From a virus: a stretch of 50,005 nt of DNA. The stretch spans positions 1-50,005 of IMG/VR virus record IMGVR_UViG_3300047560_001339. One strand, written 5' to 3'. Under the pieces are notes generated by a model. That model had not been told where the DNA came from and searched no databases. It worked only from the letters and a program-made list of their open reading frames with translations. Shown here one piece after another: positions 1 through 50,005 of the stretch. Each line of letters opens with the position of its first letter. Within the stretch, counting starts at the first letter, position 1. The position numbers were made by a program, and so were the translations under genes.

Positions 1-176
1 CAATGTTCTCTGTTCTCTCACTTCAACGAGAGTGAATGGGTTGGAAAATTACACTGCGAAAAAGAGCCAAGTAAGACCAAGTTTTACCAAACTTTTACCC
101 CTCCATCCCCTATTTTTACAAGGAGAACATGGAACAAACCAATAAAATCAATAACTTAGCTTAAAAAAAGGAGAAC
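1..176. other. Left-end region without a convincing gene
   Basis: No reading frame here resembles a protein. The stretch holds copies of the string GGAGAACA(T/C)GGA near 122, 170 and 192, and the near-complementary GTTCTCT near 5 and 12. An 11-codon frame at 129-164 follows an AAGGAG-like site but is too short to call. Near-copies of the AACCNAGTT motif that recurs further right are also present (for example GACCAAGTT at 75). Confidence 0.4.
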
Positions 177-323
177 ATGGAGAGAACAAAAAGGAGAACA
201 CGGAAAAACCTAGTTAAAACCACGTTAAAACCGAGTTTAACTTGGCAAAACAAAATTAAAACTGAGCAAGAAGCCTTGATACCTGTTCCCTCCCCCGTTG
301 ATGTCGATCCCCCTAAAAAATAA
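177..323 (+). CDS. Possible small basic protein, 48 aa
   Basis: An ATG at 177 follows AAGGAGAAC, a good ribosome binding site. The frame gives a Lys/Arg/Thr-rich peptide with a Pro-rich C-terminus (PVPSPVDVDPPKK). It opposes the neighbouring minus-strand genes. The part coding for EQEALIPV lies in a direct repeat whose second copy at 1138-1169 encodes KQEALIPV in the same phase; this is the only hint of coding constraint. I do not recognise a family. It could equally be a spurious frame over a repeated non-coding element. Confidence 0.25.
   Translation: MERTKRRTRKNLVKTTLKPSLTWQNKIKTEQEALIPVPSPVDVDPPKK
265..296 (+). repeat. Direct repeat copy 1 (32 nt, 29/32 identical to 1138-1169)
   Basis: Begins AGCAAGAAGCCTTGATACC and ends in a C-run. 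It differs from the second copy at three positions. Each copy lies just beyond a minus-strand intrinsic terminator, which suggests a repeated control or gene-cassette boundary element. Confidence 0.6.
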
Positions 324-349
324 AACTTGAGTAAAATAGTCAACTATAG

Positions 350-377
350 AAAAACAAAAAGCCCTCCTAAGAGGGCT
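350..377 (-). terminator. Intrinsic terminator of the GP88-family gene
   Basis: On the minus strand AGCCCTC and GAGGGCT form a 7-bp stem around a 4-nt loop, followed by a T-rich tract (plus-strand A-run at 350-359). It lies about 20 nt past the GP88 stop codon, as expected for a Rho-independent terminator. Confidence 0.85.
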
Positions 378-396
378 CGGTAAAACTAGGTTAAAC

Positions 397-1053
397 CTAG
401 TGAGCAAGGTATGAAACATTAGTAACCTTGTTATCCCAGCAAGCACGGCATGAACCACATTGACCTTGTTGGCTAGGTGCTAGGCACTTAAAACCGTCTA
501 ACTCGGTTGTACTATGTACGGTTGAGGTTAAAACATTAGCATAACCCTTGAGTGACCTCGGTAACTTAGCTGGTTGATCTTTATACATGGCTGACATACG
601 TATAACTAGGTTCACTGGGATTGACTCGGTTTTCAAAAAGTCCTTAACAATGTCATACTCGCGGGTCGGTAACCAAAATAATGTTTGATCTAGGCGCCTT
701 GCGATCGTTGCTATTTTTTGTAGATGTTCTACGCTTTGTAGATCCCCCGAATCATGCCAGCGAAAATAGGGTTTATTACCTATTAGCTTAACCATAGCAT
801 CGACCCATAACGGATGATTAATAGATTCAAGCCTTTTATATTGTAACGGCTCTATTGTTTTAGCAAAGCGATGATAATTACCTTTTAATGCGTAGCAATC
901 TTCGCATACTGAGCCCTTAATGTTAGCTAGCTTCGATCCGGTTATGCATGCCTTGGCTGGTAATGAATAAGATTCACTAGGCATTTTAGATGTTTTAGTA
1001 CACGATCCAGCTATGTTAATAGCATCGCGTTTTAAGAATTTAATCACTTGCAT
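397..1053 (-). CDS. GP88-family phage protein
   Basis: A 218-residue protein that I match by eye to the phage GP88 (gene product 88) family, whose biochemical role I do not know. It has an N-terminal block with SYSLPAKACITG and cysteines at 18, 36, 50 and 53 (CEDCYALKGNY), a central W-H-D segment (FRWHDSGDLQ) and a C-terminal cluster C190, C199, C202, C205. The cysteines suggest a metal or iron-sulfur site, which is inference. The start at 1053 follows GAAAGGG on the minus strand. It is a single-gene unit with its own promoter (1085-1113) and terminator (350-377). Several copies of an AACCNAGTT motif lie inside or beside it. Confidence 0.7.
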   Translation of the reverse strand: MQVIKFLKRDAINIAGSCTKTSKMPSESYSLPAKACITGSKLANIKGSVCEDCYALKGNYHRFAKTIEPLQYKRLESINHPLWVDAMVKLIGNKPYFRWHDSGDLQSVEHLQKIATIARRLDQTLFWLPTREYDIVKDFLKTESIPVNLVIRMSAMYKDQPAKLPRSLKGYANVLTSTVHSTTELDGFKCLAPSQQGQCGSCRACWDNKVTNVSYLAH

Positions 1054-1084
1054 GTTATCCCTTTCCGATAATGAATGTCCTATT

Positions 1085-1113
1085 AAAATACGCTAAATTA
1101 GTTTATTTGTCAA
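1085..1113 (-). promoter_or_regulatory. Sigma70-like promoter for the GP88 gene
   Basis: On the minus strand a perfect TTGACA (1113-1108) is followed after exactly 17 nt by TATTTT (1090-1085). The start codon is at 1053. It lies in the short gap between the terminator of the preceding unit and the GP88 gene. Confidence 0.7.
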
Positions 1114-1137
1114 GTTACAAAAAGCAAATACAAAATA

Positions 1138-1169
1138 AGCAAGAGGCCTTGATACCTGTTCTCTACCCC
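1138..1169 (+). repeat. Direct repeat copy 2 (pair of 265-296)
   Basis: Begins AGCAAGAGGCCTTGATACC. It lies directly after the poly-T tract (minus sense) of the terminator at 1170-1195. A plus-strand frame across it encodes KQEALIPV, close to EQEALIPV from copy 1, but it then runs into the minus-strand genes and has no convincing ribosome binding site. Confidence 0.6.
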
Positions 1170-1195
1170 AAAAAGAAAAGGCGTCAAAAGACGCC
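1170..1195 (-). terminator. Intrinsic terminator overlapping a stop codon
   Basis: Minus-strand GGCGTC, TTTT loop, GACGCC, then TTTTCTTTTT. The TGA stop of the 65-residue gene at 1184 lies inside the hairpin, so its last codons are also the terminator stem. It ends the 2673-to-1184 minus-strand unit. Confidence 0.85.
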
Positions 1196-1381
1196 CTCCG
1201 CTTCTAACCTTTTGTTACTAAGTCGAACCACTTCTTTTAGTTCATTTGAGTTTAATATAAGAAAGCCTCCAGGCGCGTGGTGTATATTGAATTGATCCAC
1301 GGCATAGTACTCGGCATTGCCTGGTGATAACTGGACTCCTAAATCCCATACCATGTTACTTGTTAGCGCATAGTAATTCAT
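1184..1381 (-). CDS. Small phage protein of unknown function, 65 aa
   Basis: Not recognised. I chose the ATG at 1381 (MNYYALTSN) over an upstream in-frame ATG at 1402 because GGGAGGATTTTAAT precedes it. It contains a GNAEYYAVDQF segment, PGGFLILNSNELKEVV and a charged C-terminus. It follows the 75-residue gene by 1 nt in the same operon, and its 3' end is part of a terminator hairpin. Likely an accessory early protein. Confidence 0.55.
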   Translation of the reverse strand: MNYYALTSNMVWDLGVQLSPGNAEYYAVDQFNIHHAPGGFLILNSNELKEVVRLSNKRLEAEGVF

Positions 1382-1382
1382 A

Positions 1383-1610
1383 TTAAAATCCTCCCTGTTC
1401 AAAATGTTTTGCTAACGTGTCACCGGATATATTCCTAATCCAGCCGTGTCCGAACCAGGTGCCGTCATAGTTCTTTTGAAGTGATACCATGTTCTCGCCC
1501 CAGCTTACCTCGAACTCGGTGTAACCTTGTTTTAAACCGCGCTTGATGCTTTGCATAACTTGGTTGTTACTTGGTTTACGGCCATCAAAATATTCCTCAT
1601 AGATACTCAT
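1383..1610 (-). CDS. Small phage protein of unknown function, 75 aa
   Basis: Not recognised. The start at 1610 (MSIYEEYFDG) is preceded by GGAGCTAACC; a longer frame to 1694 has no such site and overlaps the upstream gene heavily. The protein is aromatic-rich and polar (VSWGENMVSLQ, DGTWFGHGWIRNISG). It overlaps the upstream gene by 14 nt, which suggests translational coupling in the small early operon. Confidence 0.55.
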   Translation of the reverse strand: MSIYEEYFDGRKPSNNQVMQSIKRGLKQGYTEFEVSWGENMVSLQKNYDGTWFGHGWIRNISGDTLAKHFEQGGF

Positions 1611-1830
1611 GGTTAGCTCCTTTATAAAATGATTCAAATACTTCTTGAAGTGCATAATAGATTTCGCATTGTAAATCCTCCTGGAGCGATTCATCTGCTA
1701 CGTTATGAACAATTTCTCCAGCCCAGTCCCATAAACCACCGGCATATTTCTCATCGAGATCACCGCCTCGGCATTCCTCTTTTATAGCTAGTTTATGTAG
1801 GTCGATTCTATTCTTAATATATGTATTCAT
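1597..1830 (-). CDS. Small phage protein of unknown function, 77 aa
   Basis: Not recognised. It is an acidic, Trp-containing, mainly helical protein (GGLWDWAGEIVHNVADESLQ) that starts at 1830 after CTGGAGTTTATT. It lies 18 nt downstream of the ArdC-like gene in the same transcription unit. Its job is probably tied to the early takeover phase, by location only. Confidence 0.55.
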   Translation of the reverse strand: MNTYIKNRIDLHKLAIKEECRGGDLDEKYAGGLWDWAGEIVHNVADESLQEDLQCEIYYALQEVFESFYKGANHEYL

Positions 1831-1848
1831 AATAAACTCCAGGGAGGC

Positions 1849-2673
1849 CTAAGCCTCCTCTGCCTCCTCGTTGGTTGTAAATGCTAGGATCTTTTGAGCT
1901 AGCGCACTTGCCTTAAGAATATTCTTAGGATCGCTTTTTAATACTTGAAGCCATGACTCGATATAACTAGCATGCTGTAATTGACCGTCGATCTTATTGT
2001 GAGCGCATAGCATAGCGCTACCTAACTCCGCTACTAACTCCTCGAACGCATAAGCCTCTGATCCGAACTTATTCTTAAAGTCGCGGTTAAGTCGTGACTC
2101 GTGGCCTGTCCAGTGTGATAACTCATGTAATGCTGTCGCATAATAATCACCAGTTGACTTGAATTGGTTACGCTCCGGGAGTTGAATATAATCGAACGTT
2201 GGAGTATAGAATGCGCGATCGCCTCCGAACTGGATACGTGCACGTTGTCTTTTAATGAATGCCTCGCATGATTCAATGGCCTCGATCTCGGTGCGCTCGG
2301 TTGATGCTGGTAACTCCAGGCCGTCGATCTGATCCGCATTAAATACAGTGTAATGCTTAAGCATTGGAATCTTTTTAGCGTCGCCTGTTACCTTATCAGT
2401 AACCTCGAGCGGACTGAAATAGATAACTGGAACTCCAACGGAACCCTTGCGCACTTGAGCGCCGATGCTTTGAGCTTGTTTATATGTTAACCAATTGTGA
2501 GTTGATCCAGGCATCATCGAGAGCTGTACGAAATTAATACCATTATAGTAACGCTTGGTTACTGGATTATATGGTGCATCGATGCCGTGTGAATGCCAGG
2601 GCTTAACCCAGGGAGCCACTCCAGCTTCTAACTGTTTAATAATGTTATCGGTTATTGTTTGAGCTATATTCAT
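1849..2673 (-). CDS. ArdC-like antirestriction / ssDNA-binding metallopeptidase
   Basis: A 274-residue protein with the two-part design of ArdC: an N-terminal ssDNA-binding domain (residues 1-125; ITDNIIKQLEAGVAPWVKPW, then RYYNGINF) and a C-terminal zincin-like peptidase domain. The zinc site HELSH is at 183-187 with H191 nearby, followed by the helix with ELVAELGSA. ArdC proteins are carried by plasmids and phages and protect incoming DNA, which fits an early gene. It has its own strong promoter (2720-2748) and leads a four-gene minus-strand operon ending at 1184. Family assignment is firm; protection against a particular restriction system is inference. Confidence 0.85.
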   Translation of the reverse strand: MNIAQTITDNIIKQLEAGVAPWVKPWHSHGIDAPYNPVTKRYYNGINFVQLSMMPGSTHNWLTYKQAQSIGAQVRKGSVGVPVIYFSPLEVTDKVTGDAKKIPMLKHYTVFNADQIDGLELPASTERTEIEAIESCEAFIKRQRARIQFGGDRAFYTPTFDYIQLPERNQFKSTGDYYATALHELSHWTGHESRLNRDFKNKFGSEAYAFEELVAELGSAMLCAHNKIDGQLQHASYIESWLQVLKSDPKNILKASALAQKILAFTTNEEAEEA

Positions 2674-2719
2674 ATTTGATACTCCTGTTTAGAATAGTTA
2701 ATTAAATACTGCAGGATCA

Positions 2720-2748
2720 AGGATACATATTAAATTAATATATGTCAA
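2720..2748 (-). promoter_or_regulatory. Sigma70-like promoter with palindromic spacer (ArdC operon)
   Basis: Minus-strand TTGACA (2748-2743), 17 nt, TATCCT (2725-2720). The spacer contains a near-perfect AT palindrome (ATATTAA-A-TTAATAT), which could be an operator or simply AT-rich promoter DNA. The ArdC start codon is about 47 nt downstream. Confidence 0.65.
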
Positions 2749-2988
2749 GTATTATTTTACTAATTAATATAAATTATTTTACCGGCGCACCAGGATCGAG
2801 AGGCCTCCAGGGCTGGACCCCACCTATACCCCGGGACCCCAAAAATGTAGAAAGAATTATTTTTTATCATATACACTTAGATTTGCGCGAATAACTACAA
2901 TAAAACTCAAAATATAGAAACACCCCCCGTGCTTAAAAAATAGGCACATAGAAAAAAATTTCTACAAAAAAATTATCAAATATTAGGG
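2749..2988. other. Divergent intergenic region with a GC-rich patch
   Basis: No gene seen. About 2780-2843 is sharply GC-rich (GGCCTCCAGGG, GGACCCC, ACCCCGGGACCCC) inside otherwise very AT-rich DNA. It is followed by A/T runs and a C-run at 2922-2928, and by a small TAGAAA...TTTCTA inverted repeat near 2950-2965. It separates the minus-strand early operon from the plus-strand oxygenase gene and could hold a replication or control element; the sequence alone does not decide. Confidence 0.4.
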
Positions 2989-2994
2989 TATAAT
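2989..2994 (+). promoter_or_regulatory. TATAAT -10 box directly before the oxygenase start
   Basis: A perfect TATAAT ends 6 nt before the ATG at 3001, so transcription would start at or next to the start codon. No Shine-Dalgarno is present, which fits a leaderless mRNA. No good -35 box is visible. Confidence 0.45.
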
Positions 2995-3000
2995 AGAACG

Positions 3001-3525
3001 ATGCAGATTATAGATAACTTCTTACCTCAAGACTTCGCTAACCAAGTATTACAAGAGTTAAACTCAGCTAATTTCCCGTGGTACTTAAATCAATACACAT
3101 CATACGAAGGGGACAACGAACCTCAGCTCGTACATAATTTTTACAACGACCAACCTTTATCAGCGTGGTATTTAAATATACATCCTATGCTTGAAGTGTT
3201 TGAAAATAAAACTGAGTACAAAATAAATAGCATAGGTAGAATAAAAGCTAATCTATTAACAAATAGAGTTATACCAAAAGAGTACGTAGAAAAAACAATT
3301 CACCAAGACACAACTAAAGATAACTATGTCTCTCTTTTATATTACGTAGATGATGCAGATGGGGATACTATATTGTACAAAGAAGATAAGAAAACAGAAT
3401 TGATGAGAGTGACTCCAAAAAGAAATCGTGCAGTTATATTCAAATCAAATATATGGCATACAGGGTTATTACCTATAAAAACAAATAAGAGAAGAGTAAT
3501 TAATTTTATATTAGAGATTAAATAG
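3001..3525 (+). CDS. 2OG-Fe(II) oxygenase (prolyl 4-hydroxylase-like)
   Basis: A 174-residue protein with the double-stranded beta-helix iron site of 2-oxoglutarate dioxygenases: H101-x-D103 (IHQDTTKDNY), distal H153 (IWHTG) and a 2OG-binding Arg at 164/165 (KRRVINF). N-terminal MQIIDNFLPQDFANQVL is typical of the P4H-like phage subgroup. Such enzymes hydroxylate protein or nucleic-acid substrates; the substrate here is unknown. No ribosome binding site precedes the ATG, but a TATAAT box lies at 2989. It converges on and overlaps the SprT-like gene by 8 nt. Confidence 0.8.
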   Translation: MQIIDNFLPQDFANQVLQELNSANFPWYLNQYTSYEGDNEPQLVHNFYNDQPLSAWYLNIHPMLEVFENKTEYKINSIGRIKANLLTNRVIPKEYVEKTIHQDTTKDNYVSLLYYVDDADGDTILYKEDKKTELMRVTPKRNRAVIFKSNIWHTGLLPIKTNKRRVINFILEIK

Positions 3526-3865
3526 CTTTAGGATCGAGGCTATAAACTTCGGAATACACAGCTTTAATTTTGAGGAAGGATTCCTCATGGAGGTGAAACT
3601 TAGGATCTTTCTTTATATAGAGAGCGAGGTGAACCATTTCATGAAGGAGTGTTGCAAAGATAGTAGTGAAGTGACCACATGAACCAGAACTAATTTCAAT
3701 CTGCATTTCAACTTCGTCAAAACATCCGTAAATACCAGGGTCACTAATGACTTTAAATTTAACTTTGCTAGACTTAGGCATTTTTAGTTTGTTAAATGGT
3801 GGCAGTTTGCATGCCATGTCATAGAGGTGAGCTAAGTTGGCCGAGGTTAACGTGGTTAACTTCAT
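3518..3865 (-). CDS. SprT-like zinc metallopeptidase
   Basis: A small SprT/Spartan-type peptidase core with LLHEMVH (zinc-binding HExxH) and a downstream HLHEESFLK segment that probably supplies the third ligand. SprT-like proteins act on DNA-associated proteins; phage targets are unknown. The start is unclear. ATG at 3865 (MKLTTLTSAN) gives 115 residues. A TTG at 3910 extends it by 15 residues, and the frame stays open about 15 codons further up without an ATG. Neither start has a strong ribosome binding site. Confidence 0.7.
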   Translation of the reverse strand: MKLTTLTSANLAHLYDMACKLPPFNKLKMPKSSKVKFKVISDPGIYGCFDEVEMQIEISSGSCGHFTTIFATLLHEMVHLALYIKKDPKFHLHEESFLKIKAVYSEVYSLDPKAI

Positions 3866-3941
3866 ACAGGCATAGATAGCATAAGATAGACTAGGTAAAT
3901 CACGATGCAATACACAACCGCTATTAAGATATCCGTAGAAT

Positions 3942-4010
3942 TCAAAATGTAACTACCAAGTAAACAAGGTTAATACCAACATCAACAACAGAAACTATAT
4001 CAATCTCCAT
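3942..4010 (-). CDS. Possible 22-residue hydrophobic mini-protein
   Basis: Minus-strand ATG at 4010 follows AGGAGGTTTT, one of the best ribosome binding sites in the window. The 22-codon frame (begins MEIDIVSVVDVG) is Val/Ile-rich and could span or lie on a membrane. It sits upstream of the SprT-like gene in another frame, so it may be a leader peptide. It has no recognised relatives, and only the ribosome binding site supports it. Confidence 0.3.
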   Translation of the reverse strand: MEIDIVSVVDVGINLVYLVVTF

Positions 4011-4115
4011 AAAACCTCCTATTCTGAAACTATATTTTACCTTGTTTTCCTAAAATTCTGTGTTAAAATCCCACAAATCAGCTGCATAATATATAAAAGG
4101 TGTAAACAGCGACAC

Positions 4116-4754
4116 ATGCAAGACCAGAATATCCAAGAAAATCAACAAGATAACGCGAATAACCCCGTAGTTATCGTGCCTTCTATCGAAGAAGGTATAC
4201 CTATTCCAAAAAGTTCCACAGAAGCCCTACCAAGTATGACCGTAGAAGACGAAGTTACGCTTCGTGCTACCACAATTAAAGAAATAAGTGACATAACGGG
4301 TGAAGAAATCAAGCCAGATGCAGAAAATATCAAAGAAGCAGAAGACTTAGCTCGAAAAATGGTTCAAAACCCAGGTATGAAACAAGAATTTGGGTTATAC
4401 GCAAATGAAACCATGGCTTACTTAGGTGGCTTAGTAGGTTGCTACAATCATATGATAGTGAAAGACTTAGCAGATTTAAAGTTATACGTAGTAAATAGAC
4501 TCGTTGACATTGTTGAAAAATCAGAAAACCCAAAAGAACAAATTACAGCGTTAAGATCCATTGGTGAAGTAGATGGTGTAGATGCATTTAAGAAGAAAAC
4601 AGAAGTTGTGCATAAAATGGAGACGATGGAAGAAGTTGAAAAAGAATTATTATCGATGTTGTCCGAGCTAAAACAAAAAGCACTTATTAAACCCGCACCA
4701 CAAACAGTAGACGCAGAAATTATAGAAGACGAAGATGACAGTCGTAGCGAGTAA
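4116..4754 (+). CDS. Putative small terminase subunit
   Basis: A 212-residue acidic protein directly upstream of, and overlapping by 20 nt, the large terminase gene. That is the usual place for the small terminase, which recognises phage DNA for packaging. Residues 1-45 are Gln/Asn/Pro-rich and probably flexible. The middle is helical, and residues ~145-190 look coiled-coil (METMEEVEKELLSMLSELKQ) with an acidic tail. I see no clear HTH signature, so the role rests mainly on position. AAAAGG lies 15-20 nt upstream of the start. It opens the long plus-strand structural operon. Confidence 0.5.
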   Translation: MQDQNIQENQQDNANNPVVIVPSIEEGIPIPKSSTEALPSMTVEDEVTLRATTIKEISDITGEEIKPDAENIKEAEDLARKMVQNPGMKQEFGLYANETMAYLGGLVGCYNHMIVKDLADLKLYVVNRLVDIVEKSENPKEQITALRSIGEVDGVDAFKKKTEVVHKMETMEEVEKELLSMLSELKQKALIKPAPQTVDAEIIEDEDDSRSE

Positions 4755-6291
4755 CGAAGTAAAACCAAAAATCACCGAGGAAGATATTGCACTACTAGAA
4801 GCAAGCTTCGCTGATTTAACAGATGAACAAAAGGTTAAAGCCAATCGCCTGCTCAAAGTATATAAAAAACAAATCGTACAGAAGTCAGGTAAAGAAACAT
4901 TTTTAGATTTTATACAACACGTATACCCAGGTTATATTATAGGAGAACATCATCGAAAACTGGCTCAAATATTTGAAGACATCGCTAATGGTAAAAAGAA
5001 GAGAGTTATCGTTAATATTGCGCCTCGTCATGGCAAGTCCGAGCTCATATCCTACTTGGCTCCTGCATGGTTCCTTGGTAAATATCCTCACAAGAAGGTT
5101 ATCATGGCATCCCACACGGCTGATTTGGCGGTTAATTTTGGACGTCGCGTACGTAATCTTGTGGGTAGTGACGCGTATAAAGATATATTTCCGCAAGTAG
5201 AATTACAAGCTGACTCGAAGAGCGCTTCACGATGGGGAACAAACTTTAATGGAGAGTATTTTGCTATTGGTGTTGGTGGTGCCCTCGCTGGTCGCGGGGC
5301 TGATCTTTTTATCATTGATGATCCACACTCAGAGCAAGATGCAAAACTTGGAAGGGCTGATGTCTTTAAGCCTGCTTGGGAGTGGTTTCAGTCTGGTCCT
5401 CTACAACGTCTTATGCCTGGTGGTTCGATCATCGTAGTGATGACTAGGTGGAGTAAATTAGATTTAACTGGTGAAATTATTAACCAGATGGTGAAGAACG
5501 ATGAAGTAGATCAGTGGGAAGTGGTTGAGTTTCCAGCTATTATTGAGAATAAACAAGGTGAGATGGAGTCACTCTGGCCTGAGTTCTGGCCTTTAAAAGA
5601 GTTACTAGCTAAGAAAGCAGCGTTAGATATTCGGTATTGGAACTCGCAATACATGCAAAACCCTGTATCAGAAGAGGGTGCACTGATTAAAAGAGAGTGG
5701 TGGAAGATATGGGAAGAAGAAGATCCACCTCATTGTGAATTCACAATCATGAGTCTAGACGCGGCTCAAGAGTCTAATAACAGGGCTGACTTCAATGCTT
5801 TAACGACTTGGGGTGTCTTTTTTAACGAAGAAACCAATAATTATAATATAATACTATTAAACAGCATCAAAAAGCGTATGGAGTTTCCTGAGCTTAAAGA
5901 AATGTGTATTGAAGAATACAAAGAGTGGGAGCCTGATGCGTTTATTGTAGAAAAGAAATCTAACGGCGCTGCACTCTACCAAGAGTTCAGAAGGATGGGT
6001 ATTCCTGTCGGTGAATATACGCCGGGTAAAGGCCAAGATAAAATCAGTCGTGTTAATAGTGTATCAGATTTATTTAGATCAGGCATTGTCTGGGCACCTG
6101 ATAGACGTTGGGCAAAAGAAGTAATAGAGGAATGTAATGATTTTCCTAGTGGAGCAAATGACGACTTAGTCGACGCAACAACACTAGCATTAATGAGGTT
6201 TAGACAAGGTGGCTTTATTAGATTACCTAGTGATGAACCTGAAGAAATATATGGGTTCAAGTCAAATAAAAATAGATTGTATTTAGTATAA
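4735..6291 (+). CDS. terL: Terminase large subunit
   Basis: The 518-residue packaging motor. Its N-terminal ATPase has Walker A APRHGKS (96-102), Walker B LFIIDDPH (191-198) and a coupling segment VVMTRW. The C-terminal RNase H-like nuclease has acidic residues in MSLDAAQ (~340), FIVEKKSNG and DDLVDATT. It pumps DNA through the portal and cuts concatemers. It overlaps the upstream gene, with GAAGACGAAG-type purines before the ATG, and precedes the portal gene by 10 nt. Length and motif order fit full-length TerL proteins. Confidence 0.95.
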   Translation: MTVVASNEVKPKITEEDIALLEASFADLTDEQKVKANRLLKVYKKQIVQKSGKETFLDFIQHVYPGYIIGEHHRKLAQIFEDIANGKKKRVIVNIAPRHGKSELISYLAPAWFLGKYPHKKVIMASHTADLAVNFGRRVRNLVGSDAYKDIFPQVELQADSKSASRWGTNFNGEYFAIGVGGALAGRGADLFIIDDPHSEQDAKLGRADVFKPAWEWFQSGPLQRLMPGGSIIVVMTRWSKLDLTGEIINQMVKNDEVDQWEVVEFPAIIENKQGEMESLWPEFWPLKELLAKKAALDIRYWNSQYMQNPVSEEGALIKREWWKIWEEEDPPHCEFTIMSLDAAQESNNRADFNALTTWGVFFNEETNNYNIILLNSIKKRMEFPELKEMCIEEYKEWEPDAFIVEKKSNGAALYQEFRRMGIPVGEYTPGKGQDKISRVNSVSDLFRSGIVWAPDRRWAKEVIEECNDFPSGANDDLVDATTLALMRFRQGGFIRLPSDEPEEIYGFKSNKNRLYLV

Positions 6292-6301
6292 GGATTAAAT
6301 T

Positions 6302-8794
6302 ATGACAGTCAATATAGATAAAAGTGTAAGTCAAGCTCCTCAAGGATTAGAAGAGTTAGCGAGTGCTCAACCTGATTTAAGTATTGAAATTGAAAACCCA
6401 GAAAGCGTCACACTTGCTGATGGCAGTATGGAAATTACAATTACTCCAGGTAAAGAAGCTAATGATGAATTTAACGCTAACTTAGCAGAAGAGTTAGAGG
6501 AAGGACAACTTACAGAATTGTCTGGTGATCTTATTGGTGAATATGATGCCGATATTAATTCTAGAAAAGATTGGTTAACAACATACGTAGACGGATTAGA
6601 ATTACTCGGTCTTAAAATTGAAGACCGCACAGAACCGTGGCCTGGGGCATGCAATGTGTACCACCCCTTGATGACAGAAGCGCTGGTTAAATTCCAAGCT
6701 GAAACTATGATGGAGACATTTCCAGCATCAGGCCCAGTTAAAACTCAAATCGTAGGTAAACAAACAAGAGAAAAAGAAGACGCAGCTGAACGAGTTCAAG
6801 AAGATATGAACTATCAGTTAACCAATGCAATGCCTGAGTACAGACCAGAGCATGAAAGAATGTTATGGGGATTAGGCTTAGCTGGTAATGCATTTAAGAA
6901 AGTTTATTATGATCCAAACTTAGAACGCCAAGTTTCTATGTATGTGCCTGCAGAAGATATCGTAGTGCCATATGGTGCATCAAGTTTAGAAACAGCTGAA
7001 CGTGTAACTCATGTGATGCGTAAAACAAAAAATGAATTGCGCAAATTAATCGTTGCTGGATTCTATAGAGATACAGATTTAGGTGAGCCGTTCTTAGATG
7101 TTGATGAAGCAGAAAGAAAGATTGCAGAGAAATTAGGATTTAATCCAACAGAAGATGATCGCTATAAGATTCTAGAAATGCATGTCAATCTAGATTTAGA
7201 AAATGGTGATAGTGATGATGGTATTGCACTACCTTATATTGTGACTATTGAAAAAGGCACAGGTACAATTTTAGCAATTCGTCGTAACTGGAATCCTGAT
7301 GATAAATTAAAATTAAAACGTAATCACTTTGTTCATTACGGTTACATACCTGGCTTTGGCTTCTATTGCTTCGGTTTAATTCATTTAATAGGTGCCTTTG
7401 CTAAGTCAGGTACAATGATTCTTCGTCAACTTGTTGATGCGGGTACTTTATCAAATCTACCAGGTGGACTTAAATCACGTGGTTTAAGAATCAAAGGCGA
7501 TGATACACCAATCGCTCCAGGTGAATGGCGTGACGTAGATGTACCAAGTGGTGCAGTGCGTGACAACATCTTACCGCTTCCATACAAAGAACCATCACAA
7601 GTATTACAAAGTTTGATGAATCAAATCATCGAAGAAGGCAGAGCTTTTGCTAACGCAGATGGATTAAAAGTTTCAGACATGTCAGCTAATGCGCCAGTCG
7701 GTACAACATTAGCGATCCTCGAACGCACATTAAAAGTAATGAGTGCCGTACAAGCGCGTATTTACTATGCAATGAAACAAGAGTTTAAACTTCTTAAGAA
7801 CATCATTCGTGATTACACTCCAGAAGAATATAATTATGACCCTGAAGTAGGTGATAGAAGAGCTAAACAAGCTGACTACGATAATGTCGATGTTATTCCA
7901 GTATCAGATCCTAATGCTGCAACCATGTCACAAAAGGTTGTTCAGTATCAAGCTGTGATGCAAATGGCACAACAATATCCACAAATCTACGATTTACCTG
8001 AACTTAATAAACAGATGTTAGAAGTATTAGGTATTAAGAATATTGGTAAGCTTATTCCAAGTGCTGAAGAACAAACACCTAAAGATCCTGTAACAGAAAA
8101 TATGGCGATCATTAATGGTAAGCCTGTTAAAGCATTTATCTATCAAGATCATCAAGCACATATTCAAGTTCATATGGCTGCTATGCAAGATCCAAAAATC
8201 TTAGAATTAGTAGGCCAAAATCCTCAAGCACAAACTATTCAAGCTGCAGCGATGGCACATATTAATGAACATATTGCGTTTGAATATAGAAAACAAATTG
8301 AAGAACAACTTGGTGTACCGCTTCCTGATTTAGATGAAGTATTACCAGAAGATGTTGAAGTTGAAATTTCTAAACTCATGGCAGCTGCTGCATCTAAATT
8401 ATTAGCTAAAGATCAATCTGAAGTTCAACAAAAACAAATTGAACAACAGCAACAAGATCCGCTCATCCAAATGCAACAACAAGAGTTAGCATTAAAAGCA
8501 CAAGACTTACAAATCAAACAGCAAAAAACACAAGCTGATATTGAGATTGAACATGCAAGACTTGCACTTGACAAGATGCGTGTTGAGTCACAAGAAAGAA
8601 TTGCAGGCGCTACATTAGGTGCACAATCTGTGAAGAGTGCTAAAGATTTAGAAGCTAAACAATTTGTCGAAGGAACTAAATTAGGTATTGATGCAGTTAA
8701 ATCTAATCGTGAATTTGATATTCGTGAACAACAAGTTGGCGTTCAAGCCAAACAAGTAGAAGCGCAAAGGAATCAACAAAAACCACAGGAGTAA
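6302..8794 (+). CDS. Portal protein
   Basis: An 830-residue portal (head-tail connector), the dodecameric ring through which DNA enters and leaves. Residues ~90-150 carry a conserved segment (RTEPWPGACNVYHPLM). The central region has the portal wing/stem pattern with PVGTTLAILERTLKVMSAVQ. The C-terminal ~130 residues are Gln-rich and helical (QQKQIEQQQQDPLIQMQQQE), like the long barrel extension of large podovirus portals (P22-like). It directly follows terL with AAGGATTAAATT before the ATG. Large size and position support the call. Confidence 0.85.
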   Translation: MTVNIDKSVSQAPQGLEELASAQPDLSIEIENPESVTLADGSMEITITPGKEANDEFNANLAEELEEGQLTELSGDLIGEYDADINSRKDWLTTYVDGLELLGLKIEDRTEPWPGACNVYHPLMTEALVKFQAETMMETFPASGPVKTQIVGKQTREKEDAAERVQEDMNYQLTNAMPEYRPEHERMLWGLGLAGNAFKKVYYDPNLERQVSMYVPAEDIVVPYGASSLETAERVTHVMRKTKNELRKLIVAGFYRDTDLGEPFLDVDEAERKIAEKLGFNPTEDDRYKILEMHVNLDLENGDSDDGIALPYIVTIEKGTGTILAIRRNWNPDDKLKLKRNHFVHYGYIPGFGFYCFGLIHLIGAFAKSGTMILRQLVDAGTLSNLPGGLKSRGLRIKGDDTPIAPGEWRDVDVPSGAVRDNILPLPYKEPSQVLQSLMNQIIEEGRAFANADGLKVSDMSANAPVGTTLAILERTLKVMSAVQARIYYAMKQEFKLLKNIIRDYTPEEYNYDPEVGDRRAKQADYDNVDVIPVSDPNAATMSQKVVQYQAVMQMAQQYPQIYDLPELNKQMLEVLGIKNIGKLIPSAEEQTPKDPVTENMAIINGKPVKAFIYQDHQAHIQVHMAAMQDPKILELVGQNPQAQTIQAAAMAHINEHIAFEYRKQIEEQLGVPLPDLDEVLPEDVEVEISKLMAAAASKLLAKDQSEVQQKQIEQQQQDPLIQMQQQELALKAQDLQIKQQKTQADIEIEHARLALDKMRVESQERIAGATLGAQSVKSAKDLEAKQFVEGTKLGIDAVKSNREFDIREQQVGVQAKQVEAQRNQQKPQE

Positions 8795-8797
8795 CAT

Positions 8798-8992
8798 ATG
8801 GAACCAACGCTAGAGCTATTATTGTCTCGAATAGCTGATAGACGCAAAACAATAGAAACAGGAATTATTGATGGGGCATCGAAAGATTTCGCTCAATATC
8901 AACACTCAGTAGGCTTTATTCAGGGTCTGGCTACTGCAGAATCAATACTAAAAGACCTTGCAAAAACGATGGAGACTTATGACGATGAGTGA
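8798..8992 (+). CDS. Small helical phage protein, 64 aa
   Basis: Not recognised as a named family. It is helical and charged (LLLSRIADRRKTIETG, GFIQGLATAESILKDL). The 51-residue gene at 13490 has a similar design (short, LxSxIxRxE start, then a Gln-Gly-Ala/Leu helix), so they may be distant paralogues. It lies between portal and GroES-like genes, with CACAGGAGTAACAT before the ATG. Its stop overlaps the next start (ATGAGTGA). Confidence 0.6.
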   Translation: MEPTLELLLSRIADRRKTIETGIIDGASKDFAQYQHSVGFIQGLATAESILKDLAKTMETYDDE

Positions 8993-9431
8993 TCAAATAC
9001 TCACAATGAATAAGAATTTGGTAGATGCAAATGGTCGACCGATTGTTATTCCAAAGGTAGAAGAAGTAGAAGCAGAAAATATTCCAATTGAAGAAAGAGG
9101 ATTACAACTGCCAGATCCAAAAGGCTATAGAATTTTATGTGCTATTCCAGAAGTAGCGGATACATATGAAAGTGGTCTAGTGAAAGCTGGCCAAACAAAA
9201 CATGTAGAAGAACATTCAACTGTAGTACTGTTTGTAGTTAGAATGGGTGATCTATGTTACAAAGACGAGTCAAGATTCCCGACTGGTCCATGGTGTAAAG
9301 AGGGTGATTTTATTTTAACACGTGCATATGCAGGTACTAGATTTAAAATCCACGGAAGAGAATTCCGCATTATTAACGACGATACTGTAGAAGGTGTGGT
9401 TTTAGACCCACGCGGCTACACTCGCGCATAA
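8985..9431 (+). CDS. GroES-like co-chaperonin
   Basis: 148 residues. After a ~45-residue leader the sequence follows the GroES beta-barrel pattern: KGYRILCAIPEV, a mobile-loop-like TYESGLVKAGQ, then PWCKEGDFILTRAYAGTRFKIHG and FRIINDDTVEGVV. Host GroES caps GroEL; phage versions (T4 gp31-like in role) let GroEL fold the capsid protein. It lies between portal and scaffold genes, as expected for a capsid-folding factor. The start at 8985 overlaps the previous stop; an ATG at 8979 is also possible. Remote similarity judged by eye. Confidence 0.6.
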   Translation: MSDQILTMNKNLVDANGRPIVIPKVEEVEAENIPIEERGLQLPDPKGYRILCAIPEVADTYESGLVKAGQTKHVEEHSTVVLFVVRMGDLCYKDESRFPTGPWCKEGDFILTRAYAGTRFKIHGREFRIINDDTVEGVVLDPRGYTRA

Positions 9432-9441
9432 GGAGAAATAA

Positions 9442-10494
9442 ATGGCTACTGTAAAACAAGATGGCATTGTTTTTGAATATCCAGATGACGTTGAAATTCC
9501 GGAGAATCAGAAATCTGCTATTGAAACAGATGAAGTAGAAATTAAAGAAGCCGAGCCTAAACGAGAAGTGAAGGCAGAGCCAAAGGTTGAAGCTAAAGAT
9601 TTTGACCTTGAGATAGAAGACGATACTCCTCCACAAGATAAAGGTCGTGAGCCTTTACCAAAAGAGGTAGTTGATGAAATCGAAAAAGATACGCTCGATG
9701 ACTATTCTGAAAGAGTTAAACAAAGAATGGCGCAGCTTAAAAAAGTTTGGCATGACGAAAGACGTGCTAAAGAAGCTGCTGATAGAGAGCGTGAAGAGGC
9801 TATTAAATTTGCTCAAAAGATTGCAGAAGATAATAAGAAGCTAAAAGCTACATTAAGTTCAGGCGAAGCAACTTATATTGAAACACTTAAGAGTGGATTA
9901 GAGCATCAGCTTAGTTTAGCTAAACGAGAATATCGTGAAGCTTATGATTCTGGTAATACAGATCAAATTGTTGAAGCTCAACAAAAGATGAATGATGCAC
10001 AGTTAAGGCTGTCTCAAGCTCAAAATTATAGACCTCAATACGAAAGTCCTTTACAAGACGAACAAAATGAGGTATATATACCACAATTACAACAACAGCC
10101 TCAAACACAAGCATTTAAGCCTGATCCAAAAGCAGCAGCTTGGCAGGAAAAAAATGAATGGTTTGGATCTGATGAAGAGATGACAAGCCTTGCATTAGGC
10201 TTACATGAAAAATTGGTTAGAAGTGGAGTAAATCCTACATCTGACGAATATTACCGTCGTATTGATAGTACGATGCAAAAACGATTCCCAGAATACTTTG
10301 GGGATGCAACGCTAGACGAGGAAACACCCGCCCAGCGCACAAAACCTTCGACTGTAGTTGCCCCGGCAACGCGTAGCACCGCGCCTAAAAAAGTGCGTCT
10401 GACGAAGACACAAGTAGCGTTAGCCAAGAAATTTGGTCTAACACCGGAGCAATATGCAAGAGAAACTTTAAAATTGGAGAACGCAAATGGATAA
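9442..10494 (+). CDS. Capsid scaffolding protein (putative)
   Basis: 350 residues, highly charged. The N-terminus is acidic (to ~75). A long coiled coil runs ~80-190 (KQRMAQLKKVWHDERRAKEA, REREEAIKFAQKIAEDNKKL), followed by a Gln/Pro linker. The basic C-terminal helix pair ends LTKTQVALAKKFGLTPEQYA. Scaffolds have this shape: a coiled-coil rod plus a basic capsid-binding tail. It lies between portal and capsid genes and is expected to guide procapsid assembly and then leave. AAGGAGAAATAA precedes the ATG. Confidence 0.65.
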   Translation: MATVKQDGIVFEYPDDVEIPENQKSAIETDEVEIKEAEPKREVKAEPKVEAKDFDLEIEDDTPPQDKGREPLPKEVVDEIEKDTLDDYSERVKQRMAQLKKVWHDERRAKEAADREREEAIKFAQKIAEDNKKLKATLSSGEATYIETLKSGLEHQLSLAKREYREAYDSGNTDQIVEAQQKMNDAQLRLSQAQNYRPQYESPLQDEQNEVYIPQLQQQPQTQAFKPDPKAAAWQEKNEWFGSDEEMTSLALGLHEKLVRSGVNPTSDEYYRRIDSTMQKRFPEYFGDATLDEETPAQRTKPSTVVAPATRSTAPKKVRLTKTQVALAKKFGLTPEQYARETLKLENANG

Positions 10495-10933
10495 CAGAAA
10501 AGATCGTGAACAAGAAACAAGAAGTGAGTTTGTAAGACCAGATAGCTGGAAACCTGCATCATTACTACCTGAATTTAAGAAGGTACCTGGTTGGGCTTAT
10601 CGTTGGATTAGAACTAGCTTGTTAAACGAAGCTGATAACCTAAACGTTTCTACAAGAATGCGTGAAGGATGGGAACCCGTTAAATTAGCGGACCACCCTG
10701 AAATGAAGTTAATGGTCGACCAAAACTCCCGTTTTAAAGACGGTGTAGAAATTGGTGGATTATTACTTTGCAAGATCCCAGAAGAGTTCGTTACTCAACG
10801 TAATGATTATTACATTAATCAGGCTAAGCAACAAGAACAAGCCGTTGATAACAGCTTTATGAAACAGAATGATCCTCGTATGCCATTGTTTGCGGACAAG
10901 AAGTCATCGACATCATTCGGTAAAGGCAATTAA
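10487..10933 (+). CDS. Conserved head-module protein of unknown function
   Basis: 148 residues, overlapping the end of the scaffold gene by 8 nt. It has a conserved-looking core (PGWAYRWIRTSLLNEADNL, TRMREGWEPV, GGLLLCKIPEEFV) and a Gln/Lys-rich tail. Its place between scaffold and capsid genes suggests a part in head assembly. I do not recognise a fold. Confidence 0.6.
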   Translation: MDNRKDREQETRSEFVRPDSWKPASLLPEFKKVPGWAYRWIRTSLLNEADNLNVSTRMREGWEPVKLADHPEMKLMVDQNSRFKDGVEIGGLLLCKIPEEFVTQRNDYYINQAKQQEQAVDNSFMKQNDPRMPLFADKKSSTSFGKGN

Positions 10934-10956
10934 TATAAATATTTAAGGAGATTACT

Positions 10957-11562
10957 ATGGCTTATCCATCAGTTACCGCTCCCTACGGCTTTAAACCAAT
11001 CAACCGTTTTGACGGCATGCCATATGCAGGTGCTACTAATCAGTACCCTGTTACATCTGGTCAAGCTGTTTACAATGGTCAAGTATTGGCTTTCGTCGCA
11101 GGCGGCACAGTACAATCTGCTGCAGACATTCACGGCACAAGCGTTTACGCTGTCGGTGTTTGTGTAGGTGTACAATATACAAATTCATCTGGTCAAACAG
11201 TGCAAGCTCAATATGCACCAGCAACAGGCGTAACTAACGTTATTGCTTATGTTGTTAATGATCCAGCTGCTGAATTTAAAGTAGCAGTTACAGGCAATAA
11301 TCAAACGATTACTCCAGTAGCAGGTACTATTTTAAATACAAACGTTAAAGGTGTTGCAGGTACAGGCAGTGCTTCAACAGGTAATATCAATTCATCTGTT
11401 GATGGTACTTCTGCTGCTGCTGACGCAACATTCTTATTCAGAGTGACTGCTCTTGTTCCTGAAACTGTCGATCCAACTACTGGTTATTACTCAGAAGTTA
11501 TCGTTAAGTTTAATGGTACATGGCATCAACAACTTAACACACTTGGCACTGCCACAGCTTAA
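10957..11562 (+). CDS. Head structural protein (decoration-like)
   Basis: 201 residues, Gly/Thr/Val-rich, beta-type. It begins MAYPSVTAPYGFKPINRFDG, a start (YGFKPI...) seen in small head proteins encoded next to phage capsid genes. The body has repeated GTVQSA/GQTVQAQ-like strands. It lies directly before the major capsid gene with TTAAGGAGATTACT before the ATG, so it is probably abundant in the virion. A decoration or cement role is inference. Confidence 0.55.
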   Translation: MAYPSVTAPYGFKPINRFDGMPYAGATNQYPVTSGQAVYNGQVLAFVAGGTVQSAADIHGTSVYAVGVCVGVQYTNSSGQTVQAQYAPATGVTNVIAYVVNDPAAEFKVAVTGNNQTITPVAGTILNTNVKGVAGTGSASTGNINSSVDGTSAAADATFLFRVTALVPETVDPTTGYYSEVIVKFNGTWHQQLNTLGTATA

Positions 11563-11578
11563 CTAAGGAGAAAATAAC

Positions 11579-12493
11579 ATGGCAATTTCACGCGCACAGC
11601 TCCTTAAAGAGCTATTACCAGGACTAAATGCATTATTTGGTCTAGAATACAAACGTTACGGTGAAGAACATAAAGAGATTTATGAAACAGAATCATCAGA
11701 ACGTTCATTCGAAGAAGAAACAAAACTTTCAGGTTTCTCAGCAGCACCAGTCAAAAACGAAGGCACTGCAATCGCTTATGACAATGCTCAAGAAGCTTGG
11801 ACAGCTCGATACAATCATCAAACTATCGCTCTTGGCTTCAGCTTAACTGAAGAAGCTGTAGAAGATAACTTGTATGACACATTATCAGCACGTTACACAA
11901 AAGCTTTAGCTCGCGCTATGGCTTACACAAAACAAGTTAAAGCAGCTGCAGTATTAAACAATGGCTTCAACACTTCTGGTTCTTACAACGGTGGTGATGG
12001 CGTTTCATTATTTAACACAGCTCACCCACTTGTTAATGGCGGCTCAAACAGCAACACTCAATCAACTCCAACAGACTTAAATGAAACTGCTCTTGAAAAT
12101 GCAGTTATTCAAATTGCTGCTTGGACTGATGAGCGTGGTCTCTTGATCGCTGCTCAACCACGTAAATTAGTTGTTCCACCAGCATTGCAATTCGTTGCAA
12201 CTCGCTTGCTAGAAACTGAATTACGTGTATCAACAGCTGACAATGACATCAACGCGATTAAGAACAACGGTTCTATCCCAGAAGGTTACACAATTAACCA
12301 CTTCTTAACAGATAGCAACGCTTACTTCTTAACAACTGATGTTCCTAACGGCATGAAACACTTTGAACGTATTCCATTATCAACATCTATGGACGGTGAC
12401 TTTGATACAGGTAACGTACGTTACAAAGCTCGTGAACGTTACAGCTTTGGTTGGTCAGATCCTCTCGGTATGTGGGGTTCACCAGGTGCTTAA
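11579..12493 (+). CDS. Major capsid protein (Mu gpT-like, HK97 fold)
   Basis: 304 residues resembling the Mu gpT-type major head subunit: helical N-terminus (LLKELLPGLNALFGLEYKRY), a FEEETKLSGF segment typical of the extended loop, GFSLTEEAVEDNLYDTLSAR, a FNTAHPL motif, and a WSDPLGMWGSPGA end. It forms the icosahedral shell. AAGGAGAAAATAAC is a strong ribosome binding site. A clear terminator follows 24 nt after the stop, which would set a high separate mRNA level for this gene. Confidence 0.85.
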   Translation: MAISRAQLLKELLPGLNALFGLEYKRYGEEHKEIYETESSERSFEEETKLSGFSAAPVKNEGTAIAYDNAQEAWTARYNHQTIALGFSLTEEAVEDNLYDTLSARYTKALARAMAYTKQVKAAAVLNNGFNTSGSYNGGDGVSLFNTAHPLVNGGSNSNTQSTPTDLNETALENAVIQIAAWTDERGLLIAAQPRKLVVPPALQFVATRLLETELRVSTADNDINAIKNNGSIPEGYTINHFLTDSNAYFLTTDVPNGMKHFERIPLSTSMDGDFDTGNVRYKARERYSFGWSDPLGMWGSPGA

Positions 12494-12516
12494 TTAGCAA
12501 CTGGCTACGTACTACT

Positions 12517-12550
12517 AAAAGGGCTTACTTAAAACGTAGGCCCTTTTTCT
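12517..12550 (+). terminator. Intrinsic terminator after the capsid gene
   Basis: AAAAGGGC pairs with GCCCTTTT, extended inward by TTAC/GTAG-type pairs to about 12 bp, followed by a T-rich tract. It separates the capsid transcript from pqqA. Confidence 0.85.
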
Positions 12551-12602
12551 TTACCCTGTTTTCATGGTTTTACGTAAGAATTAAAGTCAAAAAAGTAATA
12601 TA

Positions 12603-12631
12603 TTGACAACTGTACACATGGTGTGTACGAA
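12603..12631 (+). promoter_or_regulatory. pqqA promoter with palindromic operator-like site
   Basis: A perfect TTGACA at 12603-12608 is followed after 17 nt by a weak -10 (TACGAA, 12626-12631). Between them lies GTACACA-TGG-TGTGTAC (12612-12628), a perfect 7-3-7 palindrome overlapping the spacer. A repressor bound there would block RNA polymerase. It could also form a small 5' hairpin in mRNA started upstream. The core ACACA-N3-TGTGT recurs at 48175-48187. Confidence 0.6.
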
Positions 12632-12650
12632 AATTTTAAGGAGAATTACT

Positions 12651-12728
12651 ATGTCAAAATGGACAAAACCAGCAGCAACTGAAATGAGATTTGGCTTTGA
12701 AGTGACTATGTACGTGATGAATAAGTAA
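12651..12728 (+). CDS. pqqA: PqqA: pyrroloquinoline quinone precursor peptide
   Basis: A 25-residue peptide starting MSKWTKPAATEMRFGFE and continuing VTMY (to 21). It matches the PqqA family over its length: W-x-K-P near the start, R-x-G-x-E-V-T-x-Y core, and a short Asn/Lys end. Glu17 and Tyr21 form the E-x3-Y pair that the radical SAM enzyme PqqE, with chaperone PqqD, joins by a C-C bond; all PQQ atoms come from these two residues. TTAAGGAG lies 8 nt before the ATG. No pqqB-E is in the window, so the peptide would feed host enzymes and raise or sustain PQQ for methanol or glucose dehydrogenases. It is boxed between two terminators with its own promoter, a moron-like insertion between structural genes. 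Confidence 0.92.
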   Translation: MSKWTKPAATEMRFGFEVTMYVMNK

Positions 12729-12747
12729 TAAAAAACGTACGACTGAG

Positions 12748-12776
12748 ACCCCTAGAAATAGGGGTTTTCTTTTTAT
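12748..12776 (+). terminator. Intrinsic terminator after pqqA
   Basis: ACCCCTA, GAAA tetraloop, TAGGGGT, then TTTCTTTTT. The stable stem lies about 20 nt after the pqqA stop and closes its single-gene unit. Confidence 0.9.
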
Positions 12777-12780
12777 TCTG

Positions 12781-12790
12781 TGCTATAATG
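12781..12790 (+). promoter_or_regulatory. Extended -10 promoter for the downstream structural genes
   Basis: TGCTATAATG has an extended -10 (TGnTATAAT) just after the pqqA terminator. No good -35 is seen, as is common with extended -10 elements. It would restart transcription and give a leader of roughly 110 nt before the gene at 12909. Confidence 0.6.
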
Positions 12791-12827
12791 CTTGCAAATA
12801 GTATCAATTCAGGTATTATTTGGGAAT

Positions 12828-12900
12828 CCGGGTTACCCGGCTTATCAGACTGTCCCGGCAGACGCATACAAGACGGATAAGCTTAACTTTGTATGAAGGA
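12828..12900 (+). ncRNA. Structured 5' leader with predicted pseudoknot
   Basis: Three pairings can be drawn. CCGGG/CCCGG (12828-12832/12836-12840) is a small hairpin. GCTTATC (12840-12846) pairs with GATAAGC (12876-12882). CATACAA (12865-12871), inside that loop, pairs with TTGTATG (12889-12895) beyond it, an H-type pseudoknot or two exclusive stems. The ribosome binding site AAGGA (12896-12900) directly abuts the last stem, so folding could control translation of the gene at 12909. Its place downstream of a gpT-like capsid gene recalls the Mu-gpT-DE RNA motif; this needs a covariance search. Confidence 0.6.
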
Positions 12901-12908
12901 AAAATATC

Positions 12909-13490
12909 ATGGCATTAACAACGTTTAGCGGCCCAGTGTCGTCTCAAAATGGCTTTATTGGCGGTACAGCTACAAGCCCAATCACAGTAACAACAGCACA
13001 AAATATCAATGCATCTTACGGTACAACATCTGCTACAACAGGTGATACTCGTTTAATGTATGACAAATTAACATTTACAGCAGCAGGTTCTGGCGAAACA
13101 TTAAGAGCTTTCTCAGTAGTTACTACAACTACAGCAGCTGTAGGTGGCACAATCAATGGTGCTCATATTTCTTTAGAAGTAGATGGTTCAGGTAAGATTT
13201 CTGGTGCAGGTAATGCAATCAGAGCTACTTTAGGTGGTACACAAACAGCTCAAACAGGTACACTATCAGTTATTCAAGCTGATACAAACTTTGGTGCAGG
13301 TGTTACAGTTCCAGCTACAGCATCATTTATTAGAGTAACAGATTCTGGTGCTACTACAGGTGCTATTACTAACCTCTTTAACTTACCTTCAGCATTAGTT
13401 CCAGCTAAGACAGCAGCGGCAGTGACTCATACAATCAAGATTATGGTTGGTAGCACTCCTTACTACTTAATGGTTTCTAACGCACAATAA
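12909..13490 (+). CDS. Structural beta-rich protein, probably head-associated
   Basis: 193 residues, Thr/Gly/Ala-rich with predicted beta strands (TYGTTSATTGDTRLMYDKLTF-type start). It is not a named family to me. It is the first gene after the leader RNA and probably a virion protein made in quantity. Its stop overlaps the next ATG (TAATG). Confidence 0.5.
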   Translation: MALTTFSGPVSSQNGFIGGTATSPITVTTAQNINASYGTTSATTGDTRLMYDKLTFTAAGSGETLRAFSVVTTTTAAVGGTINGAHISLEVDGSGKISGAGNAIRATLGGTQTAQTGTLSVIQADTNFGAGVTVPATASFIRVTDSGATTGAITNLFNLPSALVPAKTAAAVTHTIKIMVGSTPYYLMVSNAQ

Positions 13491-13645
13491 TGGAAATTAC
13501 AAAAGAGTTTCTTTTGTCTGAGATCAAGCGTCTTGAGGCAGAGCGTAATCAAGCATCTAGTTTTGTTACAGCATCTCAAGGCGCCATCGATGCATATACT
13601 GCATTAGTGGAAAGATTAGATACAGAAGAACCACAAGGGGAATAA
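13490..13645 (+). CDS. Small coiled-coil protein, 51 aa
   Basis: A short frame starting MEITKEFLLSEIKRLEAERN and ending DTEEPQGE. Start-stop overlap (TAATG) with the preceding gene and a 3-nt gap to the next support translation. It is a helical leucine-patterned protein, similar in design to the 64-residue protein at 8798. Function unknown. Confidence 0.6.
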   Translation: MEITKEFLLSEIKRLEAERNQASSFVTASQGAIDAYTALVERLDTEEPQGE

Positions 13646-13648
13646 ATT

Positions 13649-13957
13649 ATGATGCAAACCGATGTACTAGTAACGCAACCACTAGGCTCAAGTAATACAT
13701 TTAAGACTCAACAAGCTACTGTATTAGGTCCTTGCCGTATCAAAGCTATTTACGGAACTTCTGCAGCTCTTGCAGGTACTGTAGTTTTATATGACGGATC
13801 AAATACAAGCGGTATTCCATTAGCTACAGTTAGTACTCCAACAGCGGCTAATCAAGGCACTTACTATCTCTTACTTCCAGGTGAAGGTATTAGAGCACGT
13901 ACAGGTGTTTACGCTGCTATTACTAACGTTGATTCAGTGATGTTAATTTATGGCTAG
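13649..13957 (+). CDS. Small beta-sandwich structural protein, 102 aa
   Basis: Beta-rich protein (CRIKAIYGTSAALAGTVVLY, GTYYLLLPGEGIRARTGVYA). The pattern of short strands plus a GxGIRx motif resembles small phage decoration-type proteins and, loosely, the 111-residue protein at 33901. CAAGGGGAATAAATT precedes the start. Role inferred from position. Confidence 0.5.
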   Translation: MMQTDVLVTQPLGSSNTFKTQQATVLGPCRIKAIYGTSAALAGTVVLYDGSNTSGIPLATVSTPTAANQGTYYLLLPGEGIRARTGVYAAITNVDSVMLIYG

Positions 13958-14213
13958 TAAGAAAAAAGGTCCAAGCTTAGCAGTTGGACGTGGTGAGAAG
14001 CTCCCTGTATCAAAAGGTGCAGGTCTTACCGCTAAAGGTCGTGCTAAATATAATGCTGCAACAGGATCAAATTTAAAAGCACCGCAACCACAAGGTGGCC
14101 CTCGTAAGAGATCATTTTGTGCACGTATGTCTGGTATGCCAGGTCCTATGAAAGATGAAAAAGGTAGACCTACTCGTAAGGCTGCTTCTTTAAAAAGGTG
14201 GAATTGTAAATGA
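13950..14213 (+). CDS. Conserved basic phage protein, 87 aa
   Basis: Very basic with a strongly patterned sequence: KKGPSLAVGRGEKLPVSKGA, GLTAKGRAKYNAATGSNLKA, KRSFCARMSGMPGPM and a KRWNC end. I have a sense that it belongs to a conserved small phage family (possibly DUF6321), but I cannot confirm it. The Lys/Arg content suggests contact with packaged DNA. It overlaps both neighbours by 4-8 nt. Confidence 0.6.
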   Translation: MASKKKGPSLAVGRGEKLPVSKGAGLTAKGRAKYNAATGSNLKAPQPQGGPRKRSFCARMSGMPGPMKDEKGRPTRKAASLKRWNCK

Positions 14214-14428
14214 GTACAGAACGCGAATTAGCTGAACACGGTGTAGAAATTAAACATATTCAAACAGATGTGGATACTCTCATGGAAGATATGAATGAAT
14301 TGAAAAAAAGACTTGATGCCATTGAGAACACACTTAATGAAATCAAAGGTGGTTGGAAAGCGTTTATATTTATTGCAGGTGTTGGATCAGCAATTATTAG
14401 TTGGATAGTGACACACTGGCTTAAATAG
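14210..14428 (+). CDS. Coiled-coil membrane protein (XhlA-like)
   Basis: 72 residues: a coiled coil (residues 8-45, HIQTDVDTLMEDMNELKKRL) then one transmembrane helix (48-69, WKAFIFIAGVGSAIISWIV). This layout is like haemolysin XhlA/holin-associated proteins, which anchor at the membrane and assist lysis. It lies far from the main lysis cassette (30395-31753), so a virion or membrane-docking role is also possible. Confidence 0.55.
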   Translation: MSTERELAEHGVEIKHIQTDVDTLMEDMNELKKRLDAIENTLNEIKGGWKAFIFIAGVGSAIISWIVTHWLK

Positions 14429-14436
14429 GAATTAAT

Positions 14437-14628
14437 ATGAAAGCTTTTATAGAAAGGGTCTTTATGGCTAAGAAAAATAAAAAACAAGAGGAATTACTTG
14501 ATGAAACAATTACTACAGAAGTTACAGAGCAAGCTACAGAAGCTGCTATCGAAGCTATTGAAGTAGAAACTAAAGTAGAAGACAACGAAGAATTTCCAAA
14601 TTTTATTGATAGAAATAAGAAAGATTAG
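14437..14628 (+). CDS. Acidic small protein of unknown function
   Basis: 63 residues, with a Lys-rich N-terminus (MAKKNKKQEELL) and a long Glu/Thr/Ala-rich stretch (TEVTEQATEAAIEAIEVETK). The ATG at 14437 follows AGGAATTAAT. An internal ATG at 14464 follows GAAAGGGTCTTT and may be the real start, giving 54 residues. Not recognised. Confidence 0.4.
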   Translation: MKAFIERVFMAKKNKKQEELLDETITTEVTEQATEAAIEAIEVETKVEDNEEFPNFIDRNKKD

Positions 14629-14629
14629 T

Positions 14630-15058
14630 ATGCCTAGTGTATCTAAAAAACAACATAATTTAATGGCAGCCGTAGCTAAAAATCCTGCGTTTGCTAAGAA
14701 AGTTGGTATCAAACAAAGCGTCGGTGAAGAGTTTCTTTCTGCCGATAAAGGTAAAAAATTTAAAGGAGGCGGTATGGCTAAATCAGATATGAAAGAAGAT
14801 ACAAAAATGGACATGGCTCAAGATAAGGCTATGATCAAAAAAGCATTCAAACAACATGATGCTCAAGAACACAAAGGTAGCAAAGGCACTAAGTTAACAC
14901 TTAAAAAAGGTGGTATGTGTAAAGGCTATGCAGAAGGTGGTCGTCTAGCTTCTAAAGGTGAACATCCTGTTCAAACTAAATCAAAACGCGGTGCTAAATT
15001 ATATGCACGTGGCGGTGGTATTGAAGTTCGTGGTAAAACTAAAGGAAAGATGTGTTAA
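14630..15058 (+). CDS. Basic virion-module protein with C-terminal GI-x-VRGK motif
   Basis: 142 residues starting MPSVSKKQHNLMAAVAKNPA, a start seen in many small phage proteins. I chose this ATG, 1 nt after the preceding stop, over an in-frame ATG at 14606. It is Lys/Gly-rich with KGYAEGG and LYARGG turns, and ends GGGIEVRGKTKGKMC. The same ending recurs in neighbouring small proteins. Function unknown; probably a minor virion component. Confidence 0.55.
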   Translation: MPSVSKKQHNLMAAVAKNPAFAKKVGIKQSVGEEFLSADKGKKFKGGGMAKSDMKEDTKMDMAQDKAMIKKAFKQHDAQEHKGSKGTKLTLKKGGMCKGYAEGGRLASKGEHPVQTKSKRGAKLYARGGGIEVRGKTKGKMC

Positions 15059-15060
15059 TC

Positions 15061-15318
15061 ATGGCAGATCCAAACCAACAAGCAGCAGATAGATTAAAAA
15101 AAGAAACTGAAGCAGCTCAAAAAGCACAAGCAGAGAATGCTGAAAAAACTTGGCAAAATTTACATGAAGGTAAAATCCAGCCTCCTACAGAAAATGATAT
15201 GGGCCCATTACCAACTAAAAAACCTGCTAAGAAATATGCTAAAGGTGGTAAAGTTTCTCAATTAGCTAAAGCTAACGGTATCGCAGTTCGTGGTAAATCA
15301 AGAGGACGTATTATTTAA
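15061..15318 (+). CDS. Small basic protein with GI-x-VRGK tail, 85 aa
   Basis: Starts MADPNQQAADRLKKETEAAQ (helical), then KKYAKGGKVSQLAKANG and a tail GIAVRGKSRGRII. The ATG at 15061 was chosen over 15052 because it follows the previous stop closely. The tail clearly parallels the preceding protein. Unknown function. Confidence 0.55.
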   Translation: MADPNQQAADRLKKETEAAQKAQAENAEKTWQNLHEGKIQPPTENDMGPLPTKKPAKKYAKGGKVSQLAKANGIAVRGKSRGRII

Positions 15319-15581
15319 TGAGAGCGAGTAGAGGTATGGGCGCAATTAAGAAAACTAAAATACCTGGTGCTATGCCAAGTAAGATGCCTGCTAAAAAGAT
15401 TATTCATCGTAAAGATGATCCTAACAAAGTAGAACTATATAAAAAAGGTGGTTCTGTAGGATTATATGCAAATATAAATAAGCGTAAAGAAAAAGGTATT
15501 TCTAGATCAAAATCAAAATCTACCATTACGCCAGAAGCATATGCAAATATGAAGGCAGGATTTCCTAAAGGAAAAAAATAA
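15318..15581 (+). CDS. Small basic protein, 87 aa
   Basis: Lys-rich (about one in four residues basic), with LYKKGGSVGLYANINKRKEK. It shares the Y-x-x-GG turn with its neighbours but lacks the VRGK tail. Its ATG overlaps the previous stop (TAATG). Possibly DNA- or membrane-contacting; unknown. Confidence 0.5.
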   Translation: MRASRGMGAIKKTKIPGAMPSKMPAKKIIHRKDDPNKVELYKKGGSVGLYANINKRKEKGISRSKSKSTITPEAYANMKAGFPKGKK

Positions 15582-16520
15582 ATGGCTGAATTAACTTCAG
15601 GTACCTCGACCTTTAACTTAGATTTAAATAACTTAGTTGAAGATGCGTTTGAACGTTGTGGTCAAGAGTTACGTACTGGGTACGACTTAAGAACTGCACG
15701 TCGTTCACTTAATATTATGACAGCTGAATGGGCTAATCGTGGTATTAATATGTGGACCATTGAACCAGGTCAAATCACGTTAAATCAAGGTCAGATTATG
15801 TATCCATTACCTGTGGATACGATTGATTTATTAGATATGGTAACCCGTACAGGTTCAGGTTCTACTCAACAAGACATTAATATTAATCGTATTTCTGAAT
15901 CTACGTATCTTACAATCCCTAATAAAAATGCTACAGGTCGTCCTATCCAAGTATGGATTAATAGACAAAGTGGTATGACAAGTCCTACGGATCTTTTATT
16001 AGCAGAAACTTTAACTGCTACTGATACAACTGCAGACGATACTATAACTCTTTCTTCAACTGTGGGCTTAGCTCAATTTGGTTTTATTAAGATTGGCGAA
16101 GAAACGATTCAATATGGTGGTATAAGTGGTAACACAATTACTGGATGTATCCGAGCTGTAAATAATACGGCCATCGCGTCACATGCAATCGGTGCTAAAA
16201 TCTATGTGCAAAACTTACCTACAGTGAATGTATGGCCAGCGCCTGATCAAAGCAACTTTTATCAATTTGTATATTACAGATTAAGACGTATTCAAGATGC
16301 AGGTAATGGTCTAACGATTGAAGATATTCCGTTTAGATTTATTCCACCTATGGTGGCAGGATTGGCTTACTATTTAAGTTTAAAATTACCAGGTGCAGAA
16401 CCAAGAATACAGATGTTAAAGGCAGCTTATGATGAGTCATTCCAGTTAGCTGCAGATGAAGACCGTGAAAAAGCATCAGTTCGCTTCGTACCTAGAGATA
16501 TGTTCTATTATAGAAACTAG
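15582..16520 (+). CDS. Head-tail adaptor/structural protein with inserted beta domain
   Basis: 312 residues. The N-terminus (NNLVEDAFERCGQELRTGYD, LRTARRSLNIMTAEWANRGI) is the helical bundle pattern of podovirus adaptor proteins that bind the portal (P22 gp4-like role). A beta insert at ~145-210 (GLAQFGFIKIGEETIQYGG, HAIGAKIYV) closely resembles residues ~55-105 of the protein at 34233. The C-terminus is helical and ends FVPRDMFYYRN. The role is by pattern and place. Confidence 0.55.
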   Translation: MAELTSGTSTFNLDLNNLVEDAFERCGQELRTGYDLRTARRSLNIMTAEWANRGINMWTIEPGQITLNQGQIMYPLPVDTIDLLDMVTRTGSGSTQQDININRISESTYLTIPNKNATGRPIQVWINRQSGMTSPTDLLLAETLTATDTTADDTITLSSTVGLAQFGFIKIGEETIQYGGISGNTITGCIRAVNNTAIASHAIGAKIYVQNLPTVNVWPAPDQSNFYQFVYYRLRRIQDAGNGLTIEDIPFRFIPPMVAGLAYYLSLKLPGAEPRIQMLKAAYDESFQLAADEDREKASVRFVPRDMFYYRN

Positions 16521-16522
16521 TC

Positions 16523-16954
16523 ATGGGAACCAAATACGCTAGTGGTAAAAATGCGATTGCCCAGTGTGATCGCTGTAACTTTAGATATAAATTAACCGAG
16601 TTAAAACGATTGGTTATTAAGACCAAAAATGTTAATATACTCGTATGCAAAACTTGCTGGGAACCAGATCAACCTCAATTAAGTCTTGGTCTATATCCAG
16701 TTTATGATCCACAAGCTATACGCGATCCAAGACCTGATAGCCCAAGTTATTATCAGTCTGGTTTAGATGGATTACAAGCAGAAGCAGGTACCGGAGTTTC
16801 ACCACTACAAACTGGTGTTCCACTATTGGGTAGTAGAATTATTCAATGGGGATGGAATCCTGTAGGTGGTTCAAGAGCAAACGATGCTGGATTAACGCCT
16901 AATGATCTAGTTGCAATAGGTAATGTAGGCACAGTAACAGTAACAACAACATAA
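16523..16954 (+). CDS. Zinc-ribbon structural-module protein
   Basis: 143 residues. CDRCNFRYKL and CKTCW give two CxxC pairs ~29 residues apart, a zinc ribbon, followed by EPDQPQLSLGLYPVYDPQAI with conserved-looking prolines and a Gly-rich C-terminus. It is often seen next to adaptor genes in related phages, as far as I recall. It may stabilise the head-tail joint. Function unknown. Confidence 0.6.
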   Translation: MGTKYASGKNAIAQCDRCNFRYKLTELKRLVIKTKNVNILVCKTCWEPDQPQLSLGLYPVYDPQAIRDPRPDSPSYYQSGLDGLQAEAGTGVSPLQTGVPLLGSRIIQWGWNPVGGSRANDAGLTPNDLVAIGNVGTVTVTTT

Positions 16955-16964
16955 GGAGAAGTAT

Positions 16965-17159
16965 ATGGCATATAGATCAGCAGCTGACGGTATTACTAAA
17001 AAAGGTAAAACCAAAGGTCGTAATTTAGGTGATGATGGTGCTAAGGTAGCTATTCAAAATGGTCCAAAAGAATCAGGTAGCAAAGGTGGTAAAACTAATG
17101 CTGACATGAAAAAAATGGGTCGTGGTTTAGCTAAAGTCGCAGCACAGAAAAAAGGATAA
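16965..17159 (+). CDS. Small Lys/Gly-rich protein with GI-x-KGKTKG motif
   Basis: 64 residues, very basic (MAYRSAADGITKKGKTKGRN). It has the GIT-KKGKTKGR version of the tail motif in neighbouring small proteins, here at the N-terminus. TAAGGAGAAGTAT precedes the ATG. Unknown; perhaps DNA-associated. Confidence 0.5.
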   Translation: MAYRSAADGITKKGKTKGRNLGDDGAKVAIQNGPKESGSKGGKTNADMKKMGRGLAKVAAQKKG

Positions 17160-17164
17160 TTAAC

Positions 17165-17380
17165 ATGGCAGAATATAAACAGCCCGTAAATGTACCTAAT
17201 GCAGATATTCATTTTAGTGAAGATCCTAATAAACTAAAGTCACAACAGATTAGCCCAAAGACAGGCGTACAACGTGTAAGCGTAGGCGATCCTGCTCGTG
17301 CTATTAAAACAGACGGTATTACAATCCGTGGTTGTGGTGCAGCTACAAAAGGTACTAAAGCTCGTGGCCCTATGGCGTAA
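17165..17380 (+). CDS. Small protein with GI-x-IRG motif, 71 aa
   Basis: Ends DGITIRGCGAATKGTKARGP, another member of the VRGK-tail group. The N-terminal half is polar (NVPNADIHFSEDPNKLKSQQ). Short gap to both neighbours. Unknown function. Confidence 0.5.
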   Translation: MAEYKQPVNVPNADIHFSEDPNKLKSQQISPKTGVQRVSVGDPARAIKTDGITIRGCGAATKGTKARGPMA

Positions 17381-17383
17381 TAA

Positions 17384-18028
17384 ATGAACTATACACAGCT
17401 AGTTAACGAGATACAAAGCTACACTGAGAATACGTTTCAAACAGCGGATATAAATACTTTTATAACCCAAGCAGAACAACGTATCTATAACTCAGTGCAG
17501 CTTCCTGCTTTGCGTAAGAATGTAACAGGTACATTAACTGCAGGTAATAAATATTTAGCGATACCTACTAATTGGTTATCTACGTTTAGCTTAGCCGTGA
17601 TCAATGCTGCTAACGAGTATAATTACTTATTAAATAAAGATGTGAACTTTATTAGACAATCGTTTCCAGATACGGATTCAGATTTTTATGGTGAACCTCA
17701 ATATTATGCAGTGTTTGATAATTCTGCGTTTATCGTAGGCCCGACACCTGATGCTAGTTACAATGTTGAACTACATTATTTTTATTATCCTGAGTCAATT
17801 ACGACAGTGGCTGGAGGACAAACTTGGTTAGGTGATAACTTTAGTTCTGTTCTTTTATACGGTTCATTATTAGAAGCTTATACCTATATGAAGGGTGAGC
17901 AAGACGTTATAACTGAGTATCAAAAACGTTATGATGATGCGATGCAATTATTAATTCAACTTGGTGATGGTAAGAATAGACAAGATGCTTATCGTTCTGG
18001 TCAAGTTAGGGTTCCAGTTAGAACATGA
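17384..18028 (+). CDS. Tail tube/adaptor-like protein
   Basis: 214 residues. It starts with a helical QLVNEIQSYTENTFQTADIN, ITQAEQRIYNSVQLPALRKN, then beta strands GNKYLAIPTNWLSTFSLAVI and a tyrosine-rich HYFYYPESI. The C-terminus is helical (YTYMKGEQDVITEYQKRYDD). This matches the SU10/T7 gp11-like adaptor pattern that joins portal and tail nozzle. The ATGA overlap with the next gene suggests coupling. Confidence 0.65.
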   Translation: MNYTQLVNEIQSYTENTFQTADINTFITQAEQRIYNSVQLPALRKNVTGTLTAGNKYLAIPTNWLSTFSLAVINAANEYNYLLNKDVNFIRQSFPDTDSDFYGEPQYYAVFDNSAFIVGPTPDASYNVELHYFYYPESITTVAGGQTWLGDNFSSVLLYGSLLEAYTYMKGEQDVITEYQKRYDDAMQLLIQLGDGKNRQDAYRSGQVRVPVRT

Positions 18029-18450
18029 TATTAGGACAAGCACAAACCACGACCTTTAAACTTAATTTATTACAAGGTCTAGAGAATTTTACAGGCACAT
18101 CGCCTTATACATATAAGATTGCTTTGTATGATGCAACGGCTACTATTAATAGCGAAACTACTGCATATACAACAGACCATGAAATTACGGGTACAGGCTA
18201 TGTTGCTGGGGGTAAAGTTTTAACTCCTACGATTGGTAGTGATACAAGTAATAATACAGCCTATGTGACGTTCGCTAATGTGACATGGAGTCCTGCAAAT
18301 TTTACCGCTGCTGGCGCTTTGATATATAATAGCACTACAAATGCATCAGTCGCAGTATTAAATTTTGGTGGAGAAAAGGTAGCGACATCCACTTTTACAA
18401 TCCAATTTCCTACAGCAACTTCAACCACTGCTGTATTAAGAATTAACTAA
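18025..18450 (+). CDS. Beta-rich tail/structural protein
   Basis: 141 residues with repeated strand pattern (YTYKIALYDATATINSETTA, TFANVTWSPANFTAAGALIY, AVLNFGGEKVATSTFTIQF). It resembles small phage tail proteins of unknown role. It opens the fibre module and overlaps the preceding gene by 4 nt. Confidence 0.5.
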   Translation: MILGQAQTTTFKLNLLQGLENFTGTSPYTYKIALYDATATINSETTAYTTDHEITGTGYVAGGKVLTPTIGSDTSNNTAYVTFANVTWSPANFTAAGALIYNSTTNASVAVLNFGGEKVATSTFTIQFPTATSTTAVLRIN

Positions 18451-18460
18451 AGGAGTAATT

Positions 18461-19057
18461 ATGAGCAATATAGACAAATTTGGAATGGGTGATTCAGTAG
18501 ACGCATCCGTGACAAGAAACGCAGGGTCAGCTGATCAAGTTGGTCTTGAAGGTCATTACACATTTACTTGCTATGATAAAAATGGCAATATCAAATGGAC
18601 TGATGGCTTTGACAATTTAACAACAAATGTAGGCCGTGAAAACTTACTAGATTCATACTTTGCTAACACAGGTGGCGGTGCAGTTGTTATGGGTCTTATG
18701 ACTAATAATGGTTCTAGTACTTCAACACCAGCATATACAGATACACAAGCATCTCATGCAGGATGGTATGAAGCAGGATCAGCACACGCACCTACATATT
18801 CAGGCAATAGAAAAACACCATCATTTAGTGCAGCTACGAATGCTAACCCATCAGTATTATCTACAGCAACTGCCGTAGTATTTTCAATGACAGGTTCTGG
18901 CACTGTAACAGGTGCATTTATTAATGTTGGTGGTTCATCATCTATTGATAATACGACAGGTACATTGTTCTCTGCAGGTAACTTTACTGCTGGATCTAAA
19001 ACTGTAACATCTGGCGATACAATTAACGTAACATATACTTTATCAGCTGCAGGCTAA
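18461..19057 (+). CDS. Structural protein of the tail-fibre module
   Basis: 198 residues, Gly/Ser/Thr-rich. A conserved-looking N-terminal half (GHYTFTCYDKNGNIKWTDGF, NVGRENLLDSYF) resembles phage proteins coded just before fibres. The rest is beta-rich. AAAGGAGTAATT precedes the ATG. Possibly a baseplate-like hub or fibre adaptor; inference. Confidence 0.5.
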   Translation: MSNIDKFGMGDSVDASVTRNAGSADQVGLEGHYTFTCYDKNGNIKWTDGFDNLTTNVGRENLLDSYFANTGGGAVVMGLMTNNGSSTSTPAYTDTQASHAGWYEAGSAHAPTYSGNRKTPSFSAATNANPSVLSTATAVVFSMTGSGTVTGAFINVGGSSSIDNTTGTLFSAGNFTAGSKTVTSGDTINVTYTLSAAG

Positions 19058-19067
19058 GGAGTCCTAA

Positions 19068-20741
19068 ATGGCTCTAGTGGTCTATGATCGTGTCCAGGAA
19101 ACCACGACTACATCGGGTACAGGTTCAGTAACCTTACTCGGTGCAGTTAGCGGATTCCAATCGTTTGCTGTTGTTGGAAATGGCAATACTACCTATTACA
19201 CTATTACAGATGGTGCTAACTGGGAAGTAGGTATTGGTACATATTCAACTTCTGGTCCTACACTAGCCCGTACTACTGTTCTATCTAACTCATCAGGTAA
19301 TACTTCTCCTATTACATTGTCTGGTGGATTAGCTCAAGTCTTTCTTACATACCCCGCTGAAAAGTCGGTTAACCTAGATAGCTCTGGTAATGTTACTCCT
19401 TTAGGTACCATTGCGTCTGGCACTTGGCAAGGAACTACGGTTGGTGTTTCTTATGGCGGTACAGGTGTAACGACTTCATCAGGAGCTAATTCTGTAGTAT
19501 TACGAGACAGTAATGCTAACATTGTATATAACAATACTATTCCTGGTTGGACTTCTACTGTTTCAGCTGCTGGTACAACAGTTCTTACTGCGGCGTCTAC
19601 TTATTTCCAAAGATTAACAGGATCTACTACTCAAACCTTTCAATTACCTGATGCTACTACGTTAACTGTTGGCACATCATTTTTATTTGATAATGATTCT
19701 AGTGGTAATTTATACATAGTTAATAATGGTAGTGGTGCGATTGATACTGTTGCTGCAGGCGGTTATGCTACTGTATTCTTAGAATCATCTAGTACATCAA
19801 ATGGTGTATGGGGTAGATTTGGCTCATTACCTAGTGAAGTTAATTGGGGTACATTATCTGCTGATTTAGGCGGAGCTATAGTATCTAATGCTACATGGCA
19901 AGGTACAACAATTGCTACAGGTTATGGTGGTACAGGGCTAACATCATTTACTTCTGGTGGAGCTTTATATGCAACATCAACTTCTGCTTTAACAAGTGGA
20001 ACACTTCCAGCTTCAGCTGGTGGTACAGGAAATAGTTCTTATACAACTGGTGACTTGTTATATGCATCCGGCACTTCAACATTATCTAAACTAGGTATTG
20101 GTACCAATGGATATGTTTTAACGTCATCAGGTTCAGGTCCTCAATGGACTGCGGCTACAAGCGTTGGTGTCACATCAATTAGTTTTGGTTCTACAGGGTT
20201 AACACCATCAACAGCAACACAAGGTGCGGTTACAGTAGCAGGAACTTTAGCAATAGGTTATGGCGGTACAGGACAAACTACAGCGTCTGCCGCATTTAAT
20301 GCATTAAGCCCTATTACAACTACAGGTGATTTAATATTAGGTAATGGTACTAATAGCGCTACAAGATTAGGTATAGGTGCTAATGGTTATGTATTAACTT
20401 CTAATGGTACAACAGCTTCTTGGGTAGCTTCATCTTCTGGTGTTACGATTACTAATGATACATCTACTGCTACAGCAATTTACCCAACATTTACAAGTGC
20501 TACATCTGGATCTGTATCAGGTCTTAGTGTTACAAGTACTAAGTTAAACTTCACACCATCGACTGGTGCTTTAGCGGCACCTGAAATTGTAGCTTCAAAT
20601 GGTATGTTAGTTCATAGTTCAACTGTATCAACAAGCTATTCTATACCTGCGGGATCTAACGCAATTGCAGCTGGCCCTATGACTGTAGCTTCTGGTGCAG
20701 CGGTAACAATACCTTCAGGATCTCGTTGGTTGGTGTTGTAA
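19068..20741 (+). CDS. Tail fibre protein with GGTG repeats
   Basis: 557 residues. The N-terminal domain (to ~110; VYDRVQETTTTSGTGSVTLL) is common in phage fibres. The shaft has at least four YGGTG/GGTG units (SYGGTGVTT, GYGGTGLTS, SAGGTGNSS, GYGGTGQTT), two preceded by TWQGTT, typical of trimeric beta fibres. The C-terminus (SGAAVTIPSGSRWLVL) is shared with the fibre at 21744 and may be the trimerisation tip. Probably carries or connects receptor-binding parts. AAGGAGTCCTAA precedes the ATG. Confidence 0.8.
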   Translation: MALVVYDRVQETTTTSGTGSVTLLGAVSGFQSFAVVGNGNTTYYTITDGANWEVGIGTYSTSGPTLARTTVLSNSSGNTSPITLSGGLAQVFLTYPAEKSVNLDSSGNVTPLGTIASGTWQGTTVGVSYGGTGVTTSSGANSVVLRDSNANIVYNNTIPGWTSTVSAAGTTVLTAASTYFQRLTGSTTQTFQLPDATTLTVGTSFLFDNDSSGNLYIVNNGSGAIDTVAAGGYATVFLESSSTSNGVWGRFGSLPSEVNWGTLSADLGGAIVSNATWQGTTIATGYGGTGLTSFTSGGALYATSTSALTSGTLPASAGGTGNSSYTTGDLLYASGTSTLSKLGIGTNGYVLTSSGSGPQWTAATSVGVTSISFGSTGLTPSTATQGAVTVAGTLAIGYGGTGQTTASAAFNALSPITTTGDLILGNGTNSATRLGIGANGYVLTSNGTTASWVASSSGVTITNDTSTATAIYPTFTSATSGSVSGLSVTSTKLNFTPSTGALAAPEIVASNGMLVHSSTVSTSYSIPAGSNAIAAGPMTVASGAAVTIPSGSRWLVL

Positions 20742-20742
20742 C

Positions 20743-21711
20743 ATGTTTGGTTTATCGACCTTTGCTCAAGCACCTTTTGCTTCACTAGGTGGAACAAAGT
20801 ATGATGTAGCAGTAACTGAAAGTTATAGTTTAAGTGATATATATGCTATATCTAAAGTTGATTATGCTGGGCAAGTTGATGAGGCATTTACAGTTAATGA
20901 TGATTCTCCATCTAATTTTAATTTCTTTGTAGCTACTGATGATTCAGTTAATATTGATGCAGAAACTACAGCTACTTGGAATACATATGCTGCAAATGAT
21001 GAAAGTTTAGCGCTTACTACAGAAGAGTATGGTGCTTGGGATACAAGTGCTAGTGTAGCGGAATTATTCCCACTAAGCGAAGTTGTATCAACTTTAGTTA
21101 AATTTACAGCTGAAACCGATGAAACTTCTACATTAGATACAACTGAGAATGCTAATGCTGGCTTTGTAGGATTAGACGAAGAAACAATAACATTAACTAC
21201 AACAGAAGCAGCACAAGCTGACTTTGCAGGAATAGAAGCTGAAGCAATTACATTTACAGATACTGAAGATGCTCAAGCTGACTTTGTAGGCGCTATTGAT
21301 GAAAGTGCTACATTTACAGATGAAGAAATAGGTAATGCTGATTATTATGATGTAATTGATGATACGATTACTTTATCAGATGTTTATGAAGCAGGATTTG
21401 TATTCTATGTTGAGGTTGACGAATCAGCTACTTATACAGACGATACAAACGCATCTTTTGCTTATAATGTAACAATTGTCGATAATGTAGGTATTACAGA
21501 TACTTATGTAGTAGTAGCTAATTTTAACCCTACTGTAGCAGAAGCTATAACTTTAGTAGATTCATTATGCTATAACGGCTGGTTTAAAGTCGACGATAGT
21601 CAGTCTGCTGGATGGACAGGAATAACAACACCTACTGGCGTATGGGTAGATGTAAACGATGCTCAAACACCAAGTTGGAACGATATTGATACAAAACAAC
21701 CTTGTAGTTAA
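20743..21711 (+). CDS. Acidic fibre-like protein made of 20-residue repeats
   Basis: 322 residues with a striking build. After a 21-residue head (MFGLSTFAQAPFASLGG) come about 13 tandem units, 20 residues each from residue 44 to 283 without insertion (for example LDEETITLTTTEAAQADFAG, IEAEAITFTDTEDAQADFVG, AIDESATFTDEEIGNADYYD). The consensus is DE-x-x-T-x-T-x-x-x-x-A-x-A-x-F. Two short W-containing repeats follow (WFKVDDSQSAGWTGI, VWVDVNDAQTPSWNDI). Strict period and strand pattern suggest a beta-solenoid rod. Strongly acidic; probably a fibre shaft with a C-terminal tip. No named family recognised. Confidence 0.6.
   Translation: MFGLSTFAQAPFASLGGTKYDVAVTESYSLSDIYAISKVDYAGQVDEAFTVNDDSPSNFNFFVATDDSVNIDAETTATWNTYAANDESLALTTEEYGAWDTSASVAELFPLSEVVSTLVKFTAETDETSTLDTTENANAGFVGLDEETITLTTTEAAQADFAGIEAEAITFTDTEDAQADFVGAIDESATFTDEEIGNADYYDVIDDTITLSDVYEAGFVFYVEVDESATYTDDTNASFAYNVTIVDNVGITDTYVVVANFNPTVAEAITLVDSLCYNGWFKVDDSQSAGWTGITTPTGVWVDVNDAQTPSWNDIDTKQPCS
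20809..21591 (+). repeat. Coding tandem repeat, 60-nt period
   Basis: The 20-residue units of the acidic fibre protein. Units diverge at the DNA level, but the 60-nt register is kept throughout, which implies constraint on the protein fold rather than recent expansion. Confidence 0.7.
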
Positions 21712-21713
21712 GG

Positions 21714-21719
21714 TATAAT
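21714..21719 (+). promoter_or_regulatory. Possible -10 box before the second fibre gene
   Basis: TATAAT in the context GGTATAATA, in the 32-nt gap before the fibre gene at 21744. No good -35. The same GGTATAAT string occurs at 2987 and 26361, both just before genes. Confidence 0.3.
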
Positions 21720-21743
21720 ACGGAAATATAAAAAGGACGATTT

Positions 21744-22712
21744 ATGGCAAGCACCTATTCAAACCTAAAAATAGAGCTCATCGGGACAGGCGATCAGTCT
21801 GGTACCTGGGGTACGACTACGAATACCAATTTAGGTACAGCGATTGAAGAAGCTATTACAGGCTCAGCTGACGTATCTTTTTCAAGTGCTGATGTAACGC
21901 TAACCCTCACTAATACTAATGGTTCTCAAACTGCTCGTAATTTAAGACTAAGACTTACTGGTACTTCTGGTGGTGCTCGTAATTTAACCGTGCCAGATAT
22001 TGAAAAATTCTATTTAGTTGCTAATGAATTAGCAGACGATGTTACTGTTAAAAATTCAACTGGTACAACTTATACCATTCCAGCAGGAACTACAGGCCAA
22101 GTATTTAGTACAGGCGCTGGTATTAAATCCACACTAAGTTTCTTTGAAGGTGAGATTCTATCAAGTGCTGCGTATATATTAGGCGGGGATATTGAGAATA
22201 CACCTATAGGTTCTATCACTCCGTCAACAGGTGGATTTACTACATTAAATTCTACAGGTGGTGCTTTAAACGGTTCTATTGGCGCTACAACTGCTAATAC
22301 TGGTAAATTTACAACATTACAAACAACAGGTAATGTAACACTAGGCGATGCTTCATCTGACACAGTTACCTTCAATGCAGGTACAGCGGTTATACCTAAT
22401 AACTTAATATTTAGTGGTACAGGATCTATCACTCTACCAACAGGTACTACCGCAGAAGAACCTGGCACACCGACTGCAGGTATGGTAAGATTTAACACAA
22501 CGACAAATAAATTTGAAGGTTACGATGGTACCTCTTGGGGTCCATTAGGTGGCGGTAATAAAACTGATACAGGTCTATGGCAAAATGCATATACAATTAC
22601 AGAAAACCAATCTATTTCAACTGGCTACAATGCATCAAGCGTTGGCCCAATCACAATCAACTCAGGTATCTCTGTCACAGTGCCAACTGACAGTACTTGG
22701 TTAGTATTATAA
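21744..22712 (+). CDS. Tail fibre protein
   Basis: 322 residues. The N-terminal domain (YSNLKIELIGTGDQSGTWGT, TNTNLGTAIEEAITGS) is widespread in fibres of aquatic phages. The middle is repetitive beta (GGFTTLNSTGGALNGSIGAT). The region GTPTAGMVRFNTTTNKFEGY is a common fibre element, and the end ISVTVPTDSTWLVL matches the C-terminus of the fibre at 19068. Likely a trimeric fibre or adaptor for the adhesins that follow. AAAAGGACGATTT precedes the ATG. Confidence 0.75.
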   Translation: MASTYSNLKIELIGTGDQSGTWGTTTNTNLGTAIEEAITGSADVSFSSADVTLTLTNTNGSQTARNLRLRLTGTSGGARNLTVPDIEKFYLVANELADDVTVKNSTGTTYTIPAGTTGQVFSTGAGIKSTLSFFEGEILSSAAYILGGDIENTPIGSITPSTGGFTTLNSTGGALNGSIGATTANTGKFTTLQTTGNVTLGDASSDTVTFNAGTAVIPNNLIFSGTGSITLPTGTTAEEPGTPTAGMVRFNTTTNKFEGYDGTSWGPLGGGNKTDTGLWQNAYTITENQSISTGYNASSVGPITINSGISVTVPTDSTWLVL

Positions 22713-22725
22713 TTAGGAGAACACA

Positions 22726-23856
22726 ATGGCATCAACGATAAATGCAATCACAACAGGAGCTGGTGGTATAGTCACAACGGGTGACTCATCAGGACAAATA
22801 GGACTTCAATCAAATGGATCTACAGTAGCTACTTTAACTTCTACTGGACTTACAATTACTGGTGCATTATCAGCTTCTGGTCAATTAAATCTTCCTACAT
22901 GGACTACAGGTACACGTCCTTCAACACCTCCAACAGGTACAACTGGATACAATACAACAACTAATCAAATTGAAGTTTACAATGCTACATATTCATCATG
23001 GGCTAATGCTGGTACTTCAGGTGCATCTGGTACAGCAACTTATTTAGTCGTTGCTGGAGGCGCTGGTGGAGGATCAACACAAGGCGGAGGTGGCGGCGCT
23101 GGTGGTTATATTACTGGATCATTTACTATAAATTTAGGATCAGGAACTGTTTATACAGCTGTCGTTGGAGCTGGTGGTTCTGGAGCAACAAGTAGAAATG
23201 CTGCATCTTCTTCTGGATCAAACTCAACATTTACAGGCGCTACTACCGCAGTAGGTGGAGGTGCTGGAACATCATTTGGTGCTGCTGGAGCTACTGGAGG
23301 TTCTGGAGGTGGAGCAAGTGGTGGATTCGGTACATACTCAGGATATGCAGGAACTCCTGGACAAGGTAATAGTGGTGGATTTAGTACTAACTATAGTACA
23401 TATGGTTTAGGTGCTGGAGGCGGTGGAGCATCAAGTAACGGAACTAATGCTGCTCCTGGAGGTTTAGTAGCACCAGCTGGTGCGGGTGGAACAGGAACTT
23501 CTAACTCTATTACTGGCACACCTGTTGGTTATGCTGGAGGTGGTGGCGGAGGTGGAGACATAAGAGCGCCATTAAGTACAGCTGGAGGAACAGCGTCTAG
23601 CGGAGGTGGTGCAGGGGGATCTGGACCATCAAATGCAGGAACTGCAGGAACTGCAAACACTGGTGGCGGCGGTGGTGGCGGTGCATTTAGTAACCCAGGA
23701 GATGGACCAGGAGGTAATGGCGGTTCAGGTGTAGTTATTCTTTCAGTACCTACTGCAGTATACTCAGGTACTACAACAGGTAGCCCAACAATTACTACAT
23801 CAGGTTCTAATACAATTATCAAGTGGACCTCTGGTTCAGGTACATACACAGCTTAA
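22726..23856 (+). CDS. Glycine-rich adhesin 1
   Basis: 376 residues. The head has the motif RPSTPPTGTTGYNTTTNQIE (type A, shared with the proteins at 26657 and 27680), then a YLVVAGGAGGG entry into a long glycine-rich domain (poly-Gly tracts as in polyglycine-II phage adhesins). The conserved tail is SGVVILSVPTAVYSGTTTG. Such domains form tips that bind host receptors. First of five paralogues. TTAGGAGAACACA precedes the ATG. Confidence 0.75.
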   Translation: MASTINAITTGAGGIVTTGDSSGQIGLQSNGSTVATLTSTGLTITGALSASGQLNLPTWTTGTRPSTPPTGTTGYNTTTNQIEVYNATYSSWANAGTSGASGTATYLVVAGGAGGGSTQGGGGGAGGYITGSFTINLGSGTVYTAVVGAGGSGATSRNAASSSGSNSTFTGATTAVGGGAGTSFGAAGATGGSGGGASGGFGTYSGYAGTPGQGNSGGFSTNYSTYGLGAGGGGASSNGTNAAPGGLVAPAGAGGTGTSNSITGTPVGYAGGGGGGGDIRAPLSTAGGTASSGGGAGGSGPSNAGTAGTANTGGGGGGGAFSNPGDGPGGNGGSGVVILSVPTAVYSGTTTGSPTITTSGSNTIIKWTSGSGTYTA

Positions 23857-23865
23857 GGATAAACT

Positions 23866-25101
23866 ATGTCAAGCATTTTACTTAACGGAGATACATCAGG
23901 TACCTTAACACTGACAGTGCCAGCAATAGCGGGCTCTAATACCATCACACTGCCAGCAGCTACAGGTACGATTATCACAACAGCGTCAACATCAAACATA
24001 CCTAATACTGTCAACTGGACCACAGTGCAAACATCAAGTGTGAACCCAGCAGTAGCAGGTACAGGCTACCCAATGAATACGACGTCTGGTACATTATCTG
24101 TAACACTTCCAGCATCTCCTACAGCAGGGCAAATTATTTCTATTCTTGACTATGCAGGAACGGCAGCTACAAATAATATTACAGTTAATCCAAATGGTAA
24201 TAAATTACAAGGTTCTACAGGTACAGGCATAATTAGTACAAACCGTACTTGCGTAAATTTAGTTTATGTAGACTCAACTCAAGGTTGGTTATATTATTCC
24301 GATGTTTACTCTTCAGGAAACCCTTCTCCTGTTCAATACACAATTACATATTTATCCGTAGCAGGCGGCGGTGGCGGTGGTCAAGGAGGTAACTTTTGGG
24401 TTGGTGGTGCTGGTGGCGCTGGTGGATTAGTATCTGGTTCATTTTCTGCAACAGCAGGAACAACTTATTCAGTCACTGTAGGTGGCGGAGGTGCTGCAGC
24501 TAGTGCAGGTGGTTCTTCAACTTTAACTGGAGTTACAACTGCAGTAGGTGGAGGTGCTGGTGGTGCTAATAGTGGTGGTGCTTCTGGAGGATCAGGCGGT
24601 GGTGGATCTGGTCAAAACGGTGGTACTGCTGGTGGATCTGGTACTCCAGGTCAAGGTTTTGCAGGTGGTACAGGTTATCCAGGTTCTCCTTCTTTTGCTA
24701 GTGGTGGCGGAGGCGGTGCAGGTGGAGTTGGATCTAATGGTCCTTCATCTGGTGGTGCTTCTGGTGGAGTTGGATCAGCTTCTTCAATTACAGGTACACC
24801 TGCTTTCTATGCAGGCGGAGGTGGCGGAGCATCTAACGTAAACCCACAAGGTACTGGTGGTAGTGGAGGTGGTGGTACAGGTTCACAAGGTGGTACAGGT
24901 TCTGCAGGAACTGCTAATACTGGTGGTGGCGGTGGTGGTTCTGGAGGAGGTACAGGTTCTACTGGCGGTTCAGGCGTAGTTATTTTATCCGTACCTACTG
25001 CAAACTATACTGGTACTACAACAGGCTCTCCTACAATTACAACATCAGGTAGCAATACAATTATTAAATTTACTTCTGGTTCAGGAAGCTACACAGCATA
25101 A
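23866..25101 (+). CDS. Glycine-rich adhesin 2
   Basis: 411 residues. It has a type-B head (LLNGDTSGTLTLTVPAIAGS, NTITLPAATGTI), a second N-terminal domain with DYAGTAATNNITVNPNG, then YLSVAGGGGGGQGG and a long glycine-rich domain. The conserved SGVVILSVPTANYTGTTTG tail ends it. Its stop overlaps the next start. The different head suggests attachment to another fibre part than adhesin 1. Confidence 0.75.
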   Translation: MSSILLNGDTSGTLTLTVPAIAGSNTITLPAATGTIITTASTSNIPNTVNWTTVQTSSVNPAVAGTGYPMNTTSGTLSVTLPASPTAGQIISILDYAGTAATNNITVNPNGNKLQGSTGTGIISTNRTCVNLVYVDSTQGWLYYSDVYSSGNPSPVQYTITYLSVAGGGGGGQGGNFWVGGAGGAGGLVSGSFSATAGTTYSVTVGGGGAAASAGGSSTLTGVTTAVGGGAGGANSGGASGGSGGGGSGQNGGTAGGSGTPGQGFAGGTGYPGSPSFASGGGGGAGGVGSNGPSSGGASGGVGSASSITGTPAFYAGGGGGASNVNPQGTGGSGGGGTGSQGGTGSAGTANTGGGGGGSGGGTGSTGGSGVVILSVPTANYTGTTTGSPTITTSGSNTIIKFTSGSGSYTA

Positions 25102-26360
25102 TGGCAAAGTTTGGTATAGCAGGAGATACGTCTGGTGTTATAACAGTGCAAGGTCCAGCAATTGCAGGATCAAACACATTAACATGGCCAGCAGAAACAG
25201 GTACTGCGGTTTTAAGTAATTCATCAACCATGCCAAATACAATTGCATGGAATACAACACCGCAAACAACTGGATTTACAGCTACTGCTAACGCAGGATA
25301 TTTTTGTAATACAACAAGTGCAGCGTTTACAGTAACACTACCAGCAACTCCAACTCGTGGTCAGTTTGTAGTCATTGTTGATTATGCAGGAACTGCAGCT
25401 ACTAATAATATAACTGTGGCAGGTAACGGTGCAAATATTAATGGCACCTCTGGTAATGCAACTTTAAAAACAAACCGTCAAGGTATTACACTAACTTATA
25501 TTGATTCAACACAAGGTTGGTTAGCTTCAAGTAACGTTTATGGTGGATCAACGCCTTTTACACAGCCCTATTCAATTTCTTATTTAGTTGAAGCTGGTGG
25601 TGCTGGCGGAGGCTCATGTACAACTACTGGATTTCCATATGCTGGTGGAGGCGGTGGAGCTGGTGGATTACTAACAGGAACTGCATCATTTACGCCAACG
25701 CAAGTTTATACAATTACTGTGGGTGGTGGTGGTGCGGTAAATACAAATGGTACAAACTCTGTATTATCAGGATCAGGCGTTACAACCCAAACTGCCGTAG
25801 GTGGGGGTTATGGAGGTAATAATGGACCTGGTTTTAATGGTGCTTCAGGCGGTTGTGGCGGTGGCGGTGGAGCTGCTCAACCTGGTACTTTTGCTACTGG
25901 TGGTGCTGGTACGCCTGGTCAAGGATATGGTGGGGGTAATGGTGGCGGTGTTTCATCTAACTCATCAGCAGGTGGCGGAGGTGGTACAGCGGCAGCGGCA
26001 TTAAATGCTTCAGATAATAATCCAACAGCAGGTGGTGCAGGTGCTGCTTCATCTATTACAGGAACTCCAGCTAATTATGGTGGTGGTGGCGGAGGTGGAT
26101 CTGAAACTGCTACTGCAGGTGCTGGTGGTGCTGGTGGTGGCGGTGCTGGTGCTGGTGGTAATGCAACTGCTAATACTGGTGGCGGTGGCGGTGGAGGCCG
26201 TAGAAATAGTGGTACTGGAGGTACAGGTGGTTCTGGTGTAGTTGTTCTTTCTATTCCAACTGCTAAATACACAGGTACAACCACTGGTTCACCTACTGTA
26301 ACTACCTCTGGGTCAAATACTATATTAAAATATACAGCTTCAGGAACTTACACAGCATAG
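25101..26360 (+). CDS. Glycine-rich adhesin 3
   Basis: 419 residues, a close paralogue of the preceding protein: type-B head (GIAGDTSGVITVQGPAIAGS), DYAGTAATNNITVAGNG, a glycine-rich domain with YGGGNGGGVSSNSSAGGGGG, and a slightly divergent tail (SGVVVLSIPTAKYTGTTTG). Coupled to the gene before by TAATG. Confidence 0.75.
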   Translation: MAKFGIAGDTSGVITVQGPAIAGSNTLTWPAETGTAVLSNSSTMPNTIAWNTTPQTTGFTATANAGYFCNTTSAAFTVTLPATPTRGQFVVIVDYAGTAATNNITVAGNGANINGTSGNATLKTNRQGITLTYIDSTQGWLASSNVYGGSTPFTQPYSISYLVEAGGAGGGSCTTTGFPYAGGGGGAGGLLTGTASFTPTQVYTITVGGGGAVNTNGTNSVLSGSGVTTQTAVGGGYGGNNGPGFNGASGGCGGGGGAAQPGTFATGGAGTPGQGYGGGNGGGVSSNSSAGGGGGTAAAALNASDNNPTAGGAGAASSITGTPANYGGGGGGGSETATAGAGGAGGGGAGAGGNATANTGGGGGGGRRNSGTGGTGGSGVVVLSIPTAKYTGTTTGSPTVTTSGSNTILKYTASGTYTA

Positions 26361-26369
26361 GGTATAATT

Positions 26370-26660
26370 ATGGCAAAGATGACTATAGAAGAATTAATTA
26401 AAGAATTTAGTAACGAACAAGGTTTTCAATTTGGTATTGACATTGTGATGAAGTCATTACGACCAGGTGCACTTTACGGCTTATCAGCCTCTGGAGGTAC
26501 TTTTGAAATCGTATCGTGGGATGAGTCAAACGAATTACCACCACCATCATCACAAGAAATACGAGATGAATATATTCGTCACCAAACGATTCGTGAATTT
26601 ATAGATATGTTAGAAGCAAATAAAAAGAATAAAAAAACTAGGGTCAGGAAAGCCGCATGA
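26370..26660 (+). CDS. Small fibre-cassette protein (possible assembly factor)
   Basis: 96 residues, charged, not glycine-rich, set between adhesins 3 and 4. Core: IDIVMKSLRPGALYGLSASG, FEIVSWDESNELPPPSSQEI, then a helix (YIRHQTIREFIDML) and a Lys/Arg tail. Small non-structural genes inside fibre cassettes are often fibre chaperones, but no family match is sure (a remote XkdW-like pattern at best). TATAAT ends 1 nt before the ATG and no Shine-Dalgarno is seen; the next ATG at 26379 is an alternative. Confidence 0.5.
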   Translation: MAKMTIEELIKEFSNEQGFQFGIDIVMKSLRPGALYGLSASGGTFEIVSWDESNELPPPSSQEIRDEYIRHQTIREFIDMLEANKKNKKTRVRKAA

Positions 26661-27661
26661 GCTTAGGTATATCTAGTACTGGTGGAATGACTTTACCTAC
26701 ATGGACATCGGCAACTCGCCCATCTACACCATCTGCAGGCCAAACAGGATTTAATACATCTTTAAATTCTTTAGAAGTATATAATGGGTCATCTTGGATT
26801 ATTACAGCTACAGCCCCTACCTATACAGCTTCTTATTTAGTAGTTGCTGGTGGAGGGGGTGGTGGTAATAATGGAGGTGGCGGTGCTGGTGGTTATTTAA
26901 CTGGAACTATGACTTTAAATGCCGGTATTATTTATACAGCTACAGTTGGAGGTGGAGGAGCTGGATCACCACAACAAGTTAATGGAGCAGGTACAAAAGG
27001 CACTTCAGGAAATGATTCATCTATATCAGGCTCAGGATTGACAACTATTACATCAACTGCTGGAGGTTATGGTGCGGGGGGTGATACAAATAATACAGGA
27101 GGTTCTGGAGGTTCTGGAGGTGGTGGTGCAGGAGCATCAAGTGCAATAGGTTCTGGTACTCCAGGCCAAGGTAATAATGGTGGAAATGGTGGTAGTAATC
27201 AAGTAGGTGGTGGAGGTGGTGGATCTGGCAGTACAGGTGGTAATGGAACTGCTACAAGCACGGGAGTAGGAGGTTCTGGCGGATCTGGTACTGCTTCATC
27301 AATTACAGGATCATCAGTAACATACGCTTCAGGTGGTGGTGGTGCTGGAGGTCAAAATGGAGGCACAGGCGGAACTGCTTCAGCAGGTGGTGGTGCTAAT
27401 GGAGGAAATGGGGGTTCAGCAGGTACAGTAGGAGGTACGGCTACAGCCAATACAGGTGGTGGTGGTGGAGGTGGTGGCACTAATGGAGATACTTCACCTT
27501 ATCCAAGATTAGCTGGTGGAGCTGGAGGTTCGGGTGTAGTTATTTTATCTGTCCCAACTGCAAACTATTCAGGTACAACGACAGGAAGTCCTACGATTAC
27601 AACATCAGGTGCTAATACAATTATTAAATGGACCTCTGGTTCAGGAACTTATACAGCTTAA
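26657..27661 (+). CDS. Glycine-rich adhesin 4
   Basis: 334 residues. Short type-A head (LPTWTSATRPSTPSAGQTGF, NSLEVYNGSSW), YLVVAGGGGGGNNGGGGAG, long glycine-rich domain, conserved tail SGVVILSVPTANYSGTTTG. Overlaps the small gene before it by 4 nt (ATGA). Receptor-binding tip candidate. Confidence 0.75.
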   Translation: MSLGISSTGGMTLPTWTSATRPSTPSAGQTGFNTSLNSLEVYNGSSWIITATAPTYTASYLVVAGGGGGGNNGGGGAGGYLTGTMTLNAGIIYTATVGGGGAGSPQQVNGAGTKGTSGNDSSISGSGLTTITSTAGGYGAGGDTNNTGGSGGSGGGGAGASSAIGSGTPGQGNNGGNGGSNQVGGGGGGSGSTGGNGTATSTGVGGSGGSGTASSITGSSVTYASGGGGAGGQNGGTGGTASAGGGANGGNGGSAGTVGGTATANTGGGGGGGGTNGDTSPYPRLAGGAGGSGVVILSVPTANYSGTTTGSPTITTSGANTIIKWTSGSGTYTA

Positions 27662-27679
27662 AGATTTTAGGAGAAACAA

Positions 27680-28675
27680 ATGGCATTTATATTAGGTGGA
27701 ACAACAGGCGCAGGATTTCCTAGCTGGACAACAGCAGCAAGGCCTACATCACCCGCAACAGGACAAACTGGATATAACACAAGCTATGCTCAGCTAGAAG
27801 TTTATAACGGTACTTCATGGGTCTTAGTTTCTACTGCACCTACATATACTGCTTCATATTTAGTAGTTGCTGGAGGCGGAGGCGGAGGTCAAAATGGACC
27901 AAATACTGGACGGGGTGGCGGAGGAGGTGCTGGTGGATATTTAACTGGTACTACAACTCTAGCTGTCGGTACAGTTTATACAGCGGTAGTAGGTGCTGGC
28001 GGATCTAGTCAGACTTATGGATCTTCTGCGTCTGGAAGTAATTCTACATTTACTGGATTAACAACCGCCATAGGCGGAGGTGGTGGCGGAGCAGGAACAG
28101 ATTCACCAAATAATAGAAATGGTGCAAATGGTGGATCAGGCGGTGGAGCGGCTACTTATAATGGATCAGGCACAGCAGGATCTGGTACACCAGGACAAGG
28201 TAACGCTGGTGGATTAGGTACTGAAACAGCACCAGTTTATGGATCAGGCGGAGGTGGTGGGGCAAGTGCTGTAGGCGGATTAGGAACTTCTTCTGCTGGT
28301 GGTAATGGTGGTGCTGGAACCGCATCTTCTATTACAGGTTCTTCAGTTACATACGCTGGTGGAGGTGGAGGGGCATCATATACAACTACTGGCACAGCAG
28401 GCTCAGGTGGAGCTGGTGGAGGTGGTAGAGGTGCAGGTGATGGAAATGGCGGAGGCGGAGGTGCTGCAATTGCTGGAACTGCAAACACTGGTGGTGGTGG
28501 AGGTGGAGGCGCTAATGGCACAAATTATTCTGGTGCTGGAGGTTCGGGTGTAGTTATTATTTCAGTACCTACAGCAAATTATACAGGTACTACAACTGGC
28601 TCACCGACCGTGACAACATCAGGAAGTAATACTATAATTAAATGGACCAGCGGTTCTGGTACATACACAGCTTAA
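27680..28675 (+). CDS. Glycine-rich adhesin 5
   Basis: 331 residues. Type-A head (FPSWTTAARPTSPATGQTGY, AQLEVYNGTSWVLV), YLVVAGGGGGGQNGPN, glycine-rich domain, conserved tail SGVVIISVPTANYTGTTTG. Closest in plan to adhesin 4. TTAGGAGAAACAA precedes the ATG. Last member of the array. Confidence 0.75.
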   Translation: MAFILGGTTGAGFPSWTTAARPTSPATGQTGYNTSYAQLEVYNGTSWVLVSTAPTYTASYLVVAGGGGGGQNGPNTGRGGGGGAGGYLTGTTTLAVGTVYTAVVGAGGSSQTYGSSASGSNSTFTGLTTAIGGGGGGAGTDSPNNRNGANGGSGGGAATYNGSGTAGSGTPGQGNAGGLGTETAPVYGSGGGGGASAVGGLGTSSAGGNGGAGTASSITGSSVTYAGGGGGASYTTTGTAGSGGAGGGGRGAGDGNGGGGGAAIAGTANTGGGGGGGANGTNYSGAGGSGVVIISVPTANYTGTTTGSPTVTTSGSNTIIKWTSGSGTYTA

Positions 28676-28701
28676 CAATTTTTTAACACAAGGAGAAGTA
28701 A

Positions 28702-29028
28702 ATGTCACATTTTGCAAAAGTAACAGACGGTAAGGTAACGCAAGTTATCGTTGCTGAAAAAGAATTCTTTGATACCTATGTAGATTCTACACCAGGTGAA
28801 TGGATTCAAACATCATACAATACTCGTGGTGGCGTACACTATGGTCAAGATGGTCAACCAGATGGCGGTGTTGCATTAAGAGGCAACTATGCTGGTATTG
28901 GTTATACATATGATCGTGCTAACGATGTATTCTATGCACCTAAACCAGGTGATGATTGGGTATTAAATACAACTACATGGACATGGGAAAATCCTAATCC
29001 AGCACCAGTAGAACCACCAGCTGCATAA
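28702..29028 (+). CDS. Conserved phage protein next to fibres, 108 aa
   Basis: Starts MSHFAKVTDGKVTQVIVAEK and contains WIQTSYNTRGGVHY, LRGNYAGIGYTYDRANDVFY and PKPGDDWVLNTTTWTWENP. This pattern is widespread in aquatic phages near fibre genes; the role is unknown (perhaps a fibre-associated or cofibre protein). ACAAGGAGAAGTAA precedes the ATG, and the stop overlaps the next start. Confidence 0.65.
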   Translation: MSHFAKVTDGKVTQVIVAEKEFFDTYVDSTPGEWIQTSYNTRGGVHYGQDGQPDGGVALRGNYAGIGYTYDRANDVFYAPKPGDDWVLNTTTWTWENPNPAPVEPPAA

Positions 29029-29510
29029 TGAAAATCCTAGCTGGGTTTTTAATTACAGTATTTTTAATACTGCTAGTTGAGCTACATCTTTCATCACCAG
29101 CTCGCGCTGAAACTACTGTAATACAGAATAAAGGGATGCCGGTACCTAGTGCCATGGCTCCCTCCATGTCTGCATTTAGTCAAGATGTTTGTGCTGTGCC
29201 TGTATCAGGTGCTGGCAACGTTGGCGTATTTTCTGTTTCTGCAGGGACGGTACTCCTTGATCAGAACTGTGTGAAAATTAAATTAGCCAAAACATTAAAT
29301 GACTTAGGTTTAAAAGTAGCAGCAGTGTCAGTATTATGCCAAGATCAAACTGTATGGGATGCTATGGAGATGTCAGGCTCACCTTGTCCTATGGGCGGTG
29401 CTGTAGGCGCAGCTGCAAAGAAAGCTTGGTTTACTAAATATCCAGAAAGATTTAAAAAACTATATGGTGAGGATTACAATATTCCTGCTCTTCCTCCTAC
29501 TAAGGAGTAA
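29028..29510 (+). CDS. Secreted or membrane-anchored protein, 160 aa
   Basis: N-terminal signal sequence or anchor (ILAGFLITVFLILLVELHLS, then ARAET, a plausible signal peptidase site). The mature part has five cysteines and a predicted globular fold (GNVGVFSVSAGTVLLDQNCV, VAAVSVLCQDQTVWDAMEMS). Role unknown; periplasmic by prediction. The last 47 nt encode, in another frame, the start of the next protein. Confidence 0.55.
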   Translation: MKILAGFLITVFLILLVELHLSSPARAETTVIQNKGMPVPSAMAPSMSAFSQDVCAVPVSGAGNVGVFSVSAGTVLLDQNCVKIKLAKTLNDLGLKVAAVSVLCQDQTVWDAMEMSGSPCPMGGAVGAAAKKAWFTKYPERFKKLYGEDYNIPALPPTKE

Positions 29511-30531
29511 CGCATATGCTTACTGTTATGCGACGCAGTGGTCAACTTATGGTCCAGTATATTCAAGTCTTGGGGTTACGGATAGTACAACTATGCAAGC
29601 TTGTCAGGCTTTGGCTTGTCAACTTTATCCACACATTCCCGAATGCGGTTACACTATTTCGCAACCTGCTTGCACAGCTCAAGTTGAATATAGAACTTTG
29701 TCTTGCCCGATTCACCAATCAGGTGCCATTAATGAAACTAGGACTTATGAATGTTCTTCACAAAGTTGGGGAGCTTGGACAACAACTTCTAACAACTGCA
29801 CACAAGATCCTCCAACGTGTGTTAGTTCTACTGAAACGAGACAAATAACATGCCAAGCTGGTTACACTGGATTAATAACAGAATCAAGAACTTCGATATG
29901 CTCGGATCCATATGGTTCGCCAACTTGGACATCTTGGTCAACAACGTCAGATACTTGCACGATGACAGCGACGAATATCAACAACCCAGTGAGCCCTATA
30001 AGTCCGATCAGTCCAACAAATCCAAACTCGGTGATAAGTCAGCAAGTCACAACTGCTCCAGTACCCCAAACAGAACCTGTAACTGTGCAGGATCTAAGTG
30101 CGCTACCGACGGGGAATCTGGACACTACTTTGGCAGTAACACCAAGTGGGAATACACAAAAATCAGAAAGCACATCTGGGACAGCATCGACGACAACGAC
30201 AAGCTCTACAGTAAGCTCAGTAACACAAAGTACTACGACGACATCGGGTACCGTGAAAGCACCAGAAACACCGAAGGGTAAAGAATTAGTACCAGGCTTT
30301 GGCATTGTATTATCAATGCAGCTTTTAAACTCAGGCTACAACCTGCAGCAATCACAGATAGAAGAACAAATAAAACTCATACAGGAAGAAGATTATGGAC
30401 GACAACAAAACATACTCCTTGAATTTATCAGCGCAAATGATACTGGGGATTATCTTATCAGTGCTAGTGCCAATAGGTGGCGCAGTATATTACGGGATAA
30501 CCCTCTTCAACGATTTGACCTCGACGATTGA
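29464..30531 (+). CDS. Secreted TSP1-like repeat protein
   Basis: 355 residues. Signal peptide RITIFLLFLLLRSNAYA with likely cleavage after AYA. Two thrombospondin-1-like repeats follow: CPIHQSGAINETRTYEC with WGAWTTTSNNC, and CQAGYTGLITESRTSIC with WTSWSTTSDTC. A Thr/Ser/Pro-rich linker and a helical end complete it. TSP1-like modules bind surfaces or glycans. The start overlaps the upstream gene by 47 nt and the end overlaps the next gene by 137 nt, so real frames are nested at both ends. I chose the ATG at 29464 because it supplies the signal peptide; it has only a weak ribosome binding site. Confidence 0.65.
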   Translation: MVRITIFLLFLLLRSNAYAYCYATQWSTYGPVYSSLGVTDSTTMQACQALACQLYPHIPECGYTISQPACTAQVEYRTLSCPIHQSGAINETRTYECSSQSWGAWTTTSNNCTQDPPTCVSSTETRQITCQAGYTGLITESRTSICSDPYGSPTWTSWSTTSDTCTMTATNINNPVSPISPISPTNPNSVISQQVTTAPVPQTEPVTVQDLSALPTGNLDTTLAVTPSGNTQKSESTSGTASTTTTSSTVSSVTQSTTTTSGTVKAPETPKGKELVPGFGIVLSMQLLNSGYNLQQSQIEEQIKLIQEEDYGRQQNILLEFISANDTGDYLISASANRWRSILRDNPLQRFDLDD

Positions 30532-30790
30532 GGAAGTAAAAAAGATGAGCACAGTTGAAACAAGAATCACAGTGCTTGAAGATAGATCTAAATCAGTAGA
30601 ACGTCAATTAGTCGATGTGATGATGTCTAACAATCGTGCATTAGAAAAAGCAAATGAAGCTTATGGTAAAGCCATTGAAGCTAATAGCGTTGCTAAAGGT
30701 ACCGCAGATAAAGTTGTAGATACTGTAACTAATGTTAAAGACGAAATGAAACAATTAAGAAAGGCAATGGTTAACCCATTGAATAACTAA
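30395..30790 (+). CDS. Membrane-anchored coiled-coil protein of the lysis cassette
   Basis: 131 residues: one transmembrane helix (residues 14-37, MILGIILSVLVPIGGAVYYG), then a long helical coiled coil (VETRITVLEDRSKSVERQLV). Gene order before holin and lysozyme suggests a spanin-like or holin-regulating role; no lipobox is seen. The first 137 nt overlap the preceding gene in another frame. AGGAAGAAG precedes the ATG. Confidence 0.55.
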   Translation: MDDNKTYSLNLSAQMILGIILSVLVPIGGAVYYGITLFNDLTSTIEEVKKMSTVETRITVLEDRSKSVERQLVDVMMSNNRALEKANEAYGKAIEANSVAKGTADKVVDTVTNVKDEMKQLRKAMVNPLNN

Positions 30791-30791
30791 T

Positions 30792-31304
30792 ATGCTATCA
30801 ATTATCTCAGCCTTACTAGGCATCACATCATCAGCGTTGCCAAACGTATTAAGTTTCTTCCAACAAAAGGGAGACCAGAAACATGAACGTGAGATGGCTC
30901 AATTACAAAATGCTCAAGCTTTGCTTATGGCAGAAAAAGGTTTTGCTTCACAAGAAAAAGTAGCTGCAATAGAATTAGAAGGAACGTACGCAGAAACGTA
31001 CGCTCAAGAACGTGTAGCTTTATATGACCATGATAAACAACTTATAGAAAAAGCATCTCAAAATGTAGTAGATTTAAATGCTAAAGTAAGACCTTATATT
31101 ACATTTATGTTTGTAGGTTTACTTGTATTTGTAGATATTGTTTCTTTAATCTGGGTTCTTGTATTAACTGCACAAAATCCTAACTTAGATTTCTTTTTAA
31201 CTGCATTAGATAAAGTGTTCTCAACTGAGGAGATGAGTATTCTAGCGTCCATTATCGGATTCTGGTTTGGGTCTCGTCAATGGGAAAAACATAATAGTAG
31301 ATAA
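30792..31304 (+). CDS. Holin (3-TM type, putative)
   Basis: 170 residues. A hydrophobic N-terminus (LSIISALLGITSSALPNVLS), a charged helical middle, then PYITFMFVGLLVFVDIVSLI and a last short hydrophobic ASIIGFWFGSRQW. The GFWFGSR end is typical of the three-helix holin family (Holin_3TMs-like). It would open the inner membrane for the lysozyme coded next; stop and next start overlap (TAATG). Confidence 0.7.
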   Translation: MLSIISALLGITSSALPNVLSFFQQKGDQKHEREMAQLQNAQALLMAEKGFASQEKVAAIELEGTYAETYAQERVALYDHDKQLIEKASQNVVDLNAKVRPYITFMFVGLLVFVDIVSLIWVLVLTAQNPNLDFFLTALDKVFSTEEMSILASIIGFWFGSRQWEKHNSR

Positions 31305-31753
31305 TGAAGACCTCAGAACGTGGTATCCAACTTATTAAACATCATGAAGGCGTGCGTAATAGGCCCTATAAATGTCCTGCTGGCCTTTGGACTGTTGGTG
31401 TTGGTCATCTTATCGGGGACGGCAAATCTTTGCCTGCAGATTGGAATCGTACTTTTACAAAGGAAGAAATAGATGGACTTCTTATACGTGACTTACGACG
31501 CTTCGAGTTGGGAATATGCAAGATGCTACCTAACGTGCCTCTTCGACAAGGTGAATTTGATTGCTTGGTCTCTTTTTCCTTTAATTTGGGCTTGGGGGCG
31601 TTTCAAAGATCAACACTCCGTCAAGCGCTTCTTAGGGGCGATAAAAAGGCGGCTATGGAATCGTTAGTGAAATATTGTCGTTCTGGTGTTAAAATACTGA
31701 AAGGTCTACAAACTCGTAGATTGGATGAACGTGCACTTTTTGAAAGTAAATAA
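31304..31753 (+). CDS. Endolysin, GH24 lysozyme
   Basis: 149 residues, T4/P22-type lysozyme that cuts the glycan of peptidoglycan. Catalytic triad by family spacing: E15 (KHHEG), C24 in place of Asp (YKCPAGLWT) and T30. The E-8-(D/C)-5-T rule is met, with Cys as in some lambdoid enzymes. VGVGH and FDCLVSFSFNLG follow as usual. No signal-anchor, so release by the holin just upstream is likely. Full length for the family. Confidence 0.9.
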   Translation: MKTSERGIQLIKHHEGVRNRPYKCPAGLWTVGVGHLIGDGKSLPADWNRTFTKEEIDGLLIRDLRRFELGICKMLPNVPLRQGEFDCLVSFSFNLGLGAFQRSTLRQALLRGDKKAAMESLVKYCRSGVKILKGLQTRRLDERALFESK

Positions 31754-33699
31754 TGCCATTAAGTAAACTCATATTTAAACCAGGTATCAACAAAGACCAA
31801 ACTGATTATGCTTCAGAAGGTGGTTGGTACTATATGGACAAAGTTCGCTTCCGTTCAGGGTTTCCTGAAAAACTAGGTGGCTGGACTGTAAAAACGTTTG
31901 ATCCATATGTAGGTTCTGCACGTAGTATATTTACTTGGACTACAACAGATGCCAGTCGTTTGGTAGCAGTAGGTACCAATGAAAAAATCTATGTAAATTC
32001 AGGCACAACTTTATACGATATTACTCCACTTCGTATTACTTATACACATGCATCAATCCCTAGTTCAGATAATTGCTTTAAAACAACATCAGGTTCTAAA
32101 CTTGTTGAAATATTAAATATTACTTCAGGCATCGAAGACGGTGAATGGGTTACATTTAGTGGCGTCACAAATGCTGTAGGTGGCGTTCCTGCATCTGACT
32201 TTAATAAAGAATTCCAAATTGATGTTATTAGTGGTACGCCCTATATCACTGTTGCAACTACTGCAACTTCTACTGCAACTTCTACGGGCAATACTAATAT
32301 TACTGCAGCATTCCAAATTAATATTGGATACTCAATAACTACATTAGGTTATGGCTGGGGTGCGGGTCCTTGGTCTCGTGGCACATGGGGTTCAGGTTCT
32401 ACATTACCTGTTTATTTCTACCCTAGATTAGAGTTCTTTGATAATTTTAATAATGATTTAGTATTTAATCTTTGGGCAAATGATCTTTATTATTGGGCAT
32501 ATGATCCAACATTTACAACTCGTGCGGTATTATTAAATTCTATTTCAGGTGCCGTTGCGGTTCCTCAACAAGTTAATATATCTTTATTTGCAGCATCTGG
32601 TCACTATGTAGCTCTTGGTTGTACTACTTATGACCCTTTAGCTTCTGCACCTAATTATTTAGGTACTTATGATCCATTACTTATTCGTTGGGCAAACGTA
32701 GATCCTGACATTGGTCCAGAACCAGAAAACTGGAAACCAGAACTTACTAATACAGCAGGCTTCTTAAGATTACAATCAGGTTCTCGTATTGTAGCAGCAA
32801 TTAACTCTCGCCAAGAAATGCTTATCTTTACTGATACGGCTTTAACTTCTATGCAATATTTAGGTACACAAGAAGTATTTGGTTTACAAGAGCTATCACA
32901 TAATATTTCAATCGTAGGTCCTAATGCTGTGATTGGTATTAATAACGTAGTTTACTGGATGGGTCGAGATAAATTCTTCACATACTCAGGTCGTGTAGAT
33001 GCATTACCTTGTACACTACGTCAATACATATTTAACAATATCAACTATGAACAAAGCCAAATCTTTTTTGCAGGCACTAATAACGAATATAATGAAATTG
33101 TATGGTTCTATTGTTCACAAAATTCTAACGAGATTGATCGATATGTTATCTATAACTATAATGAAAATATCTGGTATTACGGCAATCTAGAAAGAACTGC
33201 TTGGATTGATGCAGGCGACTTTGCTAAACCTATTGCATTTGATAATGGCTGGGTTTATTACCATGAAGATGGACCTAATGATGGACAACCACTTGGTGCA
33301 CCTCCATTACCACTAAGTGCTTATATTCAATCTGCTGACGTTGACATCGATGACGGCGATAAATATATGCTTATACGTCGTATTATTCCTGATGTTAACT
33401 TTAATGGCTCTCAAACAACTAATCCTGTAACAGGTACTGCTATAGTCCCACAAGCAACTATCACTGTAGGTGTACGTAATTTCCCTGGTGCAGCATCAGC
33501 TACAACTAATGCAGAAGGTGTTACAACTGCAGCTAACGTAGTAACTTCAACAGCAACGATTGACCAATATACTAACCAAGTATTTATTCGTGCCCGTGGT
33601 CGTCAAATGAATTTTAGAATTGAATCAAGCGGTGTAGGTACACAATGGCAACTTGGTATGCCTCGTGTAGATGCACGCCCAGACGGAAGAAGGAACTAA
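31753..33699 (+). CDS. Tail nozzle / DNA stabilisation protein (gp10-like)
   Basis: 648 residues. Starts LSKLIFKPGINKDQTDYASE with GGWYYMDKVRFRSGFPEKLG, a hallmark start of the P22 gp10-like packaged-DNA stabilisation and tail hub family. The rest is beta-rich with repeated blades (RLVAVGTNEKIYV; VIGINNVVYWMGRDKFFTY; YVIYNYNENIWYYGNLERT), as in a propeller nozzle. It closes the tail after DNA packaging. Overlaps the lysozyme stop (TAATG). Confidence 0.75.
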   Translation: MPLSKLIFKPGINKDQTDYASEGGWYYMDKVRFRSGFPEKLGGWTVKTFDPYVGSARSIFTWTTTDASRLVAVGTNEKIYVNSGTTLYDITPLRITYTHASIPSSDNCFKTTSGSKLVEILNITSGIEDGEWVTFSGVTNAVGGVPASDFNKEFQIDVISGTPYITVATTATSTATSTGNTNITAAFQINIGYSITTLGYGWGAGPWSRGTWGSGSTLPVYFYPRLEFFDNFNNDLVFNLWANDLYYWAYDPTFTTRAVLLNSISGAVAVPQQVNISLFAASGHYVALGCTTYDPLASAPNYLGTYDPLLIRWANVDPDIGPEPENWKPELTNTAGFLRLQSGSRIVAAINSRQEMLIFTDTALTSMQYLGTQEVFGLQELSHNISIVGPNAVIGINNVVYWMGRDKFFTYSGRVDALPCTLRQYIFNNINYEQSQIFFAGTNNEYNEIVWFYCSQNSNEIDRYVIYNYNENIWYYGNLERTAWIDAGDFAKPIAFDNGWVYYHEDGPNDGQPLGAPPLPLSAYIQSADVDIDDGDKYMLIRRIIPDVNFNGSQTTNPVTGTAIVPQATITVGVRNFPGAASATTNAEGVTTAANVVTSTATIDQYTNQVFIRARGRQMNFRIESSGVGTQWQLGMPRVDARPDGRRN

Positions 33700-33700
33700 T

Positions 33701-33901
33701 ATGGCAGATTATATTGTTAAATCAAAAGCACCGGCATTAGCATTAAGTCCTATTACATTTTCACAACAACACTTTGACTTATATAGCCAACAGCTTCGCG
33801 TTTATTTTAATACACTTGATAATGCAAATGGACAGACAATTGTAGAAGATAACAAACTTAATGCACTTGTATGGCTTAATGCAGGAACGGGGATTTTCTG
33901 A
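33701..33901 (+). CDS. Small phage structural-module protein, 66 aa
   Basis: Start chosen at 33701 (MADYIVKSKAPALALSP), directly after the preceding stop; an in-frame ATG at 33671 lies inside that gene. Contains FSQQHFDLYSQQLRVYFNTL, a pattern I recall from small proteins next to nozzle genes. Helical; unknown role. Stop overlaps the next start (TGATG). Confidence 0.6.
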   Translation: MADYIVKSKAPALALSPITFSQQHFDLYSQQLRVYFNTLDNANGQTIVEDNKLNALVWLNAGTGIF

Positions 33902-34236
33902 TGGCTTACAATAATATAACTCCACTACAACTAGGTCAAGCTGCGATCACAACTTCATATGCTACGATTTATACAGTACCTGCAAACACAAGAACATATG
34001 TTAAAGACATGGATATTGTTAATACAACTTCAGCTACTATTGGTATTTATGTAAGTTTAGTTCCAAGTGGTGGTACAGCAGGAACTTCTAATGCATTATT
34101 TTATAATACACCTCTACCATTAAATACAATTGTGCAATGGGCTGGTTCTCAAATATTAAATGCAGGAGATACAATCCAAGTTAAAGCATCAGCTACAGGT
34201 TGTACTATTACAGTAAGTGGTGGCGAAGCAGTATGA
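33901..34236 (+). CDS. Conserved beta-sandwich phage protein, 111 aa
   Basis: Contains LGQAAITTSYATIYTVPANT, RTYVKDMDIVNTTSATIGIY and ILNAGDTIQVKASATGCTIT, a widely conserved small phage protein of unknown function that looks like a beta sandwich. Probably decorates the tail or head. Coupled to both neighbours by overlapping start and stop codons. Confidence 0.6.
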   Translation: MAYNNITPLQLGQAAITTSYATIYTVPANTRTYVKDMDIVNTTSATIGIYVSLVPSGGTAGTSNALFYNTPLPLNTIVQWAGSQILNAGDTIQVKASATGCTITVSGGEAV

Positions 34237-34973
34237 GTATTGCTTACTATCCTATTAAACCTACATCATATGGGGCACAGATTCAGTTCCCTAATGGTGC
34301 GTTTCATCAGGATGGCTATACTACATTAACTGTAGCTATACCAAATCCAACATCAACGGCAGATATTGATGTAGTTTCTACAGCTGGTTTTTTAGATGCG
34401 GGTGCATTATATATAGGTCATGAGTTAATTAAATATACGGGCAAGACTGCTACATCATTTACTGGAATTACAAGAGCTGCTTATAGTTCTAGCGGATCTA
34501 GCCATCCTATTGGTACTTATGTATCAGAAGCTCAACCTGTGCCCTCACCTACATCGGCATTAACGGTTGTATTTACAACGACAGATGCAAGTAATCAAGT
34601 TTATATAGATCCGGCAGATAAAACTAAAGTAGTCCATTCTATAGCTGGGTATTATAATATTCAGTTTAGTATCCAATTACTTACTGAAGATAGTGCGGAT
34701 AATGTGACTTTATGGTTTAGACAAGATGGTGTTGATGTGCCATTTAGTGCAGGGGTTGCAACAGTTCCAAGTACACATGGAGGCTCTCCCGGTACAGCTA
34801 TTATTTCATGGAACATTGTTTTACCATTTAACGCAGGGCAATATATACAATTATTAATGTCATCAGATACAGGTAACACAGTAGCGGCTACATATCCGCC
34901 AGGTACAAGCCCAGTACATCCCGCTTCCCCATCAATCATTCTTACTTCAACGTTTGTATCGGCGCTGTATTAA
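34233..34973 (+). CDS. Structural beta protein with C1q/jelly-roll-like end
   Basis: 246 residues from the ATG at 34233 (MSIAYYPIKPTSYGAQIQFP), which overlaps the previous stop. A beta domain at ~35-95 (GFLDAGALYIGHELIKYTGK, TGITRAAYSS, HPIGTYV) is the same module as in the protein at 15582. The C-terminal ~140 residues (GYYNIQFSIQLLTEDSADNV, LPFNAGQYIQLLMSS) follow a TNF/C1q-like jelly roll, often a binding tip. Likely a virion protein. Confidence 0.55.
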   Translation: MSIAYYPIKPTSYGAQIQFPNGAFHQDGYTTLTVAIPNPTSTADIDVVSTAGFLDAGALYIGHELIKYTGKTATSFTGITRAAYSSSGSSHPIGTYVSEAQPVPSPTSALTVVFTTTDASNQVYIDPADKTKVVHSIAGYYNIQFSIQLLTEDSADNVTLWFRQDGVDVPFSAGVATVPSTHGGSPGTAIISWNIVLPFNAGQYIQLLMSSDTGNTVAATYPPGTSPVHPASPSIILTSTFVSALY

Positions 34974-35006
34974 TGGTATTATTACACTAATTATGAAGGA
35001 TCTTTT

Positions 35007-36737
35007 ATGACTACATCCCACACAGCTCACGGTTTAGCTTCCTTAGGTCGCCATGGCGATACTATGCTCGTTCATATGAGCCCACATGAAGTGGCTGGAC
35101 TTAACTATTTAGCTAAAAAACAAGGCACTAGCTTAACTATTAACCCTCATACAGGTCTTCCAGAAGCATTTAGCTTAGGTGGATTCTTCAAGGGTTTATT
35201 ACCTATGTTTGCTGGCGCTATGACAGGTGGTGCTGGTATGCCTTTATGGGCAGGTATTGCGGCAGGGGCTGCAACGGGGGCTGCTACTAATAAAGATCAT
35301 TTGATGGGTGCATTAACCGGTGGTTTAGGTGGCTATGGTGGATTTAATTTAGGTCAAGGTTTTGCAGCTGCGGGTACGCCCACTCCTCCTTCTGTTGCTA
35401 CTTCGGGATATGTAGATCCTATGACTGCAGCTAATGCTACAGATGTAGTAAAACAAGGTATCGCTAATCCTTTATCTGGTATGAACACGGGTCTTCAAAC
35501 TCAAAATCTATACCCAACTAATTTATTAAATCAAGCAAATGCATCAGGTTTTGCGGGTTCTGCAGGTACAGGAGCTACGGGTGTAGATAAAAGCTTTTTA
35601 GGCGGTCTTGATAAAATGGGTTCAGGTATTAAAAATATAGCTACTGGACAAGAAGGCGCATGGGATAAGTTTAAAAACTATTATACTCCAGAGGGTTCAA
35701 AACAAATTAGTGACTTAGCAGGCTATAGTAAAATTGCTATGCCTATAGGTGGCGCTGTTTTAAGCGGAATAGAACCATCAGATATTTATGGCGAACCTAT
35801 AAAACCAAGCACTAAAGATAAATATGATCCATATTCAACACTAAGTTTAGGTAATGATACTGGTCTTCGATTAGTTGCTGAAGGTGGTTATATTGATGGA
35901 TATGCAGTTGGTGGTACAGTTACTACAGGCGGTTTAAGAGATTTATATTCTGCGACCGACACACAAACTAATCCAGCGCTAAGCCGTGATGGTTATGGTG
36001 TAGGAAGATTAGATTCTTTAGCTCGTGAACAATCATTAAACCAAGCACAAACTATGGGATATGCTATGGGCGGTCCAGTAAGCTTTGCTGATGGTGGCGA
36101 TGCTACAAAAGAAGATTTACCTGCGTTAGATCAAAATATGGGATTAGGTTCAATAATACCAACTTCTAGCCCTACAGCATCTGCACAAACAGTGCCTTCT
36201 CAAGCAGTACAAACTGCAGCGGCTACATTAGGTAATGCACCAAGTTCAGACGGTAGTATTGTGACTCAAGTAGTAAATAATTTAAAAGCTGATCCTAACT
36301 ATCAACCTAAAAATCCTATTGAGTCTGCTATTGTTAAACAAATTAAAGGCACTGACCAAGCTCAACAAGGTCAAGGTCTCGGTTCATTAGCACCTAGCCA
36401 ACCTATGGCACCAAGTTATAATCCTTCTGTGGCTATGGGTCCAACTTATTATGCTGGTATGAATGCTCCACGTGGTTATGCTCATGGTGGTTACTTAGAT
36501 GGTCAAGGCGATGGCATGAGTGATTCAATTCCTGCTACAATAGAAGGTAAACAACCAGCACGTTTAGCAGATGGTGAATTTGTAGTACCTGCAGATGTTG
36601 TAAGTCATATTGGTAATGGTTCATCTAAAGCAGGATCAAAAAGATTATATTCTATGTTAGACCGAGTAAGAAAAGCTAGAACTGGTCATACTAAACAAGG
36701 TAAAGAAATTAAACCAGAAAAATACATGCCTGCATGA
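35007..36737 (+). CDS. Large internal/tail virion protein with GG repeats
   Basis: 576 residues. N-terminal domain (MLVHMSPHEVAGLNYLAKKQ), a Gly/Ala-rich hydrophobic stretch at ~60-120 (FAGAMTGGAGMPLWAGIAAG) that could insert in a membrane, and repeated GYA-x-GG turns (VAEGGYIDGYAVGGTV, GYAMGGPVSFADGG, GYAHGGYLDG). The end is conserved-looking (LADGEFVVPADVVSHIGNGS). This set is typical of aquatic podovirus ejection or tail proteins. AAGGATCTTTT precedes the ATG. Confidence 0.55.
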   Translation: MTTSHTAHGLASLGRHGDTMLVHMSPHEVAGLNYLAKKQGTSLTINPHTGLPEAFSLGGFFKGLLPMFAGAMTGGAGMPLWAGIAAGAATGAATNKDHLMGALTGGLGGYGGFNLGQGFAAAGTPTPPSVATSGYVDPMTAANATDVVKQGIANPLSGMNTGLQTQNLYPTNLLNQANASGFAGSAGTGATGVDKSFLGGLDKMGSGIKNIATGQEGAWDKFKNYYTPEGSKQISDLAGYSKIAMPIGGAVLSGIEPSDIYGEPIKPSTKDKYDPYSTLSLGNDTGLRLVAEGGYIDGYAVGGTVTTGGLRDLYSATDTQTNPALSRDGYGVGRLDSLAREQSLNQAQTMGYAMGGPVSFADGGDATKEDLPALDQNMGLGSIIPTSSPTASAQTVPSQAVQTAAATLGNAPSSDGSIVTQVVNNLKADPNYQPKNPIESAIVKQIKGTDQAQQGQGLGSLAPSQPMAPSYNPSVAMGPTYYAGMNAPRGYAHGGYLDGQGDGMSDSIPATIEGKQPARLADGEFVVPADVVSHIGNGSSKAGSKRLYSMLDRVRKARTGHTKQGKEIKPEKYMPA

Positions 36738-37147
36738 ACAAAGTACAAATTGTAGCTCCTAATAACATATATAGTGTTTGGAGTGATATAGATAGTTTTT
36801 TAAATGCTTCACTTAATACTGCAACAGGAGATTGTACTCTAGAGCAGTTACAACTTTTATTAGTACGAGGTGAGCAAACTTTATTAGTATCTACTGATGA
36901 GAATGGCAAACTTAATGGTGCTATGACAGTAGAGTTTCAAAATAGACCAAGTAACCGAGTGATGTTTATTACAGCCCTTGGTGGTAATGGAATTGTAAAT
37001 AATGAAACATTCGAGCAGGTAGAGAACTGGGCTAGAATGCAAGGTGCAACAAAAGTAAGTGCTTGGTGCCAAGAGGCGCAAGCTAGATTATATAAACTAA
37101 AAGCAAACTTTAACACTGTAAGAATGGTTGTGGAGAAAGATTTATGA
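36734..37147 (+). CDS. GNAT-like acetyltransferase-fold protein
   Basis: 137 residues with a GNAT-like order of elements: N-terminal helix region (VWSDIDSFLNAS), beta strands with a substrate-side TLLVSTDENGKLNGAMTVEF, RVMFITALGG in place of the acetyl-CoA loop strand, helix WARMQGATKVSAWC, and LYKLKANFNTVRMVVEKDL as the last strand. The usual Q/RxxGxG/A loop is not clear, so it may be inactive or structural. It lies among internal virion genes and overlaps both neighbours by 4 nt. Confidence 0.55.
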   Translation: MNKVQIVAPNNIYSVWSDIDSFLNASLNTATGDCTLEQLQLLLVRGEQTLLVSTDENGKLNGAMTVEFQNRPSNRVMFITALGGNGIVNNETFEQVENWARMQGATKVSAWCQEAQARLYKLKANFNTVRMVVEKDL

Positions 37148-38256
37148 AATTATTAAACTTGTTTAACTGGGTTCAAAACCTTGTAGAAGCATTTACCTTT
37201 TATGGTTCTGGTGGTGGATCAGGTGGTGGAGGCTCACAAACTTCTACATCTTATTCTACTAACTTACCTGAATATGCTAAGCCATACTATGAAGAACTAT
37301 TAAAACAAACAGGTAAAGCAGTATATACTACAGGCCCAGCTGGTGAAGTTACAGGCGTTAAAGGCATGCCTACTTATGAAGGCGAAAGAATTGCAGGGTT
37401 CACACCAGGTCAATTAGCATTACAAAAAGAAGTAGCGGGTATGACAAGACCAGGTGGTTTTGGTGCTGCTACAGCAGGTCTTACAGAAGGTCAAAGATTA
37501 GGTTTTGGTGCTGGTGCTACAGGTCTTACTCAAGCCTTCGGATATACACCTACAACAACAACTGGTGGTACATTTACTCCGGGTGCTGCTTCATATTACA
37601 TGTCTCCTTACTCAACTAATGTTACTGATATTGCAGTTCGTGAAGCAGAAAAACAAAGAGACTTAGCTAAAGCTGCTGGTATGACTGGTGCTATTAGCCG
37701 TGGTACATTTGGTGGTGCACGTCAAGCATTATTACAAGCTGAACAAGGTCGTGGTGCTGCTCAAAATATTGCAGATATTAGAGCTAAAGGTCAACAAGAA
37801 GCATATACAAATGCGCAAGCACAGTTCCAAGCTGACCAAGCTAGACGTCTACAAGCTGAACAACTTAATCAACAAGCTCAACAATACGCTGCAGGACTTG
37901 GTAAAGACATTGGTCTTGCTGGTATTACTACAGGTATTGATGCTTCTGCTAAACAAGCTGCCGCTGCCGCTGCTCAACAAACTTCTGATCTAGAAAGAAT
38001 GAAAGCACAAGCTGCAACTGAAGGTGAGAAACAAGCCTTACAACAAAAAATTGATGATCTTAAATATCAAACCTTCCAAGAACAACAGAACTATCAAAAA
38101 CAACAACTTGAATACCTCAGTAATATTCTTAGGGGGAACGCTGCGGCGCTTGGTTCTACTCAAGTTCAATACACACCACAACCTTCAACCATATCTCAAA
38201 TTGGTGGACTCGGTTTAGCAGGTCTTGGTTTAGCTAATGTACTAGGCAAAGGATAA
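37144..38256 (+). CDS. Internal virion protein, coiled-coil (ejection-like)
   Basis: 370 residues: GSGGGSGGGGSQTSTSYSTN near the N-terminus, a PEYAKPYYEELLKQTGKAVY motif, then GFTPGQLALQKEVAGM. A long Gln/Ala-rich helical region runs ~165-330 (KAAGMTGAISRGTFGGARQA, ADQARRLQAEQLNQQAQQYA). The end is hydrophobic Gly-Leu (GLGLAGLGLANVLGKG). This plan is shared with podovirus inner-core or ejection proteins that form a DNA conduit. Function by analogy. Confidence 0.6.
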   Translation: MKLLNLFNWVQNLVEAFTFYGSGGGSGGGGSQTSTSYSTNLPEYAKPYYEELLKQTGKAVYTTGPAGEVTGVKGMPTYEGERIAGFTPGQLALQKEVAGMTRPGGFGAATAGLTEGQRLGFGAGATGLTQAFGYTPTTTTGGTFTPGAASYYMSPYSTNVTDIAVREAEKQRDLAKAAGMTGAISRGTFGGARQALLQAEQGRGAAQNIADIRAKGQQEAYTNAQAQFQADQARRLQAEQLNQQAQQYAAGLGKDIGLAGITTGIDASAKQAAAAAAQQTSDLERMKAQAATEGEKQALQQKIDDLKYQTFQEQQNYQKQQLEYLSNILRGNAAALGSTQVQYTPQPSTISQIGGLGLAGLGLANVLGKG

Positions 38257-38259
38257 AGC

Positions 38260-39735
38260 ATGAATATTGTTAAATTACAAAACGAATTAAAAGGTGTACC
38301 TGACAACGCACTTATTAATTATGTGCAAAATCCTACTGGCCAAGTACCAAGTTACTTAGCTTTATCTGAGTTACAACGTAGAAAAGAAATGCGTGCTAAC
38401 TATGAAAAACAAAAAGCACCTGAAACTACAGTGGCAGACGATATAAAACAACAGTCACAACCTAGCGGCCTTGCGATGCTAGCTAAAAACCCTGCACAAG
38501 GTAATCCTACCATGTCAAGTGCTCCTACAGAACCAGGTGTTGCTGGGTTACCAGTACCTGATCAAATGTTTAGCGGTCAAGGTATGGCAGCTGGCGGTAT
38601 TGTAGCGTTTGATGAAGGTGGTCATGTGCCTAGTTATGCAGGTATAACTGATGGTTCTTATATTTCACCTAACTTTTATACAGCTTCTCCAGATCAATCA
38701 GCTGCTATGGCTGATGTACAAGCTAAAATTGAAGAAGGTAAACGACAAGCCGCTAAAATTGCAATACAAAAATCTCAACAAGGTATACCACTTACAATGG
38801 ATGAGAAAGCACTATTACAAGAACGCGGTGTAGTTAACGCTATGTCAGGTGCTACTGCAGCGACTCCAGTAGATTTACCAAGTGCTCCTACCGTAAATAA
38901 AAAACCTATATTAGACACTACTCAAAATATTGCTACACAAGATAAAAATGTACCACCTAAACCTATTAATCCATTTGAAGGATACCCAGGTTCTTATACG
39001 CCTGAAAAAGTAAAAGGTATCGCAGAGTATGGTAAAGAGTTCCAAGATTACTTAGGTGTAGATCCTATGAAACAACAGCTTGCGGATAGACTAGCTAAGA
39101 TGGAAAAAGGTGCGACTGAACAAGAACGTATTGCTCCATGGATGGCTTTAGCTCAAGCAGGTTTTGGTATAGCTGCGGGTAAGTCTCCATATGCATTACA
39201 AAATATTGCTGAAGGTGCTACTGCAGGACTTAAAGCTTATGGTGAGTCTAGAGAAAAAATGGCAGCTCTAGAAGAAAAACGCTTCTCATTACTTAATGAC
39301 ATTGCTAAAGCAGACCGTGCAGAGAAAATTGCAGTTGGTAAATACGGTGCTGATAGTAAACAAGCAGCTGAAGAAAGAAACTTCAAAGAAAAATTACAAG
39401 ATAAACATGATAAAGTTCTATATCAAATCAATAAAGAAGATAACTTAGCTGCATTAAACAAAGCTACAGCAGGTAAACAACCTACAGTTACAGAGAACTT
39501 AAAAGCTATTGAGTATATTAACGAGCATTTACCATCTAGAGAAAAAGAAATCTTAGCTGAACTTGGTGGTAATGCAAAAGAAAAAGGTTCTAAAAACTAC
39601 GATGAATATTTACGACGTATGGAAAAAGCTAGACAAGATTTAAGATTACAAGCATTAACAGGTAATCCATCTGCTGGCACTGCAGCTACTCCAAATATTG
39701 CTGCTACATATGTACCTGGTAAAGGCTTTCAATAA
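38260..39735 (+). CDS. Internal virion protein of unknown fold
   Basis: 491 residues. The N-terminus (IVKLQNELKGVPDNALINYV, PSYLALSELQRRKEMRANYE) is a small helical domain repeated in many phage inner proteins. A Y/A-x-GG turn (FDEGGHVPSYAGI) sits near 110-120. Residues ~280-470 are helical (IAPWMALAQAGFGIAAGKSP, GLKAYGESREKMAALEEKRF). Likely packaged in the head and ejected. Position between two other inner proteins supports this. Confidence 0.55.
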   Translation: MNIVKLQNELKGVPDNALINYVQNPTGQVPSYLALSELQRRKEMRANYEKQKAPETTVADDIKQQSQPSGLAMLAKNPAQGNPTMSSAPTEPGVAGLPVPDQMFSGQGMAAGGIVAFDEGGHVPSYAGITDGSYISPNFYTASPDQSAAMADVQAKIEEGKRQAAKIAIQKSQQGIPLTMDEKALLQERGVVNAMSGATAATPVDLPSAPTVNKKPILDTTQNIATQDKNVPPKPINPFEGYPGSYTPEKVKGIAEYGKEFQDYLGVDPMKQQLADRLAKMEKGATEQERIAPWMALAQAGFGIAAGKSPYALQNIAEGATAGLKAYGESREKMAALEEKRFSLLNDIAKADRAEKIAVGKYGADSKQAAEERNFKEKLQDKHDKVLYQINKEDNLAALNKATAGKQPTVTENLKAIEYINEHLPSREKEILAELGGNAKEKGSKNYDEYLRRMEKARQDLRLQALTGNPSAGTAATPNIAATYVPGKGFQ

Positions 39736-39745
39736 AACCTAGAAC

Positions 39746-42700
39746 ATGCCTCAGTTAATTAATATTCAAGGTTATGGCGTTGTATCATTCCCAGATGATA
39801 TGACCAAAGATCAAATTGCAAGCGCAATTGAAAACGAAAAACTACCTGAACAAAAACCTTTCCGCCCTGATTACACACCTTCTGAAGCTTTAGGTCATGC
39901 TTGGGAGCGTGGTAAGATGCAACTTAGTTCTGCATTTGGAGATGTTATTCCTGCAGCGGTAGGTTCTGCATTAGGTTTTGAAGATTATGCTAAGCGTCAA
40001 ATGGATGAAGCGACTGAAACACAACGCATGATCCAAGCACAACATCCTGCCGAAGTACAATCCTATAAAGAAATTACAGGTCCTACAAGTCTTGGTACTT
40101 ACGCTTTAGAAACAGCAGGTGAACAAGCACTTAATTTATTAACAAGTATTGGTCCTGGTGCTGTAGGTCGTGTTGGTGCTGGTGCATTAGCTAAACGTGG
40201 TTTAATGGAAGCAGCTGAAAAAGCTGCCGCAGAAGCTGGTCTTACTGGTGAAGCTGCTCAACTATACGCGGCTAATAAGTTAAAAGAAGCAGCACCTGAA
40301 TTAGCTAAGAGACAAATGGTTGGTCAAAACTTAGGTATTTACTTAGGTTCATACGCACAAAACTATCCTGAATTATTTCAAAATGTATACGATGCTACAG
40401 GTAAATTAGAACCTGGTGCAGCTGCGTTATATTCTTCAGTCAGTGCTGGTTTAGATTCAGCATTCCCAGCTTACGTATTTAAAAAATTAGCAGGCCCAGC
40501 AGACAAACAGTTAAAGATGTCTATCGCTGAAAAGATTCTAGAAAAATCTGGTATGAAACCAGGTGTACTTAGAAGTGCTACAGCCGCACTCGGTGAAGGC
40601 ATGGCAATGGAAGGTTTAACTGAGTCAGCTCAAGAAGGCATCAGTATTGCAGCAGAACGTTTTATTGCAGATCACCCAGAAGTATTTGGTTCAAAAGAGT
40701 GGGATAGAATTATTGAGTCTGGTCTACGTGGTTCTATTGCTGGTGGTATCTTTGGTGCTCCTGCTGGTGCAGTAGAAGGTATACGTGGTAAAACAGAAAC
40801 TAAAGAAGAGCCAGCTCCACCTCCACCAGAACTAGGCGACTTAGCATCAGCGAATGTGTTACCTGGTGCACCACCTCCTGCCCCACCAAGCGGTGCTAAA
40901 AATATTCCATACGAACAACAAGCCATTGAAAAATGGAACTCAATGAGTGATATTAAGTTTGATCAACTTGCAAACGAAGATAAGTATGCAGTGATTGATG
41001 CTATGAAAAAAGGCAAGCTTGACGAGAAACTTGTTGAGGAAATACAATTTAAACCACCTATTCAGGAAATGAGAGTTAAAGATGAAGGATTGGTCCCCCC
41101 AGCAACTACACAAGATATTTCGTTACTTGGACAGCCCGTGGAGCGAGGATTACCCGGAAGAACTGAAAAACGCCTCGGAGCTGGACCTAGCGACACTACA
41201 GGTATTATTGGACAACCTGAAAGAGGAAAAACGCCAGAGCCTGGTGCATTAAAACCAGAAGACTCAATTAAATTCTTTAAAGGCGCTGAACCTGAAACAT
41301 TTAATCAAGCAGTTAACCAGCATAAGAATCGTACTAATAGAGTACTGATGCCTATTGATCAGTTTTTAGCGTTAGCTAAAGAGGATAAAGTAGACGCTGA
41401 TAAACTTAAAAATGCTAGAGAAATTGTTGCAAAAGGTGGTCAATTTGAAGATAGAAACTTTAAAGGTATCCCTCAATTATTTTTTAATACTTCTGAAAAA
41501 AATCCTACCGTTGCTAAAGTAACAGGACATGAAGGAAGACATAGGGCACTAGCTTTAAAAGAAGCTGGATACACTCATATGCCTGTAGACGTAGAAGGAA
41601 ATATAAGATGGTCTGAACAGTTTGATAGAAACAATTTTGATTATCAAGAAAATCTTCCTATGCATTTAGCTAATGAAGATGGTAATTGGGCTATGCCGTT
41701 CCCGTTTAATCGAGAAGGTAATCAAGTAGATGTATCGATGCCTACTACTCCACAAGAATCAAGAGCAGCTGCCCCAACAACAGGCGAAACATCTGAATCA
41801 CTTATTAGCCATCTAGTAAAAGAATTTGGTAATAACATCCGCAATGCAATCAAACGTGGTGTCATAGGTATTGTGAATGATGTAAAAGATTTACCTCGTG
41901 AGATTCAAGATAAGATTGGTGCCTCTACAGTAGGTGCATACCATAAAGGTAAATCCTACATTATTGCTAACCGAGTATCAAAAGATACTGCACGTCGTAC
42001 ATTATTACATGAAGTAGGTGAGCATCAAGGTTTAGAAGGTATGCTTGGTAAAGATATTTATAAACAAGTATTGCGCCAAGTTAAACAATTAAACAAAATG
42101 GATCCTGCAGTTACGGCAGCACATGATCATGTAACTAAAATGTATCCTGAATTACAACCTAATTCTGAAGCTTATCTACGTGAAGTACTTGCTAGAATTG
42201 GTGAAACAGCGCCACAAAATACTATTTGGCGTCGAGTTGTTGCTGCAGTTAAAACATTCTTAACTAAAGCTGGGTTATATAATCCTAATAATATGACGTC
42301 TGCTGATATCCAAGACATGATCTTGCATTCACTACGTACAACATTAAAACAAAAAGAGACAGCTGCGCCAGCGATGGCATTGCAAGCTAAGAAAGACCTT
42401 AATCAATATGATGTACAAGAGTCTAGAAGTTTAGTAGATTCTGTAGGTGAAACAATTAGATCTACTCCAGTTTATAATAGTAAGCTTGGCCGTGAAGTAC
42501 GTAACGTCTACTCTATTATTCCAGATAAATTAAGAGCTCTAAGTATGTCATTCTTGTCATTACCTCAGATGACAGAGTTATTTGGCACTGAATTACCTGC
42601 ACTTAATAAGATTTTAGATACTATTAATAGACGTGGTAATGTCTTAGAACAACTTCGTGAAAAAGTTGAACATATGGTATTTGACGGTGTTGACATTCTT

Positions 42701-45097
42701 AAGAAGTACCCAAAACCAGTTATAGATAAATTTAATGATATTGCACATAAGCTTACTGCTAACCGTATCGATCCTAGAGTAGCGAAGAAAGACCAAGAGA
42801 ATTATGATGAAGAACTTATCCGTGCTTGGAATAACTTACCTAAAGAATTAACTGACTTAGCATATAAGTATTCTAATCAATACGCTGAATACCGTAATAA
42901 AATGATTGATCAAGTAGAACGTCGTGCAGGCAAGAGTATTGCAGATCAATTAAGAACTCGTTTTGAAAATGAAAAGATTTCATTCTACTTACCACTACGT
43001 CGTAAAGGCAATTATAGACTTGCTTATAATGATAAGAATGGTGAACGCGTTGTAGTTCATAGAGAATCCCCTGCTGAAATAGCTGATGAACAAAGAAAAG
43101 CTCAAGCTGCAGGCGGTAAAGATTTTGAATCATCTCTTATTACTCGAGAAGTAAACTATAAAGATACACCTCCTATTGGCTTCGTTAAAAATATTATTGA
43201 CTTACTAGATAAGCAAATGGTTATTAATGAAGAAGACCCAGTACAACGTGAAAGCAAAGAACGACTTATTAATGAAGTTTATAAATCATACCTAGATCTA
43301 TTCCCAGATGAATCCTTACGTCAACAAATGCGTACTCGTGAAGGCGTAGAAGGATATATTAAAGACGTAGTAGGCGGCTTTGCTGATGTAGGTTCTAAAC
43401 TAGCTAATCAATTATCTAACCTAGAATTTAGACCTGAGTTAGATGAACACTATAAAGAGTTAAAAGATCAAGAAGCAGCATATAGGCAAAATAATCCTGA
43501 CTTTAATCAAAACAAAGTGATTTCTCAAGTCGCTCAAAATATGTATGATCAAAAGAAATTCTTAGACAATCCTGTAGCAGATAACTTATCTTCTAACTTA
43601 GGTTGGTTCAGTTACATGTGGCATATTGCAGGTAACGTATCTTCTGCGCTTATCAACTTAACTCAAGTTCCTATGGTTGTAGTGCCTATGCTTAGTGGTA
43701 AATATGGTTGGGGTGCTACATTTAAAGCTTTAAGTAATGCATATGGTACTTATAGAAAAGGCGGCTTTGATACTAATAGAAGATTCATGCCTGACTTTAG
43801 CTTCGGTGCTAATTTAAAACCTGGTGATAAATACTACAAACTTTATCATGCAGCGGTAAGTCAATCAGCACTTCGTCGTAACGTAGGTTATGAATTGACC
43901 GAAATGCGTCGTTCTACAGCAGATGAATTTACTGGAACTAGAGCCAAGATTGAGACAGGACTTGGTTGGGTATTCGGTAATTCAGAAAGATTGAATAGAG
44001 AAGTTACATTAATTGCTGCATATGATTTAGGTATTGAAAAAGGTTTATCCCCAGAACAAGCTATTAAAGAAGCAATTGATATTACAGTTAGATCTCATTC
44101 ACATGCTTTATCTGAAGCTGGTCCTAAGATGTTCCAAACTGGACTAGGTAAGGTTGCATTTACTTTCAAACGCTTTGCTCAAACACAGATTTATAACGTA
44201 GCTAGACTGTTTCATCAAGCATTCCAAGGTGTTGATAAGCCTACTCGGTTAATTGCACAAAAACAATTAGCAGGTATTATGGGTATGACTTATGCATTCT
44301 CTGGTGCTCAAGGCTTACCTCTCTACGGCGCAGCTAATATGTTTATGTCTGCTTGCGCAGCTATGTTTGGTGATGACGATGAGCCATATGATTTTGATGA
44401 ACAAGTTCGATCAGCCATCGGGGATCTCGGTTATAAAGGCCCACTCAATAAATTAACAAATCTCGATATTGCTTCGAGAACAGGTTTCAATGGCATGGTA
44501 TGGCATACCGATGACCGACGCTTATCTGAAGTTGGATTTGCTCCATACGTAGCAGAACACTTCTTCGGCCCAGCTTACCAAGCTTTACTTGTAAATCCTG
44601 AACGTGCAATGACACAATTCAATCAAGGTGAATCAATGAAAGCATTAGAGACTATGACTCCATCTTTCGTGAAGAATCCTGTTAAAGCATTTAGATTTGC
44701 AACAGAAGGTGCATTAACATCAAGCGGTGCTAAAATTGTAGACGATGTAAGTGCTATGAGTTCCTTCATGCAGATATTTGGATTCAGTAATGCAGAGCTA
44801 TCAGAGGCTTATGCTAGAGCTAACTCTATGAAGAAAGCTGAACAACTAATTCAAGCAAGACGTACTTCTATTCTAGACTTATATTACCTAGCTAAGATTT
44901 CAGGTGATGATGAGATGCTAGCTGAGATTGATCAGAAACGACGCAACTTTAATGAAGCTCATCCTTCATATTCAATATCTACAGATACATTAAGACGTTC
45001 TTATATTGGTAAGGAAGAGCGTGTTAAGAATTCAGTAGACGGTGTTTATCTTAATAAGAAACTTAAGAATCAACTTATAGAAGAATACGGCGATTAA
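39746..45097 (+). CDS. Giant polyvalent virion protein (ParB-like, metalloprotease-like, PLxRFG)
   Basis: 1783 residues. The N-terminal ~50 residues (INIQGYGVVSFPDDMTKDQI) recur in phage internal proteins. Residues ~130-345 are Ala/Gly-rich helices. A ParB-like segment follows with HEGRHRALALKEAG near 595. HEVGEHQGLEGMLG starts at 755; its histidines are five apart, so it is not a standard HExxH zincin. YLPLRRKGNYRL near 1081 resembles the PLxRFG domain. Hydrophobic helices lie ~1285-1330 and ~1505-1540. Phage polyvalent proteins are packaged and enter the cell with the DNA. I see no Shine-Dalgarno before the ATG. Confidence 0.7.
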   Translation: MPQLINIQGYGVVSFPDDMTKDQIASAIENEKLPEQKPFRPDYTPSEALGHAWERGKMQLSSAFGDVIPAAVGSALGFEDYAKRQMDEATETQRMIQAQHPAEVQSYKEITGPTSLGTYALETAGEQALNLLTSIGPGAVGRVGAGALAKRGLMEAAEKAAAEAGLTGEAAQLYAANKLKEAAPELAKRQMVGQNLGIYLGSYAQNYPELFQNVYDATGKLEPGAAALYSSVSAGLDSAFPAYVFKKLAGPADKQLKMSIAEKILEKSGMKPGVLRSATAALGEGMAMEGLTESAQEGISIAAERFIADHPEVFGSKEWDRIIESGLRGSIAGGIFGAPAGAVEGIRGKTETKEEPAPPPPELGDLASANVLPGAPPPAPPSGAKNIPYEQQAIEKWNSMSDIKFDQLANEDKYAVIDAMKKGKLDEKLVEEIQFKPPIQEMRVKDEGLVPPATTQDISLLGQPVERGLPGRTEKRLGAGPSDTTGIIGQPERGKTPEPGALKPEDSIKFFKGAEPETFNQAVNQHKNRTNRVLMPIDQFLALAKEDKVDADKLKNAREIVAKGGQFEDRNFKGIPQLFFNTSEKNPTVAKVTGHEGRHRALALKEAGYTHMPVDVEGNIRWSEQFDRNNFDYQENLPMHLANEDGNWAMPFPFNREGNQVDVSMPTTPQESRAAAPTTGETSESLISHLVKEFGNNIRNAIKRGVIGIVNDVKDLPREIQDKIGASTVGAYHKGKSYIIANRVSKDTARRTLLHEVGEHQGLEGMLGKDIYKQVLRQVKQLNKMDPAVTAAHDHVTKMYPELQPNSEAYLREVLARIGETAPQNTIWRRVVAAVKTFLTKAGLYNPNNMTSADIQDMILHSLRTTLKQKETAAPAMALQAKKDLNQYDVQESRSLVDSVGETIRSTPVYNSKLGREVRNVYSIIPDKLRALSMSFLSLPQMTELFGTELPALNKILDTINRRGNVLEQLREKVEHMVFDGVDILKKYPKPVIDKFNDIAHKLTANRIDPRVAKKDQENYDEELIRAWNNLPKELTDLAYKYSNQYAEYRNKMIDQVERRAGKSIADQLRTRFENEKISFYLPLRRKGNYRLAYNDKNGERVVVHRESPAEIADEQRKAQAAGGKDFESSLITREVNYKDTPPIGFVKNIIDLLDKQMVINEEDPVQRESKERLINEVYKSYLDLFPDESLRQQMRTREGVEGYIKDVVGGFADVGSKLANQLSNLEFRPELDEHYKELKDQEAAYRQNNPDFNQNKVISQVAQNMYDQKKFLDNPVADNLSSNLGWFSYMWHIAGNVSSALINLTQVPMVVVPMLSGKYGWGATFKALSNAYGTYRKGGFDTNRRFMPDFSFGANLKPGDKYYKLYHAAVSQSALRRNVGYELTEMRRSTADEFTGTRAKIETGLGWVFGNSERLNREVTLIAAYDLGIEKGLSPEQAIKEAIDITVRSHSHALSEAGPKMFQTGLGKVAFTFKRFAQTQIYNVARLFHQAFQGVDKPTRLIAQKQLAGIMGMTYAFSGAQGLPLYGAANMFMSACAAMFGDDDEPYDFDEQVRSAIGDLGYKGPLNKLTNLDIASRTGFNGMVWHTDDRRLSEVGFAPYVAEHFFGPAYQALLVNPERAMTQFNQGESMKALETMTPSFVKNPVKAFRFATEGALTSSGAKIVDDVSAMSSFMQIFGFSNAELSEAYARANSMKKAEQLIQARRTSILDLYYLAKISGDDEMLAEIDQKRRNFNEAHPSYSISTDTLRRSYIGKEERVKNSVDGVYLNKKLKNQLIEEYGD

Positions 45098-45294
45098 TTA
45101 ATACGCCAGGCTCTAACACCTAGACAATTGTCTTTCACTGTAACAAAAGCTTTCATTTTGACCCCAGCACGTTTAGCCCCCGTCTCGATTGCATAAATCA
45201 TAGGCGAAGGCTTTAGCGTAGGAATAAAGAAACTTTCCCCAATGGACATTGCTTCAAAAGGGAATACCCATTCAGGCTCAGTGTGTAGACTCAT
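45094..45294 (-). CDS. Small conserved phage protein, 66 aa
   Basis: Contains FPFEAMSIGESFFIPT and ends GVRAWRIN, a pattern seen in short early proteins of many phages (role unknown). Last gene of the minus-strand replication operon; AAAGGGATTAG precedes the ATG and its start overlaps the primase gene by 17 nt. It meets the giant plus-strand gene head-on with a 4-nt overlap and no visible terminator between. Confidence 0.6.
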   Translation of the reverse strand: MSLHTEPEWVFPFEAMSIGESFFIPTLKPSPMIYAIETGAKRAGVKMKAFVTVKDNCLGVRAWRIN

Positions 45295-48136
45295 CTAATC
45301 CCTTTAGAATCTCTTCAGGTAGTGAGGATAGATTAAGTTTATAAACACTTGTTGCAGCTTTACCAAAATCTTTCCATCCTGCATTCATACGCTTCTTCAC
45401 ATCTTTACCTGTTTGAATATCAATACCTGCTTGTACTAATTGGAATAAGAATTCTTTTCTACTTACAGACATCTCGCCTAGGTACTTATCAAATTCAGTC
45501 TTAGATATATACATCGTATGACTATCATTTTCTACACGAATAACCAATGCAGTTCTAGGTTCCATAATCATCTTACCGTCTTTATAAGCTAGGATGCCAG
45601 TTTGATTCTTATTGACATAGTCTGATAGTACAGATTCATAATCAACACTATTGACCTTAACTACGTTATCTTTAATTGTAATCATTTCTGTTACGATACG
45701 TTTATAAACTCTAGTCAAATCAAAGTTTGTAATACCGGCAGTGTTAGTTATTTCGCCTGCTGTCATTGCTGCAGCTACTAAGTTCTCATAGAATCGATAG
45801 GATGTATCTTCACCAAAGTCTTTCTTAAACTTCAAGCACCATTTATCTATCATGTTACTGATTGATTGTTCGCCTGTGGTATAAACAGCTTGGACAAATT
45901 TAGGTCCTGCCCATCCATAATTAAATCTAAAGCTATCAAAAATCTCACGGCCAATCGCTGCATCAGTTTTAAATACGTCTGGCTTGCGCACAGATAATTC
46001 AATAAGCCGTGCTACTTCACCATTAGGGTCTTTCTTCAATGTCGTTAACTTGTCATATAAAGAATGATTTGATGTAAAGATTGCTATTAATGATGCTGAC
46101 ATCTCATGGTCTCGTTCTGCATTGACTGATGCTTGCATACGGATCTTAGATTTACCTTGTGAAATCTTATGGATTAACTGAGATAGAGTCTTAGGTAATA
46201 TGTTACCCACTTCGTCTAGACCAAATGGAATATTATGTAAGCCTAGGTAACGACCTGTCATACCGTTCTCTGTTGCATCTAACACGGATAAATCTTTAGG
46301 GTTACCCCATACAGATAAAGCTGAATATAAAGCACCAGTCTTCGCTGCACCTGATTCACCTGTTAAACATATTGTCACGCCGGAGGTTGATGTGTAATCC
46401 ATCAATGCTGAGCCAAACCCTGCTAACATAGTAAAGGCATGTAGTTCTAAACTTGGTTGATTAAGTTTATCTGCTGCAATCTTCCAGTTATCAAAGCTAC
46501 CTGCAGGTGCTAAATGCTTAGCAATACCTCGGCATAATGGTGATGTTGGTGATGATACATCTGTACCATCTCGTAAATACTCGGTTCCACCAATTACAAA
46601 AGATTCTCTGTTAGGTGTCCACCCCATCTGCATACGCATAATTTCTGCAGAGGATTTGTTCATGAGGTACTGTCCCCACTTGATTATATAGTTCATTAAA
46701 TATCCTACCTCCTTGTTTCCTGGATTAAATAACACGCCATTACTTGCTATGACTTCTTTGAATTTCTCAATAGCATAGACATGTTTAATTGGTAATAAAA
46801 ATTCTCTTTCTGGATCATTAGGTAACATAGCTTTCATAAGTAAGCATTCACCGTCAGCCACACTGAATATACGCTTGACTGGATAGATGTCATACAATGA
46901 TACAATGATAGGTTCTTTAGCTATCGGTACTCCCTCTGAATCATATTCCATAGGAGGTAAATAATAGATACCGCCATTCTTACCATATACAAACGGTTGT
47001 AACTCTTGTGGTAAACCATTAAGTTTAGTTGATACTTTAGTTGTAGTTGTGGTTGTAGTAGTAATTGTTTCTAGTACCGTCTCACTTACGGCAGGTGATA
47101 TTTGAAGTTGATTACTAATTCCTAATGGGTTAGCCGGTTTGATTTTGCCTTTAAACGGACAGCCGTCGCATCCACCTGGATTAACATTGTTAAATGTTTC
47201 GCATGACTGAGGCTTACCTCGTGTTGTTTCTGCCTTTCTGATGGTTGCTATTTTGTTATAGTCAGGATGATCTTCCGACATCATGTGAATAGCTTCGTCC
47301 CCATCAGAACAATTTCTAGCAATAGAAAGCCCTGCCCACCATAAAGGTTCTGGCACTTCTTTAGCATTCTCTAATATAAACTTAATCTGATTACAACCAT
47401 TACCTTCTAATGACTTGATAGCTATGTCTTTAAACTTGGACTCATAGTTATCTAGCTTTAACATTTTCTTCTGATCTTCACTAAGTCCTTTAGGGATAGA
47501 AGCTAGAATATCATCATGTGCTACTTGGACTTCACCTAAGAAGTTCTTAAATTCTTCATAAGAATAAACCGGTACATCTTCAGTCAACATATAGGTACGA
47601 CTTGGTGGATCAGATTTTTGATTGAATGTATCAGGGCAACGTAAGATACGTGCTACGTCTGCAGTAACAACTGGATCAATCTTAAGTCCTCTACCTAAAC
47701 AAAACTCTTTAAACTTTTCAGCGTAGGGTTTCCATTCAGGTGTAGGGATATCGTGATCAAGAGGCCAGTATGCATGTATACCACCGCCTGAATCTACTTT
47801 AACTGGAGGAGGTAAGCCTTCTTTATTAACAAAATCTTCTAATGCTTGATTAGCTTCGCCTTTAGATAAATAGCCTTTACCTTCGCCAACATCAAGATCA
47901 ACAAAGAATGACTTGGCTAGTATTGCATTTTCTGCTTTACGACTATAGCCATCGAATGAACTTAAGGCTACGAAGATATTAGTATTTGTTTTGATGAGGT
48001 CTTTGACTGTTGGTTCTATGTCATCGATGTTCTCAACAAATTTGTGTTTCATGTATGTACCTTCGCCCGGGTCTTTTGTTGCTATGCAATACACACCCTT
48101 ACTTGGTAATACTTTCTTATAAAATTCTGTAATCAT
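45278..48136 (-). CDS. Primase-helicase (AEP primase plus DUF927-like ATPase)
   Basis: 952 residues. The N-terminal archaeo-eukaryotic primase core has FFVDLDVG (metal ligands D80, D82), SGGGIHAYW (H121) and D154/ADVARILRCP (R163). Then come a Cys cluster (PGGCDGCPFKG), a Thr-rich linker and a helicase ATPase with Walker A TGESGAAKTG (~590-600) and a FGLDEVGNILPKTLSQLIHK segment as in DUF927-type helicases. It would both prime and unwind DNA at the phage origin. AGGAAACTGCAA precedes the ATG. Downstream of an operator-like palindrome. Confidence 0.85.
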   Translation of the reverse strand: MITEFYKKVLPSKGVYCIATKDPGEGTYMKHKFVENIDDIEPTVKDLIKTNTNIFVALSSFDGYSRKAENAILAKSFFVDLDVGEGKGYLSKGEANQALEDFVNKEGLPPPVKVDSGGGIHAYWPLDHDIPTPEWKPYAEKFKEFCLGRGLKIDPVVTADVARILRCPDTFNQKSDPPSRTYMLTEDVPVYSYEEFKNFLGEVQVAHDDILASIPKGLSEDQKKMLKLDNYESKFKDIAIKSLEGNGCNQIKFILENAKEVPEPLWWAGLSIARNCSDGDEAIHMMSEDHPDYNKIATIRKAETTRGKPQSCETFNNVNPGGCDGCPFKGKIKPANPLGISNQLQISPAVSETVLETITTTTTTTTKVSTKLNGLPQELQPFVYGKNGGIYYLPPMEYDSEGVPIAKEPIIVSLYDIYPVKRIFSVADGECLLMKAMLPNDPEREFLLPIKHVYAIEKFKEVIASNGVLFNPGNKEVGYLMNYIIKWGQYLMNKSSAEIMRMQMGWTPNRESFVIGGTEYLRDGTDVSSPTSPLCRGIAKHLAPAGSFDNWKIAADKLNQPSLELHAFTMLAGFGSALMDYTSTSGVTICLTGESGAAKTGALYSALSVWGNPKDLSVLDATENGMTGRYLGLHNIPFGLDEVGNILPKTLSQLIHKISQGKSKIRMQASVNAERDHEMSASLIAIFTSNHSLYDKLTTLKKDPNGEVARLIELSVRKPDVFKTDAAIGREIFDSFRFNYGWAGPKFVQAVYTTGEQSISNMIDKWCLKFKKDFGEDTSYRFYENLVAAAMTAGEITNTAGITNFDLTRVYKRIVTEMITIKDNVVKVNSVDYESVLSDYVNKNQTGILAYKDGKMIMEPRTALVIRVENDSHTMYISKTEFDKYLGEMSVSRKEFLFQLVQAGIDIQTGKDVKKRMNAGWKDFGKAATSVYKLNLSSLPEEILKGLDESTH
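47036..47076 (-). repeat. Low-complexity Thr-codon run in the primase linker
   Basis: A run of ACN codons (ITTTTTTTTKVSTK in protein) between the primase and helicase halves. Such microsatellite-like linkers change length easily. Confidence 0.6.
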
Positions 48137-48173
48137 TTGCAGTTTCCTAATTTTTTAGTCAACAGTATCCCAC

Positions 48174-48188
48174 CACACAAATTGTGTG
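48174..48188. promoter_or_regulatory. Palindromic operator-like site between HTH and primase genes
   Basis: CACACAA-A-TTGTGTG is a perfect 7-1-7 palindrome. Read as ACACA-N3-TGTGT (48175-48187) it has the same half-sites and spacing as the palindrome in the pqqA promoter. It lies 42 nt downstream of the HTH gene and 38 nt upstream of the primase start. A plausible binding site for that HTH protein, or a small hairpin. Confidence 0.55.
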
Positions 48189-48230
48189 TTTTTAAAATTT
48201 ACTACGGGATATCTCTATTCTACTACGTTT

Positions 48231-48539
48231 TTATACTTTGTCACGTATTGCGTTTAAATAATTTTTAGCCACGGTCATATCCGGCGCAGGTAATATACCT
48301 TTGTCAAGTCCTTGGTTAATTTTTTCTATAAACTTTACGATACGCTCATAATTCTTTTCTCTTACATATTGACCGCGAAACCAACTATGTATTGACATCC
48401 TAGATACATTGAAAGCTTCTGCAACATAAGAGGTTGGGAGGTTTGCTTTTACACAAACCTTACCCAGTTGTACTCCGATACGCGTAGGATCAGCTTTATT
48501 CAATCCTAATATAAATTGTTCACTATATGGTCTAGCCAT
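48231..48539 (-). CDS. HTH DNA-binding protein
   Basis: 102 residues. The helix-turn-helix is visible at ~33-55 (LPTSYVAEAFNVSRMSIHSW), with the V-A-E-A-F-N-V-S-R-x-S-I-x-x-W pattern of Cro/C1-like regulators, then a helical C-terminus (NYERIVKFIEKINQGLDKGI). Set between the ssDNA-binding-like gene and the primase gene; likely an autoregulator of the early operon or an origin-binding factor. A palindrome lies just after it. AGGAGAAAATA precedes the ATG. Confidence 0.7.
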   Translation of the reverse strand: MARPYSEQFILGLNKADPTRIGVQLGKVCVKANLPTSYVAEAFNVSRMSIHSWFRGQYVREKNYERIVKFIEKINQGLDKGILPAPDMTVAKNYLNAIRDKV

Positions 48540-48548
48540 TATTTTCTC

Positions 48549-49400
48549 CTATGACTTTGCAGACCATTTATTAATGATAGAACTTACATCAGCTTTTGGT
48601 GCAGCTGGTTGCGCCGGTGCAGGTTCAGTTGCTCTTAATGTTGGCTCAACAACATCTGCTTGTGGTTGTGGTGTATTAAGGGTTGGCTGTGCAACAGGTG
48701 GAGTATCATCTGCCTCTTGGAATACTCGTAGTGTTACATAGTTTTTAGCCTCGTCTGATTGGCCTACATTGTTTAATGTACCTAACATATCCATAGGCAC
48801 GGCACCACTTGGTTCAAATAATAACTTCTGATATGTCACAGATTTGTCGAAAGAAATCTTAGTGATCACATTGTTATTATTAATACCGCTTGCAGCAAGG
48901 TATCTAATATAGGTTTGGAACGGACGCTTACCATTAACTTCATCACCAAAGCAAGACTTAGGAGACAAGATTAATTGCATTACTTCTGTAGGTTTTGTAG
49001 GTTGAACTACTGCAGTTCTCCATGATAATTTACATGCAGGAGTCGCACCACGAATACTATGCTTACATTGATTACATGCAGGGGCTTGCGGTTCTTTTAC
49101 TTCTGCGTCAGGTGTCTGTGCATTATTAGACCAACATAGTGGTTTAGATTTAGCACCTGGTGTATAAGCGCTACCATAGAATGTACGTGAAGGTGAGTGA
49201 GCCATCTTGACAAAGACTACTTCAATCTCTTTATCTGTAGATGCAACTTCATTACCATTCACTAATAAATTAAACTTACCGCCATCCGTAGATAGACGTC
49301 TTGTATTAGCACGACCTGCAACTGCTAATGTATCTTCATTAAGACCGCCAGGGGCCATTAAAGAATTTTGTTGTAACTGCGCTATTAAATCGGTACTCAT
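48549..49400 (-). CDS. Probable ssDNA-binding replication protein
   Basis: 283 residues. N-terminal GRANTRRLSTDGGKFNLLVN, then strands with VVFVKMAHSPSRTFYGSAYT. A four-Cys region at ~89-125 (KPLCWSNNA; ACNQCKHS; ACKLSW) probably binds zinc, and a Pro/Gln/Ala-rich tail ends in a short conserved helix (SSIINKWSAKS), as in SSB-like proteins with flexible tails. The neighbourhood (primase-helicase, HTH, Gp157-like) fits. No exact family recognised. AAGGAGAAGTAT precedes the ATG. Confidence 0.55.
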   Translation of the reverse strand: MSTDLIAQLQQNSLMAPGGLNEDTLAVAGRANTRRLSTDGGKFNLLVNGNEVASTDKEIEVVFVKMAHSPSRTFYGSAYTPGAKSKPLCWSNNAQTPDAEVKEPQAPACNQCKHSIRGATPACKLSWRTAVVQPTKPTEVMQLILSPKSCFGDEVNGKRPFQTYIRYLAASGINNNNVITKISFDKSVTYQKLLFEPSGAVPMDMLGTLNNVGQSDEAKNYVTLRVFQEADDTPPVAQPTLNTPQPQADVVEPTLRATEPAPAQPAAPKADVSSIINKWSAKS

Positions 49401-49410
49401 ATACTTCTCC

Positions 49411-49866
49411 TTATTTTGCTGTTGGTTTTCTTACTACTGCTCTAAATTCTCTTACGGAACTAATACCAGGTGGTAATCCATCACCGCCATGATTAGCCAT
49501 AAACTCTCTAAAATTACTTTGATGAATCTTCTGCGCTAATAACTCTAGTGCATTTTCTTGGATCACGAATTGTTTAAACTCATCCCAATTACCACATGAG
49601 TATTCTTCTTTTACAGACTTAGTAATTGTGCCTGCATTAGTACGAATACTATCTGCGCCAATATGGTTACACTCGTCAATCAATACAGCTTCAATCTGTT
49701 TTAATTCTTCTTCTAACTGCCCACTTTTTGTAGTGTACTCACGATATAGAGTACTCTTAGCATCTCGTATTGTCAAGTAAGTTTTTACTAATTCTTCTAG
49801 TTTAGGGGCAGAATTAGAATCGGCCTCTACTGATATACCTAGATCTTCATTTAAATTTTCACTCAT
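49411..49866 (-). CDS. Gp157-like / replication-associated protein
   Basis: 151 residues. A coiled-coil N-terminal part (LEELVKTYLTIRDAKSTLYR, LEEELKQIEAVLIDEC) is followed by a compact domain with GADSIRTNAGTITKS, WDEFKQFVIQENALELLAQK and LPPGISSVREFRAVVRKP. This order is like the Gp157 family coded next to recombination/SSB genes; the role is unproven. TAAGGAGGAAATAA is a very strong ribosome binding site that overlaps the end of the gene upstream. Confidence 0.6.
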   Translation of the reverse strand: MSENLNEDLGISVEADSNSAPKLEELVKTYLTIRDAKSTLYREYTTKSGQLEEELKQIEAVLIDECNHIGADSIRTNAGTITKSVKEEYSCGNWDEFKQFVIQENALELLAQKIHQSNFREFMANHGGDGLPPGISSVREFRAVVRKPTAK

Positions 49867-50004
49867 TTATTTCCTCCTTAAAAAACTGAATGGACATTTT
49901 GATTTCTTACCAAATATTTTATCTTTATACGAACTAATTAAACTCTTAGCGGATTCGTATCTTTCATTTAATGATTGTTTTCTTATTACATCTTTTGCAT
50001 ATAA
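49867..50004 (-). CDS. Truncated gene at window edge (C-terminal 45 aa)
   Basis: A minus-strand frame is open from the right edge and stops with TAA directly before the ATG of the next gene. The visible end is basic (SSYKDKIFGKKSKCPFSFLR). Partial, 5' part outside the window. The tight TAA-ATG junction supports a real coupled gene. No identity can be given. Confidence 0.5.
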   Translation of the reverse strand, partial: LYAKDVIRKQSLNERYESAKSLISSYKDKIFGKKSKCPFSFLRRK

Positions 50005-50005
50005 A

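Follow-up and report, generated by a model that had tools for sequence, protein, structure and literature searches.

The 50,005-nucleotide stretch of viral DNA analysed here (the window) carries a complete 25-codon pqqA gene encoding PqqA, the precursor peptide of the cofactor PQQ. We consider it most likely, with a probability of roughly 0.8, that this is a functional phage-borne gene whose product feeds PQQ synthesis in the host and so sustains its methanol dehydrogenase during infection. The observations behind this reading concern the identity of the gene, its location in phage genomes, its conservation, the purifying selection on it, its translation signals, the type of host and the pathway genes which that host carries. 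They support the interpretation offered in the initial annotation of this DNA.

The frame translates as MSKWTKPAATEMRFGFEVTMYVMNK, contains the PqqA motifs W4-T-K-P7 and R13-F-G-F-E17-V-T-M-Y21, and scores well above the cut-offs of both PqqA profiles (Table 1). The Pfam profile, run against all six frames of the 50-kb record, matched this frame alone (E = 2e-11) and found nothing in 14 control genomes, so the match is not a chance one; a comparison of the peptide with PDB chains gave no match. The frame is thus confirmed as a full PqqA. Its position, its 25 codons and its motifs are exactly those given in the initial annotation, and the PqqA-profile check proposed there and the strong ribosome binding site claimed there likewise came out in its favor.

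PqqA is typically encoded by a short free-standing ORF of about 23–29 amino acids, and the 25-residue frame, with its Shine-Dalgarno motif and predicted terminator, appears to be just that. Because AAGGAG precedes the start codon, a predicted terminator of the capsid gene lies before it and another follows the stop codon, pqqA seems to be transcribed as a small unit of its own, placed between the major capsid gene and the ORF at 12909. A sigma-70 promoter scan upstream of the window pqqA found none. The perfect inverted repeat in the leader is predicted to form a hairpin with z = −0.45, which alone is not significant.

Table 1 Features in and around pqqA of the window
Feature	Position	Strand	Description	Basis
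Major capsid protein gene (Mu gpT-like/Phage_capsid_4)	11579..12493	+	Upstream neighbor of pqqA; lineage marker	
Predicted intrinsic terminator of capsid gene	12517..12547	+	12-bp stem; separates pqqA as its own unit	z −2.9
Inverted repeat GTACACA-TGG-TGTGTAC in pqqA leader	12612..12628	+	Perfect 7 bp; putative operator or 5′ hairpin	Sequence
Shine-Dalgarno AAGGAG	12638..12643	+	7 nt upstream of pqqA ATG	Read directly
pqqA	12651..12728	+	25 codons + stop (ATG 12651, TAA 12726–12728); cross-link residues Glu17/Tyr21	Pfam PqqA PF08042, 42.7 bits (cut-off 21.1, hmmscan); NCBIfam equivalog TIGR02107, 40 bits (cut-off 20)
Predicted intrinsic terminator of pqqA	12745..12768	+	10-bp stem, T-rich tail	z −3.1
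Downstream neighbor of pqqA	12909..13490	+	193 aa	No PHROGs match

The record is an IMG/VR virus, and genes for terminase, portal, major head protein, endolysin and virion proteins lie around pqqA, in line with the earlier description of the peptide as phage-coded. That this is a genuine phage genome is indicated by the phage genes flanking pqqA, by its equal slot in related contigs and by the presence of pqqA in cultured phages. By tblastn the window encodes no pqqB, C, D or E, as had been remarked for these four genes, and no XoxF-type dehydrogenase (the best hit, E = 0.036, falls in a glycine-rich frame). It has no tRNA gene, so tRNA-based host assignment yielded nothing.

The host is suggested by the peptide. 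A DNA core-pattern scan of one genome per species shows MWT[TK]PAATEMRFGFEVTMYVMNK to be a PqqA of Methylophilaceae, and the window peptide is of this type, which bears out the link to that family first proposed. The host PqqA (PF08042/TIGR02107) has an identical core and a nearly identical peptide; the window product begins with MSKW where host PqqA begins with MW, and so is two residues longer, and the window copy differs from the host gene in being phage-borne, alone and equipped with a putative terminator of its own. All 120 Methylophilaceae genomes sampled contain pqqA (median 4 copies, range 1–12), in agreement with the 3–12 copies per genome, alongside other pqq genes that are typically single-copy, in PMC4109929; PqqE scores above the cut-off in 57 of 60 genomes of the family. 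From the peptide and the relatives of the phage we infer that the window phage infects Methylophilaceae. On a Methylophilaceae genome contig (L391, positions 1–5426), the 3′ end of a window-type capsid gene and pqqA are followed by host glmS, glmU, atpC and atpD, the host gene names being read from translations, and two relatives of this contig carry the glmS side with no pqqA nearby. Three events could each account for this junction: integration near glmS, recombination, or misassembly through the shared pqqA. It therefore lends no more than support to the host assignment.

Phage pqqA is widespread in cultured methylophages. A tblastn search of 50,697 phage records found it in P19250A (L004:2501–2575), Venkman, MEP301, MEP401, MEP402, four Melnitz genomes and one unassigned spring phage, and hence in each of the six cultured methylophage species identified in GenBank. 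Two further PqqA queries, more divergent in sequence, recovered the identical twelve records. The methylophage GenBank records carry no annotation of the gene, or call an opposite-strand frame in its place. The only other matches are two "Acinetobacter phage" records, both of which match bacterial PqqA. One of these, "Acinetobacter phage MD-2021a" (L009, CAKLQF020000010.1, 144 kb), was rejected as a case of phage pqqA; it has chromosomal pqqBCDE beside ppk and fur, and the phage label looks wrong for a contig with these bacterial genes.

Searches of IMG/VR with degenerate DNA patterns for the core and for the N-terminus gave at least 160 distinct loci, which are not a random sample. Among the matches listed, none of 160 viral pqqA loci has pqqB–E nearby in its IMG/VR DNA (68/119 for bacterial loci), and 152 of the 160 have proteins in common with one of seven reference phages. 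The position of the gene varies: it follows the capsid gene in the window phage, neighbors recombination or single-strand-binding genes in Venkman, MEP301 and the spring phage, heads the run of structural genes in MEP401 and MEP402, and sits between tRNA and baseplate genes in Melnitz. The association with a gpT-like capsid gene, suggested earlier as something to look for in other phages, thus holds for the clade of the window phage but not elsewhere. Judged by these sequences pqqA is carried by several unrelated phage lineages, and the differing insertion sites point to its repeated acquisition or its movement between phages. Some T4-like contigs encode divergent PqqA of other types, and a 72-kb IMG/VR contig (L374, 3300025120_009955) carries, in addition to pqqA, a complete 624-aa XoxF-like methanol dehydrogenase at 1084–2958.

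Comparison of relatives shows that phage pqqA is an accessory, dispensable cassette. Eighty capsid relatives of the window were picked regardless of pqqA; six have the gene, in every case just downstream of the capsid gene and on the same strand; 16 of the 20 larger capsid-relative records are without it anywhere. Most carriers on the capsid tree belong to a single group of 15 members, which was partly found through pqqA and so is not an unbiased count, and there are three scattered rows besides. The tree shows four changes in pqqA carriage, and a single clade of carriers is not rejected (p-AU 0.29), so that pqqA may have had one origin within this capsid family or more than one. In the Venkman, P19250A and MEP401 lineages nine of 19 long relatives carry pqqA, and the idea that it is universal in these phages was accordingly dropped; the gene was not found in the other ten, seven of which were rechecked by a permissive search, and some of these records may be incomplete. 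Among those without the gene is a 37.5-kb phage whose terminase is 97% identical to that of P19250A; both flanks are conserved in it, and the pqqA slot contains other sequence. A gene that encodes a host-type peptide and is missing from such close relatives is dispensable for virion building, as befits an auxiliary gene.

Conservation was judged by copies found with the N-terminal pattern and by capsid and terminase relatives picked regardless of pqqA; the core-pattern set was put aside for this purpose because the pattern fixes the core by construction. All 119 N-terminal-pattern copies among the matches listed are 23 amino acids long with an intact core. Over codons 11–23, which lie outside the N-terminal pattern, 108 distinct genes among the matches listed give pS 0.70 and pN 0.05; the resulting pN/pS of 0.07 is approximate, as pairs are non-independent and divergence at synonymous sites is close to saturated. 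In the 108 genes the residues Arg, Gly, Phe14, Glu, Thr, Tyr and Asn (counting from MW) stay constant while their codons vary. Thus, the PqqA peptide is under strong purifying selection, and the prediction that its Glu and Tyr would be kept in related phages is borne out without exception in this set. Such a ratio, together with constant residues under changing codons, is hard to reconcile with a neutral passenger or a role at the RNA level.

Shine-Dalgarno-like motifs precede pqqA in all 147 distinct viral leaders tested among the matches listed. Folding is somewhat better in these leaders than in the leaders of other phage genes (mean z −1.12 vs −0.31); over the set, hairpins show a modest enrichment, and one often stands directly before the Shine-Dalgarno motif. 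A stronger claim of a conserved leader hairpin was dropped in view of these mean values and the −0.45 of the window leader.

It could be argued that pqqA is a passive passenger, picked up by chance from the host or kept as shared DNA for recombination with it, with no function in infection. Host pqqA copies are indeed many and near-identical, and L391 joins a window-type capsid–pqqA segment to host glmS–glmU–atpCD. We nevertheless regard this as highly improbable, given strong purifying selection in the face of synonymous divergence, a lack of broken copies, a Shine-Dalgarno motif in every leader, a terminator of its own and recurrence in unrelated phages.

The preferred reading, a functional gene that feeds host PQQ, implies the following course of events. 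The phage would produce the PqqA precursor peptide, host PqqD and PqqE would bind it and join Glu17 to Tyr21 by a cross-link, and the host's other enzymes would complete PQQ, which would load host methanol dehydrogenase, mainly XoxF; energy and C1 carbon flow would thereby be maintained during viral replication. Expression of pqqA in infection, processing of its product by host enzymes and a resulting benefit are thus to be expected. The mechanism is the subject of 2016 work cited in PMC7678222 and PMC9851590, a phage-encoded methanol dehydrogenase has been described (PMC7678222), and among the transcripts of marine OM43 xoxF ranks first (PMC5120137).

Supplying the substrate would be the cheapest part of the pathway for a phage to raise, since hosts have a median of four pqqA genes and normally one set of the others, and one PqqA is consumed per PQQ, unlike the pathway enzymes. 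Since every cultured methylophage found has pqqA, viruses carrying it probably feed the methanol-burning machinery of their hosts while they replicate. On balance we also lean towards a broader view, in which supply of the precursor alone is a general and repeatedly acquired strategy of viruses of methanol oxidizers, and infected cells are limited by PqqA rather than by the enzymes. Each of the unrelated phages (T4-like, podovirus-like, siphovirus and Zobellviridae) would then have a cassette of 75 bases that escapes gene callers and doubles as a marker of the host for uncultured phages.

Two other uses of the peptide deserve consideration, and the invariance of its reactive residues makes both less likely. 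As a decoy, it might occupy PqqD/PqqE and throttle host PQQ, or be only partly processed, and so divert the host's metabolism from oxidizing methanol; an abundant small peptide could compete with the PqqA of the host, and phage pqqA does come without pqqB–E. Reactive residues would not have to be preserved in a decoy, yet Glu and Tyr never vary in the 108 distinct genes among the matches listed; moreover, the phage sequence equals the host substrate and some phages, both here and in PMC7678222, carry methanol dehydrogenase as well. We therefore consider a decoy quite unlikely. PQQ or PqqA might instead serve a purpose other than methanol oxidation, such as redox protection or control of host genes by the peptide; this is compatible with selection on the peptide, which is silent about its end use. 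It is very unlikely, however, as the association is with methanol-oxidizing hosts, and no genuine phage record from other PQQ producers turned up with three PqqA queries.

Phage pqqA has been clearly reported once before, in the Lake Baikal methylophage contig VP_266, where PqqA was proposed in 2020 to support methanol oxidation (PMC7678222); in addition it is one entry among the virus-encoded genes listed for reservoir sediments (PMC13188868). VP_266 resembles the present case in having a phage-borne pqqA proposed to aid methanol oxidation by Methylophilaceae. It is a T4-like phage with a methanol dehydrogenase, whereas the window and most of the phages found have pqqA without a dehydrogenase or other pqq genes. 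The same paper describes P19250A as lacking the genes it reports, but P19250A does contain pqqA, and papers on cultured methylophages do not report the gene. As far as the open-licence papers searched show, the presence of pqqA in all six cultured methylophages found, its stand-alone spread over unrelated lineages and the evidence from selection and from presence and absence appear to be new.

Cyanophage psbA and similar auxiliary metabolic genes are host-derived, are under strong selection and top up a component that turns over. Phage pqqA is like them in these respects; its product, however, is a consumed substrate peptide and theirs an enzyme or protein subunit. Pelagiphages of the HTVC023P/HTVC027P type and Roseobacter phages CRP-901/902 have capsids homologous to that of the window phage, but their recorded hosts are non-methylotrophs and tblastn found no PqqA match in them.

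Pelagic Methylophilaceae (OM43, Methylopumilus) oxidize methanol, which is an important C1 flux, and the cultured phages of this family were previously described without any methylotrophy gene. The overlooked pqqA in all six is a concrete handle on phage manipulation of C1 metabolism and an example of metabolic genes shorter than the gene-calling length being missed. The 75-base gene also offers a marker for tying uncultured phages to methanol-oxidizing hosts.

Other features of the window were noted as well. Positions 12828–12895, before the ORF at 12909, form a conserved RNA leader with a pseudoknot-like fold, present in 24 distinct copies (e.g., L014, L052, L273, L278 and L314) and occurring both with and without pqqA; a comparison with Rfam gave no credible match. 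Its P1 helix (C[CT]GGG/CCC[AG]G) is paired in 24/24 copies, P2 has many compensated variants, and P3 (CATACAA/TTGTATG, ATGCAA/TTGCAT, ACATAC/GTATGT and others) lies beside the ribosome site. Five long repetitive glycine-rich frames (376, 411, 419, 334 and 331 aa) with similar C-termini stand in a row at 22726–28675, and a protein of the 2OG-Fe(II) oxygenase superfamily is encoded at 3001–3525 (34.8 bits, cut-off 27).
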